Notes under the pieces: model-generated | What the model saw: the letters and a program-made list of their open reading frames with translations, nothing else | Told to the model about the DNA's origin: nothing | The model's database searches: none | Made by a program: the position numbers and the translations under genes | Shown: one piece after another, positions 1-64,000 of the stretch | How positions within the stretch are numbered: position 1 is the stretch's first letter | Layout: each line of letters opens with the position of its first letter | DNA from: Dyadobacter fermentans | Lineage (GTDB): Bacteria > Bacteroidota > Bacteroidia > Cytophagales > Spirosomataceae | Direction: 5' to 3' | NCBI RefSeq assembly: GCF_019924045.1 | Contig: NZ_JAHXBN010000015.1 | Span: forward strand, 1-64,000 | Length of the DNA stretch: 64,000 nucleotides

Positions 1-185
1 TGAACTTGAAAACGCCTTCTGACATGCACAAGCTCAGTGTAGCCTGAAAGGGGAAGGAAGGAAAGAAAGAATCTAGTAATAATCTGTCCACTTTTTTCAG
101 GACAAGACATGGGCGGCCCGCGTAGGGAGGATGGAGTGAGTTAAGTACTGCGAAAAAGGGGCCATTTGGGAAACTCTGTGTTTCT
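1..185. other. Unassigned left edge of the window
   Basis: No gene could be identified here. Plus-strand frame 3 is open from the window edge to a TGA at 45-47 and would end in residues NLKTPSDMHKLSVA, so it could be the tail of a gene lying mostly outside the window, but 14 codons are too few to judge. A purine-rich stretch follows at about 47-73. I compared the segment by eye with RNase P RNA, tmRNA and SRP RNA signatures and saw no match. Confidence 0.3.
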
Positions 186-230
186 TTGTGGGGTTTTCTT
201 TTTAGTATTTCAATAAGCTTCTATAAAAAA

Positions 231-262
231 GCCGACGGCCGAAAAGCCGATCGCCGACTGCC
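231..262 (+). repeat. Heptad array GCCGANN upstream of hemB
   Basis: Four units beginning GCCGA lie head to tail: GCCGACG, GCCGAAAA (one extra base), GCCGATC and GCCGACT, followed by GCC. The array ends 7 nt before the hemB start. The same unit makes up the inverted arrays at 22285-22359. No inverted partner is visible beside this copy. It happens to be open in the hemB frame, which makes an artificially long N-terminus possible. Confidence 0.75.
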
Positions 263-269
263 CAATATC

Positions 270-1253
270 ATGATCCAATTAGACCGTCGTCCCCGACGCA
301 ATAGAAAATCCGCAGGTGTGCGTGACCTTGTCCAGGAAACCAGTTTGCAGGTATCCGATTTTATTTTCCCCATGTTTGTCGTAGAAGGGACACGGCAGAA
401 ATCAGAGGTGAAGTCGATGCCTGGCATTTACCGTTATTCGCTGGACAACCTGCTCGAAGAGCTAAAAGAAGTGACCGACCTGGGTATAAGAGCGATCGAC
501 CTTTTTCCCAACTACCCTGAAAGCAAAAAAGACCGTTTCGCATCGGAAAGCTATCATGAAGATACTTTTTACCTCAAAGCCATTACGGCGGTAAAAGAGC
601 AGTTTCCCGAGCTGGTGATCATGACCGACGTAGCCATGGACCCGTACAGCTCCGACGGCCACGACGGCCTCGTGGAGAACGGCAAGATACTGAACGATGC
701 CACGCTCGAAATCCTCGCTAATATGTCGCTGGCGCAAGCCAAAGCCGGGGCCGATATCCTCGGGCCGAGCGATATGATGGACGGCCGCGTGGGCTACATC
801 CGCCGCCACCTCGATGCCCACGGATTTACTGACGTGAGCATTATGTCCTATTCCGCCAAATATGCCAGCGCATTTTACGGTCCGTTCCGCGATGCATTGG
901 AATCTGCGCCGAAATTTGGCGATAAAAAGACTTATCAAATGAACCCCGCCAACAAGCGCGAGGCATTGCTTGAAGCACAGCTGGACTTTGAAGAGGGCGC
1001 CGACATGCTGATGGTGAAGCCCGCATTGTCGTACCTTGATATTATCCGCCTGCTGGACGAAAACTTCGATATTCCGATCGCTGCGTACAACGTTTCCGGC
1101 GAATATGCGATGGTGAAAGCCGCTGCGCAGAACGGCTGGCTCGATGGCGACCGTGCGATGATGGAAGTGCTTACCAGCATCCGCCGTGCGGGCGCGAAAT
1201 GCATCCTGACCTATTTCGCGAAAGAAGCGGCCGTGATATTGAACAAACGGTAG
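270..1253 (+). CDS. hemB: Delta-aminolevulinic acid dehydratase (porphobilinogen synthase)
   Basis: This cytoplasmic enzyme joins two 5-aminolevulinate molecules into porphobilinogen, the second step of tetrapyrrole synthesis. The product is 327 residues, usual for HemB. The Schiff-base lysine is Lys250 in MLMVKPALSYLDII, and the second active-site lysine is Lys197 in SYSAKYASAFYGPFR. The metal loop reads DVAMDPYSSDGHDG, without the cysteine triad of zinc-dependent enzymes, so a magnesium-type enzyme is inferred. The ATG at 270 was chosen because homologues begin near RRPRRNRKS; an in-frame ATG at 186 would add 28 residues coded largely by the heptad array. The gene is followed by an M28 peptidase on the same strand, with no functional link apparent. 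Confidence 0.96.
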   Translation: MIQLDRRPRRNRKSAGVRDLVQETSLQVSDFIFPMFVVEGTRQKSEVKSMPGIYRYSLDNLLEELKEVTDLGIRAIDLFPNYPESKKDRFASESYHEDTFYLKAITAVKEQFPELVIMTDVAMDPYSSDGHDGLVENGKILNDATLEILANMSLAQAKAGADILGPSDMMDGRVGYIRRHLDAHGFTDVSIMSYSAKYASAFYGPFRDALESAPKFGDKKTYQMNPANKREALLEAQLDFEEGADMLMVKPALSYLDIIRLLDENFDIPIAAYNVSGEYAMVKAAAQNGWLDGDRAMMEVLTSIRRAGAKCILTYFAKEAAVILNKR

Positions 1254-1342
1254 CAAATTCCGATTCAGCTAACATACAATGTGGAGATGTCTGATTATCT
1301 TACATCTTCACATTTTCTTTTTATAATCATCATAAAACAGTC

Positions 1343-2863
1343 ATGAAACTACCTTTCCTCCTGCTACCGCTCGGGCTGGCCCTTGCAATTCCGGCCGATG
1401 CGCAGAAAAAGACATCTTCATTACCTGAATTCCAAATCAAAAAGTCGGAAACCGAGGCGCATATCCGCTTCCTCGCGGGCGACGAACTCATGGGCAGGCG
1501 CACGGGCGAGCAGGGTAACTTCGTCGCGGCACGCTACATTGCCGAGCAGTTCCGCAAACTGGGCGTCGTACCCGTACCGGGCAATACCGAAACCGGTACT
1601 TCGAGCTATTTCCAGCGTGTGCCGTTCGAAAAAATGGGTGCTAGCGGCCCCGGAGAGATCGCAGCAGATGCCGAAATCATGAAAAGCGGCACCGACTGGC
1701 TATTAATGGCCGGCGATGCGGTAGATTTGAAAGCACCGCTCGTTTACGCGAGCTTTGGTCTGGAAAACGCGGCCAAAAGCTGGGACGATTACAAAGGACT
1801 GGATGTGAAAGGTAAAATTGTGCTGGTAGAAAGCGGCACGCCGGAAACGCAAACACCCTCGGAAATCATTGCTACCTCCACAGAAAAGCGTAAAATCGCC
1901 CAGGAAAAGGGTGCTATTGCGGTTATTGAGCTGTTCAACGCGCCCATTCCCTGGAATACAGTAAGCAAGTTTTTCGCAGGCGAAAAAATATCGCTGGCCG
2001 AAGGTACTGCTACTAAATCGATCCCGCATGCCTGGGTGAACGGCAAAGAAGCCAAATTTGCACGTGCATTACGCGCGGTGAAAGAGGTTACTTTCAAAAC
2101 CTCAGGAAGGGTTGCCAAACCCATTTACAGCTACAATGTGGCGGGATACATTCCCGGTACCGATACCAAACTGAAAGAAGAATACATCCTGCTCTCCGCG
2201 CATTACGACCACGTGGGCGTAGGCAAACAAGGGGGGCAGACGTACACACCCGAGGACAGTATCTTCAACGGCGCGCGCGATAATGCGTTTGGGGTAACCG
2301 CATTGCTCACCGCGGCCGAAGCGTTGGCCAAAAATCCTCCCAAGCGCTCGATCGTGATTGTCGCGTTGACTGGCGAAGAAGTAGGTCTGCTCGGAAGCAA
2401 ATACTACGCGGCGCACCCGATTATGCCTTTGAACAAATGTATTTTTAACATGAATTCCGACGGCGCAGGGTATAATGATACTACGATTGTTTCGGTGATG
2501 GGCCTCGACCGCACCGGGGCGCGAGCGGAAATCGAAGCGGCTTGCAAGGCATTTGGCCTCGGCGTTTATGCCGACCCCTCGCCGGAGCAAGGCCTTTTCG
2601 ACCGTTCAGATAATGTGAGTTTTGCCAAGGAAGGTGTTCCCGCCCCGACTTTCACCCCCGGTTTCAAGGAGTTTAATGGGGATATCATGAAAAACTACCA
2701 CCAGGTAACCGACCATCCCGAAACCGTCGATTTCAACTACCTGTTGAAATTCAGCCAGGCTTACACATATGCGACCCGCCTCATCGCCGACCGCAAAACC
2801 GCGCCGCAATGGAGCGCAGGTGATAAATATGAGCCGGCAGCCAAGAAACTCTACGGTAAGTAA
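1343..2863 (+). CDS. Secreted M28-family zinc aminopeptidase with PA domain
   Basis: A probable exported dizinc exopeptidase that trims N-terminal residues from peptides. A signal peptide covers about residues 1-20 (hydrophobic LPFLLLPLGLALAIPADA). A protease-associated domain is inserted at about residues 110-260. The peptidase core carries the expected metal ligands and base: His287 and Asp289 in SAHYDHVG, Asp313 in GARDNAFG, Glu345/Glu346 in GEEVGLLGS, Asp373 in NSDGAG and His453 in YHQVTDHPE. The length of 506 residues is normal for the PA-M28 subgroup. It faces a dipeptidyl peptidase IV across a shared terminator, so two secreted peptidases lie next to each other. The substrate cannot be told from the sequence. 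Confidence 0.93.
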   Translation: MKLPFLLLPLGLALAIPADAQKKTSSLPEFQIKKSETEAHIRFLAGDELMGRRTGEQGNFVAARYIAEQFRKLGVVPVPGNTETGTSSYFQRVPFEKMGASGPGEIAADAEIMKSGTDWLLMAGDAVDLKAPLVYASFGLENAAKSWDDYKGLDVKGKIVLVESGTPETQTPSEIIATSTEKRKIAQEKGAIAVIELFNAPIPWNTVSKFFAGEKISLAEGTATKSIPHAWVNGKEAKFARALRAVKEVTFKTSGRVAKPIYSYNVAGYIPGTDTKLKEEYILLSAHYDHVGVGKQGGQTYTPEDSIFNGARDNAFGVTALLTAAEALAKNPPKRSIVIVALTGEEVGLLGSKYYAAHPIMPLNKCIFNMNSDGAGYNDTTIVSVMGLDRTGARAEIEAACKAFGLGVYADPSPEQGLFDRSDNVSFAKEGVPAPTFTPGFKEFNGDIMKNYHQVTDHPETVDFNYLLKFSQAYTYATRLIADRKTAPQWSAGDKYEPAAKKLYGK

Positions 2864-2872
2864 GGTTTCCAA

Positions 2873-2925
2873 TATAAAAGGAAAGACCTCCGGAGCGCAT
2901 TGCTCCGGAGGTCTTTCCTTTTATA
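2873..2925. terminator. Bidirectional terminator between the M28 and DPP IV genes
   Basis: A perfect 24-bp inverted repeat (2873-2896 with 2902-2925) encloses a 5-nt loop. The inner part is GC-rich (GACCTCCGGAGC) and the outer part is A/T-rich, giving a U-rich tail in both directions. It lies just after both convergent stop codons. Confidence 0.9.
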
Positions 2926-2935
2926 AACTACAATA

Positions 2936-5116
2936 TTATTTCGCTCCCGGAGGGCAGTTCTTTCTCAAATAATCCGTGAAGAGCGACTGCAAATGCCTCG
3001 ATGTGCCCGCGCCTTCGGAGATGCTGTGTGAGCGGTTCGGATAAGGCATAAACTGAAACACCTTATTGGCTTTGATCAGCTCATTAACGAGCATTTCGGC
3101 ATTCTGGTAATGCACGTTATCATCGCCGGTTCCGTGAATGTAGAGCAGGTTACCACGCAGGTTTTTAGCATAGGTGATAGGCGAGCCTTTCACAAAGTCC
3201 TCCCGATTCTCCTGCGGAATGCCCATGTACCGCTCCTGGTAAATGTTGTCGTAAGTAAGCTGGTTGGCCACAGCCGCTACCGCGATACCGGTTTTGAAAT
3301 GCTGCGGGTATTGGAACAACAAGTTCAAAGTAGAAGAACCGCCGCCGCTCCATCCATGCACCGCCACGCGGCTGGTATCGATGAATGCAAATTGTTTGAA
3401 CATCGCCGTTGCAGCGCCATCCATATCCTTGATGTTAATGCGGCCGATGTTGCGATATATCGCCTTACGCCATTTTGCCCCTTTGGGAGACGGCGTACCA
3501 CGGTTGTCGATGGAAGCATAAATGTACCCGTCATCGGCCATGCTACCTGCATACAAACGGTTCTTACCGGTTCCCCAAACGTCCTTCACCGTACTACCGG
3601 CCGCTTCGCCATACACCATGAATACGATCGGGTATTTTTTGCTCGCATCGAAATTAGTCGGTTTCACCATCCATGCATCAACCTCTACGCCTTCGTCTGT
3701 TTTTACCTTAAAGAACTCGATATTGGCTTTCGATGAATTGATCTTGTCTTTCGATTGCGCGATGGAGTTGTTAGGGTCGATCGAAACGTGTTTCGGGAAC
3801 GAAATCCACTCTACCAAAGGCGATGTTTTGGCATTCGAAAACTGGTGACGCCCGAATTTACCCAACGGCGAAATGTCGTATGCGTGCGTTCCCGCCTGAT
3901 CGGCCGGGGTGATGCGCACCGGCGTGCCTTTACCGTCCAGCGAAGTCTTGTACAGATAGCTCTGCGTCGCATTATCGGGCGATGCCATGAAGTAATAGGC
4001 ATTGTTTTTCTCGTCGATGCGAACGGGGCTGATCATGTCAAAATTGCCCGTGGTAATAAGCGTTTCTTTTTTACCGTCGCGGCTCACGCGGTAGGTGTGG
4101 CGCCAACCGTCTTTTTCGCTTACCCACAAAAATTCCTTACCGCCATTGATCCAGTCCCACCCCATCGGGTCATTCTCCCAGCGGCTTTTGATATCGATCC
4201 ACGCTTCGTCCTTTTCATTGTAAAATGGCTTTGCGCTACCGTCAGTGGTATTAATGTAAAACAATGTACTCTCGTTCTGCTTGCGGTTCAGCTGCTGAAT
4301 CACGAGCTCGTTCGGCATACCCGACCATTCCATGCGCGGAACATAGGTATTCTGCGGATCACCGGGGATATTCATCCATTTCGTTTGCGCGGTAGCAACG
4401 TCTACCACCCCGATTTTATACGGAGAAGGCGTCTCTCCTACCTTAGGATATTCCACCGGCACATTAAACGAGTAGATGGAATCCGTGGTATTGATCATCA
4501 GGAAGTTGCGGATTTTGCGCGCGTCGAGCTGCCAGTAGGCGATAGACTTGCTGTCGTCGCTCCAACGGAAACCATCGCGGCAGTCGAATTCCTCTTCGTA
4601 TACCCAGTCGAATGTACCGTTAATCACGCGGTCGGTGCCATCGGTAGTAACCTGCTTTACCGTGCTGGTCGCGAGGTCTTCCACGTACACATTATGCTTG
4701 CTCACGTACCCGACTTTCTTGCCATCGGGCGAGAATTTCGCGAACATCAGCGACGACTCCGGCAACCCTTTTCCCAGTTGTTTCAGCGTTTTGGCAGTGA
4801 TGTCATACACCCAGTAATCGCCGCGGGTATCGTAGCGCCACACGCGTTTGGTATTGGTATAAACTAAAACCTTATCACCCGCTTTACTGATCGAGTAGCT
4901 CCGGATGTTCAGCGGAGAACCGCCCTGTGGTGTAAGCTGCGCCGATGATACAATGACTTTTTCCTGGTTGGCAGGCAAAGTTACTTCCACGATCTGGCTA
5001 TCGCCTGCATCGCGGTAACCGCTGCCGTCTGGCAACCACTGAAATGTGTCGGGAATCTGCGCAAAAAGCTGGAAGGAAAGGATTGTTAATGAAAGTGTCC
5101 TGAATATTTGCTTCAT
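2936..5116 (-). CDS. Dipeptidyl peptidase IV, S9B prolyl peptidase
   Basis: A secreted or periplasmic serine peptidase releasing X-Pro dipeptides. The product has 726 residues, as in other bacterial DPP IV. Order: signal peptide (about 1-19, LSLTILSFQLFAQ), N-terminal beta-propeller (about 80-460), C-terminal alpha/beta hydrolase. The catalytic triad is visible as Ser590 in GWSGGGSS, Asp665 in GTGDDNVHY and His697 in NRSHSISEG. The substrate-anchoring double-Glu motif is seen in DWVYEEEF at about residues 170-177. Flanking genes run in different directions, so it is probably transcribed alone. Confidence 0.95.
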   Translation of the reverse strand: MKQIFRTLSLTILSFQLFAQIPDTFQWLPDGSGYRDAGDSQIVEVTLPANQEKVIVSSAQLTPQGGSPLNIRSYSISKAGDKVLVYTNTKRVWRYDTRGDYWVYDITAKTLKQLGKGLPESSLMFAKFSPDGKKVGYVSKHNVYVEDLATSTVKQVTTDGTDRVINGTFDWVYEEEFDCRDGFRWSDDSKSIAYWQLDARKIRNFLMINTTDSIYSFNVPVEYPKVGETPSPYKIGVVDVATAQTKWMNIPGDPQNTYVPRMEWSGMPNELVIQQLNRKQNESTLFYINTTDGSAKPFYNEKDEAWIDIKSRWENDPMGWDWINGGKEFLWVSEKDGWRHTYRVSRDGKKETLITTGNFDMISPVRIDEKNNAYYFMASPDNATQSYLYKTSLDGKGTPVRITPADQAGTHAYDISPLGKFGRHQFSNAKTSPLVEWISFPKHVSIDPNNSIAQSKDKINSSKANIEFFKVKTDEGVEVDAWMVKPTNFDASKKYPIVFMVYGEAAGSTVKDVWGTGKNRLYAGSMADDGYIYASIDNRGTPSPKGAKWRKAIYRNIGRINIKDMDGAATAMFKQFAFIDTSRVAVHGWSGGGSSTLNLLFQYPQHFKTGIAVAAVANQLTYDNIYQERYMGIPQENREDFVKGSPITYAKNLRGNLLYIHGTGDDNVHYQNAEMLVNELIKANKVFQFMPYPNRSHSISEGAGTSRHLQSLFTDYLRKNCPPGAK

Positions 5117-5171
5117 GTGAGCTTTAAAAAATTAGTACGACAACTATATGAGTGCAATTTTAACATTTTAA

Positions 5172-5354
5172 TTAATCTTTTGCACTGTCTCTATCGCTTC
5201 CCTTTGATTTTGAGCGCCTTTGTTTTTTCAGCGCCTCGCTCAGCAAAAACTCTATTTGCCCGTTCAAACTGCGGAAATCCTGCTGTGCCCAGGTCTCGAG
5301 TTCCCTAAGCATATCAGGATTGATCCGCAAAACAAATGCTTTTTTCTCCGCCAT
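5172..5354 (-). CDS. Ribbon-helix-helix (Arc-like) protein coupled to the SPFH gene
   Basis: A 60-residue basic protein. [20 protein letters not shown] reads as the beta-strand plus first helix of an Arc/MetJ-type DNA-binding fold and [17 protein letters not shown] as the second helix with a basic tail. Its ATG follows the SPFH stop by one base (TGATATG), so translational coupling is likely. Small Arc-like proteins downstream of SPFH proteins recur in other bacteria (recalled, not checked). It could regulate the pair or act in an uncharacterised partnership; no toxin is next to it. Confidence 0.85.
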
Positions 5355-5355
5355 A

Positions 5356-6219
5356 TCATGGATACAAAGTGCCGGCGTTCAGGATAGGGGTCGCCGCTTT
5401 CTCACCGCACAAAACTACCAACAAATTACTCACCATCGCGGCCTTGCGCTCTTCATCGAGCTCCACGATCTGCTTATCCGAAAGCATGGCCAATGCCATA
5501 TCCACCATTCCCACGGCTCCATTCACGATTTGGCGACGGGCAGCTACCACTGCCGATGCCTGCTGGCGTTGCAACATCGCACCCGCGATCTCGGGTGCAT
5601 ACGCAAGGTGACTGATCCGCGCTTCAAGGACATCGATACCGGCCCGGCTCAGGCGCTCGGTCAGCTCGGCTTCGAGCATTTCGTTGATCTTTCCGCTACC
5701 ATCCCGCAACGTCACTTCTTGGGCACTCGCTTCTTCATCTTCCATCGAGTCGTAAGCATAAATGCCCGCCAGATGCCGCACCGCCGCCTCCGACTGGATT
5801 TCCACATATTTTACATAATCATCTACTTCAAAAGAAGCCTTGGCCGTATCACCTACGCGCCACACCACTACCGCAGCGATTTCGATGGGGTTACCTAGCT
5901 TATCATTTACTTTCAGTTTCTGTCCATTCAGGTTGCGGGCACGGAGGCTGATCTTTTTCCTGCGGAAGAGCGGGTTCACCCAACGCAAGCCGTTTTGTTT
6001 CATTGTGCCCATATAATCACCAAAAAAAGTCGTTACAACCGCTTCGTTCGGGTTAATGACCGTGAGACCGATGAGAATAATAAATCCGGTGACACCGATA
6101 ATCAGTCCCGTAATAGGGCTGCCGGTAGCAATCGCATACACAAAGCCGCCAAAAAGCAGCGCCAGGCCTATCACAAACAGCAGATAGCCAGAGATAGAGC
6201 GTAATTCCTTTTCGATCAT
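5356..6219 (-). CDS. SPFH / Band 7 domain membrane protein
   Basis: A 287-residue stomatin/prohibitin-like protein expected to form oligomeric scaffolds on the cytoplasmic membrane. Two adjacent hydrophobic stretches occupy about residues 10-55 ([19 protein letters not shown], then a second ending in [10 protein letters not shown]). The Band 7 domain covers about 60-235 and ends in a helical region rich in Ala, Glu and Gln ([20 protein letters not shown]), typical of the family. The ribbon-helix-helix gene starts one base downstream. The cargo or client is unknown. Confidence 0.9.
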
Positions 6220-6292
6220 AGTTTGCTTAGTTTGATATTAAATTGATATCACAATATTATCAAACTCCATGCAACTTCCTAATGCATTTGGG

Positions 6293-6331
6293 ACAAAAAA
6301 AATCCCGGAGCCTGTGAATGGCTCCGGGATT
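6293..6331 (-). terminator. Terminator of the TonB-domain gene
   Basis: A 12-bp perfect stem (6301-6312 with 6320-6331) with a 7-nt loop. On the minus strand it is followed by a run of eight T residues at 6302-6295. It lies 17 nt after the stop of the gene at 6348-7811. Confidence 0.88.
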
Positions 6332-6347
6332 TGATGGGCGGTAGTGG

Positions 6348-7811
6348 CTAGCGGCGCAATATTGGGCCCTCGACCTGAAAATTGATGGGGACATTGTATT
6401 TAACCCTCACTTTTTCGCCCCGCATTTCGCCCGGGTTCCATTTGCCGTTCATCAGTTTCACCACGCGAAGTGCCTCCTCGTCCAGCCCATAACCAATTCG
6501 GTTTTCCACTTTATACTCACACATTGAACCATCTTCGCATACTACAAACGAGAGCATTACCCTGCCTCCGACACCGTTACGCGCGGCATCAATAGGATAC
6601 CTGATATTCATCCCCAGAAACTTGTAAAATTCTTTGATCCCGCCTTTAAATTCGGGTTGAATCCGCGGTCGGCTATATTCGGATTTCGTGCCATTCACCC
6701 AGGAACTACCACTTTTGAATTGACCCAGATCGAAAACTTCCTCGTAATACAGGGTACTGTCCGCCAACTTTCCAACCCAATTCCCATCTTTCACGCCATT
6801 CACAACCTTTCCTTGCTCGAAAAGCCACTTACCATTAGGTGTTTCACCCGCAGCTCGCCAATAACCGTCGCCGTTTTTCACATACTGTGTTCCGTCCGGT
6901 CCCCAGGCGTTCATCAGCAGGGGCTCCTCCTTGGCGCCCATTCTATTGACCGGAAAATCCCTGTGCGCCCTGATTTGACCATTGGGATCCCAGTAAACTT
7001 CGGTAATCAAAGAATCTGCTATCAACTGTTGGCGCCTTACCATGCCATTCAGGTCATAATCCTTGATAAGCGATGCTTTGCCATCCACACCGTACTCCAC
7101 ATACGAAAGCACCCGGCCACCGGCATCAAATGTGACTTCGGGAGCATGGCTGGCTTCGTTATAATCCCGGGCTGCAACCCTGTACGCGGCAATCGAGTCT
7201 GCGCCCGGGTTCACAAAACGCGATTTGTAGCGGATAGGCGTCTTCGCAAATTTTGCTTCGCCGAGCCTCTTCCATTTTCTACCTCTTGACTCTTCATAAG
7301 CCACATCTCCCGATACGAAACCCCGCTCATCGACGGGCAATGTCCTCCGGTACTTGGCCCGCGCAGAGTCGATGGGGACGAACGCCTCGTTGAAATAATC
7401 AATGAATGCAAGCCTTGCCGTATCAAAGGCAGGCTTAGCCTCCGCCTTAAATGCCACGGGAAAAAAGACGGCCTGCCGGACCGGTTGCCCCGCAAGCATA
7501 GCCGGCTTCCAGGCCTTATACATCCCAAGCACGCGCACGGCCGCAGCATTGCATAAAGTGTCGATCCCGCGGGTCACTTCAATGCTGCTCATACTGCCAT
7601 CAGGCTGCACCACGCCCTTGAGATAAACCCGTCCGTTTACTCCTTTGATCGAATTTTGAAAGGGAATTTGAAGATTGGAAGTAATAAACTGATTGAGGAC
7701 GGTCAGTCCGCCCGCGGGTTCGGCTTGTTTCTCTACTTCGTGGGGTAAATACACCTGCTGGGCAAATGCCGGCACAGTGGAAAATAACAATAGAGTGAGT
7801 AGTTTTTTCAT
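6348..7811 (-). CDS. Secreted protein with two TonB C-terminal-like domains
   Basis: A 487-residue protein with a cleavable signal peptide (MKKLLTLLLFSTVPAFA) instead of the N-terminal membrane anchor of a classical TonB. A first TonB-C-like domain spans about residues 35-125 (GRVYLKGVVQPDGSMSSIEV) and a second about 395-480 (GGRVMLSFVVCEDGSMCEY). Between them lie short MORN/antidote-like strand repeats such as YWDPNGQIRAH and DLNGMVRRQQ. Annotation pipelines call such proteins energy transducer TonB, but without an anchor and a proline-rich spanner it is unlikely to transmit proton-motive force; a periplasmic structural or binding role is inferred. It is a single gene with its own terminator. 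Confidence 0.8.
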   Translation of the reverse strand: MKKLLTLLLFSTVPAFAQQVYLPHEVEKQAEPAGGLTVLNQFITSNLQIPFQNSIKGVNGRVYLKGVVQPDGSMSSIEVTRGIDTLCNAAAVRVLGMYKAWKPAMLAGQPVRQAVFFPVAFKAEAKPAFDTARLAFIDYFNEAFVPIDSARAKYRRTLPVDERGFVSGDVAYEESRGRKWKRLGEAKFAKTPIRYKSRFVNPGADSIAAYRVAARDYNEASHAPEVTFDAGGRVLSYVEYGVDGKASLIKDYDLNGMVRRQQLIADSLITEVYWDPNGQIRAHRDFPVNRMGAKEEPLLMNAWGPDGTQYVKNGDGYWRAAGETPNGKWLFEQGKVVNGVKDGNWVGKLADSTLYYEEVFDLGQFKSGSSWVNGTKSEYSRPRIQPEFKGGIKEFYKFLGMNIRYPIDAARNGVGGRVMLSFVVCEDGSMCEYKVENRIGYGLDEEALRVVKLMNGKWNPGEMRGEKVRVKYNVPINFQVEGPILRR

Positions 7812-7984
7812 TAGGGTTGATGAGTTATGCGAAAGGTAAAAATGATGTTTTTCTTTTAAAGAAACTCATAGTTACTCTGCAAATATTTCAAAAACGATTT
7901 GTAGAAGTAGTTTTCAATACAAACTTAACCTACTGATAACCTGCGAATAATATCCAGTTAATATTAAATGAGAAAATTTGTATC

Positions 7985-8851
7985 ATGGGAGATACAACTC
8001 ACTTTCGGACTATCATCATTTCTGACATTCACCTCGGAGCAGGAGGATCGAAGGCAGAAGAGGTCACCAATTTCCTGAAAAGCTACACCTGCAAGAAGCT
8101 TATCCTGAATGGCGACATTATCGACGCGTGGCAATTGAAAAAGTATGGTGTGTGGAAACGCAAGCACACGCTGTTTTTCAAACGCGTGCTGAAAATGATA
8201 GAGGAAAATAAAACGAAAGTGATCTACATCCGCGGAAACCACGACGATTTCCTCGACCAGATTATCCCGCTACGCCTCGGTAAGCATTTCCAGATCCGCA
8301 AAGATTACGTATTAGCCTCCGGCACACAGCGATTCTACGTGACCCACGGCGACGTTTTCGACTCCATCACCACTCATTTGAAATGGCTGGCTTACCTGGG
8401 CGATATCGGTTATACGTTCCTGCTTTGGGTCAATAAATTTTACAATAAATATCGCGCATGGCGCGGTCTCTCCTATTACTCTTTATCGCAACGTGTAAAA
8501 CAGTCGGTGAAAATGGCTGTGAACTATATGACCGACTTTGAAGAGAAGCTGACCGAGCTCGCCCGTTCGCGTAACTGCGACGGCGTGATCTGCGGGCATA
8601 TTCACCACCCGGCGATCCGCGAGATAGACGGTATCAAATACATGAACTCCGGTGACTGGGTCGAGACATTGAGCGCGTTGGTGGAGGATTTCGAAGGCAA
8701 CTGGAGCCTGCTTTACTACGATCAGCAGGAGATCATCGAGAAACCAGTAAAAAAAACGAGTACTAAAAAAGTCGTTGAGAACTTCCCCGGCATCGAGAAG
8801 CAGGTGGCGTTCACCAGTTTTCTGACGGGGCGGAGCCAGCGCTATCTATAA
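7985..8851 (+). CDS. LpxH-like UDP-2,3-diacylglucosamine diphosphatase (metallophosphoesterase)
   Basis: A calcineurin-like phosphoesterase of 288 residues. All dimetal motifs are visible: Asp14/His16 in SDIHLG, Asp44 in GDIID, Asn85/His86 in GNHDD, the THGD segment near residue 120, and His205/His207 in GHIHHP. In lipid A synthesis LpxH cleaves UDP-2,3-diacylglucosamine to lipid X and UMP at the membrane surface; Bacteroidota homologues of this length are usually assigned that job, though other substrates are possible. The next gene, a glycosyltransferase, starts 2 nt after its stop, so the two form an operon for envelope glycolipids or glycans. Confidence 0.85.
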   Translation: MGDTTHFRTIIISDIHLGAGGSKAEEVTNFLKSYTCKKLILNGDIIDAWQLKKYGVWKRKHTLFFKRVLKMIEENKTKVIYIRGNHDDFLDQIIPLRLGKHFQIRKDYVLASGTQRFYVTHGDVFDSITTHLKWLAYLGDIGYTFLLWVNKFYNKYRAWRGLSYYSLSQRVKQSVKMAVNYMTDFEEKLTELARSRNCDGVICGHIHHPAIREIDGIKYMNSGDWVETLSALVEDFEGNWSLLYYDQQEIIEKPVKKTSTKKVVENFPGIEKQVAFTSFLTGRSQRYL

Positions 8852-8853
8852 TC

Positions 8854-9975
8854 ATGAGAATCCTTTTTCTGGTTCAGGGAGAGGGCCGGGGGCATTTGAC
8901 GCAAGCCATTTCGCTCGGCCAGATTCTGCGCAGTGCAGGACACAAGGTGGTGGGTGCGATGGTGGGGACATCCCCTGGCAGGAACATACCGTCATTTTTC
9001 CAGGAGCAGATCTTCGCGCCGGTGCATCATTTTGCAGCGCCCAATATCATATACAAAGCACAGGGAGGTGGTATGAATGTAGGCCGGACGATCGCCACAC
9101 ACCTGGCGCATTTACCCAAGTACCTCAAAAGCTTGCATCGTATCCATGAAACGGTGAGGCAGATCAACCCCGATCTGATTGTGAGTTTTTACGATACTTA
9201 CGGGGGGCTTTATAATCTGATTTATCGTTCGGGCATACCGATGGTTTGCATCGCGCATCAATACCTGTTGCTCCACCCGAAGTTTATTTTTCCTGAAAAC
9301 AGCCGGATCAACCAGTTTCTGATCAACCTCAACTCTAAATCGACCTCCTGGCTTTCGGCTAACCGACTTGCATTGTCGTTCCGCGAAATGTCATCGGAAC
9401 CTGAGTTAAAGATCACTGTAGTACCACCGCTGCTCCGCAAGGAAGTTACACGACTTACACCGCAAAAAGGATTCTTCATACTCGTTTACATGACCCATCA
9501 CAGCCTGAGCGCTCAGGTGATCGACTGGCACCGAAAACACCCGGACGTGCAGTTGCATTGCTTCTGGGACAATGCGGATGCGTCGGAAGAATTTGCTTTT
9601 GATAATACACTCACTTTCCACCAGATCAACAGCGAAAAATACCTGCGAATGCTCGCTACCTGCCGCGCATTAGTGACGACAGCCGGTTTCGAGTCGGTTT
9701 GCGAAGCGATGTATTTGGGCAAACCTGTGATGATGGTGCCGGTACCGAACCATTTCGAGCAGGAATGCAATGCAATCGACGGCGTGATATCCGGCGCCGG
9801 GGTAATGTCGAGATCGTTTGACCTATCGGTGATTTTTGATTATCTGCCGAAGCACATCGACCAGTCCGAGAAATTCAGGGATTGGTATAACCGCGGGCAG
9901 CAGATGTTTGTGCGGGAAATCGCAGAATTTGAGAAGTCAATCCATATCAGGCGGAAAATACAATCGGAGATCTGA
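8854..9975 (+). CDS. GT-B glycosyltransferase (MurG/UDPGT-like C-terminus)
   Basis: A 373-residue protein. The N-terminus MRILFLVQGEGRGHLTQAIS has the glycine-rich loop and GHxTxA pattern of GT-B nucleotide-sugar transferases. The C-terminal half contains TTAGFESVCEAMYLGKPVMM with a following EQECNA, which fits the donor-binding region of the GT28 type. Donor and acceptor are unknown. It is translated immediately after the LpxH-like gene, suggesting a lipid or lipopolysaccharide substrate, but that is inference. Confidence 0.82.
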   Translation: MRILFLVQGEGRGHLTQAISLGQILRSAGHKVVGAMVGTSPGRNIPSFFQEQIFAPVHHFAAPNIIYKAQGGGMNVGRTIATHLAHLPKYLKSLHRIHETVRQINPDLIVSFYDTYGGLYNLIYRSGIPMVCIAHQYLLLHPKFIFPENSRINQFLINLNSKSTSWLSANRLALSFREMSSEPELKITVVPPLLRKEVTRLTPQKGFFILVYMTHHSLSAQVIDWHRKHPDVQLHCFWDNADASEEFAFDNTLTFHQINSEKYLRMLATCRALVTTAGFESVCEAMYLGKPVMMVPVPNHFEQECNAIDGVISGAGVMSRSFDLSVIFDYLPKHIDQSEKFRDWYNRGQQMFVREIAEFEKSIHIRRKIQSEI

Positions 9976-9994
9976 CGTTCCGCCTGATTCATGC

Positions 9995-10468
9995 TCACTT
10001 GTCCTTTTTGAACACCAACCGTTCGGGATTTTGATCAAATTTGAGGATCAGTTTATCGGATTGTACGTGATAGCTCCCCTTACCGCCCGTCGAATCCGAC
10101 GGTAGCCAGGCTTTACCGCTCCATTCCGGCTCACCCACCTTACTTCCGCCGAAACTGCTGATTTTGAAAGTGCAATTTGGGCCAAGCGTATAGGCTCCGG
10201 TAACCGTATTCACAAAAGTGTGGCCGACGATCGTCCCATTTTTCTGGTCGTCCGAGAAGGTGAAAACGACGCTCTTCCCGCTGATTCCCGGATCTTTGTC
10301 AATTGCGCTTGTGATGGTATTCTCAAAATAATCCAGGCGCCAGGTGCCAGCCAGCGACGCGACTTCCGAACATGGCGGAATAGCACAACAATCCTTCCCA
10401 TTTCCGCACTCAAATGCTGTTAATCCAAGAAAAATGAGGCAAACAAACAAATACACAATTCTTTTCAT
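9995..10468 (-). CDS. Hypothetical lipocalin-like protein
   Basis: A 157-residue exported protein. The N-terminus MKRIVYLFVCLIFLGLTAFE is a signal peptide; the Cys of FECGNG may be a lipid-attachment site, but the lipobox is poor and several further Cys follow (KDCCAIPPC), which could be disulfides. The rest fits a small beta-rich lipocalin/META-like domain (SLAGTWRLDYFENT, FTFSDDQKNGTIVG). It is the last gene of a three-gene operon with a beta-barrel protein and an LVIVD lipoprotein. No function can be assigned. Confidence 0.7.
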   Translation of the reverse strand: MKRIVYLFVCLIFLGLTAFECGNGKDCCAIPPCSEVASLAGTWRLDYFENTITSAIDKDPGISGKSVVFTFSDDQKNGTIVGHTFVNTVTGAYTLGPNCTFKISSFGGSKVGEPEWSGKAWLPSDSTGGKGSYHVQSDKLILKFDQNPERLVFKKDK

Positions 10469-10479
10469 GGCCTATAATT

Positions 10480-11058
10480 TTAAAAACTGATCCCTAACCG
10501 TAACGCGAGCCTGTTGTAAACCCGGTCTTCAAACCGCTCTTTTTGATCCCACAATGGGGCTTTGGTAACGTGAGCCTCCTGCCGTTTGTAGGTCAATGCG
10601 AGCGTAAATGCGGCAGACCCGGGCTTTCCAACTTTAATGCCCAAGCCCGGATTGACCATCAGTCCGCCCTTGGTATCGAAGCCCTCGGAATCGTCGTGAA
10701 ACCAGGCAAATGCGTAACCCGCGTCGAGCGTCCCGAAAAGCTGCACATTTTTCCTTCCGACCAAATCATACCGCATGCCTCCCGCGATCGGATTCAACAA
10801 TGCGGCTTTGTACCAGTCCATTCCGAGAGTCACGCCGGCAGATAGTCTGCGGTTTAATTGCACACCATTGAATGTCTGGATTGTAAGGCTTGTCTTGCTA
10901 TCGACCTGCTCCTGATTTCCTGTGTAAGGATTGTCATATTTAACCCGTCCAAATAAGCCGCCAAATTCTGTATGGTTTACAAACCTCGGGCTTTTACCGG
11001 TTTGCGCATTCGCTGCCGTAGCAGCCAGCAGCAAGCATAAGTAGGCGATCTTTTTCAT
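10480..11058 (-). CDS. Hypothetical outer membrane beta-barrel protein
   Basis: A 192-residue protein with a signal peptide (MKKIAYLCLLLAATAANAQ) and a body of alternating polar/hydrophobic strands ending in YNRLALRLGISF, with the terminal aromatic residue typical of barrels inserted by BAM. The length suits an eight-stranded barrel. It starts one base after the LVIVD gene stop (TGATATG) and precedes the small lipocalin-like gene, so the three products probably work together at the outer membrane. Confidence 0.72.
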   Translation of the reverse strand: MKKIAYLCLLLAATAANAQTGKSPRFVNHTEFGGLFGRVKYDNPYTGNQEQVDSKTSLTIQTFNGVQLNRRLSAGVTLGMDWYKAALLNPIAGGMRYDLVGRKNVQLFGTLDAGYAFAWFHDDSEGFDTKGGLMVNPGLGIKVGKPGSAAFTLALTYKRQEAHVTKAPLWDQKERFEDRVYNRLALRLGISF

Positions 11059-11059
11059 A

Positions 11060-12352
11060 TCAAATCGCTTTTCCGACCGGAATTTTGCTCAGTAACCGCA
11101 GATTTTTCGGATTGGAAGAATCATATTGGTAAAAACCGTCTTCCCCGATCAGTAGCAAAGTTTTGCCAAGCGAAATCACGTCATATGCGTGCATGTCCTC
11201 GAAATGCGCGAGTTGGTTTTTATCCACCGAGAAGCGCTCGCTCACATCGAACACTTTCAGACCGTGTTCACCTTCGCATAGGAAAAGCGTAGGGAAATCG
11301 ATACTCAGGCCATGCGGATTTTCCATCTGGTAACTTTTGATCAGCTGCGGCGCGGAAGGATTGCTCACATCCACGAGGTCGAGCTGGTTCTGGCCTCCCC
11401 CGCACGCGGTGCCCGCGCGCAGGGTCACGTACGCAATGTCCTCGTGCACCACTACGGGGTCGCATGCGCGGGCGTGCTGGAAATTAGAAAGCTGTTTCGG
11501 CTCCGCGGGATTGGTATTGTCGTAGATAAACATGCCCGTAGCGGAGCCTATAAAAAGCTTGTTGTTGTACGGGAAAATGGTCTCGATACCCCAACCGAGG
11601 TTAATGGTCGTGAAATCGACCGGCTGTGCCGGTTTATCGATTTTGAAAAGATGCATTTGGCTCTGACTGACCGCGTAAAGAAAGTTACGGTCGAGCGCGA
11701 AGCGTGCCATGGAACCCGCCTGACCGTTGCTACCTCCCGACGACTGAGGCGAAGCGGACGATCCGCTGCTGAAAGAAGCCCGGTCGGCCATCATCCAGAT
11801 AATCCCGCCCCACCAGGAGGTTGGCGGCACATTATCTTCACAATTCACTGCGATTGTTTCCTCCACCCATTCCACATTCTGATCGCTGATCGCGCCGATG
11901 GATTCATTCAGCGACCATCCTCCTCCGTCGAACAATCCGGTTTTAAACACATTTTTAACCCTGCCCACTTCTTTCGGCGCAGTAGGGTTCGCGATATCGA
12001 TCGAAACGAGGTCGCAAAAACTGTCGGCGTACAGGATGTTGTCGCGCACCGCTATGTCGCCGTTACCGGGAATATTAATGAATGTTATAAACTTCGGACT
12101 GGCGGGGTTACCGTTGTCAATGATGTGAATACCCTTTTTTATTTCATTGACATATAAATATTTCCCCTTCACATACATCTTCCCTGGTTGCACCAAACTA
12201 CGGGGCGATTCTGCCTTCACCTGTGTCCTGAGCTCCATCAGAGAGTAGGTAACGTTACTGAAACGACGGACAACGCGTGTTTCCTTACATTGATCGTTAC
12301 ACGACCAACAAAGCCATGCTACGACACATAACAGTAAAAGTTTAGGTTTCAT
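11060..12352 (-). CDS. LVIVD-repeat surface lipoprotein
   Basis: A 430-residue lipoprotein: MKPKLLLLCVVAWLCWSC is a signal peptide with a lipobox ending at Cys18. The body is made of LVIVD-type propeller repeats, recognisable as GIHIIDNGNPASPKFI, LVSIDIANPTAPKEV, MFIYDNTNPAEPKQL, LDLVDVSNPSAPQLI and LKVFDVSERF. Such propellers occur on bacterial surfaces and are thought to bind ligands. A Gly/Ser-rich loop (SFSSGSSASPQSSGGSNGQ) interrupts the middle. It is the first gene of the operon running down to 9995. Confidence 0.85.
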   Translation of the reverse strand: MKPKLLLLCVVAWLCWSCNDQCKETRVVRRFSNVTYSLMELRTQVKAESPRSLVQPGKMYVKGKYLYVNEIKKGIHIIDNGNPASPKFITFINIPGNGDIAVRDNILYADSFCDLVSIDIANPTAPKEVGRVKNVFKTGLFDGGGWSLNESIGAISDQNVEWVEETIAVNCEDNVPPTSWWGGIIWMMADRASFSSGSSASPQSSGGSNGQAGSMARFALDRNFLYAVSQSQMHLFKIDKPAQPVDFTTINLGWGIETIFPYNNKLFIGSATGMFIYDNTNPAEPKQLSNFQHARACDPVVVHEDIAYVTLRAGTACGGGQNQLDLVDVSNPSAPQLIKSYQMENPHGLSIDFPTLFLCEGEHGLKVFDVSERFSVDKNQLAHFEDMHAYDVISLGKTLLLIGEDGFYQYDSSNPKNLRLLSKIPVGKAI

Positions 12353-12446
12353 ACGGCTTGGTTTTAGAGGCTAGTAAAAATGATATTTCAACTTGGGTAA
12401 GTGCAGGACAATCTATTTTTATAATTGGTTGGAATACAAAACAAAA

Positions 12447-12513
12447 TCGTCCGAAAGCAAGGCCTTCGGACGATAACGCACCCCGAAAATACCGGCGAAC
12501 CGGTATTTTTTTT
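12447..12513. terminator. Two hairpins, terminator of the serpin gene
   Basis: Hairpin one pairs 12447-12455 with 12465-12473 (TCGTCCGAA/TTCGGACGA). Hairpin two pairs 12486-12495 with 12500-12509 (AAAATACCGG/CCGGTATTTT) around a CGAA loop and is flanked by T/A runs. Reading leftward it ends the serpin transcript. Confidence 0.7.
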
Positions 12514-12544
12514 CTTTGATATTTTTAAATGCTTTTTGGCATTG

Positions 12545-13777
12545 CTATTTCGATTCCGGATTTTTGATCCTACCCATAAAAAGAATTGTATTGGAAGTAC
12601 TTTCGCTGATGATTAATCCAAACGGACGATCGCAAATGAACCTTGGCGATTCCGGTCCGGCGGATGTAAGCCCTACACCGATGGTTGTTACCGCAGCTGC
12701 TTCCGTTCCCTTCTCATCGATTCCCAGGTATGCATCCTGCTTTACAAAATCCACGTAGAGCTGTGCTATTTTATTGATCTTACTAAGTTGTGCATCTCCT
12801 TCTACAAACGCGCGCTTGATACCCATACCTTGTAACGTTCCTTTCAATTGCGCCGAATATTTGAACGTGAACCTGGGCAAACCCACGGTAACACCCCGTT
12901 CGACCATTCCGCTATTCAGTTTCGTCCATCCTTCGCCTGTGATGTTATTCAGCACTGCATCCACCGAATTCTGGCCTTTTGGAATGAGCAAGGTCATATT
13001 GAACTGGCCATTAGCATAAGGAAGGCGTACTGCATCGTAATTGCTTCCTGCACCCACTTTGAAATCGGATTCCGCAAACATCATTTTTACATTTTTGCTC
13101 TGTCCGTTTTCCAGCTTGAATGGCGTATCCTGAGTCTTCCCGGCATCAAACCTCGTTTGCCAGTCCCCTTTGAAGTACAATGCATTCAAAAGAAACATGA
13201 CGTGCTGCGGCTGTATCTGATCCAGGACCGTCGGGATCTTTCCGTTTGTTTTATCACTTGCCCATTTGTTGATCCGGTCTTTCGCGGCATCGTTGAATGG
13301 CAATCCTGTTACTTCCGATTCAAATGAGTTTTTTAAAACAGATTGAAAATCATTTTCAACAGAAAAATCATTTCTATACCAAACCGAATTTGCTAATCCC
13401 AAACTCACCTTCGAATCGGCAACCGGCAAATCGTTGATCAATGTTTTATATGCCGCATTCAAATCTGCCAATGCAACGGCATCCATCTTCAATGCTTTTT
13501 GAATCTCGTCGGCGGTTTCTTTTTCCGCGCCATTCAAAAGCATTCCCAAAGCCATGTGCAAGCTGAGTGGCGATACAAAGAGATTCTCTTCCGCCGGTTG
13601 CGTTTTTTGTAACGCATGAATGAAGTCAAATGCAAAAGAAGTGGTCCCGTTTGAAACCGATGCCGGTATTTCCACCGGATTTACGTCATTCCCCGGCGCA
13701 ACGTTATCGTTTGTGCAACCAAACAGCATCGCTACTGCCAGCATCGGAACGGTGATAGACTTCTTTGAAATTTTCAT
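12545..13777 (-). CDS. Secreted serpin (serine protease inhibitor) lipoprotein
   Basis: The product is 410 residues from the chosen start MKISKKS, which yields a signal peptide and a lipobox at MLFGC; an upstream in-frame ATG at 13813 would add 12 residues and spoil the signal. Serpin hallmarks are NALYFKGDWQTRF and the C-terminal LFMGRIKNP. The reactive-centre loop starts GTEAAAVTT, matching the small-residue hinge of inhibitory serpins. Counting from P15 Gly as in alpha-1-antitrypsin puts Thr at P1 and Ser at P1' in GVGLTSAGP. An inhibitory role against an extracellular serine or cysteine peptidase is inferred. Neighbours are an envelope operon and a sigma-factor unit, with no direct partner. 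Confidence 0.93.
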   Translation of the reverse strand: MKISKKSITVPMLAVAMLFGCTNDNVAPGNDVNPVEIPASVSNGTTSFAFDFIHALQKTQPAEENLFVSPLSLHMALGMLLNGAEKETADEIQKALKMDAVALADLNAAYKTLINDLPVADSKVSLGLANSVWYRNDFSVENDFQSVLKNSFESEVTGLPFNDAAKDRINKWASDKTNGKIPTVLDQIQPQHVMFLLNALYFKGDWQTRFDAGKTQDTPFKLENGQSKNVKMMFAESDFKVGAGSNYDAVRLPYANGQFNMTLLIPKGQNSVDAVLNNITGEGWTKLNSGMVERGVTVGLPRFTFKYSAQLKGTLQGMGIKRAFVEGDAQLSKINKIAQLYVDFVKQDAYLGIDEKGTEAAAVTTIGVGLTSAGPESPRFICDRPFGLIISESTSNTILFMGRIKNPESK

Positions 13778-13875
13778 GGCTAACAGATGCAAGAACATTT
13801 TCCTTCTCCACAATCAACCCACAAATCGATAGATTCAAACCAACTGATAATGGTTGGAATCTTTTTTCAATTATC

Positions 13876-15423
13876 TCAAAAAGAATAGCGAACGGACCAC
13901 GATACGCCGTACAAATATGGATGCGAATCGAGGCTTTGATTGGATTTAAAGCCTGATGAAACAGCCTTTTGATACGATCCCGTCAGGTTAGCAGCCCAGT
14001 TTGAGGAGAGCTTGTAATTCAATCTTAATCCGGTTGTCGCAGCCCAGTTCATACCACGGTAAATATCGTCGCTGGCGGTTGTTCTAATAATTTCCCCGGA
14101 AGCGGATTCCAATTCATTTACCAAAAAGAAATTCGCCATCATCCCACCAAGTACCGAGTAGCTGAATTTCTTGTCCGGATTTAAGGTAAAACCTGCCTGC
14201 ACCGGCAATTGGAGATATTGATAATTGTTACTTACTTTTTTGGCGACATCGATATATAATGCACCGTTATTAAAGCCGGCCGCTTTATCAGCAGCAGGGC
14301 TATTCGCAGAGGTAGTTAATCCGGCCAATGCATTTTCCAACACATTCGAAGACAAGTTACTGTATGCATTCAGTACATAACCACCACCTTCATAAGCTGA
14401 GTTGCCGCGCAGGTAGCTAATGCCTGTTTCCACCGACCAATGTTTCGACAGTCGCACACCGCCTTGCGTTTGCACCGCGTACGAGGCACGAGCTTCGCTG
14501 GATCCGGTAGTTGCCCGTCTCTGGCTCACCGATTGCGCCGAAAAAGCCATAGGCGCCTCTTTGAGCTGCACATCCGGATTGAACGATGCGGGCATAACGC
14601 CTAAGCCAGCATAATATTCCTTAGGCTTTTTTTCTTTTACGGGCTCGTCTATTTCTATTTGAGGACGGAAGAAAATATGGCGTTTTTGCACGTAAACGTC
14701 CAAGTCGTTGTAAGGCAGAGACGCCAGCAATTGTGCAGAAATCGTTTGATTTTGATCCGCCAATGCAGCTGCATAGCTGTTCCCAGCTACTTTTTCCACC
14801 GAAATTTCCGCGGGCTGCGCGTTGCCAATAGAGGTGGAGGACGTATTAATTACCTCATTTACAGATTCTTTGTCAGCAGCCGGCTTCTGAACTCGGACAG
14901 CAACAGCAACGTCCTGCCGTTCAGCCTCAGGATTTTTTGTTTCAGCAAATGCGTTCCCGCTTTTTCCAACAGCATTGCCACGGCTTGTTGCTGCGATCCC
15001 GATCTTCGATTCGGAAGGTTGCTGCTGCCCTGGCTTTACCGATGCAGTTTGGGGTTCGCTGGCGGTCGCCAGTTTCTCCGTATTCAGGCTCTCGTTTGCG
15101 GAGGCAGCTTTTTCGGTTGCTTCGTTGTCGTGACTTTCTGATACCCCGGCTGGCTTCGTACTGGCAGCCACTTGTGGTTTATCATTGGTTTTAATATCCG
15201 ACAGCCAAACTCCCCCGCCTACCAGCAGCAATGCAACGATCGACGCGGCAGCGTACCACACTTTCGGGGACTGCCACCACATCGGAACAACCTTTTCCTG
15301 CTCCTTGTCAAGACGCGCCTCGATACCCTCCCACACAGACGGCGGGGGAGCTTCGGAAGCCTCCTGCAGAGCCTTTCTCCACTGATCCTCAAAATTGTTT
15401 ATGTTGGACGGATCCATCATCAA
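13876..15423 (-). CDS. Anti-sigma-like head fused to an outer-membrane-barrel-like tail
   Basis: A 515-residue protein. Residues 1-50 resemble a cytoplasmic anti-sigma segment (FEDQWRKALQEASEAPPPSV). One membrane helix follows at about 56-75 (VWYAAASIVALLLVGGGVWL). A long Ala/Glu/Lys/Ser-rich low-complexity linker covers about 80-240, and the C-terminal 230 residues look like a PorT-type beta-barrel ending in SWSVRYSF. Its start overlaps the end of the upstream ECF sigma factor gene by 35 nt (29 nt if the third Met is used), so the pair is translationally coupled. It is probably a sigma-factor regulator that senses envelope state; how one chain could combine an inner-membrane helix with a barrel is not clear. 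Confidence 0.75.
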   Translation of the reverse strand: MMMDPSNINNFEDQWRKALQEASEAPPPSVWEGIEARLDKEQEKVVPMWWQSPKVWYAAASIVALLLVGGGVWLSDIKTNDKPQVAASTKPAGVSESHDNEATEKAASANESLNTEKLATASEPQTASVKPGQQQPSESKIGIAATSRGNAVGKSGNAFAETKNPEAERQDVAVAVRVQKPAADKESVNEVINTSSTSIGNAQPAEISVEKVAGNSYAAALADQNQTISAQLLASLPYNDLDVYVQKRHIFFRPQIEIDEPVKEKKPKEYYAGLGVMPASFNPDVQLKEAPMAFSAQSVSQRRATTGSSEARASYAVQTQGGVRLSKHWSVETGISYLRGNSAYEGGGYVLNAYSNLSSNVLENALAGLTTSANSPAADKAAGFNNGALYIDVAKKVSNNYQYLQLPVQAGFTLNPDKKFSYSVLGGMMANFFLVNELESASGEIIRTTASDDIYRGMNWAATTGLRLNYKLSSNWAANLTGSYQKAVSSGFKSNQSLDSHPYLYGVSWSVRYSF

Positions 15424-15958
15424 ATCTTTTTTCTTTGTTCAACTTTTGTTGAAGCAATGTCCTGGCCCGCGAGTATTGTGACTTGGACGTTCCTTCGGAG
15501 ATACCCAACATCTGGGCGATCTCATTGTGCTGGTAACCTTCAATCGCATACAGATTGAAGATTGTCTGGCAACCGGGCGGCAATTCGCGGATCATTTCCA
15601 TGAGTTGCTGCATCTGGAAATTCCCCAGCGTGAATTCCCTATCCGACAAGCCATTATGATGTACATCTATATCGTCGAGTTCTTTCAGGTATTTCTGCTG
15701 CCGTAAATGGTTCAGTGCCGTGTTTACGACCACGGATCTGAGCCAATATTCCAGCGGGCTGTCGGCCCTGAAAGAATCTATGTTTTCGTAAATTTTGATG
15801 AAAGCATCCTGCAACACGTCCTCCGCGTCGGCGCGGTTTTTCGTATAGCGCAGGCAAATAGCAAACAACTTGCCGCCAAAAACATCATATAGCTGTTTCT
15901 GGGCGATGCGGTTGCGCTGCTTGCAGCCTTTCACCAGTTCCTGTTCGTTAAACGTCAT
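15389..15958 (-). CDS. ECF-type RNA polymerase sigma-70 factor
   Basis: A 189-residue sigma factor. Region 2 is visible at about 25-90 (KNRADAEDVLQDAFIKIYE), and region 4 at about 130-175, where the helix-turn-helix is EIAQMLGISEGTSKSQYSRA. Region 3 is absent, as expected for ECF factors. The downstream gene overlaps it and encodes the anti-sigma-like/barrel protein, so the two form a regulatory unit. The target promoters are not known. Confidence 0.93.
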   Translation of the reverse strand: MTFNEQELVKGCKQRNRIAQKQLYDVFGGKLFAICLRYTKNRADAEDVLQDAFIKIYENIDSFRADSPLEYWLRSVVVNTALNHLRQQKYLKELDDIDVHHNGLSDREFTLGNFQMQQLMEMIRELPPGCQTIFNLYAIEGYQHNEIAQMLGISEGTSKSQYSRARTLLQQKLNKEKRFDDGSVQHKQF

Positions 15959-16205
15959 CCGAAGGTTAGGGGTGCTTCGTTCGGTTTGTAATTAAATTCA
16001 GCACCTCTATCCATAAGATAGCCGATTACTGTTGCGTTATGATCCGACCCGCGCTCTCGCGTCCGTCGTAAATTGTCTGACACCCTCATTATCAAAATGG
16101 TTGGAACACCTCGAAAAACTATTGTCGAATGTTGGGTACTTTACGCCAAGGAACTATTCAGAGGTGCATATCATTTAATAAGTACAACCTAAAATCTATC
16201 GCCCC

Positions 16206-16502
16206 ATGAGCCAATATATGGTTGAAATCCAGCTGCCGGCTGTCATGTCGGAAGATTTCACAGCAAAAATACCTGCTCAGAGAAAAAAGATTAACGAACT
16301 GATGGAGCAAGGAAGGCTGATGTCTTACGCTTTGTCTGATGATTATTCCAGACTCTGGTGTGTGGTTCGCGCAGAAACTGAATTTGAAGTTATGTCGCTC
16401 GTCTCGGAATTTCCGCTGATCGATTATATGGATCCCAAAATAACCAAGCTTATGTTCAATAATGTGGTAGCCCTTCGCCTGCCCATGTTCTCATTGAACT
16501 GA
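16206..16502 (+). CDS. Muconolactone isomerase-fold small protein
   Basis: A 98-residue protein with the ferredoxin-like dimeric fold of the muconolactone delta-isomerase/YCII type: MVEIQLP as first strand, then a helix (IPAQRKKINELMEQGRL), and RLWCVVRAETEFEVMSLV as strand-helix. No aromatic catabolic genes are near, so true muconolactone isomerase activity is unlikely. It is a single gene with a strong terminator. Function unknown. Confidence 0.75.
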   Translation: MSQYMVEIQLPAVMSEDFTAKIPAQRKKINELMEQGRLMSYALSDDYSRLWCVVRAETEFEVMSLVSEFPLIDYMDPKITKLMFNNVVALRLPMFSLN

Positions 16503-16534
16503 CACCCATTGAAGGTATTTTGTTGCCTGTAATG

Positions 16535-16566
16535 GCCTCGCCGGGATAACCGGCGAGGCTTTCTTA
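16535..16566. terminator. Terminator between the MIase-like and GAF genes
   Basis: A perfect 10-bp stem (16535-16544 GCCTCGCCGG with 16550-16559 CCGGCGAGGC), loop GATAA, followed on the plus strand by TTTCTTATT. It lies between two convergent genes. Confidence 0.87.
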
Positions 16567-16573
16567 TTAATAA

Positions 16574-17059
16574 TCAAAGTTTTCTGGTAATCAGTGAAGC
16601 TATCTTTTCTAAGGCTGCCTGATCGGTTTCGCTAAAATCGTCAAGCTGGTCGCTGTCCACGTCCAGCACCATTGCAACGGTTCCATTTCTGTGAAAAACC
16701 GGCACCACTACTTCTGAACGCGATGCCGAGCTGCACGCGATATGACCCGGAAACTGCTCTACATCGGGCACCAGAATAGTTTCCGCGCGCGTGTAACTTG
16801 CGCCACATACGCCCTTGTGGAAGGGGATACGCGTACACGCGATCGGCCCCTGAAACGGTCCGAGCACCAACTGCCCTTCCTTAACCAGGTAAAAACCCAC
16901 CCAGAAAAACCCGAATGCCTCTTTTAAAACCGCGGTTATATTCGCGAGGTTAGCTGTCAGATCACTCTCATCTGCAATCAACGCTTCGATTTGCGGAAAA
17001 AGCGCTTCGTAAACCTCGCTTCTGTGTGTAGCTGTCGGTATAAATAATGTTTCTGCCAT
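16574..17059 (-). CDS. msrC: GAF-domain free methionine-(R)-sulfoxide reductase
   Basis: A 161-residue single GAF domain that reduces free Met-(R)-sulfoxide in the cytoplasm. The three family cysteines are present: in ACTRIPF, in GVCGASY and in HIACSSASRSEVVVP. The characteristic GVLDVDS-like segment appears as MVLDVDSDQLDDFSETD. The start at 17059 (MAETLF) fits the family length; an upstream ATG at 17092 would add 11 residues. It is convergent with the MIase-like gene. Confidence 0.9.
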   Translation of the reverse strand: MAETLFIPTATHRSEVYEALFPQIEALIADESDLTANLANITAVLKEAFGFFWVGFYLVKEGQLVLGPFQGPIACTRIPFHKGVCGASYTRAETILVPDVEQFPGHIACSSASRSEVVVPVFHRNGTVAMVLDVDSDQLDDFSETDQAALEKIASLITRKL

Positions 17060-17207
17060 AATCTTAAATACTACTCGATTTCTGGTTAACACAGATGCCC
17101 TTTGAATAGTTACAAATTATATGAAAATGCACTCTGATTGAGCCGGTAATAGCACGCCTTCTGTTGTATATTTGAAGTTCGATTAAGCGTTACAAGCAAG
17201 TCCCCTC

Positions 17208-18041
17208 ATGAGTCAAAGACATATCTTATTAATGGATGGCCCCGATCACAAGGGTTTGATCTATCATGTTACCCGCATTCTTTTTGCCTACAATCAGAAT
17301 ATCATCAGTAACGACGAGTACGTAAGCCCTTCGCGTTATTTCTTTATGCGTACCGAATTTGAGGGGGATACCGATATTCCAGAACTATTAAAAGCGCTTC
17401 AATCCGAACTGCCTGCCGGACTAAACCTGCGCATCAATCCTAAAAAGAATAAGGACATTGTACTGATGGTCACCAAAGAGCACCATTGCCTGGGCGAACT
17501 CCTGATCCGCTACGCATTCAATGAGCTGGATGCTACGATCATGGCCGTAATAAGCAATTATAATACGTTGCAGCCGCTAGTGGGCAAATTTGGAATACCT
17601 TTCCATTTTATTTCCCATGAAAATAAAACCCGGGAGGAGCATGAGGAGGCGATATCGAGAACATTGGACATTTACCGTCCCGACTACGTGGTATTAGCCA
17701 AATATATGCGCATTATCACGCCGCAATTCGTTGAGCGTTTCCCGAATCGGATTGTAAATATCCATCATTCATTTTTACCCGCATTTATCGGGGCAAACCC
17801 TTACCGGCAGGCATACGAACGCGGTGTGAAAATCATTGGCGCGACTGCGCATTTTGTGAATAACGACCTCGACGAAGGCCCGATTATCGCACAGGATGTA
17901 AAAGAAGTGGACCACAAACTGACCGCTTCCGACATGGCAACTTTGGGAAAAGACACGGAAAAGGCGGTGCTTTCAAAGGCTTTGAAGCTCGTGTTTAATG
18001 ACCGTGTTTTCATTCATCACAACCGCACCATTATCCTATAA
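17208..18041 (+). CDS. purU: Formyltetrahydrofolate deformylase
   Basis: Hydrolyses 10-formyl-THF to formate and THF, balancing one-carbon pools and feeding formate-dependent purine synthesis. The 277 residues comprise an N-terminal ACT domain (about 5-85, LLMDGPDHKGLIYHVTRILF) and a formyltransferase domain (about 90-275). The catalytic region reads VNIHHSFLPAFIGANPYRQA with the Asn, His and later Asp of GPIIAQDV. A consensus -7 box, TATATTTG, lies at 17167-17174, 33 nt before the ATG; no TTTG stands at the expected -33 distance. The gene has its own terminator. Confidence 0.95.
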   Translation: MSQRHILLMDGPDHKGLIYHVTRILFAYNQNIISNDEYVSPSRYFFMRTEFEGDTDIPELLKALQSELPAGLNLRINPKKNKDIVLMVTKEHHCLGELLIRYAFNELDATIMAVISNYNTLQPLVGKFGIPFHFISHENKTREEHEEAISRTLDIYRPDYVVLAKYMRIITPQFVERFPNRIVNIHHSFLPAFIGANPYRQAYERGVKIIGATAHFVNNDLDEGPIIAQDVKEVDHKLTASDMATLGKDTEKAVLSKALKLVFNDRVFIHHNRTIIL

Positions 18042-18048
18042 AACAAAG

Positions 18049-18083
18049 AAAAAGCCCTTAGTCAGAATCACCGAGGGCTTTTT
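18049..18083 (+). terminator. Terminator of purU
   Basis: A 10-bp stem AAAAAGCCCT (18049-18058) with AGGGCTTTTT (18074-18083), 15-nt loop, with the stem's 3' arm ending in five T. It starts 7 nt after the purU stop codon. Confidence 0.85.
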
Positions 18084-18182
18084 GCAATCTGATGGATGTT
18101 ATTGAATATGTAATCTTACAAAAAATTCTTTAAAACATCAAATTCAGATTCAACGTGTTAACTAATTCTAAGGATATTCTAA

Positions 18183-19337
18183 TTAAACTGCTTCTGCTGT
18201 ACGTACCAGCTCAACCAGATCTCCGTCGTTTACTTCTTTCTTGATATCGGCTACTTCGAGGAACCGAGTGTACAGTTCGTCCAATGCAGCTTTTTCAAAG
18301 GAAAACCCAAGCAATTCGAGGCGGTGCTTCAATGCGTGGCGCCCGCTGCGAGCAGTCAGTACGATGTCGGATTTATCGACACCCACGTCCTGTGGGTTCA
18401 TAATTTCGTAGTTCAAATTGTTTTTCAGGAAGCCGTCCTGGTGAATACCCGACGAATGCGCGAATGCATTTCGCCCCACTATGGCTTTGTTCGCTTGCAC
18501 CGGCATACGCATCATTTTCGACACCAATTGGCTGGTCGGGTAAATGTGTTGCGTATTAATGCCCGTTTCAAGGCCCAGTTCCTGGTGCACTTTCAATGCC
18601 ATTACCACTTCTTCCAACGACGTGTTACCCGCGCGCTCGCCGATACCGTTGATGGTTACCTCCACCTGACGCGCCCCCTGATTGATACCTGCGATGGAAT
18701 TCGCGGTAGCCAAGCCGAGGTCGTTGTGGCAGTGGATAGAAATAGTGGCTTTATGAATATTCGAAACGTGTTCGAAAATGTATTTGATTTTATTTCCGTA
18801 CTCGTCTGGCAGGCAATAGCCAGTCGTGTCAGGAATGTTCACTACCGTTGCGCCGGCACCGATCACCGCTTCTACCAGTTGTGAAAGGAAAACGAGGTCC
18901 GCACGGCCTGCGTCTTCACAATAGAATTCCACATCCTCCACTTTGGTTTTGGCATATTTCGTAGCCGCGATCGCTCTTTCGATGATTTTCTCGCGGGTAG
19001 TATTGAACTTATGCTGGATGTGAATGTCGGAAGAACCGATACCTGTGTGGATCCGTGCCCTTTTGGCATACTGAAGTGCATCCGCAGCTGCGTCGATATC
19101 GCCTTGCACTGCACGTGAAAGCGCACAAATGATAGGCTCACGCACAGCTTTAGAGATTTCTACCACAGAACGAAAATCTCCGGGACTTGAAACCGGGAAA
19201 CCGGCTTCGATAATATCTACCCCCAGCTTTTCGAGTTGTGTAGCAACCACGATTTTTTCTTCTGTGGTCAATTGGCTGCCAGGAACCTGCTCGCCGTCTC
19301 GTAAAGTAGTGTCGAAGATCTGAACTCGATTACTCAT
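18183..19337 (-). CDS. leuA: 2-isopropylmalate synthase, short form without regulatory domain
   Basis: Condenses acetyl-CoA with 2-oxoisovalerate, the first committed step to leucine. The TIM-barrel catalytic domain shows [12 protein letters not shown] at residues 9-20 and the metal-binding [13 protein letters not shown]. The chain ends at 384 residues, after the helical linker subdomain ([20 protein letters not shown]), so the C-terminal LeuA dimerisation/regulatory domain that binds leucine in the roughly 520-residue E. coli type is absent. Loss of allosteric control is therefore inferred, while the transcript carries its own leucine-type attenuator upstream (19387-19500). It is the last gene of the locus but has a separate promoter. 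Confidence 0.93.
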
Positions 19338-19386
19338 TGGTGGGTATTAATTTTTTAATGGACACGAATTTAACAATATTTCAGGC

Positions 19387-19449
19387 AATATAAAACCCTT
19401 TCCTTGTCACGGGAAAGGGTCTGTAACTTATCAAAACATCACCTTTCCC
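19387..19449 (-). promoter_or_regulatory. leuA attenuator: antiterminator and terminator stems
   Basis: On the minus strand, right after the leader peptide stop, GGGAAAGG (19449-19442) can pair perfectly with CCTTTCCC (19418-19411). The alternative stem pairs ACCCTTTCC (19420-19412) with GGAAAGGGT (19403-19395) and runs into TTTATATT, a terminator. Bases 19418-19412 belong to both stems, so the structures exclude each other. This is the layout of ribosome-mediated attenuation: stalling at Leu codons would favour the antiterminator. A stem for the fully translated state (CCG/CGG) is weak. Confidence 0.8.
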
Positions 19450-19452
19450 GCC

Positions 19453-19500
19453 TCACGGTAGCTGTTGGAGATTGAGAATGAGGTTATCTTGTCGGCTCAT
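19453..19500 (-). CDS. leuA leader peptide, MSRQDNLILNLQQLP
   Basis: A 15-residue open frame lies ahead of leuA, with Leu at positions 7, 9, 11 and 14 (CTC, CTC, CTC, CTA) and Ile at 8. An in-frame ATG 6 nt upstream could extend it by two residues. The stop codon directly abuts the antiterminator arm, as required for a leader peptide that measures leucyl-tRNA supply. It is too short to be found by ordinary gene calling. Confidence 0.78.
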   Translation of the reverse strand: MSRQDNLILNLQQLP

Positions 19501-19509
19501 ATTCATGCT

Positions 19510-19521
19510 GCGAAATTTCGC
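19510..19521. promoter_or_regulatory. Palindrome GCGAAATTTCGC in the leuA leader
   Basis: A perfect 12-bp palindrome between the predicted promoter and the leader peptide. It begins 19 nt after the -7 box. The same 12 bases at the same distance occur in the ilvD leader (33846-33857). It could be an operator near the transcription start or a small 5' RNA stem (GCGA/UCGC with an AAUU loop). Confidence 0.7.
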
Positions 19522-19540
19522 TCACCGCGATTTTCTTCTG

Positions 19541-19571
19541 CAAAGAAAGCACAAGTTTTGAATGCAACAAA
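19541..19571 (-). promoter_or_regulatory. Predicted leuA promoter
   Basis: On the minus strand TTTG (19571-19568), a 19-nt spacer, then TTTCTTTG (19548-19541), one mismatch from the Bacteroidota -7 consensus TAnnTTTG. It stands just upstream of the palindrome and the leader peptide. No SD sequence is seen, as usual in this phylum. Confidence 0.65.
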
Positions 19572-19598
19572 TATTGTTTGGCAAAACTTTAAAATTTT

Positions 19599-20669
19599 TT
19601 AGATTCTTTTCAAAAGCTCTTCGCCAGCCCGTTGCGTGTTCAGTATCTTGTCGGCCGGGGTGGTTGCATCGGCAATGTCGCGAGTTCTGAAACCATCTTT
19701 CAGCAACTTGTCCACCGCCGAAATAATCGCCTCCGATTCCTCTTTCAGACCAAATGAAATATCGAGGAGCAATGCAGCAGAAAGTACTGATGCCAAGGGG
19801 TTTGCAACACCTTTGCCGGTAATGTCGTGCGCCGAGCCGTGGATAGGTTCGTAAACACCGGTACTATCGCCAACTGACGCCGAAGCAAGCATTCCCATGG
19901 ATCCGGCGATCTGGCTTGCCTCATCGGTAAGGATATCTCCGAAAAGGTTAGCAGTTACTACTACGTCGAAACGCTTAGGATCCTTGATGAGCATCATCGC
20001 AGCTGCATCCACAAATTGGTGCTCAACGGTAATATCAGGATATTCAGGTGCCAAAGCCTGAACCACTTCACGCCACAGACGGCTGGTTTCCAACACGTTT
20101 GCCTTATCTACCGAGCAAAGACGTTTTCCACGTGTACGCGCAGCTTCGAATGCCTTACGTGCAATGCGTTCCACTTCGTAACGGCTGTATTCAGCGATGT
20201 CGTAAGCGGTGTTGTTGTCGTTTTTGCGGCCTTTTTCTCCGAAATAAATGTCGCCTGTCAGCTCGCGGAAGAAAAGGATATCCGAGCCTTTCAGGATTTC
20301 AGGACGGATGGAAGAAGCACCCAACAGCTCATCGAACAACTTGATCGGACGGAGGTTAGCATACAAACCGAGCTCCTTACGCATTTTCAGCAAGCCTTGC
20401 TCAGGGCGAACTTTGGCCGTAGGGTCATTGTCATATTTCGGGTGACCAACCGCGCCGAAAAGGATCGCGTCGGAATTACGCATCTTTTCCAATGTCTCAT
20501 CAGGAAGCGGATTACCTGTTGCTTCGATGGCCACATGGCCCATCAAAGCCTCATCGTAAGTGAATTCATGACCGAATTTCTCGGCGATTTTTACCAACAC
20601 TGCCTTTCCTACCTCTGTAACTTCTTGTCCGATTCCGTCACCCGGAACGATAAGGATATGCTTTTTCAT
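19599..20669 (-). CDS. leuB: 3-isopropylmalate dehydrogenase
   Basis: NAD-dependent oxidative decarboxylation of 3-isopropylmalate in leucine synthesis, and of the 3-methylmalate analogue if the citramalate route is used. The 356 residues show VPGDGIGQEV at the start, the RELTGDIYFG substrate loop, NLFGDILTDEASQIAGSMGM with the metal-binding Asp residues, and the NAD site GSAHDITGKGVANPLA. It lies 51 nt after the cimA-like gene in the same orientation. Confidence 0.97.
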   Translation of the reverse strand: MKKHILIVPGDGIGQEVTEVGKAVLVKIAEKFGHEFTYDEALMGHVAIEATGNPLPDETLEKMRNSDAILFGAVGHPKYDNDPTAKVRPEQGLLKMRKELGLYANLRPIKLFDELLGASSIRPEILKGSDILFFRELTGDIYFGEKGRKNDNNTAYDIAEYSRYEVERIARKAFEAARTRGKRLCSVDKANVLETSRLWREVVQALAPEYPDITVEHQFVDAAAMMLIKDPKRFDVVVTANLFGDILTDEASQIAGSMGMLASASVGDSTGVYEPIHGSAHDITGKGVANPLASVLSAALLLDISFGLKEESEAIISAVDKLLKDGFRTRDIADATTPADKILNTQRAGEELLKRI

Positions 20670-20720
20670 TAAATTTTTAATTGATAATCAATAAATTATA
20701 AACAAAATAAATGCACTACC

Positions 20721-22283
20721 TTACGGCAATGCATCAGCGATTGGTTCAATCTTATTTTCAGGAACGCCGATCAGGTTGAGCATTTTCTGCGTCGCCTTGA
20801 TGGCCGAAAACGTCTGGTCCGAATCCAGACCGCGCGTTTTGACCTCCTTACCGTTGATCTCCCAGGTAATGATCGTTTCGCACAAGGCATCCGTCTTACC
20901 CCCCGGCGGAATGCGCACGGCATAGTCGCTCAACATCGGCAGCTCGATCCCTTTTTTCTTGTAGATCTTTTTCAAGGCATTCATAAATGCATCGTACTGG
21001 CCGTCGCCCTGCGCATTTTCCTCAAAAACCTCTTCGCCAAATGAGATCTGCAATGTGGCAGAAGGTTTCAGGTTTTTGGAATGCGTTAGTACATAGTTGG
21101 TGATTACCACCTTTTCCTCCACGGTACTGCTGTCGAGGATATCGGAAATAATGTACGGCAAATCCTCCGGCGTAACCACCTCTTTTTTGTCGCCCAGCTC
21201 GATTATGCGCTGCGTTACCTTTTTCAAATCGGCATCCGAAAGCGAAATGCCCAGATCGCGCAGGTTGTTCTCGATATTCGCCTTCCCGGAAGTTTTACCC
21301 AGTGCGTACAACCGCTGCCGACCGAAACGCTCGGGCATCAGTTTACTGAAATACAGGTTGTTCTTTTTATCACCATCGGCATGAATACCAGCAGTTTGTG
21401 TAAAAACGCTTTCTCCTACAATGGGTTTATTGGTAGGAATGCGAATGCCAGAAAACGTCTCCACCAATTTTGAAATCGAGTACAACGACTTCTCATTCAC
21501 CGCTGTGGTACATTCCGGCATCATGTCGTTGATCACCGCGATCGTGCTTGCAAGCGGCGCATTACCCGTGCGCTCGCCCATGCCGTTCACAGTAAGGTGC
21601 AAACCTTGTACGCCCGCACGAAGCGCTTCCATCACATTCGCAACGCCCAGGTCATAGTCATTATGTCCGTGGAATTCGAAATGTTGGTCGGGATAGCGTT
21701 CAACGATTTCCTTAATGAACGTGTAAGACTCAAATGGCGTGAGAATGCCCAAAGTATCCGGTAGCAAAATGCGCTTGACGGGCAGAGTACTCAGAAAATC
21801 AAGCGATTGGAACACATATTCTTTCGAATTACGCATGCCATTGCTCCAATCTTCCAGGTACACATTGCATTGAATGCCCTTCGTTTCGGCGAGCTCAATT
21901 ACATTGCGAATGTCCTCGAAATGCGCTTCCGGCGATTTTTTGAGCTGATGGGTCAAATGGTTGAGCGACCCTTTTGTTAGGAGGTTCATCACCTTCGCTC
22001 CGGCCTGTACCATCCAGTTAATGGACGCATCGCCGTCGACGAATGTGAGTACTTCTATTTTATCCAGAAAACCATTTTTACCGGCCCAGTCCGTGATTTT
22101 CTTAACCGCCTGAAACTCACCCTCCGACACACGTGCCGAGGCTACTTCAATGCGGTCGACCTTCACTTCCTGCAACAGGATCTGGGCGATGGTCAGTTTT
22201 TCGGATGCTGAAAACGACACCCCGCTGGTTTGCTCACCATCGCGAAGTGTCGTGTCCATAATTTCTATGTAGCGGCTGTTCAT
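20721..22283 (-). CDS. Isopropylmalate/citramalate synthase-family protein with LeuA regulatory domain
   Basis: A 520-residue acyl-CoA condensing enzyme. The catalytic TIM barrel starts with [20 protein letters not shown] and has EFHGHNDYDLGVANV. The C-terminal LeuA-dimer allosteric domain is visible from about residue 395 (SATLQISFGEEVF, AQGDGQYDAFMNALKKIY). Because a separate leuA exists, (R)-citramalate synthase (pyruvate plus acetyl-CoA, leading to 2-oxobutyrate for isoleucine via LeuCD and LeuB) is the likelier role, with 2-isopropylmalate synthase the alternative. I chose the ATG at 22283 because the 26 residues added by an upstream ATG at 22361 are coded by the intergenic repeat. It lies between leuD and leuB. 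Confidence 0.85.
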   Translation of the reverse strand: MNSRYIEIMDTTLRDGEQTSGVSFSASEKLTIAQILLQEVKVDRIEVASARVSEGEFQAVKKITDWAGKNGFLDKIEVLTFVDGDASINWMVQAGAKVMNLLTKGSLNHLTHQLKKSPEAHFEDIRNVIELAETKGIQCNVYLEDWSNGMRNSKEYVFQSLDFLSTLPVKRILLPDTLGILTPFESYTFIKEIVERYPDQHFEFHGHNDYDLGVANVMEALRAGVQGLHLTVNGMGERTGNAPLASTIAVINDMMPECTTAVNEKSLYSISKLVETFSGIRIPTNKPIVGESVFTQTAGIHADGDKKNNLYFSKLMPERFGRQRLYALGKTSGKANIENNLRDLGISLSDADLKKVTQRIIELGDKKEVVTPEDLPYIISDILDSSTVEEKVVITNYVLTHSKNLKPSATLQISFGEEVFEENAQGDGQYDAFMNALKKIYKKKGIELPMLSDYAVRIPPGGKTDALCETIITWEINGKEVKTRGLDSDQTFSAIKATQKMLNLIGVPENKIEPIADALP

Positions 22284-22284
22284 G

Positions 22285-22359
22285 GGCTGTCGGCCGTCGG
22301 CTATCAGCTTTCGGCTATCAGAAAAAAGTTCGACAGCCGACTGCCGATCGCCGACAGCC
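22285..22359. repeat. Inverted pair of heptad arrays filling the leuD/cimA-like gap
   Basis: The left array (22285-22321) reads on the minus strand as units GCCGAAA, GCTGATA, GCCGACG, GCCGACA; the right array (22331-22359) reads on the plus strand as GCCGACT, GCCGATC, GCCGACA. The ends are complementary over 17 positions with one mismatch (22285-22301 with 22343-22359), so RNA or single-stranded DNA could fold into one long hairpin. The element occupies the whole gap between the leuD stop and the next ATG. Confidence 0.85.
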
Positions 22360-22360
22360 A

Positions 22361-22957
22361 TTAAAATATTCTCTCTGCTTCAAATTCCTTGATCTCTCCC
22401 TTCATCGCTTGCAGATAATCGATATCGTCGAAGCCGTTCATTAGGTTATGTTTTTTATAACCGTTGATGTCGAAAGACTCTTTTTCTCCGGTTGCTAGGA
22501 TGGTAATGGTCTGCTCGGGCAGGTTCACTTCCAGCTCTGCATTAGGATCGGCTTCGATCGCTTCGAAGATTTTGTTCAAAAACTCAGGGCTCACTTGTAC
22601 CGGCAAGATACCAATATTCAATGAGTTGCCTTTGAAAATATCAGCAAAGAAGCTGGAAACCACGCAACGGAAACCATAATCGTAGATCGCCCACGCAGCG
22701 TGCTCACGGCTGGAACCACTTCCGAAGTTATGGCCTCCTACGAGGATTTTGCCGGAATAGATAGGGTTGTTTAAAACGAAGTCCTGCTTCGGCGTATCGT
22801 CGCCGTTGAAGCGCCAGTCGCGGAAGAGGTTGTCGCCAAATCCTTCACGCTTGGTCGCTTTCAGAAAGCGCGCAGGGATAATCTGGTCGGTATCGACGTT
22901 TTCGATCGGCAGAGGTACTGCCGAGCTTTTCAGTATGGTGAATTTATCGTAAGCCAT
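22361..22957 (-). CDS. leuD: 3-isopropylmalate dehydratase small subunit
   Basis: Small swivelling subunit of isopropylmalate isomerase, working with LeuC. The 198 residues include the start [20 protein letters not shown] and the substrate-binding [17 protein letters not shown], both diagnostic for LeuD. It is separated from leuC by a four-helix-bundle gene bracketed by repeats, unlike the direct leuC-leuD adjacency found in many bacteria. Confidence 0.97.
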
Positions 22958-22966
22958 TGTTTTAAT

Positions 22967-22997
22967 GCTTTATGCCGTAAGCTTTAAGCTTTAGGCC
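22967..22997 (-). repeat. Left heptad array of the four-helix-bundle cassette
   Basis: Minus-strand units GCCTAAA, GCTTAAA, GCTTACG and GCATAAA, exactly 7 nt each. The first unit supplies the TAA stop of the gene at 22991-23350. The partner array at 23372-23402 has the opposite orientation and the same 31-nt length. Confidence 0.82.
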
Positions 22998-23350
22998 TTT
23001 TTTGTAATGCTTTTTTCTAGATTGTACAGCATTCTCTTTATCTGGTTGATCCTTTCGTTCAGTGACGAGTAATCCGTTTCTGAAAGATATTCCAAGTCTT
23101 TCGAGAGCTGCAAGAGATATTCGACTTCATGAGCGGAGCCCAAAGAGATATGTATAAATCTGGCAAATTCTGAGTCTGTTGTTCTGCCGCAACCTTCCGC
23201 CATATTCGTTGGTATTGAAACAGAGGCCCTCCTAATTTGCGAGGTTACGCCGTATGTTTCATTTGCCGGAAAATTTCGCGTTAGATTGTACACATCAAGA
23301 ACAAACTCATGGCTAATTCGCCATACTTCGTACTTCCTGAAATCTCTCAT
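22991..23350 (-). CDS. Four-helix-bundle protein (23S rRNA intervening-sequence family)
   Basis: A 119-residue protein with the family hallmarks: FRKYEVWRISHEFVLDVYNL at the start, TSQIRRASVSIPTNMAEGCG in the middle and a heptad-like helical C-terminus. The family was first noted inside intervening sequences of 23S rRNA genes; most members, including this one, lie elsewhere. A role in diversity-generating retroelements is known for the relative Avd, but no reverse transcriptase is present here. The gene and its two flanking inverted arrays fill the leuC-leuD gap, so it looks like an inserted cassette. Function unknown. Confidence 0.9.
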   Translation of the reverse strand: MRDFRKYEVWRISHEFVLDVYNLTRNFPANETYGVTSQIRRASVSIPTNMAEGCGRTTDSEFARFIHISLGSAHEVEYLLQLSKDLEYLSETDYSSLNERINQIKRMLYNLEKSITKKA

Positions 23351-23371
23351 AGTGTGTGAAAATAGAAACCT

Positions 23372-23402
23372 GCTTATAGCTTAAAGCCTATCGCCTAAAG
23401 CC
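23372..23402 (+). repeat. Right heptad array of the four-helix-bundle cassette
   Basis: Plus-strand units GCTTATA, GCTTAAA, GCCTATC and GCCTAAA followed by GCC. It ends 3 nt before the leuC stop codon and mirrors the array at 22967-22997. Confidence 0.82.
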
Positions 23403-23405
23403 TTT

Positions 23406-24809
23406 TCAAAGCAACGTCCGCGGATCCGTAACCACGCCCGTTACTGCGGCGGCGGCGGCCACAAGCGGGCTTGCGAGCAACGTACGCGCGCCGGGGCCCT
23501 GGCGACCTTCGAAGTTACGGTTAGAGGTACTTACCGCGTATTTGCCGGCAGGAATCTTGTCGTCGTTCATTGCTAGACAAGCCGAGCAGCCTGGCTGACG
23601 GAGTTCGAAGCCTGCTTCGGTCAGAATATCCAGAATACCTTCTTCTTTAATCTGCGCTTCTACGATGTGTGAACCCGGAACGATCCAGGCCGTTACGTTA
23701 TCCGCCTTCTTGCGGCCTTTCACGATCGATGCGAATGCACGGAAGTCCTCGATACGGCCATTGGTACAGCTACCGATGAAAACGTAATCGATTTTCTTGC
23801 CCAGCATATTCTCGTTTTCATGGAAGCCCATGTAGTTCAGCGACTTATCATAAGTAGCCTTACCACCTTCCACCTGATCCGAAGTAGGGATCGCGCGGGT
23901 GATACCCTGGCCCATTCCCGGGTTGGTACCGTAAGTGATCATCGGCTCGATGTCGGCCGCGTCGAAATTATATTCTTTGTCAAAAACAGCGCCTTCGTCT
24001 GTTTTCAAAGTTTTCCAGTAAGCCAATGCTTTGTCCCACTTCTCGCCTTTCGGAGCTTGCTCGCGGCCGTTGATGTAGGCAAAAGTCGTTTCGTCGGGAG
24101 CGATCATACCGCCACGGGCACCCATTTCGATGCTCATGTTGCAGACGGTCATACGACCTTCCATCGACATATTTTCGAAAACATCCCCTGCATATTCAAC
24201 GAAATAACCCGTTGCACCGGCAGTAGTCAGTTTTGAGATAATATAAAGCGTCACGTCTTTCGGCGTCACACCTTTGCCCAGCTGGCCATTCACGTTCACA
24301 CGCATTTTCTTAGGCTTAGGCTGCATAATGCACTGCGAAGAGAGCACCATTTCCACCTCCGAAGTACCGATACCGAACGCGATCGCGCCGAATGCACCGT
24401 GGGTAGAAGTGTGGGAATCACCGCAAACGATGGTCATACCCGGAAGCGTAATACCGTTTTCCGGTCCAACCACGTGCACAATACCGTTACGGGCGTGACC
24501 CAGTCCCCAGTGTGAAATGCCGTATTTCGCAGCGTTCGCTTCGAGAGCTTTTAGCTGGTTTGCCGAAAGTGGATCCTGAACCGGAAGGTGCTGATTGATA
24601 GTCGGGGTGTTGTGATCCGCCGTAGCGAATGTGCGCTCGGGGTACATCACGCCAATGCCTCTGGTTTCGAGTCCCAGGAAAGCAACAGGGCTTGTTACTT
24701 CGTGGATAAAATGGCGGTCGATGAAGAACACATCCGGACCGTCCTCGATTTTACGGACAACGTGGGCATCCCACACTTTGTCGAAAAGGGTACTCGCTTG
24801 ATTACTCAT
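23406..24809 (-). CDS. leuC: 3-isopropylmalate dehydratase large subunit
   Basis: Aconitase-family [4Fe-4S] subunit that isomerises 2- to 3-isopropylmalate and probably citramalate to 3-methylmalate. The 467 residues contain the substrate/cluster motifs [24 protein letters not shown] and [11 protein letters not shown], the last two carrying the cluster cysteines. The ATG at 24809 (MSNQAS) matches the family start; an upstream in-frame ATG at 24851 overlaps a possible leader region. leuC appears to begin a second transcription unit of the locus. Confidence 0.97.
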
Positions 24810-24840
24810 TTTGATTAAAATTAGAATTTCGCCTCGTCGT

Positions 24841-24897
24841 TCAGGCTTCAAAGAAAGAGCTGATACTCAACGCCTTTCTCAGAAGGAGAACCGACAT
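24841..24897 (-). CDS. Possible leuC leader peptide, [18 protein letters not shown]
   Basis: An 18-residue frame 31 nt upstream of leuC contains three consecutive Leu codons (CTC CTT CTG) right after Val. Its position matches the leader peptides before ilvD and leuA. Unlike those, I find no convincing terminator between it and leuC; only a 4-bp GCCT/AGGC stem followed by a weak T-rich stretch. It may be a translational sensor or a chance frame. Confidence 0.35.
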
Positions 24898-24902
24898 TAC
24901 AA

Positions 24903-24939
24903 ATTACCGTATAATTAAAGGAATATGTATAACGGTAAT
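24903..24939. promoter_or_regulatory. Inverted repeat upstream of leuC
   Basis: ATTACCGT (24903-24910) and ACGGTAAT (24932-24939) are perfectly complementary with 21 nt between, about 29 bp centre to centre. It directly precedes the candidate leader peptide and could be an operator. Confidence 0.4.
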
Positions 24940-24990
24940 AGGTCAAAAAATAGTGATTTTGGTTTAAGAGCTCGGTTTGGGCGGAAATCT

Positions 24991-25335
24991 TTATTTGGAG
25001 TTATTCAAAATTTCCTGCAAAGCGTCTTTGAGCGGAGGCAAATGCACTTCGATAATTCTCCAGACTATCTCATAATCAATGCCTGCGTAATCATGCACGA
25101 GAATGTGTCGTGATCGGATGATTCTCATCCATTCGATTTCAGGATATTCGTCGCGCGACAGTTTGGGGACACGGTTCGCCGCTTCGCCTAATACTTGCAA
25201 ATTTCTGATAACTGCATCCCGTGTTTTCCGATCGCCCAAGAATGATTCGAAATTCATTCCATCGGTATACTCCAAAATGGCGTCGATAGAATCGAGCATA
25301 TCCGACAACAAAATACTTGCCTGCCGCTCAGACAT
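24991..25335 (-). CDS. hepT: HepT-like ribonuclease toxin (DUF86)
   Basis: A 114-residue all-helical HEPN protein. The catalytic RX4HXY motif is present as RHILVHDY at about residues 76-83, including the Tyr that MntA modifies with AMP in characterised pairs. LGEAANRVP is another family marker. Its start overlaps the end of the nucleotidyltransferase gene (25328-25335), the usual antitoxin-then-toxin arrangement. It sits between the leucine genes and the AraC/ilvA end of the ilv operon. Confidence 0.9.
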   Translation of the reverse strand: MSERQASILLSDMLDSIDAILEYTDGMNFESFLGDRKTRDAVIRNLQVLGEAANRVPKLSRDEYPEIEWMRIIRSRHILVHDYAGIDYEIVWRIIEVHLPPLKDALQEILNNSK

Positions 25336-25615
25336 AGATTAGATCTTTTTCGATGAAGGGAAGCATTTCGGGTTTAATTCCTTTTTTGCTTACTAGATCA
25401 ACCTTGCAATGTAGTATTTCCTCCAATTCCATAGCCAGATCGATAAACTCAAACCCTACTGGCTCAGAGAATTCAACCAATATATCCACATCACTTTGAT
25501 CAGTAGCCTCTCTTCGGGCAACCGATCCGAATAATGCCATCGATTTCAACGGATACTTCTTGAAAAAGTAATCCTTTGATTCGGTTAACGCACTTTCCAC
25601 TAGTCCAAACTTCAT
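25328..25615 (-). CDS. mntA: MntA-like nucleotidyltransferase antitoxin
   Basis: A 95-residue minimal nucleotidyltransferase with the complete motif GSX10DXD (GSVARREATDQSDVD). In studied systems MntA adds AMP groups to the HepT Tyr and so silences it. It starts the two-gene operon and overlaps hepT by 8 nt. Confidence 0.9.
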   Translation of the reverse strand: MKFGLVESALTESKDYFFKKYPLKSMALFGSVARREATDQSDVDILVEFSEPVGFEFIDLAMELEEILHCKVDLVSKKGIKPEMLPFIEKDLIYV

Positions 25616-25669
25616 GTCAGCAAAAGTTAATACTATGAAGTTAATGCATATATTGATTAAAACCGCAAC

Positions 25670-26518
25670 TCACCCCTGCCGCTTCGGCGTAGTCCCGTAC
25701 TTCTCTTTATAAGTCTTGATGAAATGCGAAACGCTCTCGTACCCAATCTCCGTACTGATCTCCGAGACATTCTTTGTACTGTTTCTCAACAAGAAATCCG
25801 CATAATCCAATCGCTTGTTTTTCAGCCACAATGCTGGTGAAGTATTGAACTCATCCTGAAAGTCGCGTTTGAATGCAGAAAGGCTGCGGCCCGAGAGCCG
25901 AGCGAGCTCATTCAATGTGAGGGGCTTTAAGTAATAGCTATTCATCAAAAACGAAAGATCGACCTTTTCGCCTTTGTAAAGGCTGTACAAAATACCCCGC
26001 AGCTGGTTTGAACTATCCAGCTCCATCAAATGCAGCAGCAGTTCCTGGAATTTCAGTCTCAGAAAGTGGTTCTTCAATTCCGTTCGTGAGCGGAAATAGG
26101 GAAATACGGATTGTATGAACTTTTCAAAGTTATCATCCGACTTCAAAAGCAAAATCGGGTATTCGACGGCTTCTGTGTCTTTTTGCGCATTAAAAAGCTC
26201 CGGATGCAGGCCTACGAATTCTTTCAGGAGCTTTTCGTCAAAAAAGAAAACCAAACTCTTGTAAGCTTCATGAATGGATTCCGACATTAAGTAAAAACCC
26301 CTCTGAATGAATAGAATATCCCCCTTTTCAACATGCACTTCCTGCGTCGGGCTGGTGAATTTCTTTTCACCTTCCAGGACCACAATCACCGCATGCTCCT
26401 CGAAAAACACATCGTATTTGGAAGGGTACACCTCGTTCCGATAGGCCACGAACGTCATATCCTGAATTTTCAGGGATTCGAATTCCTGGGAGCTGATGTC
26501 GGATGGTACGCGAAGCAT
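25670..26518 (-). CDS. AraC-family transcriptional regulator
   Basis: A 282-residue regulator: N-terminal cupin-like sensing half (about 20-130, HVEKGDILFIQRGFYLM) and a C-terminal AraC DNA-binding domain (about 180-280) with two helix-turn-helices (LNELARLSGRSLSAFKRDFQ and VSEISTEIGYESVSHFIKTY). It lies 15 nt after ilvA in the same direction, so it may be the last cistron of the ilv operon. The effector is unknown; a role in BCAA control is possible but rests on position only. Confidence 0.88.
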   Translation of the reverse strand: MLRVPSDISSQEFESLKIQDMTFVAYRNEVYPSKYDVFFEEHAVIVVLEGEKKFTSPTQEVHVEKGDILFIQRGFYLMSESIHEAYKSLVFFFDEKLLKEFVGLHPELFNAQKDTEAVEYPILLLKSDDNFEKFIQSVFPYFRSRTELKNHFLRLKFQELLLHLMELDSSNQLRGILYSLYKGEKVDLSFLMNSYYLKPLTLNELARLSGRSLSAFKRDFQDEFNTSPALWLKNKRLDYADFLLRNSTKNVSEISTEIGYESVSHFIKTYKEKYGTTPKRQG

Positions 26519-26533
26519 TGTCTATCAGATTAT

Positions 26534-27790
26534 TTACACCATAAACTGAAACAAATCCGGCTGATCATTCAGATACTCATAAACTACCCGGTTAGCATCC
26601 ATTCGCTCGATGAGCGGCGCAAAATCTTCACGGCTTTTCAATTCGATACCTACCAATGCAGGCCCCTGCTCGCGGTTCGTCTTTTTCACGTATTCAAATC
26701 GCGCAATATCGTCATTCGGCCCGAGTACATTCAAAAACTCGCGGAATGCCCCGGAACGTTGCGGAAAGCGGATAATGAAGTAGTGTTTCAAGCCTTCGTA
26801 AAGCAATGATCGTTCCTTGATTTCCTCGGTACGGGTGATGTCGTTGTTGCCCCCGCTGATGAGGACGACGACGTTTTTACCTTTAATATCTTCTTTAATC
26901 AAATCCAATGCTGCTACCGTCAATGCCCCTGCGGGTTCGGCGACGATCGCTTCTTCATTGTAAAGCTGCAAGATTGACGAGCATACCTTTCCTTCCGGCA
27001 CGAGCAGGATTTGATTCAGGCTCTTGCTGCAGATATCAAATGTAATGTCCCCGGCACGCTTCACGGCCGCCCCGTCGACAAACTTGTCGATATTATCCAG
27101 CGTCACCACATGCCCTTCCTGAATGGATTTATGCATGGTAGGCGATCCTTCCGGCTCTACCCCGATAAGCTGTGTTTTGGGAGAAAGTTGTTTGAAAACA
27201 GTAGAAATGCCCGATGCCAGCCCGCCGCCGCCAATAGCCATCAGCAAGTAATCGATCTTGAAATCGGCATCTTTGAAAATTTCAAGACCAACCGTTCCCT
27301 GCCCTTCAATCACCTGTAAATCGTCGAATGGATGGACAAAAACGGCATTGGTACTGTCGCGGTAGGCCATCGAAGCGTGGTAAGCGTCATCGTAAGTGTC
27401 GCCTACCAAATGGATTTCAATCCATTCCTGACCGAAAAGCCGTACTTGCTTTACTTTCTGCGCGGGTGTGGTTGTAGGCATGAAAATCGCGCCTTTCACC
27501 TGCATTTTCCGGCACGCGTACGCTACGCCCTGCGCGTGGTTGCCCGCGCTCGCACACACGACCCCGCCCGCGAGGGCTTCGGGCGTGAGGCTCGCCATTT
27601 TGTTGTAGGCTCCGCGGATTTTATAGGAGCGAACGGTTTGGAGATCTTCTCTTTTGAGATAAATGTTAGCTCCATACTGTTCCGAAAGGTGTGCATTAAA
27701 AAATATCGGTGTGTGGTTAATCACCCCGCGCAGGCGTTCGGCGGCGAGAAATATATTATCGAGAGTCGGAACGGAATGTGAAGTGCTCAT
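26534..27790 (-). CDS. ilvA: Threonine ammonia-lyase (threonine dehydratase)
   Basis: A PLP enzyme that deaminates threonine to 2-oxobutyrate for isoleucine. The 418 residues begin MSTSHSVP; an upstream in-frame ATG (27928) overlaps ilvC and lacks family similarity. The PLP lysine lies in RSYKIRGAYNKM and the phosphate-binding loop in GGGGLASGIS. The C-terminus carries one ACT-like regulatory domain from about residue 330 (HYFIIRFPQRSGAFREFL), shorter than the double domain of E. coli IlvA, as in the TIGR02079-type enzymes. It follows ilvC in the operon. Confidence 0.93.
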   Translation of the reverse strand: MSTSHSVPTLDNIFLAAERLRGVINHTPIFFNAHLSEQYGANIYLKREDLQTVRSYKIRGAYNKMASLTPEALAGGVVCASAGNHAQGVAYACRKMQVKGAIFMPTTTPAQKVKQVRLFGQEWIEIHLVGDTYDDAYHASMAYRDSTNAVFVHPFDDLQVIEGQGTVGLEIFKDADFKIDYLLMAIGGGGLASGISTVFKQLSPKTQLIGVEPEGSPTMHKSIQEGHVVTLDNIDKFVDGAAVKRAGDITFDICSKSLNQILLVPEGKVCSSILQLYNEEAIVAEPAGALTVAALDLIKEDIKGKNVVVLISGGNNDITRTEEIKERSLLYEGLKHYFIIRFPQRSGAFREFLNVLGPNDDIARFEYVKKTNREQGPALVGIELKSREDFAPLIERMDANRVVYEYLNDQPDLFQFMV

Positions 27791-27847
27791 AATGATTCTG
27801 AAACAAAAGAGCTTTGCAAAAAGCAAAGCTCCATTATTATTTCTTGT

Positions 27848-27867
27848 CCCCGGACTGAAGTCCGGGG
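27848..27867. repeat. Small GC-rich hairpin between ilvC and ilvA
   Basis: CCCCGGAC (27848-27855), loop TGAA, GTCCGGGG (27860-27867). On the minus strand no T run follows, so it is not an obvious terminator. Hairpins with similar short loops occur at 55623-55670. Confidence 0.6.
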
Positions 27868-27879
27868 CATTAGATTTTC

Positions 27880-28926
27880 TTAGTTTCTTTCCGGACGCAA
27901 TCCGCGTACAGTAGAACCTGCCTGCCACATTTCTGATTCGCGCAATTCAGCCAATTCAGCTTCCAGCTTCACGCGGTAGTCAGGCTGTGAGTTGCGGGTG
28001 ATCGAGATAGTAGCTTGTTCGCCGCTTTTTACAGAGTTGTAAAGTTGCTCGAAAACAGGCTTAGTAGCATCACGGAAAGGTTTCCACCAGTCCAAAGCAC
28101 CACGCTGTGCAGTAGTAGAGCAGTTAGCGTACATCCAGTCCATACCGTTTTCAGCAACCAACGGCATCAACGATTGGGTCAGCTCTTCAACAGTTTCGTT
28201 GAATGCTTCTGACGGCGTGTGGCCATTCGAACGCAACACTTCATATTGTGCAGCGAAAATACCCTGGATAGCACCCATCAAAGTACCACGCTCCCCTGTA
28301 AGGTCGGAAGTTACTTCGCGGTAGAAATCCGTTTCGAACAGGTAACCTGACCCTACGCCGATACCCATTGCGATACATTTTTCACGTGCTTTGCCGGTAG
28401 CATCCTGGAATACCGCGAAAGAAGAGTTCAAGCCTTTTCCTTCTACAAACAAACGGCGAAGTGAAGTTCCTGATCCTTTTGGAGCAACCAGGTATACATC
28501 CACGTCAGCAGGAGGAACGATGCCAGTCTGATCTTTATAAGTTACACCGAAACCGTGTGAGAAATACAGTGATTTTCCAGCAGTAAGGTGTTTTTTAACC
28601 GTCGGCCAAAGTTCGATCTGAGCTGCGTCAGAAAGCAAGTAGCAAATGATAGTTCCTTTTGCAAGCGCCTCTTCGATATCGAAAAGGGTTTCGCCTGGTA
28701 CCCATCCGTCAGCAACGGCTTTGTCCCAAGACTTACCACCTTTACGCTGACCAACGATTACGTTGAATCCGTTGTCGCGCATGTTCAAGCTTTGGCCTGG
28801 GCCTTGTACGCCGTAACCAATTACAGCGATGGTTTCGTTAGAAAGTACTTCACGTGCTTTTTCGAGTGGAAATTCTTCACGGGTTACTACTTCTTCTTCG
28901 ACCCCGCCGAAATTTAATTTTGCCAT
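27880..28926 (-). CDS. ilvC: Ketol-acid reductoisomerase
   Basis: Converts acetolactate or acetohydroxybutyrate to the dihydroxy acid using NAD(P)H and Mg. The 348 residues comprise a Rossmann domain whose fingerprint is GYGVQGPGQSLNMRDNG, resembling fungal enzymes more than the GYGSQGHAHA form of E. coli, followed by the knotted helical domain with the metal-binding DLTGERGTLMGAIQ. It is the fourth enzyme gene of the operon, 64 nt after ilvN. Confidence 0.96.
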   Translation of the reverse strand: MAKLNFGGVEEEVVTREEFPLEKAREVLSNETIAVIGYGVQGPGQSLNMRDNGFNVIVGQRKGGKSWDKAVADGWVPGETLFDIEEALAKGTIICYLLSDAAQIELWPTVKKHLTAGKSLYFSHGFGVTYKDQTGIVPPADVDVYLVAPKGSGTSLRRLFVEGKGLNSSFAVFQDATGKAREKCIAMGIGVGSGYLFETDFYREVTSDLTGERGTLMGAIQGIFAAQYEVLRSNGHTPSEAFNETVEELTQSLMPLVAENGMDWMYANCSTTAQRGALDWWKPFRDATKPVFEQLYNSVKSGEQATISITRNSQPDYRVKLEAELAELRESEMWQAGSTVRGLRPERN

Positions 28927-28990
28927 TGATTATTGATTGGATTATTGATTTACTACGAATTAAAAAGCAATACTACTAAAAGTTGTCCGA

Positions 28991-29524
28991 CTATTGGTAA
29001 TACTCCCACTCAGCTTCCGGAAGATAATCTACCAGTGTCTGAGGCGATTTACTTACCGCCACACGGCCCGAACGAACGAATTCGAGGATCTCGTGGGGTT
29101 TGATATAGTCGAAAAATTCAAAGATCTCTTCTTCTGTGCCCGTCTTCTGAATGATCACATAAGTGAGGTGCCAGTAAACGACCCAGGCCTTGTAAGTCTT
29201 GTTAATGGTCTCGATATCGAGCGGCTTGGCGCCGATCGGCGTCGAAACCTTGAACAATGCGATCTCATTGTACGCGATGTCTTCATTGAGATACCCGAAA
29301 ACGGCGAGTACTTCGATGATCTTGCGGATCTGGCGGACCAATTTCTCCACCGCGTCGCGCGACTCGCTACGGATGACGATCGTAAAGCGGGAAATACCCT
29401 TACGCTCGGTTTCCGAAACGGTTAAGCTCTCGATATTGATCCGTCGCCGGGTGAATATCGTCGTGATCTTGTTGAGAATACCGATTGAATTCTCAGTAAA
29501 AACACAAATGGTGTATGATGTCAT
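28991..29524 (-). CDS. ilvN: Acetolactate synthase small (regulatory) subunit
   Basis: A 177-residue regulatory subunit that activates IlvB and confers valine inhibition. The N-terminal ACT domain is clear (YTICVFTENSIGILNKITTI and RRINIESLTVSETERKGISR); a second regulatory half follows. It starts 19 nt after ilvB. Confidence 0.94.
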   Translation of the reverse strand: MTSYTICVFTENSIGILNKITTIFTRRRINIESLTVSETERKGISRFTIVIRSESRDAVEKLVRQIRKIIEVLAVFGYLNEDIAYNEIALFKVSTPIGAKPLDIETINKTYKAWVVYWHLTYVIIQKTGTEEEIFEFFDYIKPHEILEFVRSGRVAVSKSPQTLVDYLPEAEWEYYQ

Positions 29525-29543
29525 AATTTCTTCCTCTTTTATA

Positions 29544-31304
29544 TTATTCCAAACGGATATCGGCTACACAAGCACCCGTTGGCACCATCGGGAACACGTT
29601 TTCTTCTTTCTCTACCAATACTTCCAGCAGGTAAGGCTTATCGGAAGCCAGCATGGTGTCGAGCGACGCGTGCAAGTCCTCACGTTTCGCGCAAGTGTGG
29701 CCGTCGATACCGAAACCTTTGGCAATCGTAATAAAATCAGGGTTTTGAAGCTCCACAAACGAGTAGCGTTTCTGGTGGAAAAGCTGTTGCCACTGACGTA
29801 CCATTCCGAGGAAGTTGTTGTTCAGGATGATAATCTTGACAGGCAGGCCGCTTTGTGCAATCGTACCTAATTCTTGAATGGTCATCTGGAAACAACCGTC
29901 GCCGATGATCGCAACCACTTCACGATCCGGCGCACCTACTTTGGCACCGAATGAGGCCGGCAATGCATAACCCATGGTTCCCAAACCACCCGAAGTAATG
30001 TACGAGCTAGGCTTTTTGAACTGATAGTAGCGCGCTGCCATCATCTGGTGCTGGCCGACGTCCGCCACGATCACCGCCTCGCCTTTGGTTTTATCCGAAA
30101 GCGTACGGATCACTTCCGCCATTTTGATTTTCTCCGTCGTAGGAGCCAGTTCAGGCTGCGTGATTTTCTCGTCTTCGATCGCATCGTACTTCTTGAATTC
30201 CGCGATCCAGGCTGCATGATTGTTCGCATTCACCAATGGAAGCAACTGCTCGAGCGCGATTTTGGCGTCGCCCACTACCGGCGCATCCGCTTTCACGATC
30301 TTGTCGATCTCAGCCGGGTCGATTTCAATGTGAACCACTTTCGCCTGTTTCGCATAGCGGCTCAAATCGCCGGTTACCCGGTCGTCGAAACGCATTCCGA
30401 CTGCGATAATGAGGTCACATTGGTTGGTTAGCACGTTGGTACCATAGTTACCGTGCATTCCCAGCCAGCCCATATAGTTAGGGTGGTCCACCGACATGGA
30501 GGAAAGTCCCAGCAATGTCGAAGCGGCAGGAATATCTGTTTTTTCGATGAAACGGATCAATTCCTGTTCCGCACCGGCAATCTGTACGCCGTGGCCTACG
30601 AAAAGGAACGGACGCTTCGCCTGGTTGATCAACTTCGCAGCTGCCGCCAATTGATCTTCTTTCGGCGCAAGGCGCGGGTGGTAGCTGAGCAAAGTCTCCG
30701 TCTTTTTATGTACGAAAGGCTTCGTCATCAGCTTCTGCTGCGCATCCTTGGTAATATCGATCAAAACCGGGCCCGGACGGCCTGATTTTGCTATATAAAA
30801 TGCTTTGGCAATAATTTCAGGGATTTCATCCGCATTGGTGACCTGGTAGTTCCATTTGGTAATAGGGATGGTAATACCCATCACATCGGTCTCCTGGAAT
30901 GCGTCCGTACCGAGTAAATGCGAAGCCACCTGACCGATGATGCAGACCATCGGTGTAGAGTCGATGATCGCATCGGCAATGCCCGTCACCAGGTTGGTAG
31001 CACCCGGCCCCGAAGTAACAAGGCAAACCCCTACCTCACCCGTAATGCGTGCAAAGCCTTCCGCCGCGTGTGCAGCCCCCTGCTCGTGACGCACGAGAAT
31101 GTGGTTGATCTGATCCTGATAGTCATAGATCGCATCGTACACCGGCATAATTGCGCCGCCCGGATAGCCGAAAATGGTTTTCACCCCTTCCGCAATCAGC
31201 GACTGGATCACCGCATGCGAGCCGTTGATCAGCTCCGGCTTGGCCACCGAAACCACCGGTTCCGAGCCCTGAATTGTTGCAGTTTGATTTTCATTAAATC
31301 CCAT
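29544..31304 (-). CDS. ilvB: Acetolactate synthase large (catalytic) subunit
   Basis: ThDP-dependent enzyme condensing two pyruvates, or pyruvate with 2-oxobutyrate. The 586 residues show the three expected domains: an N-terminal pyrimidine-binding domain with the catalytic Glu in RHEQGAAHAAEGFAR, a central domain, and the PP domain with GDGCFQMTIQELGTIAQ followed by NNNFLG. It precedes ilvN. A nucleotidyltransferase gene ends 14 nt upstream, between ilvD and ilvB. Confidence 0.97.
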   Translation of the reverse strand: MGFNENQTATIQGSEPVVSVAKPELINGSHAVIQSLIAEGVKTIFGYPGGAIMPVYDAIYDYQDQINHILVRHEQGAAHAAEGFARITGEVGVCLVTSGPGATNLVTGIADAIIDSTPMVCIIGQVASHLLGTDAFQETDVMGITIPITKWNYQVTNADEIPEIIAKAFYIAKSGRPGPVLIDITKDAQQKLMTKPFVHKKTETLLSYHPRLAPKEDQLAAAAKLINQAKRPFLFVGHGVQIAGAEQELIRFIEKTDIPAASTLLGLSSMSVDHPNYMGWLGMHGNYGTNVLTNQCDLIIAVGMRFDDRVTGDLSRYAKQAKVVHIEIDPAEIDKIVKADAPVVGDAKIALEQLLPLVNANNHAAWIAEFKKYDAIEDEKITQPELAPTTEKIKMAEVIRTLSDKTKGEAVIVADVGQHQMMAARYYQFKKPSSYITSGGLGTMGYALPASFGAKVGAPDREVVAIIGDGCFQMTIQELGTIAQSGLPVKIIILNNNFLGMVRQWQQLFHQKRYSFVELQNPDFITIAKGFGIDGHTCAKREDLHASLDTMLASDKPYLLEVLVEKEENVFPMVPTGACVADIRLE

Positions 31305-31318
31305 GACCTCTATTTTAT

Positions 31319-31783
31319 TTAGTCGGATGAATTTTCAAGATTCTCAATGTCATTTATATCTCTCGGCCTTCCTGCCGCCTTCTTTGCCGTGATCAGATCT
31401 TTGTAATGTATCAATCTGATTTTTAAACCCTCTACTGCATGATCAGCGGCATTCTTGTACGCTTCTTCGAATTCCAGCCCTTTCAACTTCGTGATTAAAT
31501 CGATCGAAACGGGCACCCGGCCAAATGTAAATACATCAAATTGCGGGTTATGCAGGAAGTTCGTCTCTGTCATATCAAATAGCGGCATTCCAAACTGTTC
31601 GAATGCATTCGCAATCCTCCGATAGTTTTCACTCGTTTTCCTAACCCATATATCCATGTCGCCGGTTGTTCGGGAATAGCCATGCAGGATTACCGAGTAG
31701 CCGCCGACCAGAATATATTCCACTTCACATTCATTGAATGACTTCAAGAAATCCTGAAAATCATCATTGAAAATATTTCCCAT
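31319..31783 (-). CDS. DUF6036-like nucleotidyltransferase
   Basis: A 154-residue protein with a nucleotidyltransferase core: VEYILVGGYSVILHGYSRTT and GDMDIWV (the DxD metal pair), then SIDLITKL as probable third acidic position. The GS motif is replaced by GGYS, as in AbiEii-type and DUF6036 proteins. Its ATG overlaps the stop of the preceding 70-residue gene (TAATG), so the two are translated together. The pair is placed inside the ilv operon, between ilvD and ilvB; toxin-antitoxin or abortive-infection function is an inference from fold and layout. Confidence 0.83.
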   Translation of the reverse strand: MGNIFNDDFQDFLKSFNECEVEYILVGGYSVILHGYSRTTGDMDIWVRKTSENYRRIANAFEQFGMPLFDMTETNFLHNPQFDVFTFGRVPVSIDLITKLKGLEFEEAYKNAADHAVEGLKIRLIHYKDLITAKKAAGRPRDINDIENLENSSD

Positions 31784-31995
31784 TACATCGGGTGTTTTCG
31801 CATTGAAAAAACACTTCTGTCCATTCTGGGAGGGTTTTGCAAGTCGAACTGAAATGCAATACTGTTCAGATAATGCGCTGCCTCCAATCTTTCTCTTAAA
31901 GTCTTCGGCTGGTTTTGCGCATAGTACTTTTCAGTCTCCGAATGCGTCCCGGCATGGAAGGCCGTTCTATCCAATTTGAATTTCCCTTCCGACAT
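31783..31995 (-). CDS. Small protein coupled to the nucleotidyltransferase
   Basis: A 70-residue protein with LRERLEAAHYLNSIAFQF as a central amphipathic helix and two similar ends, KLDRTAFHAGTHSE and RMDRSVFSMRKH. I recall relatives upstream of nucleotidyltransferase genes in other Bacteroidota, all with DRT.F and ERLEAA-YLN patterns, but could not search. It precedes the nucleotidyltransferase with a TAATG overlap and is probably its partner. No known domain is recognised. Confidence 0.75.
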   Translation of the reverse strand: MSEGKFKLDRTAFHAGTHSETEKYYAQNQPKTLRERLEAAHYLNSIAFQFDLQNPPRMDRSVFSMRKHPM

Positions 31996-32008
31996 AATGT
32001 TTAGTTTT

Positions 32009-33694
32009 TTATGCCTCGTCAGTCACGCAACCTTCGCTGGCCGACTTCACGGTTCTGATATATCTTCCCAGCATACCTTTTGTAAAGCGTGGCGCAGGTT
32101 GTACCCAGGCTGCTTTGCGGGTCGCCATTTCTTCGTCGGAAATGTGCAGGGTCAGCACGCGGGTGTTGGCATCGATAGAAATACGGTCGCCGTCTTTAAC
32201 CAATGCAATCGGGCCGCCGTCAAACGCTTCCGGGGTAATATGGCCTACCACGAAACCGTGCGTACCGCCAGAAAAACGACCGTCGGTGATCAATGCGATC
32301 TTGTCGCCCAATCCCGCTCCCATTACCGCCGAAGTAGGTTTCAGCATTTCCGACATTCCCGGACCACCTTTCGGTCCTGCATTGCGGATTACCACCACGT
32401 GTCCGGCCTTAATTTCGCCTTTGGCAAGCATTTCGATGATCTCCGTTTCGTGCTCGCACACTTTCGCTTCCCCATCGAATGTCAGACCTTCCTTGCCGGT
32501 GATCTTCGCAACCGCACCTTCGGGAGCCAGATTACCATAAAGTACCTGGATGTGCCCTGTCGGCTTGATCGGAGTTTCAATCGGGAACACCATTTTTTGC
32601 GTTTCAAAATTCAAGTCGGGAGCCTCGGCGAGGTTTTCAGCAACAGTTTTACCTGTTACCGTAATGCAATCTCCGTGAATCAGTCCTACTGAATACAAAT
32701 ACTTGGTAACAGCAGGTACACCACCGATTTCCAGGATATCCTCCATGAAGTATTTACCGCTAGGCTTCAAATCAGCGATAAACGGCGTGCGGTCTGAAAT
32801 CGCCTGAATGTCGTCCAATGTCAATGGAATGCCGGCTGCGCGAGCGATCGCCAGGTAATGCAATGCCGCATTCGTAGATCCACCCAGCGCCATTACCACC
32901 GTCAATGCATTTTCCAGTGACTTTTTGGTGATAATATCTTTCGGAGTAATGTTCAGTTCGAGCAACTTCTTCATCGCCGCACCGATCTTCTTGCATTCTT
33001 CCTGCTTGCCTTCGTGTGTAGCCGGGTACGAGCTGCTGAACGGCAAGCTCAGTCCCATTGCCTCAATCGAAGAAGCCATCGTGTTGGCAGTGTACATACC
33101 ACCGCAAGCGCCCTGGCCAGGGATCGAATTTTGAATTACACCTTTATAATCTTCGTCAGAAATGTTATTGGCAAACTTCTTACCTAATGCTTCGAATGCT
33201 GAAACGATGTCGAGTTTCTGTCCTTTATAATGTCCCGAACGGATCGTTCCACCATACACCATAATAGCCGGACGGTCGAGGCGCGCCATGGCCATAATAG
33301 CGCCAGGCATGTTTTTATCACAACCCACCACCGCGATCACGCCGTCGTACCATTGTGCAGCCACTACGGTTTCGATCGAATCCGCGATAATGTCGCGGCT
33401 TGGCAGCGAGTAACGCATACCGTCGTTCCCGTTGGTCATACCATCCGAAACACCGATCGTGTTGAAAATCAGGCCCACCATGTCGTTGGCATTCACGCCT
33501 TGTTTCACATACACCGACAAGCCATTCAGGTGCATGTTGCAAGGGTTACCTTCATAACCTGTGCTGGCAATCCCGATCTGGGGTTTAACAAAGTCTTCTT
33601 CTTTCAAACCAATTCCATAAAGCATCGCCTGTGCGGCCGGATTGGTTACTTCCTGGGTAAGGGTCTTCGAAAATCTGTTTAATTCTGTCGCCAT
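32009..33694 (-). CDS. ilvD: Dihydroxy-acid dehydratase
   Basis: Fe-S enzyme that dehydrates the dihydroxy acids to the 2-oxo precursors of valine, leucine and isoleucine. The 561 residues contain the cluster cysteines in [10 protein letters not shown] and [15 protein letters not shown] and the C-terminal [16 protein letters not shown]. It is the first structural gene of the ilv operon and is preceded by the Leu/Ile/Val leader peptide and attenuator at 33709-33823. Confidence 0.97.
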
Positions 33695-33708
33695 TGGTGA
33701 ATGTATTT

Positions 33709-33786
33709 AAAATAAAAACACCCCACTCGGTTAGGTGAGTGAGGTGCCAGTTATGTGCTATCATCCCACTCACGCTTACGGCGTGA
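33709..33786 (-). promoter_or_regulatory. ilvD operon attenuator: pause, antiterminator and terminator stems
   Basis: Three alternative stems are readable on the minus strand. Stem 1:2 pairs TCACGC (33786-33781) with GCGTGA (33775-33770) around the leader stop. The antiterminator pairs GTGAGTGGG (33773-33765) with CTCACTCAC (33743-33735), nine pairs with one G-T. The terminator pairs CACCTCACTC (33746-33737) with GAGTGGGGTG (33728-33719), ten pairs with one G-T and an 8-nt loop, followed by TTTTTATTTT (33718-33709). Successive stems share bases, so they exclude one another, as in enterobacterial ilv and leu attenuators. The ilvD ATG lies 14 nt beyond the T run. Confidence 0.88.
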
Positions 33787-33823
33787 CGATAATTAGAACG
33801 GGGACGATAAGAGTCAGTTTCAT
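33776..33823 (-). CDS. ilv operon leader peptide, MKLTLIVPVLIIVTP
   Basis: A 15-residue frame with three Leu, three Ile and three Val plus two Thr, a composition expected of a leader peptide that senses all branched-chain aminoacyl-tRNAs. It ends in the loop of the first stem, so a ribosome at the stop codon would cover the antiterminator arm and permit termination. No SD sequence is visible. Confidence 0.88.
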   Translation of the reverse strand: MKLTLIVPVLIIVTP

Positions 33824-33844
33824 TTTAGCGGAACATTTAAGTCT

Positions 33845-33858
33845 AGCGAAATTTCGCT
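33845..33858. promoter_or_regulatory. Palindrome AGCGAAATTTCGCT in the ilvD leader
   Basis: A perfect 14-bp palindrome whose 12-bp core is identical to that at 19510-19521. The core begins 19 nt after the predicted -7 box, as at leuA. It is a candidate operator or 5' RNA element shared by the two attenuated BCAA transcripts. Confidence 0.7.
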
Positions 33859-33876
33859 GTTTTTGACTTGGTGTTA

Positions 33877-33908
33877 CAAATTAGAAGCCATTCTTTTTAT
33901 TTTCCAAA
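33877..33908 (-). promoter_or_regulatory. Predicted ilvD operon promoter
   Basis: Minus strand TTTG (33908-33905), 20-nt spacer, CTAATTTG (33884-33877), close to the Bacteroidota consensus TTTG/TAnnTTTG. It is placed so that transcription would start upstream of the palindrome, the leader peptide and the attenuator. The rest of 33909-34018 holds the divergent upstream region of murQ. Confidence 0.6.
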
Positions 33909-34018
33909 CATTCAAAGCTTTTTTTGTTATTAATCTATGATAAATACCAAATTTCTTCCCGGTGCAGGATCGTTATCGGAAAACATTTAATTTTGGATTC
34001 CAAAAACCACGAACCGCA

Positions 34019-34822
34019 ATGATGACCACCGAATCGTCTTCGAACTACAATGATCTCGAAAAAATGAGTGTCCACGACATTCTGACCTCCATCAACCGCG
34101 AGGATCAGACTGTGCCGCACGCCGTTCAGAAATCCATTCCGCAGATCGAAGCGCTGGTAGAACAGATCGTTCCCAGAATGCAAAAAGGCGGCCGGCTCTT
34201 CTACATCGGCGCCGGAACGAGCGGACGACTCGGCGTGGTGGACGCATCGGAATGCCCGCCGACATTCGGTGTGCCGTTTGATTTGGTAGTGGGAATCATC
34301 GCCGGTGGCGACACAGCCATTCGCAAAGCCGTGGAAAATGCGGAGGACGACTGGAACCAGGCATGGAAAGACCTTGCTGTTTATGCACCTAACGCGAATG
34401 ATACACTAATAGGTATTGCCGCCTCGGGCCGCACGCCTTACGTGATCGGCGGCTTGAATGAAGCCCGCAATGCAGGTTTGCTTACCGGTTGCGTAGTTTG
34501 CAACGACGGTTCCGCAGTGGCCAAAGCCTGTGAATATCCGGTTGAAATAGTAGTAGGACCGGAATTTTTGACCGGTAGCACCCGAATGAAATCCGGTACC
34601 GCTCAAAAACTGGCGCTGAACATGATCTCCACATCAGTCATGATCCGCCTCGGCAAAGTGAAAGGGAACAAAATGGTGGATATGCAGCTCACCAATGAAA
34701 AACTGGTCAACAGGGCGTTGCGTATGATCATTGATGAACTGAATATCTCGCCTGACGAGGCGCAATCACTACTCGACGAACACGGAAGCGTCCGCGCGGC
34801 CATCGAAGCGGTGAGAAAATAG
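34019..34822 (+). CDS. murQ: N-acetylmuramic acid 6-phosphate etherase
   Basis: Cleaves the lactyl ether of MurNAc-6-P to GlcNAc-6-P and D-lactate in cell-wall recycling. The product has 267 residues (one fewer if the next ATG at 34022 is used); a more upstream ATG at 33962 is less likely. The SIS domain shows GGRLFYIGAGTSGRLGVVDA, PPTFGVP and GPEFLTGSTRMKSGTAQK. A consensus -7 box TAATTTTG stands at 33988-33995, 23 nt before the start, without a clear -33 box. It is divergent from the ilv operon and convergent with the next gene, only 2 nt away. Confidence 0.95.
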   Translation: MMTTESSSNYNDLEKMSVHDILTSINREDQTVPHAVQKSIPQIEALVEQIVPRMQKGGRLFYIGAGTSGRLGVVDASECPPTFGVPFDLVVGIIAGGDTAIRKAVENAEDDWNQAWKDLAVYAPNANDTLIGIAASGRTPYVIGGLNEARNAGLLTGCVVCNDGSAVAKACEYPVEIVVGPEFLTGSTRMKSGTAQKLALNMISTSVMIRLGKVKGNKMVDMQLTNEKLVNRALRMIIDELNISPDEAQSLLDEHGSVRAAIEAVRK

Positions 34823-34824
34823 GG

Positions 34825-35835
34825 TTATACCGAAAGCACGATCTTGCCAAACTGCTGCCCCGAATCCATATAGCGCAGTGCTTGCTCGGCTTGTTCGAGC
34901 GGCAACACCTTGTCGATGATCGGTACAATGTGTTTTTCAGCTACAAACTGCACCATATCGGCAAACTCCTGCTCGGTACCCATGGTGCTGCCATAAATAT
35001 TAAGTTGTTTGAAAAACACTTTCGCTGGGACGATGTCGGTGATATTGCCGGTGCCGCCTCCGTAGAAGCAAATGCGGGCACCAGGAGCGGCGATATCGAT
35101 CAGTTTCGCGAAACCCGGACCGCCGGCGCTATCGATAATGACATTGAAATAACCCGTCTTGGGTCCGCGTGCTTTCACGAGCAAGTCCCGGAACCAGGTC
35201 GGATTTTTATAGTTGATCCCGCCTTTCGCACCCATTTCGATCGCTTTCTGTATTTTCTGATCGGAGCCAGACGTTACCCACACTTCCGCACCAGCAGCAA
35301 TGGCGATCTGGATCGCAAAAAGCGCCACACCTCCGCCCGCACCCGTTACGAGCACACGGTCCCCTTCCTTGAACCGGCAGCGCGTCATCAGCGAGCGCCA
35401 GGCGGTAAGCCCGCCCATGGGCAGCGCGGCCGCTTCTTCAAATGACAAGTGCGCAGGCTTTTCGGCCAGGTATTTCGCCTCGGTTTTTACATATTCCGCA
35501 AATGTACCATTGTCGGGAAGACCGAGTATTTTGTGGTCGTCGCCGTAAAAATCCGGGTTTTCGCCCCAGTTTTGGGATGGGTTGATGATCACCTCTTTTC
35601 CGATCCAGCTTTTGGCAACACCATCGCCCACTTCCGTTACAATGCCCGCACCATCGGAGCCGGGAATGATAGGGGTGGTAATGCGCGGATAAAGTCCTTT
35701 TTGTATCCAAACATCGCGGTGGTTGAGCGACGCGGCTTTTATCTCAATAACCGCCTCCCCCGGACCGGGATTGGGCTTTTGCGTTTCTTCAATCACCAGT
35801 GGCTCATGAAGGTTTTTTAAAATAGCGGCTTTCAT
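34825..35835 (-). CDS. Zinc-type medium-chain dehydrogenase/reductase
   Basis: A 336-residue MDR enzyme. The N-terminal GroES-like domain includes LNHRDVWIQKGLYP and PGSDGAGIVTEVG; the Rossmann domain carries VTGAGGGVALFAIQIAIAAG, an NAD(P)H fingerprint. The cysteine and the His-Glu pair of zinc alcohol dehydrogenases are not all recognisable, so a zinc-independent quinone-oxidoreductase or enoyl-reductase-like activity is equally possible. Substrate unknown. Confidence 0.85.
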   Translation of the reverse strand: MKAAILKNLHEPLVIEETQKPNPGPGEAVIEIKAASLNHRDVWIQKGLYPRITTPIIPGSDGAGIVTEVGDGVAKSWIGKEVIINPSQNWGENPDFYGDDHKILGLPDNGTFAEYVKTEAKYLAEKPAHLSFEEAAALPMGGLTAWRSLMTRCRFKEGDRVLVTGAGGGVALFAIQIAIAAGAEVWVTSGSDQKIQKAIEMGAKGGINYKNPTWFRDLLVKARGPKTGYFNVIIDSAGGPGFAKLIDIAAPGARICFYGGGTGNITDIVPAKVFFKQLNIYGSTMGTEQEFADMVQFVAEKHIVPIIDKVLPLEQAEQALRYMDSGQQFGKIVLSV

Positions 35836-35874
35836 ATGTTGGGTTTTTAAACAAAAAATGATGAACCGGCCAGA

Positions 35875-35928
35875 CCGAAACGGTACCTGCCCTGATTCAT
35901 CATTTCAAAATGATTGGAACCGTTTCGG
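35875..35928. terminator. Inverted repeat downstream of the NIPSNAP gene
   Basis: CCGAAACGGT (35875-35884) and ACCGTTTCGG (35919-35928) pair perfectly around a 34-nt segment that itself contains an ATCATTTC/AAATGAT hairpin. It starts just past the NIPSNAP stop codon. On the minus strand no clear T run follows at once, so terminator is a guess. Confidence 0.45.
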
Positions 35929-35931
35929 ATG

Positions 35932-36720
35932 CTATATATCCGAATATTCGGTGGGATACAAGAAGAAGCTGGTGTTTTTTGAAACGTTATTCTGATACTC
36001 CGGATTTACTTTCAGCTTATTCCATTCCGCATCTTCGGTGAACGATTTCCAATGCGCATCACGCGATGCCTTGTTCTCGAAAGTAGTCATGTACATCAGG
36101 TTGGGCATGTGGCTTCCAGCGATCACTTCTCCATAGAACACCGCGTTAAAGCCCAGGCGCTTGAATAATGGAACTTCCCCTCCCGCATTGAACATCTTCA
36201 CCTTGTTCTGGTAAATTTTCTCGGTGTGGCCTTCGTAGCTGCGCAATTCATACACCCTTTCGCTTTTCGGGCCGGTGAGGTTCGGCTTCATGTGCACGGG
36301 CGCATCTGTGAACGCTTGCAGCACAATCGACTCGAAGCGGGCGTAAGGCGGGTTCTTGTAGTTCGCGTCGATGTAATCCTTTCCGGCCGAGGCATAAGCG
36401 GCGTCTTTATCCAAAGTTTTAGGCAAAGTCAGCAGCTGGTCGAGGGATTTCAGGGGTGTTAATACGTAAATCAGCTTTCCGGCCATGGTGTCGGTCGCGA
36501 CAGGTTTGAAAACACCCACATTTTTAATACCGGCGCGGTGAGCGGCAGGAACATATGCGTCTTTCAGGAAAGCTTCCACACGCGCTTCCTGATCGGCATT
36601 TTTAAGGTGATAGATTTTGATTTCGTAAAATTCCCGTTTGGGAGGTGCAGCTACGGTGCTCAATGCAATCACGAGCAACAAAAAGGTAAAAAGGAAATTA
36701 AGGTTTCGGTAATTGGACAT
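35932..36720 (-). CDS. Exported NIPSNAP-family protein
   Basis: A 262-residue protein. The chosen start MSNYRNL gives a good signal peptide ending ALSTVAAP; an upstream ATG at 36759 would add 13 residues. Two ferredoxin-like NIPSNAP repeats are seen: YEIKIYHLKNADQEARVEAF at the start and VYELRSYEGHTEKIYQNKVK in the second half. Family members of this kind are common in Bacteroidota and are often near sugar-oxidation genes; the function is unknown. Confidence 0.88.
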   Translation of the reverse strand: MSNYRNLNFLFTFLLLVIALSTVAAPPKREFYEIKIYHLKNADQEARVEAFLKDAYVPAAHRAGIKNVGVFKPVATDTMAGKLIYVLTPLKSLDQLLTLPKTLDKDAAYASAGKDYIDANYKNPPYARFESIVLQAFTDAPVHMKPNLTGPKSERVYELRSYEGHTEKIYQNKVKMFNAGGEVPLFKRLGFNAVFYGEVIAGSHMPNLMYMTTFENKASRDAHWKSFTEDAEWNKLKVNPEYQNNVSKNTSFFLYPTEYSDI

Positions 36721-36821
36721 ACTCTTCAAAATGTCATATAAATAGTGAATAACCACCAAAAAAGACTTTTGTGTCCGAAGTTTACCCTATCTCAATCCTC
36801 ACTAACTTTTTTCGAAGCGCA

Positions 36822-37853
36822 TCAGAATTTCGGACAGGAAAGCTGCCGCTTGCGGGTTTTCGGACGCTTCGGTTTCGATTCCAATGGGGCGAAAACGTAG
36901 GAGAGCGATATTTCGTGCGCGCCGCCGCTGCCCGCACCTAATGTCGAAATGGTAAGGTCGTAGCTATAACCGATGGAGAATTTATCCTGACGATAACCAG
37001 CCAGGAATATCAGTGATTCGTGATTATTGATATTCTGTTCGTATTTCTTGAATGGAATTCCACGATACCATGCGCCGATTACCAAAGGTTCGATGGTTAC
37101 GTACATACCGGCATCGAACTGGTCGTATTTGCCCTGCTTTTTATACATAATCGCGGGAGAAATTGTCTTCTCCTTATCAATTTCGTCTCCAAGGAACGTG
37201 TAACCGGCAAATGGAATGCGCAAACCTGCCTGCAAGCTGGCTTTCACAGGAAGGCGTGCCTCTGTAAGTTCCGAAAACGCCTGGTTAGGACGGTTCAGGT
37301 GATGTGCCGACACCCCGGCCCAATACCAGTCGGAATAGAGCATTGCTCCTGCACCAAAATCGGCATAGAATACATTAGGGCCGCCTTTCGCAAACGGATC
37401 CTCCGAAGGCTGGCCGGTAAGCCCGCCGTTATTATATTGGTCACCAAAAGTCAATCCGAAGTAGTCGAGCGTGCGCGACGCAAAGCCGCCCTGAATACCC
37501 AAACGCAGCGAAGTCAGCTCATTGAACTGGATCTGGTAGGAATATTGCAACGCAGCCTCGGTTGATTTGAGGTTTCCCAGCCCCTGGCTATCCATGGTTA
37601 CCAACACGCCTAAACCGCTATTGTAATTAGGCAGGAACACATCGGCGCCTATCGAAGTTGTTACGAAGTTGGCCGACAGTGAAGGCCATTGATTACGGTA
37701 ATTGATGGTTGCACGAGGCGCCAGCGCCCCTCCGGCCAACGCCGGGTTTAAGTACAACGGGTTGGCGTAGAACTGCGAAAATTGCGGATCCTGGCTCCAA
37801 CCTTTCAGGCAAAGCAGTGTCAGTATGAAAAGAGGAAGTAGACGCTTGATCAT
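36822..37853 (-). CDS. PorP/SprF-family type IX secretion membrane protein
   Basis: A 343-residue outer-membrane barrel. The signal peptide (LPLFILTLLCLKGWSQ) is followed at once by the family hallmark DPQFSQFYANPLYLNPALAG. SprF proteins bind and deliver large type-B-sorted proteins to the type IX secretion system at the cell surface. The divergent neighbour encodes such a protein, so the two are a likely export pair. It ends in a basic tail (KPKRPKTRKRQ). Confidence 0.93.
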   Translation of the reverse strand: MIKRLLPLFILTLLCLKGWSQDPQFSQFYANPLYLNPALAGGALAPRATINYRNQWPSLSANFVTTSIGADVFLPNYNSGLGVLVTMDSQGLGNLKSTEAALQYSYQIQFNELTSLRLGIQGGFASRTLDYFGLTFGDQYNNGGLTGQPSEDPFAKGGPNVFYADFGAGAMLYSDWYWAGVSAHHLNRPNQAFSELTEARLPVKASLQAGLRIPFAGYTFLGDEIDKEKTISPAIMYKKQGKYDQFDAGMYVTIEPLVIGAWYRGIPFKKYEQNINNHESLIFLAGYRQDKFSIGYSYDLTISTLGAGSGGAHEISLSYVFAPLESKPKRPKTRKRQLSCPKF

Positions 37854-38075
37854 AGATGTGTTGGCTTGCCGTTTCCAAAAAACGGCCCCTTTTTGGACTC
37901 AAAAAAATTACCTGATTAATTTCACAAATTATCCTCAAATTGCGTATTAATATTCAAATTAGAGTGGTTTTTACGACATTACCGCACAAAATTTTAACAT
38001 TTTATTTTCGTTAGTAATGTCGGGTAACTTGAATATTCTTTGAGACGGTAGGGGTGTTTGAACAAGTAACGAAAC

Positions 38076-40946
38076 ATGGGGCGATTTTATAATAGATACC
38101 ACCGATTTTTTTATGTTCTCTGCCTGCTCATGCTGCTTCTTGGCGCAAGTGCCATGGCGCAGTCGCCCTTTGTCGTAAAAGGACAGTGTATGCAGAACCC
38201 CGATTGCGAAGCGGATTCGACTTCGTTTCGCGATACCGTCACTGTGGCGAAAGCGTGGCGGTGGAGTTTCGGCGACGGTAGTGCCACAGATACCCGTCGT
38301 AATCCTCAGCATTCCTACATGGCTCCTGGTACGTACACCGTTACGCTTGTGCGCACTTTGCAAAACGGTACCCAGGAAACAGTACCCCAAACAGTCAAAA
38401 TCGGCGAGCTCCCCCCTGAATTCCAGCAATGGAGAATAGATACAACCATTTGTAAGGGTGATACGATCACGCTCGATCCCTATCCCAACGGTGCGCCGGA
38501 GGGTGCGAAATACATCTGGTACCCCAAAGGCGACACGACACAGACTTTAAGAGTCGATAGTTCAGGGTGTTATTCCGTAGAAGTGATCGTAAATGGTTGC
38601 AAAATCCAGAACCGGATCAATGTCAAAATTTGTATGGAGCCCCAGGCACAGGAAGGCTCCAAATGGTATTTCGGGGGCAATGCCGGTCTCGATTTTTCCA
38701 ATACACCTCCCTCGCCATTAACCGATGGCAAGCTGAACACCCCCGAGGGCACCTCGTCCATTGCCAATTCGAAAGGACAACTACTCTTCTATTCCGATGG
38801 TATTAAAGTATGGAATAAGAACGGGGATGAAATGACGTGTACGTTCGGGGCGTGCGCGCCCATGAAGGGAAGCCCCAATTCGACACAATCAGTGCTCATT
38901 GTGCCCCAGCCGACTTGCAGGGGCTGCGAGTACCTCTACAATGTATTTACGACTTCGGATATCAATGGTGAAAAGCTGCTTACCGTGAGCGTAGTGGATA
39001 TGCGCCGCAACAACGGCCTGGGCCAGATTATCGAACAAAATACAACCCTTCAAACCCCCACTACCGAGCGCATTGCCGCCGTCCGCAACGACCGCGACAG
39101 TACCTACTGGGTCGTTTCGCACGATTATGGTACCAACAAGTTCCGCATTTTCCATGCTACCACAGGTGGCCTCGTAGAAGTGGCGGCCCCCGAGTTAGGG
39201 ATGGCGCACGATAGTACCAATAAAGCCGAGGGTTACATGAAGTTTTCGTCACCCGACAGCACCACCGGTGAGCGCCAGCTGGCCGTGGTGATTCCGGGAC
39301 CTGCACGGAATTATGTGGAGCTGTTCAGTTTCAATGATTCGACGGGCACATTGACCTACAAGAAAACCATGGACCTCGGTCCAGCACCGCCCATTGCATA
39401 TGGTATCGAATTTTCGCCGACGGGTGAAAAAATGTACGTTTCTTTCCAGGGCGATAATGGTACGAAATCCTATTTGAAACAATACGATCTTACGTTGCCT
39501 GACAGTCTCGTCACCGAAACGGCTATCACTATCGACAGCTCTGCCACGCAGAAGTTTGGTGCATTGCAGTTCGGGCCGGACGGGCGCATTTACATGGCTA
39601 TTCAGGGGAGTGAATACCTGGCAACGATCGGCGAGCCGGAGGGGAATTCATTGACAGGCGTCGACTATGAGCGCGACGGAGCGAATCTGGGAGGTAAAAA
39701 AAGCCAGTTAGGATTGCCGAATATGGTCCAGGATTTCACGCAGGAATCACAAGGGCCGGGATTTGAAGCCAACGGGTTCTGTACCAATGAACCCACGCAG
39801 TTCCAGGCCAGTCCGATGTGTGACCCGATCGAGGATACTTATTCCTGGGATTTCCTAGGGAACGGCCAGTTCTCAACTCCTTCCAAAACGCAAACAGCCA
39901 CATACACATACACCAAACCGGGTACTTACATGGTGGCCATGCGAGCCACAAACAAATGTACCGACACCACGATCGTGCAGGAGGTTACCATCTACGAAAC
40001 GCCTTCAAACATCGACCTTGGCAAGGACAAAGACACTTGCGGCGCCTATGTGCCGTTGGATATGAAGGTAGATGCGGAAGTTTACAGGTGGGTCTACCGC
40101 GGCCGCGTCGTTGGTCGTAGCCGCACATACAATGCCACATCGACCGGCCGATACATCGCTATCGCATTCAACGGCCCGCAAGGCGATTGCTACGCGGCCG
40201 ACACGATCGAAATCACACTGCGCAAGCCGCCAGCCGTCTCCATCGGCCCGGATACCACACTCTGTCGCGACAGTTCACTTGTGCTGGGCGTAGAGAGCAC
40301 CAGGTGGATTGAATTTAATTGGAGTACAGGAGAAACAACCCGCGAAATCACTGTGACACAACCAGGGTCATATATTGTTACGGTGAAGGACAGAAACGAT
40401 TGCTACAATTCAGACACCGTGCAGATTGGCGAGCGCCCATCGCCTATTCTGGGATTAGCTCCCGAGAATTACATCTGTATTCCGGATGGCCAGTCCGTCA
40501 TACTTGATGCCAACGGACAAGGCCCCTACGAGTATCTCTGGCCGCATTCCGGTGACACGACGAAAACCATTACCGTCAACCAGGAAGGAAAATACACCGT
40601 GCGGGCAACCAACAAAGAGGGCTGTTCCGTAGAGCAGACCACAGAAGTTGTCGACAAGTGCGAGCCACGATTCTTCATCCCCGACGCTTTCACGCCCGAC
40701 GGAGAAGGCCACAATGAGATATTGGAGGTGTTCGGAGCATATTATACCAATTTCTCAATGCGCATCTACAACCGCTGGGGCGAGGTTATTTTCGCTACTA
40801 CCGACATTGAGGCGCGCTGGGACGGGACTTACAAAGGCCTGAAAGTGCAGCCCGGAAGCTACCCATACGTCATTTCCTACGAGGCACTTTACTATCCGGA
40901 ACGCAACCCGATTATGAAGCGCGGATCGGTAATGGTGATCCGCTAG
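38076..40946 (+). CDS. T9SS type-B sorted surface protein with PKD domains
   Basis: A 956-residue secreted protein. A signal peptide covers about 1-28 (VLCLLMLLLGASAMAQ). A PKD domain lies at about 45-110 (WRWSFGDGSATDT, GTYTVTLVR). The central part, about 190-540, is propeller-like (WYFGGNAGLDFSN, LQFGPDGRIYMAIQG). A second PKD domain lies at about 570-640 (SWDFLGNGQFSTPSKTQTA, GTYMVAMRATNKC), followed by Ig-like segments. The C-terminus is the gliding-motility-associated sorting domain (FIPDAFTPDGEGHNEILEVF, MRIYNRWGEVIF). It is divergent from the SprF gene. Confidence 0.93.
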   Translation: MGRFYNRYHRFFYVLCLLMLLLGASAMAQSPFVVKGQCMQNPDCEADSTSFRDTVTVAKAWRWSFGDGSATDTRRNPQHSYMAPGTYTVTLVRTLQNGTQETVPQTVKIGELPPEFQQWRIDTTICKGDTITLDPYPNGAPEGAKYIWYPKGDTTQTLRVDSSGCYSVEVIVNGCKIQNRINVKICMEPQAQEGSKWYFGGNAGLDFSNTPPSPLTDGKLNTPEGTSSIANSKGQLLFYSDGIKVWNKNGDEMTCTFGACAPMKGSPNSTQSVLIVPQPTCRGCEYLYNVFTTSDINGEKLLTVSVVDMRRNNGLGQIIEQNTTLQTPTTERIAAVRNDRDSTYWVVSHDYGTNKFRIFHATTGGLVEVAAPELGMAHDSTNKAEGYMKFSSPDSTTGERQLAVVIPGPARNYVELFSFNDSTGTLTYKKTMDLGPAPPIAYGIEFSPTGEKMYVSFQGDNGTKSYLKQYDLTLPDSLVTETAITIDSSATQKFGALQFGPDGRIYMAIQGSEYLATIGEPEGNSLTGVDYERDGANLGGKKSQLGLPNMVQDFTQESQGPGFEANGFCTNEPTQFQASPMCDPIEDTYSWDFLGNGQFSTPSKTQTATYTYTKPGTYMVAMRATNKCTDTTIVQEVTIYETPSNIDLGKDKDTCGAYVPLDMKVDAEVYRWVYRGRVVGRSRTYNATSTGRYIAIAFNGPQGDCYAADTIEITLRKPPAVSIGPDTTLCRDSSLVLGVESTRWIEFNWSTGETTREITVTQPGSYIVTVKDRNDCYNSDTVQIGERPSPILGLAPENYICIPDGQSVILDANGQGPYEYLWPHSGDTTKTITVNQEGKYTVRATNKEGCSVEQTTEVVDKCEPRFFIPDAFTPDGEGHNEILEVFGAYYTNFSMRIYNRWGEVIFATTDIEARWDGTYKGLKVQPGSYPYVISYEALYYPERNPIMKRGSVMVIR

Positions 40947-40993
40947 CCTTTCCTTTTGCAGATTAAATCAGTTATTTTTGGTTAAATAATATC

Positions 40994-41027
40994 AAACCAG
41001 CCGCCGCTCAAACGGACGGCTGGTTTT
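40994..41027 (+). terminator. Terminator after the PKD protein gene
   Basis: A 10-bp stem AAACCAGCCG (40994-41003) with CGGCTGGTTT (41017-41026), 13-nt loop. It lies 48 nt after the stop codon and 21 nt before ruvB. Confidence 0.82.
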
Positions 41028-41047
41028 CACTATCTGTTCAACCGACT

Positions 41048-42073
41048 ATGCGCCAGGATTATCTGTCCGGAGATAAAGAAAACCTTTCAAATACCGATAA
41101 AGACATTGAACGTGCCTTGCGGCCGTTGTCTTTCGAGGACTTTACCGGGCAGGATAAGATACTTGAAAACCTGAGGATATTCGTGCAGGCCGCCCGCCAG
41201 CGTGGTGATGCGCTCGATCACGTGCTGCTTCACGGCCCTCCGGGGTTAGGGAAAACGACGCTATCGAACATCATCGCAAATGAGCTCGGTTCGGGAATTA
41301 AGATCACTTCGGGCCCGGTACTCGATAAACCCAGCGATCTGGCCGGCCTGCTGACCAATTTGCAGGAACACGACGTGCTTTTCATCGACGAAATTCACCG
41401 CCTGAACCCCATTGTGGAGGAATATCTGTATTCGGCGATGGAGGATTATAAAATCGACATTATGCTGGATAGCGGTCCGAATGCCCGCAGCATTCAAATC
41501 GGCCTGAACCCCTTCACGCTTATAGGCGCTACCACGCGTGCTGGCATGCTCACATCCCCGCTACGCGCGAGATTCGGGATCAATGCGAGGCTGGAATATT
41601 ATGATGCACAATTGCTATCGTCCATTTTGAAACGTTCGGCCTCGATCCTGGGAACGCCTTTAGAGGAAGATGCGGCTTATGAAATTGCCCGGCGCAGCCG
41701 CGGTACCCCGCGTATTGCCAATAACCTGCTGCGCAGAACCCGCGATTTCGCGCAAGTAAAGGGGGATGGTCGCATTACCGTAGCCATCGCCGAAATGGCC
41801 TTGCAGGCATTGGATGTGGATCAGAACGGGCTTGACGAAATGGATAACCGCATTCTGAGCACGATTATTCAAAAGTTCAAGGGCGGGCCGGTAGGCTTAT
41901 CCACCATTGCCACTGCCTGCGGCGAAGAGGCCGATACCATCGAGGAAGTGTACGAGCCGTTCCTGATTCAGGAAGGTTATATCAAACGCACCTCGCGGGG
42001 CCGCGAAGTGACCGAAAAAGCATTCAAGCACCTGGGTATTTTACCACGCCATCGCTCAGGTGAATTGTTCTGA
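41048..42073 (+). CDS. ruvB: Holliday junction branch-migration helicase RuvB
   Basis: AAA+ motor of the RuvAB complex. The 341 residues show [18 protein letters not shown], Walker [11 protein letters not shown], Walker B FIDEIHRL, sensor 1 IGATTRAG, the arginine finger region PLRARFGI and the C-terminal winged helix ([20 protein letters not shown]). A -7-like box TATTTTTG stands at 40973-40980, ahead of the preceding terminator hairpin. ruvA and ruvC are not in the window. Confidence 0.97.
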
Positions 42074-42161
42074 GCATTAACTTTTTAAGAAGTTTTAACA
42101 TTCACATACAACATAAACCCGAAAATTGTAATTTTGCGGTAAATTAGCGTAACCGCCTCCT

Positions 42162-42587
42162 ATGATCGAAGTACTGGTTTCCGAAAAGTTGGTAGTGAGA
42201 GTGCCCTGTGCTGTGATAGAACATAATGGAAAAGTACTTGCCGGGCAGCGAAGCGCAGCCTTGTCCTTCCCCCTCCAATGGGAATTTCCCGGCGGAAAGC
42301 TCGAAAAAGGCGAAACCGATGAACAGGCATTGCTCCGTGAGATCATGGAGGAGCTTAATGTAACCGTTGAAATCGTCGATAAACTTCCCGAAACTTCCAA
42401 AGACCAGGGCTGGCGCGAGATCGTGCTGGTACCATTCGTTTGCAAAGTGGATACGACCGATTTTGTCCTCACCGAGCACGAACAAGTCCTCTGGCTGGAT
42501 CCCGACGACCTCCCTACCCTCGACTGGACCGAAGCAGACCTGAACGTAATCAAAAATTACTACGATTACTTAGCGGCTAAAAGTTAA
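42162..42587 (+). CDS. MutT-like Nudix hydrolase
   Basis: A 141-residue Nudix enzyme. The box GGKLEKGETDEQALLREIME plus ELNV agrees with GX5EX7REUXEEXGU except for its last position. The opening VVRVPCAVIEHNGKVLAGQR fits MutT/NudG-type (deoxy)nucleoside triphosphate pyrophosphohydrolases that clean the nucleotide pool. A consensus -7 box TAATTTTG is at 42129-42136. Its 3' end overlaps the convergent dihydroorotase gene by 18 nt. Confidence 0.9.
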   Translation: MIEVLVSEKLVVRVPCAVIEHNGKVLAGQRSAALSFPLQWEFPGGKLEKGETDEQALLREIMEELNVTVEIVDKLPETSKDQGWREIVLVPFVCKVDTTDFVLTEHEQVLWLDPDDLPTLDWTEADLNVIKNYYDYLAAKS

Positions 42588-43931
42588 CCGCTTACCTTTC
42601 ACCGTTTCATCAAATTTCCCGTTTTCATAAACCAGGTGCCCCGACACAAACGTGTGGGTAATCTGTGACCGGAATTCCGTGCCGTTGAACGGCGACCAGC
42701 CGCATTTGGAGTAAATGTTGGAAGGGTTAACCTCCGTTGTCGCATTCGGATCCACCAGGATCAGATCTGCCCAGTAACCTTCGCGGATATAACCACGATC
42801 TTTGATATCGAAAAGATCGGCTACGGCATGGCTCATTTTTTCAGCTACACGATCGATCGGTATGTTGCCCGCCTTGCTCAGTTCGAGCATTACATTCAGC
42901 GTATGCTGCACCAATGGCAAACCTGATGGTGCCTGCCAGTAATGCTGTGCTTTTTCCTCGATGGTGTGCGGAGCGTGGTCGGTTGCGATCACATCAATGC
43001 GGTTGTCGAGCACGGCTTGCAGGATGGCTTCCTTGTGATGTGGCGCTTTAATCGCCGGGTTGCATTTGATTTCGTTACCCAGCCTCCGGTAATCTTCCGC
43101 ATCGAACCACAAATGATGCACGCATGCTTCGGCTGTTACGAGTTTCGGCTGCCCGTTCGCGAGCAGAATTTTGCCGTTGCTGCGGATTCCCGGTTCGAAC
43201 AAATGAACCTCATCACCAGTAGAAATGTGCAGAATATGCAGGCGCGTTCCGTGCTTGTGCGCGAGTGAGCTTGCAAAAGTGGATGATTTGAGACAAGCCT
43301 CTTCATTCCGGATCAATGCATGGATATCGTATGGCACGTCATCGCCGTACTTCTCCTTAAAATAAGCCATACGGGCCTTTACAGTCGGCTCATCCTCACA
43401 ATGCGTTGCGATAATGCAGGGCGCATTGGCGAAGAGTTTTTCGAGCACCTCGGGCGCGTCTACCAGCATATTACCTGTGGAAGAGCCCATGAATATCTTG
43501 ATACCGCAAACCTGTGTAGGATCGGTACGCATTACCTCGTCATAGTTGTCGTTCGACGCCCCCATGAAGAAGGAGTAGTTGGCAAGGGATGTGTTGGCCC
43601 CGATCTGGTACTTATCTTCCAGCAATTGCTGCGTGAGCGTGTTGGGGACCGTATTCGGCATTTCCATGAATGAGGTAACCCCTCCGGCAACAGCTGCTTT
43701 CGATTCCGTGTAGATGTTCGCCTTGTGCGTAAGCCCCGGCTCGCGGAAATGCACCTGATCATCGATCACCCCAGGCATCAGCAAAAGTCCCTTTGCATCA
43801 ATCACCCTATCCGCTTGCACATGCTGTAAGTCCCGTTCGATTTTTTTAATGTGACCATTTTCAATTATCACGTCTAAATACTGAACCTGGTTTTCATTTA
43901 CGACCTGGGCATTTAAGATCAGCGTTGTCAT
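42570..43931 (-). CDS. pyrC: Dihydroorotase
   Basis: Amidohydrolase that closes carbamoyl-aspartate to dihydroorotate in pyrimidine synthesis. The product has 453 residues; the ATG at 43931 (MTTLILNAQ) was preferred to one at 43988. Motifs are MPGVIDDQVHFREPGLTHK with the metal-binding DxH pattern, IIATHCEDE, LHILHIST and ATDHAPHT. Length and motifs match class I bacterial dihydroorotases; allantoinase or hydantoinase activity is less likely but cannot be excluded. Confidence 0.9.
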   Translation of the reverse strand: MTTLILNAQVVNENQVQYLDVIIENGHIKKIERDLQHVQADRVIDAKGLLLMPGVIDDQVHFREPGLTHKANIYTESKAAVAGGVTSFMEMPNTVPNTLTQQLLEDKYQIGANTSLANYSFFMGASNDNYDEVMRTDPTQVCGIKIFMGSSTGNMLVDAPEVLEKLFANAPCIIATHCEDEPTVKARMAYFKEKYGDDVPYDIHALIRNEEACLKSSTFASSLAHKHGTRLHILHISTGDEVHLFEPGIRSNGKILLANGQPKLVTAEACVHHLWFDAEDYRRLGNEIKCNPAIKAPHHKEAILQAVLDNRIDVIATDHAPHTIEEKAQHYWQAPSGLPLVQHTLNVMLELSKAGNIPIDRVAEKMSHAVADLFDIKDRGYIREGYWADLILVDPNATTEVNPSNIYSKCGWSPFNGTEFRSQITHTFVSGHLVYENGKFDETVKGKRLTFSR

Positions 43932-44006
43932 GTGCGGCGGCGATTGGATTGATGTCGTGCAAAGGTATTCAGACCGGTTGAAATTCACTCATCGAATCAC
44001 ACAAAA

Positions 44007-44699
44007 ATGAACCTGAAACAACTACTTCGCGATTTCGCCGACATGCTGTTTCCCCGCTGCTGTGAAAGCTGCGATCGGGTACTACAAGGCAATGAAGCGA
44101 CTATTTGCACGCTTTGCCGCATTTCGCTGCCGCGCGTCGGGTCGGATGGATTGAATAGCGAATCGCTCCAATTTAAATTTGTGAGTCTTCCCGAAGTCCT
44201 TTCAACCCATTCATTTTTGCTGTTTACTAAGAGAAGCAAGGTGCAAAAACTGCTGCACGCATTGAAATACAAGGGAAATAAGGAAGTCGGGATATTGCTT
44301 GGGCAGATGTTCGGGCAAGAATTGAAGACATCGGGGCATTTACCGGAAGCTGAAATTATCCTGAGCATTCCGCTTCATCCCAAAAAGCGAAAACAGCGGG
44401 GCTACAATCAAAGCGACCTGCTTGCAGAAGGCTTTTCCCGGGCAACAAGTATCCCATGGTCGGGCACGATGCTCGAACGTGTTAAATACACTGCCACACA
44501 AACCGGTAAAACCAAAATGGAAAGAAGGGAAAATGTACAGGGCGTATTTGCCGTCAAAACGGGCTTCTGTCCTCAAAGCGTGATCCTGATCGACGATGTA
44601 CTTACTACCGGTGCAACACTGGAAGAGTGCGCGAGGACATTACTTGCCTCCGGTTGCAAACAATTTCATATTCTCACCATCGCTCTGGCACAGCACTAA
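44007..44699 (+). CDS. ComF-family phosphoribosyltransferase-like protein
   Basis: A 230-residue ComF-type protein. The N-terminal zinc ribbon is seen as CCESCDR and CTLC (residues about 15-37). The type I phosphoribosyltransferase loop is VILIDDVLTTGATLEECA at about residues 191-208. ComF is needed for DNA uptake in naturally competent bacteria; in Bacteroidota its job is unproved. It has its own terminator and a divergent dihydroorotase neighbour. Confidence 0.92.
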   Translation: MNLKQLLRDFADMLFPRCCESCDRVLQGNEATICTLCRISLPRVGSDGLNSESLQFKFVSLPEVLSTHSFLLFTKRSKVQKLLHALKYKGNKEVGILLGQMFGQELKTSGHLPEAEIILSIPLHPKKRKQRGYNQSDLLAEGFSRATSIPWSGTMLERVKYTATQTGKTKMERRENVQGVFAVKTGFCPQSVILIDDVLTTGATLEECARTLLASGCKQFHILTIALAQH

Positions 44700-44704
44700 A
44701 ACAA

Positions 44705-44736
44705 AAAAGCCGCCATTCGGAAGAACAGCGGCTTTT
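44705..44736. terminator. Terminator between comF-like and gldJ-like genes
   Basis: A 9-bp stem AAAAGCCGC (44705-44713) with GCGGCTTTT (44728-44736). A/T-rich flanks on both sides suit termination in both directions between the convergent genes. Confidence 0.82.
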
Positions 44737-44758
44737 CTTATTGCTATTATTTCAAATC

Positions 44759-46009
44759 TTATTCTTTGTGCGTTCCGGTGGCGATCATCGCGCAACGGAA
44801 ACCTACCATCGCAGTGGCAGAATCCTGATCCATGTAACGGCGCGTTCCCGGAGACAACCAGTAAGCTACGTCGGCCCATGAGCCGCCTTTGTAAACTCTC
44901 AGCTTATCATCAACCATTGAGTTGTTGTTTTTGCTGTCGTAGTTTTTAGCCTCATCCTGGTAACCGTCGCGACGGAAAGAGTTGAGGTCGTTTACATCGC
45001 TGTTTGAAAGCGGACGGTACACGTCGTAAACCCATTCGCTCACGTTACCAGCCATATCGTAAAGCCCGTTGTCGTTAGCCGGATACGACCGGATTTCCTG
45101 TGTGATAATCGCTCCGTCATTGGATTTACCAGCGATACCAGCGTAATCACCAGGGCCACGTTTGAAGTTCGCGAGCATTGTTCCCTGCTTGCGTCCACGT
45201 GGGTTACGCATGGTGGAACCATCCCATGGATAAATTCTTGAATTAGCCTGGTTTTCGTCAGAATACTGTGTTCCGATCATCGCCATAGCAGCGTATTCAA
45301 ACTCCGCTTCTGTCGGAAGGCGGTATGGAGGCATTACGTAACCACTTTCGATACGAAGTTGTGGTGCGGGAGCATCAGCAGCTGCAACAGCTTCGCCTTC
45401 TGCTTTCTTCTTCTTGCCAAAAGAGAATCCCTTTTTCTTTTTACCACCAGCAGCAGCTGCGCCCTTGGCATTATTAGCCTGGCTCACAGCAGCGGTACGC
45501 CATGCGCAATAGTCGTTGGCCTGAACCCACGAAACGCCCACTACCGGATAAAGGCGGAAGCCCGGGTGACGCAGGTACATTGTTACGTAAGAATCGTTGA
45601 ATGACAGTTCGTTAAACCAAACTGTTGTGTCAGGAAGTGCCTTGGCATAGAACTCTTCCGAAGAGTCTTTCTGGATTGCATTCAGGTATTCGAGGTAGTG
45701 GACGTTCGCCACTTCAGTCTGGTCCATGTAGAACGACTGGATACTGACAGTCCGTTTCGGGTTGTCCCGGCGTGTCATCACATCCTCTTCCAAAGAACCC
45801 ATCGTAAAACGTCCTCCTTCGATGTACACTAGGTCAGGACCGGCTGGCAAAGCTTTGTATTGCTTTACTTCAAACCCGTCTTTGCCGTTGTAAGCCAAGC
45901 CTGTTTTAGAGCTGGTCTTGCCAGGTTTCAAGCTGGTTGGCTTCTTTTTACTACACGCAGTTGCCGCTAATAACACTATCAGAATCAGCGCGATCGACCG
46001 GGTACCCAT
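44759..46009 (-). CDS. gldJ: GldJ-like gliding/T9SS lipoprotein (FGE-sulfatase fold)
   Basis: A lipoprotein of 416 residues; the lipobox AATAC lies near residue 20. The formylglycine-generating-enzyme-like domain begins PDLVYIEGGRFTMGSLEEDV and includes SFYMDQTEVANVHYLEYLN, YLRHPGFRLYPVVGVSWVQA and the end WSPGTRRYMDQDSATAMVGF-like region. These agree better with GldJ than with GldK as I recall them; GldJ stabilises GldK and is needed for type IX secretion and gliding. A 40-residue low-complexity insert rich in Lys, Ala and Gly (KKKKGFSFGKKKK) sits at about residues 188-225, within the enzyme-like domain. Alternative starts lie 9 and 18 nt upstream. Confidence 0.8.
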   Translation of the reverse strand: MGTRSIALILIVLLAATACSKKKPTSLKPGKTSSKTGLAYNGKDGFEVKQYKALPAGPDLVYIEGGRFTMGSLEEDVMTRRDNPKRTVSIQSFYMDQTEVANVHYLEYLNAIQKDSSEEFYAKALPDTTVWFNELSFNDSYVTMYLRHPGFRLYPVVGVSWVQANDYCAWRTAAVSQANNAKGAAAAGGKKKKGFSFGKKKKAEGEAVAAADAPAPQLRIESGYVMPPYRLPTEAEFEYAAMAMIGTQYSDENQANSRIYPWDGSTMRNPRGRKQGTMLANFKRGPGDYAGIAGKSNDGAIITQEIRSYPANDNGLYDMAGNVSEWVYDVYRPLSNSDVNDLNSFRRDGYQDEAKNYDSKNNNSMVDDKLRVYKGGSWADVAYWLSPGTRRYMDQDSATAMVGFRCAMIATGTHKE

Positions 46010-46140
46010 CTTTTGCATGCAAATCATTGCTTTAAAGTGACTTAAGTGTTTGGTATTTTATAGTATGCGAAACCGCAAATGTATGAAATCAATCGATATT
46101 ATTTTTAAAAATCAATTATCAGGTAACCGGGACCTGTTTG

Positions 46141-49100
46141 CTAACGGGTCATTTCCATCAGCACCTGGCGTGCCTGATCAATGCTTTTGATGTCCTCGCA
46201 AATCAGTATCAGCTTGCCTTTCTGATCTTTAAGCGAAATTTGCTTAGGGTGTTTTTTAATGTAATCGATCACCTGCCCGAACTTCGCCGACTGAAAGAAT
46301 TCGTCATTCTGCGAAGTAACGAAGTAGCCTTTCATCGTATTGCTTTTCAAAGTCAGTTTTTCGAACTGCAAAGCCTCTGCTTCCCAACGCAAACGGACCG
46401 TTTTCAGCAAATCCTGCACCTCGTGCGGGACCGGACCGAAACGGTCGAGGATTTCCTTTTCAAATTTGCCAAGCTCATCCTCTGTCGCAATATTATCAAG
46501 GCGGGTATATAACGACAGCCTTTCGGAAATATTTTTTACATAATCGTCCGGTATCAACGTCGCGAAATCGGTTTCGATCTGCGTATCGGGCACCAGGTTT
46601 TTCGGCAGGCTGAAAACACCTTCGAACAGGTCTTTAAATTCATTGCTTTTTAGCTCCTGAACCGCTTCGTCGAGCATTTTGTGATACAACTCATATCCCA
46701 GGTCATTCACAAAACCGCTTTGCTCAGCGCCCAGCAGGTTACCCGCACCGCGGATGTCGAGGTCTCGCATGGCTACCTTAAAACCGTCACCCAGGTCCGA
46801 AAACTCTTCCAGGGTCTGTAAACGTTTGCGCGAATCGCTGGCCAGCGTCGATACCGACGGCGTAAGCAGGTAGCAGAATGCTTTCCGGTTCGAGCGCCCT
46901 ACCCGGCCGCGCATCTGGTGCAGGTCCGAGAGCCCGAACATGTGTGCGGAATTGATAATGATGGTGTTCGCATTGGCAATATCGATCCCGGATTCAATGA
47001 TATTTGTGGAAACCAGAATGTCGTACTCGCCGTCGATGAAGTTCATCATCACTTTTTCGAGCTTGTCGCCGTCCATTTGCCCGTGCGCTACGCCTATGCG
47101 TACGTCGGGCACGAGGCGCAGGATGATATTTGCGATGGATTCGATGTCGTTTACGCGGTTGTGAACAAAGAATACCTGCCCGCCGCGCTGCACCTCGAAG
47201 CTGATGGCATCCCGGATAAACTCCTCGCTGAATGTGTGCACTTCCGTAGTAACAGGCTGGCGGTTCGGCGGCGGGGTTGCAATAACCGAAAGGTCGCGCG
47301 CACCCATAAGCGAGAAATGTAATGTACGCGGAATCGGCGTGGCGGTAAGCGTAAGTACGTCCACGTTCACGCGCATTTCTTTCAGACGGTCTTTGGCTTT
47401 CACACCAAACTTCTGTTCCTCATCGACGATCAGCAGTCCCAAATCTTTGAACTTCACATCCTTATTCAAAATCCGGTGCGTACCGATCAGAATATCGATT
47501 TTCCCTTCCTCAGCCTGTTTCAATGTATCCTTGATCTCTTTCGCAGACTTGAAGCGGTTGATATAACCCACCCGGGCGGGAAAATCGGCGAGGCGCTCGC
47601 TGAATGTCTTGTAATGCTGCATGGCCAGGATCGTCGTAGGCACGAGTACCGCCACCTGCTTGCTGTCACAAACCGCCTTGAATGCGGCACGGATCGCGAT
47701 TTCGGTTTTACCAAATCCTACGTCCCCGCACACGAGCCGGTCCATCGGGTGGCCTTTCTCCATATCATCTTTCACATTGGCGGTCGCAGTTGCCTGGTCG
47801 GGCGTGTCTTCATATATAAAGGATGATTCCAGCTCTACTTGCAGGTAGTTGTCCTTCGAGAACGGGAACCCCGGCGCCTGGCGACGTTTGGCATACAATG
47901 CGATCAACTCGTGCGCAATGTCTTTCAGCTGCTTCTTAACCTTCGACTTCTTGGCTTCCCATTCACCGGAACCCAGCTTGCTCATCGCCGGCGGAGTGCC
48001 TTCCTTGCCGGTATATTTCGCGATTTTGTGCAGGTTATGCACACTCACGTACAGCAAATCATTGTCACGGTAAATGAGCCGTACTGCTTCCTGCTCCTTC
48101 CCGTTCACATCCTTGCGTTCCATTCCCGCGAAGCGGCCGATGCCATAATCGACGTGGGTCACAAAATCGCCTACCTGCAGGGATTTCAGCTCTTTCAAGG
48201 TCATGGCCTTGGATTTGCTGAACTTCTCTTTCAAGCGGTATTTATGAAAACGGGCGAAAATCTGGTGATCGGTGTAGCACGCCACTTTCAGGTTATCATC
48301 CACAAAACCCTCCCGAAGCGAAATGTGCATGGGCCGGAACTTCACGAACGGATCGAGGTCTTCGAAAATCCTTTCGAGGCGATCGAGCTGTTTGGGTTGC
48401 TCGGCTACTATGATATTCACATAGCCTTTGTTCTGATTATCCGTCAAATTATCCAAAAGCCTTTTAAAATCCTTGTTAAATGAAGGCTGCGGTTTCGAAG
48501 AATAGGGCAGCTTCATTTCAGTCTTGAAATAGGATTTCTTCCCAAACTCCACCGTTTTGAACTTCTTAACCTGGTTCAGAAACCCGCGCCGCGTTTCGAA
48601 AAGCTCATTGGGGTTCGAAACGATCTGTACGCCGCCTCCCGTTACTTCTTCCAGCGCCTTTTCAGCCCTTTCGAAGCATTTTTCAATCACTTCCAATGTC
48701 AGTTCCGCGTCTTTGAACCAGATAGCGGTATCATCGGAGAAGAAGCTCAGAAACGAGTCCCGCGTTTCGTGCGAGAGTTTTTGCTGAATGTCCGGCACGA
48801 TATTGATCTGCTTCGCGCTCTCAATGGAGAGCTGCGTGTCCGGGTCGAACGAGCGGATACTCTCCACCTCATCCCCGAAAAGCTCAATCCGGAAAGGATG
48901 CTCATTAGCAAATGAAAACACATCTAAAATACCCCCACGCACCGAAAACTGCCCCGCTTCGAACACAAAATCCGTGATTTCGAAACCGTAGCTGTTTAAA
49001 AACTCCGTCAGAAATGCAGGATCGAGCTTTTCTCCCACTTTCACCGAAAACGTATTGGCTTTCAGTGAGCGCTTGTTGATTACTTTTTCAAACAATGCTT

Positions 49101-49488
49101 CCGGGTAAGTCACAATTTGCACCGGCGTATGGCGCCCTGCGCTGAGCTTGTTCAGGATCTCACCGCGCATGAGCACATTGGCATTATCCACTTCTTCGTA
49201 ATGGTAAGGCCGTTTGTAGGATGTAGGATAAAACAGGACTTCGGTAGTGCCCAGCAGGTTTTGAAGGTCATTCTGAAAATAGGCCGCTTCCTCGCGGTCG
49301 CTGAGAATGTACAATGCCGGTGTTTTTTTCTTATGCTGCACGGCAGCGGCGATCACCGCGTCGAGGCTTCCTACCAGTCCCTTTACCTGCACGTGCGCCG
49401 CATCGGCGTCCTTAGAGGCGATCTGCGCGCTCAGCACATCCAGGTAACTGTCGCCTCCGTATAGTGTTAATAAGTCTTTAACTTCCAA
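46141..49488 (-). CDS. mfd: Transcription-repair coupling factor
   Basis: DNA translocase that removes stalled RNA polymerase and recruits UvrA. The 1115 residues contain the UvrB-like N-terminal domains (YPTSYKRPYHYEEVDNANVL), the CarD-like RNA-polymerase interaction domain at about 440-510 (LQVGDFVTHVDYGIGRFAGM), RecG-like translocase motifs (Walker A GDVGFGKTEIAIRAA, LLIVDEEQKFG, TLTATPIPRTL, MRGRVGRSNRKAFCY) and the C-terminal regulatory TRCF domain. It is probably transcribed alone. Confidence 0.97.
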   Translation of the reverse strand: MEVKDLLTLYGGDSYLDVLSAQIASKDADAAHVQVKGLVGSLDAVIAAAVQHKKKTPALYILSDREEAAYFQNDLQNLLGTTEVLFYPTSYKRPYHYEEVDNANVLMRGEILNKLSAGRHTPVQIVTYPEALFEKVINKRSLKANTFSVKVGEKLDPAFLTEFLNSYGFEITDFVFEAGQFSVRGGILDVFSFANEHPFRIELFGDEVESIRSFDPDTQLSIESAKQINIVPDIQQKLSHETRDSFLSFFSDDTAIWFKDAELTLEVIEKCFERAEKALEEVTGGGVQIVSNPNELFETRRGFLNQVKKFKTVEFGKKSYFKTEMKLPYSSKPQPSFNKDFKRLLDNLTDNQNKGYVNIIVAEQPKQLDRLERIFEDLDPFVKFRPMHISLREGFVDDNLKVACYTDHQIFARFHKYRLKEKFSKSKAMTLKELKSLQVGDFVTHVDYGIGRFAGMERKDVNGKEQEAVRLIYRDNDLLYVSVHNLHKIAKYTGKEGTPPAMSKLGSGEWEAKKSKVKKQLKDIAHELIALYAKRRQAPGFPFSKDNYLQVELESSFIYEDTPDQATATANVKDDMEKGHPMDRLVCGDVGFGKTEIAIRAAFKAVCDSKQVAVLVPTTILAMQHYKTFSERLADFPARVGYINRFKSAKEIKDTLKQAEEGKIDILIGTHRILNKDVKFKDLGLLIVDEEQKFGVKAKDRLKEMRVNVDVLTLTATPIPRTLHFSLMGARDLSVIATPPPNRQPVTTEVHTFSEEFIRDAISFEVQRGGQVFFVHNRVNDIESIANIILRLVPDVRIGVAHGQMDGDKLEKVMMNFIDGEYDILVSTNIIESGIDIANANTIIINSAHMFGLSDLHQMRGRVGRSNRKAFCYLLTPSVSTLASDSRKRLQTLEEFSDLGDGFKVAMRDLDIRGAGNLLGAEQSGFVNDLGYELYHKMLDEAVQELKSNEFKDLFEGVFSLPKNLVPDTQIETDFATLIPDDYVKNISERLSLYTRLDNIATEDELGKFEKEILDRFGPVPHEVQDLLKTVRLRWEAEALQFEKLTLKSNTMKGYFVTSQNDEFFQSAKFGQVIDYIKKHPKQISLKDQKGKLILICEDIKSIDQARQVLMEMTR

Positions 49489-49544
49489 TTATATCAAATG
49501 CTGTGCAGCCTCAACCGCAGTGAATGTAAACGCAAAAAGCCGTT

Positions 49545-49560
49545 TCGGGAAATTTCCCGA
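49545..49560. promoter_or_regulatory. 16-bp palindrome in the mfd/pnuC divergent region
   Basis: TCGGGAAATTTCCCGA is a perfect 16-bp palindrome, 57 nt upstream of mfd and about 136 nt upstream of pnuC. It could be an operator. It shares only the central AAATTT with the BCAA palindromes. No thiamine-pyrophosphate riboswitch signature was seen in this gap. Confidence 0.4.
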
Positions 49561-49695
49561 CCGGCAAAATAAATAACAATGACCGGTCGCATTTTGTTGC
49601 TGTGACCAACCGGGCTACAAAAATAGCCGTAAATCATTCCGCGTGAAAATCGGTCAGATCATTTTATTTTTACCTTTTCTCATCTCAATTCCCTC

Positions 49696-50310
49696 ATGAC
49701 CGACTGGCTTAATCAACCCGTTTCGTTGGCAGGACTGCCGACAACCGTGCTCGAAATCCTGGGTTTCGTCACCGGCGCCATCTGCGTTTACCTCAATACC
49801 CGCCAGAATGTACTCGGCTGGTTTTTCGGGATCATTAATGCGGTATTGTATGGGGTGGTTTTCTGGCAGGTAAGATTGTACGCCGACATGGGCTTGCAGG
49901 GCTATTACTTCCTGACAAGCATTTACGGCTGGTGGATGTGGAAATTCGGCGGACAAAACCACGATGGTCTGCGTGTAACGCGTACACCCGTGAAGCTCTA
50001 CCCGGTTTTTGGGTTGATTTTTATTGCAGTAACCTTCTCCTGGGGCTTTTTACTCGGCAAGTTTACCGATGCGAGCCTCACCTACGCCGACTCGGCACTG
50101 ACGATCGCCAGCCTGATCGGCCAATGGATGATGGCCCGCAAATATCTCGAAAACTGGATCATCTGGATCGTCGCCGACGCGGCTTATGTGGTTGTGTATT
50201 TCTACAAAGACCTCCACCTCACCGCGATTTTGTACGGCGTCTTTCTCATACTTGCGGTTATCGGGTTCGTACAGTGGCGCAGGGACGTTGGCACGTACGG
50301 TCAGGCGTAG
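49696..50310 (+). CDS. pnuC: PnuC-family nicotinamide riboside (or thiamine) transporter
   Basis: A 204-residue membrane protein with about seven hydrophobic segments. Family markers are LNTRQNVLGWFFGIINAVLY, QGYYFLTSIYGWWMW and WIIWIVADAAYVVVYFYK. PnuC members move nicotinamide riboside or thiamine by facilitated diffusion. In Bacteroidota many thiamine-type members sit behind a TPP riboswitch; none is visible here, which mildly favours nicotinamide riboside. The last codons and stop lie within the first unit of the GTCA-N6 array that follows. Confidence 0.9.
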   Translation: MTDWLNQPVSLAGLPTTVLEILGFVTGAICVYLNTRQNVLGWFFGIINAVLYGVVFWQVRLYADMGLQGYYFLTSIYGWWMWKFGGQNHDGLRVTRTPVKLYPVFGLIFIAVTFSWGFLLGKFTDASLTYADSALTIASLIGQWMMARKYLENWIIWIVADAAYVVVYFYKDLHLTAILYGVFLILAVIGFVQWRRDVGTYGQA

Positions 50311-50475
50311 TCAGGATTGGTCATTGGTAGTCATTGGTAGTCATTGATGGTCATGTGTAGTCTTGAATGGTTGGTAGTCAGGAATTGGTGTTGTTTAAAT
50401 CTCCTCCATTCAGGCTACACTTGACAACTACTGACTATTCTTGACAACACATGACAATACCTGACAACAAATGAC
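50300..50475. repeat. Inverted pair of 10-nt-period GTCA-N6 arrays
   Basis: Plus-strand GTCA recurs at 50300, 50310, 50320, 50330, 50340 and 50350, a degenerate GTCT at 50360, and GTCA again at 50377. After about 40 nt, TGAC (the opposite orientation) recurs at 50422, 50432, 50442, 50452, 50462 and 50472, exactly 10 nt apart. Typical units are GTCATTGGTA and TGACAACACA. The pair fills the gap between the convergent pnuC and barstar genes. Confidence 0.88.
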
Positions 50476-50504
50476 AAAACCAACGTCTCCATTATGAACG
50501 ACGT

Positions 50505-50951
50505 TCAGTCTAGCGTATCGAACGGGATTTCCTGATCTTCGAGCAATGTCCGGATGCGCGGCGAGTCCTGGAAAACGATTTGCAACTCCTTTTTTGCTAC
50601 GCCTTCCTCTTCCTCATCCAGCCATTTCCAGTCTTCTGCCGTGGCGTCAAAAATGTCGATGATCGTCAGCAGCTTGTCCTCGGATTTTTCCTTTGAGAGC
50701 CAGTCGCCCGAATTTCCGATATAGATAATGACCTTCTTCTCATCGATCCATTCAAGGTCGTTGAGCATTTCGTCGAGCGCGTCGAGGTTTTTGCCGGAAT
50801 AATCGGGAAAATGCATGGCGGCGGCAATTGCCTCGTGGAAATCTTTGACGGACGTCGCCTTACCTCCGTCGATGTGGGCTATAAATGCACCCAGGAACGT
50901 TTTACGGACATCGGATTCTTCCCGGGCCAGCAGGAAGTGTGTGTTTTTCAT
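50505..50951 (-). CDS. Barstar-family ribonuclease inhibitor
   Basis: A 148-residue protein with the barstar fold: FIAHIDGGKATSVKDFHEAI, then FPDYSGKNLDALDEMLNDL, which carries the conserved Asn/Leu/Asp region that plugs barnase-like active sites, and KVIIYIGNSGDW. A longer acidic C-terminus (WKWLDEEEEGVAKKELQ) extends it beyond the 90-residue classical barstar. No barnase-like nuclease gene lies nearby, so it may be an orphan immunity protein. Confidence 0.85.
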   Translation of the reverse strand: MKNTHFLLAREESDVRKTFLGAFIAHIDGGKATSVKDFHEAIAAAMHFPDYSGKNLDALDEMLNDLEWIDEKKVIIYIGNSGDWLSKEKSEDKLLTIIDIFDATAEDWKWLDEEEEGVAKKELQIVFQDSPRIRTLLEDQEIPFDTLD

Positions 50952-51021
50952 AGAGACGTTGATTTAAAACACTGCAAGTTAGAGAAAAATGGACGTGCAA
51001 CTCCAACCTTTCAGTAGTGTT

Positions 51022-51957
51022 TTATTTCAAATACCGCTTTCTTAACAAATGCATCATATGCACGTTGATACCCCACTGATCCGATAGCGGTTGATGTGTA
51101 AACGGTACGGTTGGCTGATAATTCGGCGGCCCGAACTCCGTCAGAACTGTCAGCGTTTCACCGCTTTTGACCTTGTATTCGACTACTTTGTCCCACCACG
51201 CCAAATGCGCCTTCACGGCCGCCTCCCATTCCGGTGCACGCGGGTCGTTCACCTGCGGGCCTTCCTCGTGCCCGATGCGCGAATGGATGTGCCCCACGCG
51301 TGCAAGCGCGAGCTGAACGGTTTCCTCCTGGTCCTGCAAAAGGCTTTCGTGCACATTACACCAATGCGAAATATCTAGCGTAAGCCTTAATGCCGGGTTC
51401 TTCTCGATAAAATTCCGGGCCACATGCGCCGCGAAAAGCATGCGTCCGCGGTGGGTTTCATGGTAAATGGGAATGCCACTTTTCGTGCTCGCTTCTGTGG
51501 TATGATCTATAAACGCCTTGTTTTGTTCGTAGGTAAAATGGTCGCGGCCGCTGTGGCAGTTGATGTAAAGCGGCTTCACCGGCCATTGCGTCGTAGCCGC
51601 GTCGATCTGCGATTTGAATGCATTCAAATGCGCTTTGTGGTCCCGCTCGCCGGATCCGCAGAGAAAGCCTACTTCGAGGTTGTGCTTTTTCAATGCGTCG
51701 AAAAGCTCCTTCTGCTTGTCTTTCGAGCCTTGCCACCACATTTCGATACCATCGTAACCTTCTTTTTTGACGGCAGCGCAAAACTGGTCGGTGGTACCCT
51801 GAAAACCCCAGTTGGTCCCGAGCACTTTCAATGACAGCTTATTTTCAAACTGCACCGCTGCTTTATTCGCGTCGGCGACGGATTCGAAGGTCGTTAAGGC
51901 ACCGGCCGTGGTGGCTGCGGCCGCTGTGACGTTGTTAATGAAATCCCGGCGGGTCAT
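51022..51957 (-). CDS. Tat-exported sugar phosphate isomerase/epimerase-like TIM barrel
   Basis: A 311-residue AP-endonuclease-2 type TIM barrel. The N-terminus MTRRDFINNVTAAAATTAG is a twin-arginine signal, so the enzyme folds in the cytoplasm and acts outside it. Barrel markers are GYDGIEMWWQG, LYINCHSGRDHF, PIYHETHRGR, LRLTLDISHWCNV and LTEFGPPNY, supplying a metal site of Glu, His and Asp. Relatives isomerise or epimerise free or keto sugars. It is the last gene of the sugar locus that starts with SusC. Confidence 0.85.
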   Translation of the reverse strand: MTRRDFINNVTAAAATTAGALTTFESVADANKAAVQFENKLSLKVLGTNWGFQGTTDQFCAAVKKEGYDGIEMWWQGSKDKQKELFDALKKHNLEVGFLCGSGERDHKAHLNAFKSQIDAATTQWPVKPLYINCHSGRDHFTYEQNKAFIDHTTEASTKSGIPIYHETHRGRMLFAAHVARNFIEKNPALRLTLDISHWCNVHESLLQDQEETVQLALARVGHIHSRIGHEEGPQVNDPRAPEWEAAVKAHLAWWDKVVEYKVKSGETLTVLTEFGPPNYQPTVPFTHQPLSDQWGINVHMMHLLRKRYLK

Positions 51958-51965
51958 TTTAATGT

Positions 51966-51997
51966 TGAATGATTGAATGACTGAATGATTGAATAGG
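51966..51997 (+). repeat. 8-nt-period array TGAATGAN
   Basis: Four consecutive octamers: TGAATGAT, TGAATGAC, TGAATGAT and TGAATAGG. It lies 8 nt upstream of the TIM-barrel start and directly before the GTCA-N6 array. Confidence 0.7.
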
Positions 51998-52001
51998 GGC
52001 T

Positions 52002-52199
52002 GTCAGTGTGGTCAGGTGTAGTCATGGTCATGTGTGGTCATGCGTAGTCAGGTGTAGTCAGGTGTAGTCAGGTGTAGTCAGGTGTGGTCAAGTGTAGTCA
52101 TGGATAGTCACAGGGCTTAGATGTGGGTTCCAATCAATAAATGTCTATTCCTGACTACACCTGACAATACCTGACCAAAACCTGACCACACCCGGCAAT
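52002..52199. repeat. Second inverted pair of GTCA-N6 arrays
   Basis: Plus-strand GTCA units run from 52002 to about 52115, twelve copies, mostly GTCAGGTGTA or GTCATGTGTG at 10-nt spacing with one 9- and one 6-nt unit. After a 40-nt spacer TGAC recurs at 52152, 52162, 52172 and 52183 in the opposite orientation. Layout and unit match the element at 50300-50475. It occupies the gap between the cytochrome-LRR and TIM-barrel genes. Confidence 0.88.
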
Positions 52200-52206
52200 A
52201 ACTTGG

Positions 52207-53751
52207 CTATTTTTTCGTCGCCGCAACCGGCTTGGTCGCCGTGGTATCGCCGGCTTTCAGGAACTGAGCGACCTCGGCTTCGCTGAAACCGTTGACGATC
52301 TGCAAACCCGGGGACTGTTTTGCCGCTTGTGCCACCGCACTATCGGTCACGCCCGATTGCCAGACGTAAATTGAACGCAGCCCTTTCATCGATGCGATAT
52401 TCTTCAATCCCGCATCGCCCATTTTAGTGTCGATCACATTCAGGTATTCCAAATGCGGCAGGCTTTTGAGCTGCGCAATGCCCTGGTCGGTCACGCCGGA
52501 ATGTTCCAAATGAAGCTTGGTGAGGTTCTTCAATTTGGCAATTTCTTTCAAACCGCCATCGGTGATCTGGGTACCGCCCAATTTCAGCCAGGTTACTTGC
52601 TCGGCAACCGGCAAAAGCAGTGCAATGTCCTTGTCGCTGAACTGTGGCGCATTCACCGCGCTCACTTCCAGCAAATTCTGATCTTGTGATAGTGTATTGA
52701 CGATCAGCCCTGCTTTCCGCAAAGCCTGGATGTCACTTTCTTTCGCAGGTGAAACTTTCAATGTAGCGATGGCCGATTCTTTCTGTTTTGCACCGCCGGA
52801 TCCACCCGTCGCCGAGCCTCCCCCGAGCGATGCGAGCGCCGGTTTTACCTGATCGGTTACTGCCAGTTCTGATACTTTTTTATCCGCAGGCGCTCCCTGA
52901 TCGATCCACCACGATAGCAATGCAATCTGCTCGGTACTCAATTGGGGCTTGCCCTTCGGAGGCATGTGGTTGTCGTCGCTTTCATCCAGCAAACATCGTT
53001 TGATCATATCGCTTTCAGCACCCTTGCCTGCCACCAATGCGGGGCCGTTTTCACCACCTTTCATAAGCAGCGCGAGCTCATCCATACGCAAATCGCCCTT
53101 TTTCTTGCTTGCATTATGGCATTGCGTGCAGCGCGCTTCGAGGATTGGCTGGACAATATCTTTATAAACAACAGCCTGCTGCACATCAGTAATAGGCTTG
53201 ATTTCCTTCGCTTTTTCTTCGATAGGGTCCATTCCCGCGAGGCTGCGGAAGGGCTCGGGCGTGTATTGCGTGAGGTAACCATCTCCGTGCGTCAGCGAAC
53301 CGCCGTCGTGGCCTGCGGTCATGGTGAGCAACACCGACACAGCGAATGCAGGCAGGTAAACGACTTTCCCGAACGATATCTTCCCGGCTAGCCGGTCCGA
53401 TTTGACAAGCCACGCTACCCAGGCAAATACCGCCACACCAATGCCTTTCCACATATGTGCGCCGAGCAGATCTTCGTCATAGCCGCCGCCCATCGACAGC
53501 AGGTAACCCGCAATACAGGCAAAAGTGGCGCTCACCGCCGACCAGAATAGCACAAAAACCACGGTAGATTCGCTCACCGAAATCTTGCCGGTTCTCCGGC
53601 CAATTTCGATAAGGGCCGCGATCAGCAAAAAACCAATGGGTAAATGCACCAGCACAGGGTGAAACCGCCCGATAAAAAGTGCCCAGGGCGACGCCTGAAG
53701 AAGAGGAAAGAGCATACCGGAAATCAATATTAAAGGGTTAGGATTATTCAA
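52207..53751 (-). CDS. DUF2231 membrane / cytochrome c / leucine-rich repeat protein
   Basis: A 514-residue multidomain protein. Four membrane helices of DUF2231 type occupy about 20-155 (HPVLVHLPIGFLLIAALIEI). A planctomycete-type cytochrome c domain (about 195-285) has the haem motif CTQCH in ARCTQCHNASKKKGDL and an axial Met candidate in HMPPKGKP. A leucine-rich repeat block (about 380-490) shows LKNLTKLHLEHSGVTDQGIA and LKSLPHLEYLNVIDTKMGD. It probably takes electrons from a periplasmic oxidation and is placed 11 nt after rhaM in the same operon. Confidence 0.88.
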   Translation of the reverse strand: MNNPNPLILISGMLFPLLQASPWALFIGRFHPVLVHLPIGFLLIAALIEIGRRTGKISVSESTVVFVLFWSAVSATFACIAGYLLSMGGGYDEDLLGAHMWKGIGVAVFAWVAWLVKSDRLAGKISFGKVVYLPAFAVSVLLTMTAGHDGGSLTHGDGYLTQYTPEPFRSLAGMDPIEEKAKEIKPITDVQQAVVYKDIVQPILEARCTQCHNASKKKGDLRMDELALLMKGGENGPALVAGKGAESDMIKRCLLDESDDNHMPPKGKPQLSTEQIALLSWWIDQGAPADKKVSELAVTDQVKPALASLGGGSATGGSGGAKQKESAIATLKVSPAKESDIQALRKAGLIVNTLSQDQNLLEVSAVNAPQFSDKDIALLLPVAEQVTWLKLGGTQITDGGLKEIAKLKNLTKLHLEHSGVTDQGIAQLKSLPHLEYLNVIDTKMGDAGLKNIASMKGLRSIYVWQSGVTDSAVAQAAKQSPGLQIVNGFSEAEVAQFLKAGDTTATKPVAATKK

Positions 53752-53762
53752 AAATCAATGCA

Positions 53763-54083
53763 TTACAATCTGAAAACCTCGGGACACGGGATGGCCACCG
53801 GCGAGTTGTCGGAATTGACTTCCATAATATCGGCCATGTGGTCCCACCATTTTTTCATGATCGGCAGCGCCGGCAGGCTGGCAGTAGTGTCGTTATCCCC
53901 CAGTTTTTGAAATGCAAAAAGTGCAAGTGTGGCTTCGTCGAGGAAAATGTAGTACTCTGTAATTCCGGCCTCTTTCAAAAGCTGGCTCAGTTCCGGCCAT
54001 ATTTCGTCGTGCCTCTTCTTGTATTCCGCTTCAAATCCGGGTTTAAGCTGCATCCGGAATGCCTTAACTGTTTCCTCCGCCAT
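53763..54083 (-). CDS. rhaM: L-rhamnose mutarotase
   Basis: A 106-residue ferredoxin-fold dimeric enzyme interconverting the alpha and beta anomers of L-rhamnose. Family features are FRMQLKPGFEAEYKKRHDEI with the active-site His, ITEYYIFLDEATLALFAFQ and MKKWWDHMADIM. Relatives also act on L-fucose and other deoxy sugars. No rhamnose isomerase or kinase is in the window, so the sugar may be processed by the neighbouring oxidative proteins. No signal peptide is seen. Confidence 0.9.
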   Translation of the reverse strand: MAEETVKAFRMQLKPGFEAEYKKRHDEIWPELSQLLKEAGITEYYIFLDEATLALFAFQKLGDNDTTASLPALPIMKKWWDHMADIMEVNSDNSPVAIPCPEVFRL

Positions 54084-54118
54084 GGTTTGTTTTAAATACT
54101 GCTAAAAAATGCGACTAG

Positions 54119-55600
54119 TTATGCGATCACTTGTTTCACAACCTTACCTTCGGTGTCCGTCAGCCTGAAATTCCTTCCCTGGAATGGATAAGTGAATTTC
54201 TCGTGGTCGAAGCCCATTAAATGCAGGATGGTCGCCTGCAAATCATGCACGTGGACGCGGTCTTTCACACCATAATAGCCCAGTTCGTCGGTTTCGCCGT
54301 GGCTATATCCCTGCTTCACGCCGCCACCGGCCATCCACATCGTATACGCTTCAAGGTGGTGGTCGCGGCCCATATAGGGCATTACCACACCGTTCCGGTT
54401 CTCCTGCATGGGCGTCCGACCGAATTCCGCGCCGAATATGACCAGCGTTTCTTCGAGTAATCCGCGCATTTTCAGATCTTTGATCAATGCCGCAATGGGC
54501 TTATCGGAAATCTGGCATTTGGAACGCAGCCCGCCCTCTACATTATCGGTCGCGTTGGTTCCGTGCCCATCCCAGCCCCAGTCGAAAAGCTGCACAAATC
54601 GCACGTCGTTTTCAATGAGTTTCCGGGCAAGCAGACAGTTCATACCAAAGCTTCCTTCTCCGGCTTTTACTCCATACATATCCAGAATAAATTGCGGCTC
54701 CTTAGCCACATCCATTACCTCGGGCACCGACATCTGCATTCGGAACGCCATTTCATACTGGCTGATCCTCGTCAAGATCTCCGGATCTTGTACTTCCTCG
54801 TAAGTCTGCCGGTTAATTTCGTTAATCGCATCGATCGTTTTCTTACGGATGTTACGGTTCATTCCGTTCGGATCGGTCACGTACAGAACCGGGTCTCCGC
54901 CGGTACGGCATTGCACGCCCTGGTAAACCGAGGGCAGAAATCCGCTTCCATACACACTTTTTCCTGCATCAGGCTGACGACCGCCGGAAGCCAGCACGAT
55001 AAAGCCGGGCAAATTCCGGTTTTCGGAACCCAGGCCATACACCGCCCATGCGCCGAGGCTCGGACGCCCAAGCCGCGGACTACCTGTATGCAGGAGCAAC
55101 TGCGCAGGCGCGTGGTTGAACTGGTCGGTATGCATGGCTTTCAGGAAGGTGATTTCGTCGGCGACGGTCTGCAAATAGGGCAGGTAATCCGACAGCCAGG
55201 CACCGGATTGGCCATATTGTGCAAATTTCCCCTGCGGCCCGAGCATTTTAGGCACTCCCTGGATGAACGCAAACTTCTTGCCTTCCAGAAATTCGGCAGG
55301 ACAGTCTTTCCCGTGATATTTGACGAGCTCCGGCTTGTAATCAAAAAGTTCGAGCTGTGACGGCGCGCCGGCCATGTGGATGTAAATCACCCGCTTGGCT
55401 TTCGGAGCAAATTGCGGAATACCGCTCCCCGCAAGCGATTCCGAAGCCCCTGCCGCGTCACCCGCCTTCGACGAGCCGCAGGAGCCCAGCAGCGAGCCCA
55501 GCCCCAATGCACCCAACCCAAAGCCAGCCGATTGCAAAAAGTGGCGGCGGGTCTGGCGCTGCACGTCGGCGTATTGTAGTTCTTTTAGTAGTTTTTCCAT
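54119..55600 (-). CDS. DUF1501 Tat-exported lipoprotein
   Basis: A 493-residue protein. The N-terminus has a twin-arginine motif (RRHFLQSAGFGLGALGLG) followed by a lipobox (LLGSC), so a Tat-dependent lipoprotein is likely. The rest is DUF1501, a sulfatase/alkaline-phosphatase-related fold: IYIHMAGAPSQLELFDYKP, DWGWDGHGTN, VIFGAEFGRTPMQ and GRDHHLEAYTMWMAGGGVKQ. DUF1501 and PSD1/DUF1553 genes typically occur together in Planctomycetes and Bacteroidota; their substrates are not established. It is 170 nt after the PSD1 gene. Confidence 0.92.
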   Translation of the reverse strand: MEKLLKELQYADVQRQTRRHFLQSAGFGLGALGLGSLLGSCGSSKAGDAAGASESLAGSGIPQFAPKAKRVIYIHMAGAPSQLELFDYKPELVKYHGKDCPAEFLEGKKFAFIQGVPKMLGPQGKFAQYGQSGAWLSDYLPYLQTVADEITFLKAMHTDQFNHAPAQLLLHTGSPRLGRPSLGAWAVYGLGSENRNLPGFIVLASGGRQPDAGKSVYGSGFLPSVYQGVQCRTGGDPVLYVTDPNGMNRNIRKKTIDAINEINRQTYEEVQDPEILTRISQYEMAFRMQMSVPEVMDVAKEPQFILDMYGVKAGEGSFGMNCLLARKLIENDVRFVQLFDWGWDGHGTNATDNVEGGLRSKCQISDKPIAALIKDLKMRGLLEETLVIFGAEFGRTPMQENRNGVVMPYMGRDHHLEAYTMWMAGGGVKQGYSHGETDELGYYGVKDRVHVHDLQATILHLMGFDHEKFTYPFQGRNFRLTDTEGKVVKQVIA

Positions 55601-55622
55601 TGCAGACTTGGTTACCTTGCCC

Positions 55623-55670
55623 CCAGGGTTGAAACCCTGGATTAGGAATATGGTTACGGGCCGATGGCCC
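55623..55670. repeat. Two small hairpins between DUF1501 and PSD1 genes
   Basis: CCAGGGTT/AACCCTGG (55623-55630 with 55633-55640) and GGGCC/GGCCC (55658-55662 with 55666-55670). A further CCGA/TCGG hairpin is near 55715. They resemble the ilvC-ilvA gap hairpin and look like scattered intergenic palindromes. Confidence 0.6.
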
Positions 55671-55769
55671 TTTCTTTGCTTTTTCTAACTTTTTTCTTTT
55701 TAAGCCGAGTCCGAAGTCGGTTCTTAGGCCGGAGCCGAAGTTACCGTACCGGGTAGCGTCTACGCAGTT

Positions 55770-58523
55770 CTACTCTTTCGTCACTACGTTATCCAGATTC
55801 AGCAATACGTTCGCTGAAACCGTCAGCGCGGCCAGTTCAGGGGACTTTTCTTTTCCGTAAACCAAAATACTATCCACTTCCGAAGGTTTTTGCCGGTATT
55901 CCTTGAGCGCATCTTGGTATACTTTCATGAGCACATTCAGACTCTTCTGTTCAATGGGTTTGAACGTGAGCAGGCGGTAGCCCTCTTTGAGCTGCTGCTC
56001 TGGCGTCTTGCCGCGTGTCTTCATTTTAGAAGCCAGTTTTTCGGCCGCTTCCAGGTATACCGGGTCATTCAGCGTTACCAATGCCTGCAATGGGGTATTG
56101 GTGATGATTCGTCTCGATTGGCAAAACTCCCGACTCGGCGCGTCGAAAGTCGTCATCGACGGATATGGTGCTGTTCTTTTCCAATACGTATAAACTCCGC
56201 GGCGGTACTTGTCCTCTCCTTCGCTTACGACCCAACTCTCACCGCTGTATGGGGACTGCCAGATTTTGTCGGGCTGCGGCGGCATTACGCTCGGGCCATA
56301 CATTTTACCGGAAATAAGTCCGCTGCACGCAAGGGCCTGGTCGCGCACCTGCTCGGCGCTCAGACGTACGCGTGGCCCGCGCGAGAGCCACACGTTGTAA
56401 GGGTCTTTTTCTTTCCGGTGTCCATCGGAACGGGAATCCTGCCGGTAGGTGGCCGACATTACGATCGTTTTCAGCAATTTCTTGACACTCCACTTATAAT
56501 CATCCATAAATGAAACCGCCAGCCAGTCGAGTAACTCGGGGTGAGAAGGTTCAGCGCCCTGCGAGCCGAAATCTTCCACGGTTTCTACAATTCCTCTTCC
56601 AAAAAGTTGCTCCCAGAAACGGTTCACGATGACGCGCCCGGTCAATGCATTATCTCGGCTCACGATCCATTTGGCGAGGCCAAGCCGGTCGCGAGAAGCA
56701 TCTTTGGGCAACGGCGAGAGGAGTTTGGGCACATCGGGTTTCACCTCGGGGCCTTTTACCATCCAGTTACCACGGACAAATACATTGGTTTTCCGTGCAA
56801 AATCTCCTTTTCCTTCCCAAAGTACAGGCATACTTTCGGTCGGTCGTGTCAATGCAGTGGCGTAGTCGGCGATAATCTGCTCATAGCCGGGCTGGCCCGC
56901 TCCCGGTAATGCTTTCTGAAATGCCGCCCACGATATGCGCACCCATTCTTCGGGTGCCTTGGGGCTATTTAGTGATAGGTAAATATCATGTTTTCCACTC
57001 GTTTTCAGAATCGGGGCCACGATTACCGTGTCACGGGTTGGCACTTTGATCGTCGAAAGTACCGGACCATCGAGCTTATCCAGATGCAAAGTCAGCACCG
57101 CATTCTCCGCCCTTGTCCCGATATTCATCAGTACATTGTCGGCGCCGGTAAGATTTACTTGCGGAATGCGCGCATTGCCTTTGTCTTTCACGCCATAATA
57201 GGAGATCACCAGCACGGTCGACTGGTCGCCTTTCACGAAGTTGTGTGCATTGATTTTCGGCTCCACCACCTTCATGAACTGCGTTTTGGCTTCCAGATCT
57301 TTCGGATCGTATTTCCGCACCCATTCTTTCACGCGCTCGAATCGGAGGGAATCTTCCCCTTTATAAAACCGCAGCTTAGGCCATTCGTCCCACACATCCT
57401 CGTCGCGGGAGTTGTTGAAGAAAGCCGCGTATTTGTAATATTCGTCGTGCGGAATGGGATCGTAAGGGTGGCTGTGGCATTGTATACAGGCAAATGTAGT
57501 CCCCTGCCAAACTTCCCAGGTAGTGTTCACCCGGTCGATCAATGCGGCTGTACGAAACTCTTCGTCGTCGGTTCCGCCCTCATTGTTCGTCATCGTATTC
57601 CGGTGAAAACCGGTAGCGATTACGTTTTGCTCAACGGGAAAGCCGTCTTTCTTTTCCGGCAAGAGATCCCCTGCCAACTGTTCAATAGTAAAGCGGTCGA
57701 ATGGCTTGTCCTCATTGAAGGATTTGACTACATAATCGCGATAACGCCACATGGTGCGCCCGCCGTCGCTTTCGTAGCCCTTCGTGTCGGCATAGCGTGC
57801 GAGGTCCATCCACATCGACGTCCATTTCTCTCCGTAAGCGGGCGATTTGAGCAACTTATCCACCACCTTTTCGTAAGCGTCGGGCGATTTGTCGTTCTCG
57901 AAATCCTGCACTTCCTTTTCTGTCGGGGGCAAGCCGGTGATATCGAGGCTTACACGCCGCAGTAGCGTGGCGCGGTCGGCCTCCGGCGATGTTTTCAAAC
58001 CTTCTTCTTTGAGCTTTTTAGCGATGAAATGGTCGATTTCATTCTTAGCCCATGCCTTATCGCCGCTATTCAGTAGGCCAAACAGGTTCGAAAAAGTATT
58101 CAGAGACGGAACATCCGGCCTTTCAATCTTTTTATAGGCCCAATGCGTTTCCCATTTCGCGCCTTCATTGATCCATTGTTTCAGGATACCGATTTCCTTC
58201 TCATTCAGCGGCGTGCCGTTTTTCGGCATTTTTTCGTCAGGATCGTCCGTCAGGATTCGCCGGATCATCTCGCTTGCATCCGCATCGCCGCGCACGACGG
58301 GTATTTTACCCGATTTCCCCGGTTCGAGCATTTCGTGCTCGAACAGAAAGCTCACGTCGCCGGCCTTTTTCACGCCGCCGTGACAGCCCATGCAATGCTT
58401 GTTAAGGATCGGCTTTACATCCGCATTGTAATCCACCTTCCTGCCCCACGGTAGCCCGCCCCACGAAAAGTACATTACCGGCACAGCTACCACCACTAAA
58501 CCGATCAAAAATCTGGTATGCAT
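55770..58523 (-). CDS. PSD1 / planctomycete cytochrome c (DUF1549-DUF1553) protein
   Basis: A 917-residue secreted protein, membrane-anchored by residues 1-20 (FLIGLVVVAVPVMYFSWGG). The cytochrome domain (about 30-115) has CMGCH in KHCMGCHGGVKKAGD. DUF1549 follows (about 150-370, ITGLPPTEKEVQDF) and holds a second haem-binding motif in TFACIQCHSHPYDPI. DUF1553 makes up the C-terminal third (about 620-870, RVIVNRFWEQLFGRGIVETV and TNTPLQALVTLNDPVYLEAA). A redox role on sugars outside the cytoplasm is commonly supposed but unproved. Its start is preceded by two operator-like direct repeats. Confidence 0.93.
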   Translation of the reverse strand: MHTRFLIGLVVVAVPVMYFSWGGLPWGRKVDYNADVKPILNKHCMGCHGGVKKAGDVSFLFEHEMLEPGKSGKIPVVRGDADASEMIRRILTDDPDEKMPKNGTPLNEKEIGILKQWINEGAKWETHWAYKKIERPDVPSLNTFSNLFGLLNSGDKAWAKNEIDHFIAKKLKEEGLKTSPEADRATLLRRVSLDITGLPPTEKEVQDFENDKSPDAYEKVVDKLLKSPAYGEKWTSMWMDLARYADTKGYESDGGRTMWRYRDYVVKSFNEDKPFDRFTIEQLAGDLLPEKKDGFPVEQNVIATGFHRNTMTNNEGGTDDEEFRTAALIDRVNTTWEVWQGTTFACIQCHSHPYDPIPHDEYYKYAAFFNNSRDEDVWDEWPKLRFYKGEDSLRFERVKEWVRKYDPKDLEAKTQFMKVVEPKINAHNFVKGDQSTVLVISYYGVKDKGNARIPQVNLTGADNVLMNIGTRAENAVLTLHLDKLDGPVLSTIKVPTRDTVIVAPILKTSGKHDIYLSLNSPKAPEEWVRISWAAFQKALPGAGQPGYEQIIADYATALTRPTESMPVLWEGKGDFARKTNVFVRGNWMVKGPEVKPDVPKLLSPLPKDASRDRLGLAKWIVSRDNALTGRVIVNRFWEQLFGRGIVETVEDFGSQGAEPSHPELLDWLAVSFMDDYKWSVKKLLKTIVMSATYRQDSRSDGHRKEKDPYNVWLSRGPRVRLSAEQVRDQALACSGLISGKMYGPSVMPPQPDKIWQSPYSGESWVVSEGEDKYRRGVYTYWKRTAPYPSMTTFDAPSREFCQSRRIITNTPLQALVTLNDPVYLEAAEKLASKMKTRGKTPEQQLKEGYRLLTFKPIEQKSLNVLMKVYQDALKEYRQKPSEVDSILVYGKEKSPELAALTVSANVLLNLDNVVTKE

Positions 58524-58595
58524 TGGTTTAATTTTAAATAATTATTTCAACAAGAATTACAAAAATACCAAGAGGTTTATCAATACGATAACAAT

Positions 58596-58630
58596 TGTTT
58601 ATACAAACTTGAAAAGATGTTTATACAAAC
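58596..58630. promoter_or_regulatory. Direct repeats TGTTTATACAAAC upstream of PSD1
   Basis: Two identical 13-mers at 58596-58608 and 58618-58630, 22 nt apart or about two helical turns, each followed by (C)TTGAAAA. Each copy is itself a partial palindrome (GTTT-ATAC-AAAC), as in GntR- or LacI-type sites. They lie 73 nt upstream of the PSD1 start. Confidence 0.6.
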
Positions 58631-58683
58631 CTTGAAAAAAGATTGGTGCTCCATTCTAAAGACCGCTAAATATAACCCACAAA

Positions 58684-58798
58684 CCCCGTCGCGACATGAC
58701 TTAATGAACAAGCAGCACAATTAAGTTATCCTGCTGATTTCATGGCTAAAAGACTGAATTTAAATAAAATTACCCACTAAATCAGGTCGGCGACGGGG
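58684..58798 (-). ncRNA. Possible structured segment between susD and PSD1
   Basis: CCCCGTCGC (58684-58692) and GCGACGGGG (58790-58798) pair perfectly over 9 bp and enclose 97 nt with further pairings such as AGCAG/CTGCT and ACTTAAT/ATTAAGT. This could be an RNA fold just after the susD stop, a decay-protecting 3' structure, or chance. Nothing else is seen in the 282-nt gap apart from the direct repeats. Confidence 0.3.
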
Positions 58799-58805
58799 CT
58801 TTTCC

Positions 58806-60374
58806 TTACTGCCAAATGGCGTTCTGCTTCACATTGGGGTTGCCGAGCAGTTCTTTTTGCGGCAGCGGCAACACATAGTCACGTTCCTTGGGCACGCGGT
58901 CGAGCTTGTACTTCTCTGCAAAATGCTTGATTTCCTTGCCCAGGTAATCTACCGGACCGCCGAGTTTGCTTTTCCGGCGCAGCTCCGGATACATTACCTG
59001 TTCAAAAACAAACTCCTGCATGCGCTCGTGAATGATCGCATCCCGCAGGGCCGATTGGCTGAGGCCTTTTAATGCGGCCAGACCGGCACGGGTACGAACC
59101 TTGTTGATCGACGCGAATGCATCACCCTGCCCGCTCTCGTTGCAGGCTTCCGAGTGCCCGAGCAGAATATCCGCCAAACGAATGTAAATCGTGTTTTTCT
59201 CCGTGGCAGCATTGCTTTTGTCGAGCTCGACGATCTTTGCCGCCCATGCTTTTCCGAAGATCATCTGCGCCGGATCGTTAGGGTTCGCATCCGATTTCAC
59301 CACCCCGCCGAAGCGCGACAGGTTATAATCGGCCTTTTCGCTCCAATGCACGATCGGATAAGCGCCGTTGATTTTCCCGAAGCGGCCTGTTGGGTAACTT
59401 TCGATAAACGTTCCGGCAATGCGTTTATCCTTTGGATCATAGCTCGCGCGAAACTCCTGCGTGGCGCTGATCCAGCTCCATCCTGATCCGCCCAGTTCGC
59501 TGGGGAAATCTTCCGGGTTAAAGTGCATCGAATGTACATTGTATTCGCTCGGGTTGGCTGTGGCCGAAACCTGCGCTTCGAAGATCCTTTCTCCCTGGTT
59601 TTCATGGGCAAGGTCAAAATTGTGGGAGAAATCGGCGAACAGTGTGAGGCCGCTGTTATTAATGATATCCTCACCCGTAGCCTTTGCCTCAGCCCATTTT
59701 TCATCCCAAAGCTGGGTTTTCATGAGGATCGATTTCGCAGCCCATTTCGTCGCGCGGCCAATATCCGCACCGGTGTAGCTGGCCGGCAACAATTCTGCTG
59801 CCGCCTTGGAATCCGCATAAATCTGTCCGATCACAGCTGCTTTTCCGCCCGAATTAGAGGGCAATTCGGAGATATTCTGCGTCGATTTCGTCGTCAGCGG
59901 CACATTATCGAAATAGCTCAGCAGGCTGTAATAATAGAATGCACGCAAAAACAATGCTTCCCCTTTCACCCGCTTAATCAACGCTTCGTTCGCCGGATCT
60001 TGCATAGCATCCGCGGTTTCGATAATCGCATTCGCCCGGTTAATGGACCGGTAGCAAGTTCCCCAATAAGCCTCAATGTATTCGTCGGCCGGGCTTACGT
60101 TGCCCAACTGGTATTGCAACGGTCCTTTCTCCCATCCAACCTGGTAACCCACCAGACATTCAAATACATAACGGTCATAAAAGAATCCGAAACCTCCCGA
60201 ATTCAGGTCGTCGTAAACTGCATTCACACCCAATACTAATTCCGCCGATGATTTGTAAAACGTATCGGGATTGATGAAATCGGGTTTCTCCTTCAAATCC
60301 GAGCAGCCTGCCACAGCGAAAAGTAATGCCGAAAGGCCCGTCAATCTGATTTTATATAAAAATGACTTTTTCAT
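58806..60374 (-). CDS. SusD/RagB-family glycan-binding lipoprotein
   Basis: A 522-residue surface lipoprotein with lipobox AVAGCSD at about residues 21-27. SusD features include YWGTCYRSINRANAIIETAD, the TPR-like segment VKGEALFLRAFYYYSLLSYF and the C-terminal NKVRTRAGLAALKGLSQSAL plus ERMQEFVFEQVMYPELRR. It caps the SusC pore and feeds glycans or other ligands to it. It lies 27 nt after SusC. Confidence 0.95.
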   Translation of the reverse strand: MKKSFLYKIRLTGLSALLFAVAGCSDLKEKPDFINPDTFYKSSAELVLGVNAVYDDLNSGGFGFFYDRYVFECLVGYQVGWEKGPLQYQLGNVSPADEYIEAYWGTCYRSINRANAIIETADAMQDPANEALIKRVKGEALFLRAFYYYSLLSYFDNVPLTTKSTQNISELPSNSGGKAAVIGQIYADSKAAAELLPASYTGADIGRATKWAAKSILMKTQLWDEKWAEAKATGEDIINNSGLTLFADFSHNFDLAHENQGERIFEAQVSATANPSEYNVHSMHFNPEDFPSELGGSGWSWISATQEFRASYDPKDKRIAGTFIESYPTGRFGKINGAYPIVHWSEKADYNLSRFGGVVKSDANPNDPAQMIFGKAWAAKIVELDKSNAATEKNTIYIRLADILLGHSEACNESGQGDAFASINKVRTRAGLAALKGLSQSALRDAIIHERMQEFVFEQVMYPELRRKSKLGGPVDYLGKEIKHFAEKYKLDRVPKERDYVLPLPQKELLGNPNVKQNAIWQ

Positions 60375-60400
60375 AACAAACTGATTTTCAATTTGAAATA

Positions 60401-63400
60401 TTAAATACCAAGATTAACGCCCACTGTAAACATGCGCGACCGCGGATAAGCGTCGTAATCATCGCCACGGTTCAGGTTATTCTGGCCCTGGTTGTTCACT
60501 TCGGGGTCGAAACCTTTGTATTTCGTGATCAGGAAGAGGTTCTGCCCGCTCACATATAAGCGCGCGCTGCGGAGGTAGGCGCTCTTGACCGGGATCGTAT
60601 ACCCGAGCGAGAGATTCTGCAGGCGCACGAACGAGCCGTCCTGAATGAAGAATGACGAGCGGCGGAAAGAAATGAAATCGCGGCGACCATCAATTACCGG
60701 GCGCGGCGCATTCGGGTTTTCAGGTGTCCAGGAGTCGGTCAGGATATTTGCGATCTGGTTGATTTTCTGTACGCCGTCACCCATTTCGGACTGTTGCAGG
60801 TTGCGGACCTTATTGCCATGTACGCCGCGGAAAAATACCGCGAGGTCAAAGCCCTTGTATTTCAGGGTGGTATTGAATCCCCAGGTCAGTTTCGGATTCG
60901 GGTCGCCGATGATCTTGAAATCGTCGGTAGTGTATTTGCCATCACCGTTTACGTCTTCATATTTGGGATAACCCGCTTTGGCTGAATAGCTTTTCCCTTC
61001 CTCATCGGATTGAAACAGACCGATGTAATTGTACCCGCTCCAAACGCCGATCGGATTACCGCCCTGCACCCAGCTGCCGAGCACACCAAGATGCCCGCTG
61101 GTGCTGTTGGAAAAGAATGGCGTACTCATGCCCAAATCGAGAATCTTGTTGCGCAGGATAGACACATTACCACTCACATCCCAGGTCAATGCACCGGTAC
61201 TGATTAGCTTATAGTTAGCTGAAAATTCAAGTCCCTTGTTACTGAGCGAACCGGAGTTGAGCATAATGGTACTGAAACCCGTGCTTTGCGGAATGGAAAC
61301 GTCGAGCAGCAGGTCGGTGGTTTTGTTTTTAAATGCATCGATTGTCAGGCTAAGGCGGTTATTCAGCAATGCGAAATCCAGACCGACATTGAGCATCGAG
61401 GTACTCTCCCATTTCAAATCCGAGTTCGGAATGCGGTTTGGCGCATAGCCCGAAACGAGCGCGGGCACTCCTCCGAAAACGTAATTGTAAGGTACCAATC
61501 CAGCTACCGAACGGTAAACGGGAATTTGCGAATTACCTGTCAAACCATAGCTCGCGCGGATTTTGAAATCGTCAAAAACCTTCCCTAGCCCCGAATTCTT
61601 GAAAAAATCCTCATTCACGACACGCCAGCCGATCGCCGCCGATGGGAAGGTAGCCCATTTATTATTCGGCCCGAATTTGGACGAGCCATCGCGACGGAGC
61701 GTTACCGTAAACAGGTAGCGGTCTTTCAAATTGTAGTTCACCCGTCCCAGCATCGACATCAACTCCCATTCAACCCGCCCCGAAGTCGGTACCAGCGGCC
61801 GGCTGCCGTTTTGCATATTCACCGCATCGATATCGTCGGAAGGAAGCCCGCGGGTAGCATTGGCTTCGAAATAATTGATCTCCTTTTGGTAGGTATAACC
61901 CAAGGTCACATCGAGGTAATGTCCCTTGGCAATTTCTTTATTGTAGGTTAAAATATTCTCATTCAGGATGTTATTTGAGTTTCGGTTCGCTTTCTGCAAC
62001 TCGCGTCCGTTCTGGCGGCCGATGTAAGTGAAGTTATTATAGAAAGTCGTACGGCGCGCATTCACGATGTCGAGCCCGAGACTCGTACGGAATTTCAAAC
62101 CTTCCAGAATATTCACGTTCAGCGCCGAAGTACCGAAAAGGCGGTTGGTAAAATCCTTGTCATAACCCTCCACGGCTTCGGCCAATGGGTTGGTCATAAA
62201 ACGCTGGTCGTAGCTTGCATACTGGTAACCGCCGTTCTGATCGTAAACCGGGCCGGTAGGATCGAGGCCCAATGCCGTAATGACGATACCGCCTGGTCCG
62301 CCGCGGTCGGTAGGCACATTGCTGCTGCCCGACCGGTTGAACGACCAGCTGTTGCTCAGCGTAGCCTTGCCTTTGAGGAAATCGTTATCCAGATTCATCC
62401 GGAAACCATAGCGATTGAAGTCCGTATTCTTAATGATCCCTTTGTTATTCAAATAGTTACCAACAAATGCATACCGCATTCCTTTGTTGCCTCCGGTAAA
62501 CGAAAGCTGGTGGTTAGACAGCCCGCCGGTACGCGAAATCACGTCCCACCAGTCGGTACCTTGCCCGATTTGCGCGATCTGCGCATCGGTGTAGCGCGGG
62601 TTACCGCCCTGGCTGCGTTCCAGCATGTTAATGTAGCGTGCATAATCGGCTCCGTTGAGTACATCCACTTGGCGCGCGATGGTTTGGAATGAGTATGAAC
62701 CGTCATAATCGACGCGGCTCTGGCCTTCCTTACCGCGTTTGGTCGTAATCAAAATCACACCGTTCGCCCCCCGGGAACCGTAAATGGACGTCGCAGAGGC
62801 GTCTTTTAGTATTTCAATGGATTCGATTTCGTTCGGGTTGATGGTCGCCATCGCATTGGTAGGCTGGCGGTTGCCACTGGTGCCTAATGCGCCGTTGTCG
62901 GGATAAATGGGGAAGCCATCGATCACGTAAAGTGGCTCACTACCACTGTTAATGGAGTTGGCACCACGCACACGGATGGAAATGCCCCCACCCGGCGCAC
63001 CCGAGGTTTGCGTCACCTGCACGCCCGGCGCCCGCGACTGAATCGCCTGATCCACCGACGTAACCGGCATTTCGCGGATCGCATCGCCTTTAATGCTCGC
63101 GACCGAGCCTGTCAGATCACTTTTGCGAACCGAACCATAACCCACCACCACCACTTCTTCCAGTGCCTGGTTGTCGGGCTGCATTGTTACCGACAAGTTC
63201 GTCTGGCCACCCAAGGTTACCTCCTGCGGCTTGTAGCCCACAAAACTGAAAACCAACACCGCATTCTGCTCGATCACATCGAGTGTAAAAGTGCCTTCCT
63301 GGTCGGTAGTAGTCCCTTTTTGGGTTCCTTTAATGATTACGCTCACACCGGGCAAGCCCGCATTGTTCTCATCGATCACCTTGCCTTTGACCTGCGCTAC

Positions 63401-63829
63401 GGCCGGGCTGGCAATATTTTCAGCGGCCTCGGGCTGCTGCGGCTCGGTAACGGCGCCGGTCTCGGCCGTCAGCAAAATGCGCCCTGCCGTTAGTTCATAG
63501 GCAATGTGCAGCGGGTCGAGCAATGTACTCAGCGCCGTCGATAGCTTCTGCCGGTTGATATGCACATCAATGGTCCGCTCGGCGCGGATGTTTTTCTGGC
63601 TGTACGCAAACTTCACATCGGCCTGTCCCTCGATCTCACGCAGGACATTTCTCAGTTCGGCATTCTGTGCATGGATCGTCACCATTCTCTCCATGATCTC
63701 CTGCGCTCGCCCCTCGCTCGCAGCGTGGGTAAGCGTCGTGAAAACCACTGCAAAAAGGATTTGGGCAAATGTTATTTTCATGACCATGCATAGTGATGCA
63801 CACCATTTTAACTGTTGGGTTTTTTGCAT
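60401..63829 (-). CDS. SusC/RagA TonB-dependent outer membrane transporter with STN domain
   Basis: A 1142-residue TonB-dependent importer. The start MQKTQQLKW gives a signal peptide; an upstream ATG at 63931 would prefix 34 unrelated residues. After the signal comes an STN domain (about 55-115, LRNVLREIEGQADVKFAYSQ), as in transducers that contact a FecR-type anti-sigma factor. A carboxypeptidase-D-like domain follows (about 130-210, GKVIDENNAGLPGVSVIIKG), then the TonB box/plug (VVVVGYGSVRKSDLTGSVAS) and a 22-stranded barrel ending GVNLGI. It opens the locus; a FecR/sigma pair would be expected upstream, beyond the window edge. Confidence 0.95.
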   Translation of the reverse strand: MQKTQQLKWCASLCMVMKITFAQILFAVVFTTLTHAASEGRAQEIMERMVTIHAQNAELRNVLREIEGQADVKFAYSQKNIRAERTIDVHINRQKLSTALSTLLDPLHIAYELTAGRILLTAETGAVTEPQQPEAAENIASPAVAQVKGKVIDENNAGLPGVSVIIKGTQKGTTTDQEGTFTLDVIEQNAVLVFSFVGYKPQEVTLGGQTNLSVTMQPDNQALEEVVVVGYGSVRKSDLTGSVASIKGDAIREMPVTSVDQAIQSRAPGVQVTQTSGAPGGGISIRVRGANSINSGSEPLYVIDGFPIYPDNGALGTSGNRQPTNAMATINPNEIESIEILKDASATSIYGSRGANGVILITTKRGKEGQSRVDYDGSYSFQTIARQVDVLNGADYARYINMLERSQGGNPRYTDAQIAQIGQGTDWWDVISRTGGLSNHQLSFTGGNKGMRYAFVGNYLNNKGIIKNTDFNRYGFRMNLDNDFLKGKATLSNSWSFNRSGSSNVPTDRGGPGGIVITALGLDPTGPVYDQNGGYQYASYDQRFMTNPLAEAVEGYDKDFTNRLFGTSALNVNILEGLKFRTSLGLDIVNARRTTFYNNFTYIGRQNGRELQKANRNSNNILNENILTYNKEIAKGHYLDVTLGYTYQKEINYFEANATRGLPSDDIDAVNMQNGSRPLVPTSGRVEWELMSMLGRVNYNLKDRYLFTVTLRRDGSSKFGPNNKWATFPSAAIGWRVVNEDFFKNSGLGKVFDDFKIRASYGLTGNSQIPVYRSVAGLVPYNYVFGGVPALVSGYAPNRIPNSDLKWESTSMLNVGLDFALLNNRLSLTIDAFKNKTTDLLLDVSIPQSTGFSTIMLNSGSLSNKGLEFSANYKLISTGALTWDVSGNVSILRNKILDLGMSTPFFSNSTSGHLGVLGSWVQGGNPIGVWSGYNYIGLFQSDEEGKSYSAKAGYPKYEDVNGDGKYTTDDFKIIGDPNPKLTWGFNTTLKYKGFDLAVFFRGVHGNKVRNLQQSEMGDGVQKINQIANILTDSWTPENPNAPRPVIDGRRDFISFRRSSFFIQDGSFVRLQNLSLGYTIPVKSAYLRSARLYVSGQNLFLITKYKGFDPEVNNQGQNNLNRGDDYDAYPRSRMFTVGVNLGI

Positions 63830-64000
63830 ATTTTTGAAGGTTCTATTTGTGAAAAACAGGACATCCGCCAGCTTACCGTCTGTCCAGGATCTCGTAAGCA
63901 GGCATTTCCGAAGCCGGTAGTGGTGGTACACTATCGGTTTCTTTGTTTTAGGTCGGTGGGGTAGCTTTTATAGTTTCATAGTTAAGGGTTTAGGATTAGG
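63830..64000. other. Right edge upstream of SusC
   Basis: No gene is recognised in this stretch. It should hold the SusC promoter and perhaps the end of a regulator gene, but I see neither a clear TTTG/TAnnTTTG pair nor a convincing coding tail. Confidence 0.3.

Follow-up and report, generated by a model that had tools for sequence, protein, structure and literature searches.

A predicted ribosome-mediated attenuator before ilvD in Dyadobacter, its counterpart before leuA, and a palindrome upstream of both

Main finding

Directly upstream of the ilvD operon of Dyadobacter, a genus of Spirosomataceae (Cytophagales, Bacteroidota), positions 33709-33823 of the 64,000-nucleotide stretch of DNA analyzed here (the window) very probably form a classical ribosome-mediated transcription attenuator, judging by sequence and conservation. 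As a conserved structure, the element is real, and its mechanism is ordinary and of a known kind. A second predicted attenuator, absent from the preliminary description of this DNA, occupies positions 19387-19506 before leuA. The novel part of the analysis is a palindrome, likewise missing from that description, that lies upstream of both leaders as a candidate operator, together with the candidate regulon to which it may belong.

Anatomy of the predicted ilvD attenuator

The preliminary description had proposed a 15-codon frame with nine Leu, Ile, or Val residues, three overlapping stems, and a T-rich run of ten bases, and each of these parts was found where it had been placed. Read base by base on the minus strand, the frame extends from an ATG at 33823 to a TAA at 33776-33778. 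The pause stem pairs 33781-33786 with 33770-33775 and carries the stop codon in its loop, the antiterminator has nine pairs (one of them G-U), and the terminator has ten pairs, or 12 with the terminator scan. The parts are as follows.

33776..33823, minus strand: leader frame MKLTLIVPVLIIVTP and TAA, with 9 of 15 residues L/I/V (sequence)
33770..33786, minus strand: pause stem, segments 1:2, TCACGC/GCGTGA (sequence; alignment)
33735..33773, minus strand: antiterminator, segments 2:3, GTGAGTGGG (33765-33773) with CTCACTCAC (33735-33743) (sequence; fold against shuffles)
33719..33746, minus strand: terminator hairpin, segments 3:4, CACCTCACTC (33737-33746) with GAGTGGGGTG (33719-33728) (sequence; terminator scan)
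33709..33718, minus strand: T tract of the terminator, TTTTTATTTT (sequence; terminator scan)

Antiterminator and terminator cannot form together, and the terminator ends in a T tract, as ribosome-mediated attenuators require. For the whole leader, the folding energy is -38.9 kcal/mol (z -3.88), and only 1 of 200 dinucleotide shuffles folded as well. When pieces were folded alone against shuffles, the terminator gave a z of -4.79 and the antiterminator a z of -2.94; the 5' half, which includes the pause stem, did no better than chance when folded alone (z -1.37). No Shine-Dalgarno sequence was seen by eye before the leader.

Past the attenuator, the genes follow on the same strand in the order ilvD, a nucleotidyltransferase-like gene, ilvB, ilvN, ilvC, ilvA, an AraC-type gene, a HepT-like gene, leuC, a 23S-IVP-like gene, leuD, a citramalate synthase-like gene, leuB, and leuA. 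Family scans were made for ilvD, ilvB, and leuA, for the citramalate synthase-like gene, and for four genes that are small or regulatory, while the genes that we take to be ilvN, ilvC, ilvA, leuC, leuD, and leuB were named from their sequence. The genes behind the leaders make the amino acids that would be sensed, with ilvD and ilvB behind the first leader and leuA behind a Leu-rich one.

32009..33694, minus strand: ilvD, dihydroxy-acid dehydratase, first gene past the attenuator (TIGR00110, 710 bits, cut-off 618)
31319-31783, minus strand: nucleotidyltransferase-like gene (DUF6036) inside the branched-chain amino acid (BCAA) cluster (family scan)
29544..31304, minus strand: ilvB, acetolactate synthase large subunit (TIGR00118, 736 bits, cut-off 538)
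25670-26518, minus strand: AraC/ExsA-type regulator gene inside the cluster, possibly a further regulator (family scan)
24991-25335, minus strand: HepT-like gene inside the BCAA cluster (family scan)
22991-23350, minus strand: 23S-IVP-like gene inside the BCAA cluster (family scan)
18183..19337, minus strand: leuA, 2-isopropylmalate synthase (NF002086, 605 bits, cut-off 532)

Conservation among relatives

ilvD was searched in 59 genomes, 50 of which matched, and in 222 Spirosomataceae genomes, with matches in 211. Upstream DNA was read for 46 of the 48 genus genomes (G110 and G114 were left out), for 39 loci elsewhere in the family, for 13 loci of other families of the order, and for 40 of the 60 rows of a class sample; one of the 40 family loci fetched (L068) was dropped as cut by a contig end, and the order match G046 was left out. 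The detector called for a terminator, a competing antiterminator, and a frame with at least 40% Leu, Ile, or Val, with dinucleotide shuffles as the control. All three features were found together at 41/46 genus loci (0/276 shuffles), at 10/39 loci of other family genera (0/312), at 1/13 loci in other families of the order (0/104), and at 1/40 class-sample loci (0/320), the last being a genome of the same order. Both stems with the frame criterion dropped were found at 44/46 genus loci (1/276 shuffles) and at 12/39, 1/13, and 2/40 of the other sets. The detector also passes 4/42 loci outside the family in a named set, a count that has no shuffle control and includes one locus (L316) that looks weak; the set may overlap the earlier samples, and family was split from nonfamily by an identity of 75% or more plus the title. 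Since ilvD need not head its operon outside the family, the counts there are lower bounds. Different-looking leaders rich in Ile and Val, followed by terminators, were seen before ilvD at L310, L322, and L334, which come from Sinomicrobium oceani, an Ignavibacteriae MAG, and Robertkochia solimangrovi, respectively.

The five genus failures are of two kinds. L022, L028, and L030 have both stems and frames that fall below the 40% threshold (5/16, 4/12, and 6/16 L/I/V), whereas L010 and L034 are without any leader. A covariance model, R1, was built from 52 leaders (44 from the genus and eight from other genera) and, at E up to 0.01, matches 76 of the 222 family genomes, namely 46/48 in the genus and 30/174 elsewhere, the weakest of them near the cut-off. 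These genus matches bear out the expectation that frame and stems would be conserved in relatives, and they include G110 and G114, both of which lie outside the training leaders. The two misses, G009 (D. luticola) and G014 (Dyadobacter sp. CY323), are the genomes of the loci without a leader; ilvD is present in both and its attenuator absent, and both retain the leuA leader (L133 and L130). Neither was an attenuator found at any of the seven Spirosoma-like ilvD loci tested.

Covariation was tallied on the 52-sequence leader alignment with 500 shuffles. In the terminator, 97.3% of cells are paired and 11 cells are changed on both sides (shuffled mean 1.9, with 0/500 as high), and in the pause stem, 94.2% of cells are paired with eight compensatory cells (shuffled mean 1.7, again 0/500 as high). 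The two-sided change falls in only two pairs of each stem, which 131 (terminator) and 97 (pause stem) of the 500 shuffles reach, and 498/500 shuffles show more extra pair types than the terminator does. The compensatory cells are a few events passed down to many species. Sliding the pause stem by -2 gave 16 two-sided cells against the eight observed, yet only 45% of cells were then paired, and slid versions of the terminator were at most 57% paired. The seven core pairs of the antiterminator are 99.5% paired and nearly invariant, so this stem draws no support from covariation. The compensatory changes that had been predicted for the stems were therefore seen, to a modest extent, in the pause stem and terminator and hardly at all in the antiterminator; we take the covariation in the former two as modest support on top of strong conservation. 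An outer helix of the 1:2 hairpin in the minimum-energy fold, which would pair codons with GGGATGATAG, was dropped as too variable, with pairs that change often and many cells unpaired, and the claim is limited to the inner six pairs.

Leader peptides and the second predicted attenuator before leuA

The peptide sequences of the ilvD leaders drift strongly among species. The stop codon nevertheless stays within the loop of the pause stem, or is formed by the TGA in GTGAG, at 44/44 genus loci with a leader. In 43 ilvD leaders, picked by eye from related species that are not independent, L (133), I (116), and V (104) make up 53% of 662 residues; the three genus loci left out of the 46 are L010 and L034, which have no leader, and L058, which starts with TTG. 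The rare Leu codon CTA accounts for 36.8% of the 133 Leu codons in these leaders against 3.8% of 477 in 15 genes of the window. A bias toward GTC in the leaders may come partly from the stem sequence GTCACGC instead of codon choice.

A near-copy of the palindrome at 19509-19522 led the search to the leuA leader, the parts of which are given here.

19453..19506, minus strand: leuA leader frame MNMSRQDNLILNLQQLP and TGA (sequence; relatives)
19409..19451, minus strand: leuA antiterminator GCGGGAAAGG/CCTTTCCCGT (sequence; relatives)
19387..19419, minus strand: leuA terminator CCCTTTCC...GGAAAGGG and TTTTATATT (sequence; relatives)

leuA was matched in 37 genus genomes, and 30 loci were read. The palindrome core AGCGAAWWTTCGC and a terminator are both present at 30/30, and an antiterminator plus a frame at a looser threshold of 25% L/I/V was found at 26/30. 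Among 300 shuffles, a terminator arose in 11, a terminator plus antiterminator in none, and all three features in none; at the strict 40% threshold, 12/30 leuA leaders pass against 0/300 shuffles. The putative control codons of this leader are Leu-rich with some Ile and almost no Val: 29 of the 30 leaders (L137 was unmatched), likewise picked by eye, hold L 129, I 48, and V 3 among 433 residues and are also rich in Asn and Gln. In our view, no single observation argues more strongly for the mechanism than this fit, at both leaders, between residue makeup and the enzyme encoded downstream.

Two other explanations would leave the leader peptide without its sensing role. Since T-boxes and metabolite riboswitches also place a terminator ahead of a biosynthetic operon, such an RNA could govern termination with the short frame incidental, but this is scarcely credible here. 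Rfam has no family at the gathering threshold in the window, and a search of the leader region at E up to 10 returned no leader family and three hits to unrelated families of eukaryotes or viruses, none of which came near its cut-off. In the alignment, conservation of the element, which is about 115 nt long, is concentrated in the stems, around the stop codon, and in the T tract, and the composition of the frame tracks the downstream gene. A T-box, a riboswitch, and the known Rfam amino-acid leader families were all dropped for want of support, with no match for L122 or L001 up to E 0.1. It is also very improbable that the frame is an ordinary small-protein gene with its own terminator, ilvD being served by another promoter and the peptide having a role in trans or none. 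Bacterial intergenic regions often hold short frames and terminators, and the peptide is hydrophobic, but its sequence drifts while L/I/V richness, stop position, and stems persist, and the 24 nt between the terminator stem and the ATG of ilvD in the window leave no room for a start with its TTTG/TAnnTTTG promoter.

The upstream palindrome

A promoter-like pair and a palindrome precede each leader, and at ilvD an additional half-site follows.

33905..33908, minus strand: -33 element TTTG, Bacteroidota-type promoter, predicted (sequence; spacing in relatives)
33877..33883, minus strand: -7 element TAATTTG, predicted (sequence; spacing in relatives)
33845..33858, no strand: perfect palindrome AGCGAAATTTCGCT, candidate operator (conservation)
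33827..33833, minus strand: putative extra half-site TTCCGCT, 18 nt downstream of the right arm of the palindrome
19568..19571, minus strand: -33 element TTTG before leuA, predicted (spacing to palindrome)
19541..19544, minus strand: -7 element TTTG before leuA, predicted (spacing to palindrome)
19509..19522, no strand: second palindrome, 13/14 matches, before leuA (sequence match)

We take the TTTG ... TAATTTG pair to be a promoter of the Bacteroidota type from its consensus. The possibility of a transcription start downstream of 33823 was checked by sequence, and the promoter-like pair is predicted upstream of the leader. Spacing is tight in the genus: at ilvD, the two TTTG or TTTC motifs end 46 nt and 18 nt ahead of the palindrome at 46/46 loci, and at leuA, they end 45 and 18 nt ahead of it at 25/30 loci and 44 and 17 nt ahead of it at the other five. 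The half-site reads TTACGCT in many relatives and is absent from some.

An exact copy of AGCGAAATTTCGCT occurs once in the 8.0 Mb genome, at 33845-33858. The pattern AGCGAAWWTTCGCT was found in 152/222 family genomes (single copy in about 120 of the 152), among them 48/48 of the genus, including the two without the ilvD attenuator, and 36/36 of Spirosoma (g54); its reversed control was found in 13/222, all counts by eye. Upstream of ilvD, a strict palindrome with any six A/T in its center is present at 46/46 genus loci and 21/39 other family loci, or 31/39 of the latter with relaxed arms. Outside the family, the strict form was found at 0/13 order, 0/40 class-sample, and 0/42 named-set loci, and the reversed control gave 0 upstream of ilvD in the genus, other-family-genera, order, and class sets. 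The palindrome stands without an attenuator in G009, in G014, and at the 7/7 Spirosoma-like ilvD loci; L010 and L034 keep the palindrome along with the promoter-like elements, and the stretch between palindrome and ilvD differs between them. The putative operator, kept in two Dyadobacter species that lack the ilvD attenuator, appears to be the more stable element of the two.

The palindrome is probably a DNA operator that sets initiation upstream of both leaders. An RNA hairpin in the 5' untranslated region would suit its position, which lies in the expected 5' UTR, and AGCGA/UCGCU could give a five-pair stem, but we consider this reading unlikely. A right arm of CACT breaks the RNA stem uncompensated at L061, L062, L063, L065, L066, L069, and L076 (six other genera), and in other genera copies of the palindrome occupy the space between divergently oriented genes or neighbor unrelated ones. 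The center is A/T at 46/46 genus loci, although elsewhere the search patterns themselves demanded A/T.

Candidate regulator and regulon

To look at the neighbors of the palindrome, 20 loci around its copies were read in 10 multicopy genomes, about two-thirds of the places listed. In other genera, copies adjoin, besides ilvD and leuA, what we take to be a malate synthase gene (aceB) with a divergent XRE-type regulator gene. Other genes beside copies we take to be pckA-, gltB- (glutamate synthase), peptide transporter-, and acyl-CoA dehydrogenase-like, and one further copy lies beside what is presumably a TonB/carboxypeptidase-like gene. The regulator combines an XRE helix-turn-helix with an IrrE-like domain (Peptidase_M78), scoring 49 bits with PF01381 and 28.3 bits with PF06114 in a domain scan of the G138 protein, with which the Dyadobacter regulator (G000:C17:382970-384394) was compared by alignment. 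Its likeness to NCBIfam RamB is distant, at 49.3 bits against a cut-off of 700. The stretch xGLSxSYxxEIEKGxKYPK of the helix-turn-helix is common to 11/11 aligned sequences. As a separate observation, the C-terminus of the RamB-like regulator (L247-L256, L108) has conserved CERC...C cysteines, possibly a metal or cluster site.

The regulator is present in 177/222 family genomes and in 48/48 of the genus. The palindrome occurs in 150/177 genomes with the regulator against 2/45 without it, an association by Fisher tests that is phylogenetically confounded, for these tests ignore phylogeny, the regulator-free 45 were derived by subtraction, and 38/45 come from one genus (g23). Within g53, the palindrome is present in the only genome that encodes the regulator and missing from the five that do not; it sits there at the regulator gene, not at ilvD. 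Autoregulation in Dyadobacter was considered and set aside, since no good palindrome precedes the regulator gene in the 10 genus upstream regions read, where the best site is an 11/14 match in 5/10. The link to the regulator in Dyadobacter consequently rests on co-occurrence and on other genera.

A RamB-like protein as the binder of the palindrome is thus a lead, not proof. We tentatively suggest, as a possibility to which we would give somewhat less than even weight, that a RamB/ScfR-like regulator binds AGCGAAWWTTCGCT and ties ilvD and leuA to acetyl-CoA and gluconeogenic genes while the leaders tune ilvD and leuA. The regulon would then hold aceB, pckA, gltB, acyl-CoA dehydrogenase, and the regulator's own gene, though not all in one genus, and the separate leaders would tune ilvD to Leu, Ile, and Val and leuA mainly to Leu. 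If the palindrome is bound by a RamB-like protein, BCAA synthesis would come under the control of central carbon metabolism; no report of such RamB-like control of BCAA synthesis is among the literature matches listed.

Proposed mechanism at ilvD

In the proposed mechanism, RNA polymerase would start upstream at the TTTG/TAATTTG promoter with a ribosome trailing through the leader frame. With charged Leu, Ile, and Val tRNAs plentiful, the ribosome would run on to the stop codon, which lies in the pause loop or next to it, and cover segment 2, and with segment 2 covered, the 3:4 terminator would form and transcription would end near 33709. Should one of these tRNAs run short, the ribosome would stall on the control codons and mask segment 1, in which case segment 2 would pair with segment 3 and allow read-through into ilvD. 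A leader that went untranslated would fold into 1:2 and 3:4, and transcription would stop. Upstream of both leaders, the palindrome would set initiation as an operator, which would give two layers of control at each promoter.

We infer all four of leader translation, the start site, charged-tRNA sensing, and termination from sequence comparisons. Observed directly are the frame and the stems that exclude each other, which are conserved and to some extent covary, and a leader composition that matches the gene behind it, with Leu, Ile, and Val at ilvD and Leu with some Ile at leuA. Leaders with control codons in the enterobacterial ilv/leu style sense charged tRNA, and the preliminary description had suggested tRNA-level control of all BCAA synthesis. 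A leader mechanism for ilvD is upheld as a prediction, but "all" is too wide because leuA has its own, differently composed leader and two species are without the ilvD attenuator.

Ribosome-mediated attenuation requires a ribosome close behind RNA polymerase, and Bacteroidota genes are mostly without Shine-Dalgarno sites. A conserved pair of predicted attenuators in one cluster, with control codons fitting each gene, amounts to comparative evidence of transcription-translation coupling there. The pair also offers a reporter for a direct test of coupling in such a phylum, and D. luticola and Dyadobacter sp. CY323, where ilvD has no attenuator, provide a ready comparison.

Relation to known systems

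The ilvD leader resembles the enterobacterial ilvL and leuL leaders in its control-codon frame, alternative stems, terminator with T tract, and BCAA operon target, and the CTA enrichment is likewise a trait of leu leaders. Attenuation has also been the subject of comparative work. The ilvBNC attenuator of Corynebacterium glutamicum, as far as the available text describes it, has the same layout and a BCAA operon target (PMC11857589). The leaders described here, compared with these systems by their features, differ from both in having 15-17 codons, no Rfam match, and a place in another phylum, and in forming two separate leaders of different residue makeup in one cluster.

Closer to Dyadobacter, transcriptome data from Flavobacterium psychrophilum gave strong hints of attenuation by leader peptides ahead of operons for amino-acid biosynthesis; this is the same phylum and a different family, and the main text, in the part available, holds 0 mentions of ilv genes (PMC9723704). 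Short frames reminiscent of leader peptides are noted for Bacteroides in the available text of another study (PMC7366714). No report of a BCAA attenuator in Bacteroidota is among the literature matches listed, a coverage that leaves out most subscription journals, and within this coverage, the ilvD attenuator sits in a group with little documentation. The value added by our analysis is the leader pair with different residue makeup plus the operator-like palindrome with a candidate regulator. The palindrome as a control site is likewise absent from the matches listed, where its core occurs in papers on other subjects. The likeness to RamB/ScfR lies in the helix-turn-helix with an IrrE-like domain and in a site by malate synthase and, in other genera, by the regulator gene, whereas the available text on the Paracoccus protein describes two boxes 18 bp apart and no BCAA target (PMC10370305).

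Two further biosynthetic genes were viewed by eye, and one of them, trpE-like, has a third leader of this type, which counts in favor of the attenuator reading. Upstream of hisG, where the preceding frame ends about 50 nt away, no attenuator was seen. The Bacteroid-trp RNA (RF01692) is, we presume, an attenuator. It has been described, in the text available, as a candidate cis-regulatory RNA of Bacteroidetes (PMC2864571), and it differs from the present leaders in concerning trp, not BCAA. A trpE-like gene in the same genome (L243, G000:C121; TIGR00564, 402 bits against a cut-off of 518) has a leader that found no match in Rfam at the E 0.1 threshold, though to the eye the arrangement upstream of 23004 on the minus strand is plain: a WWW leader, MKLFNTIWWWRTYPSKMDK, followed by a terminator.
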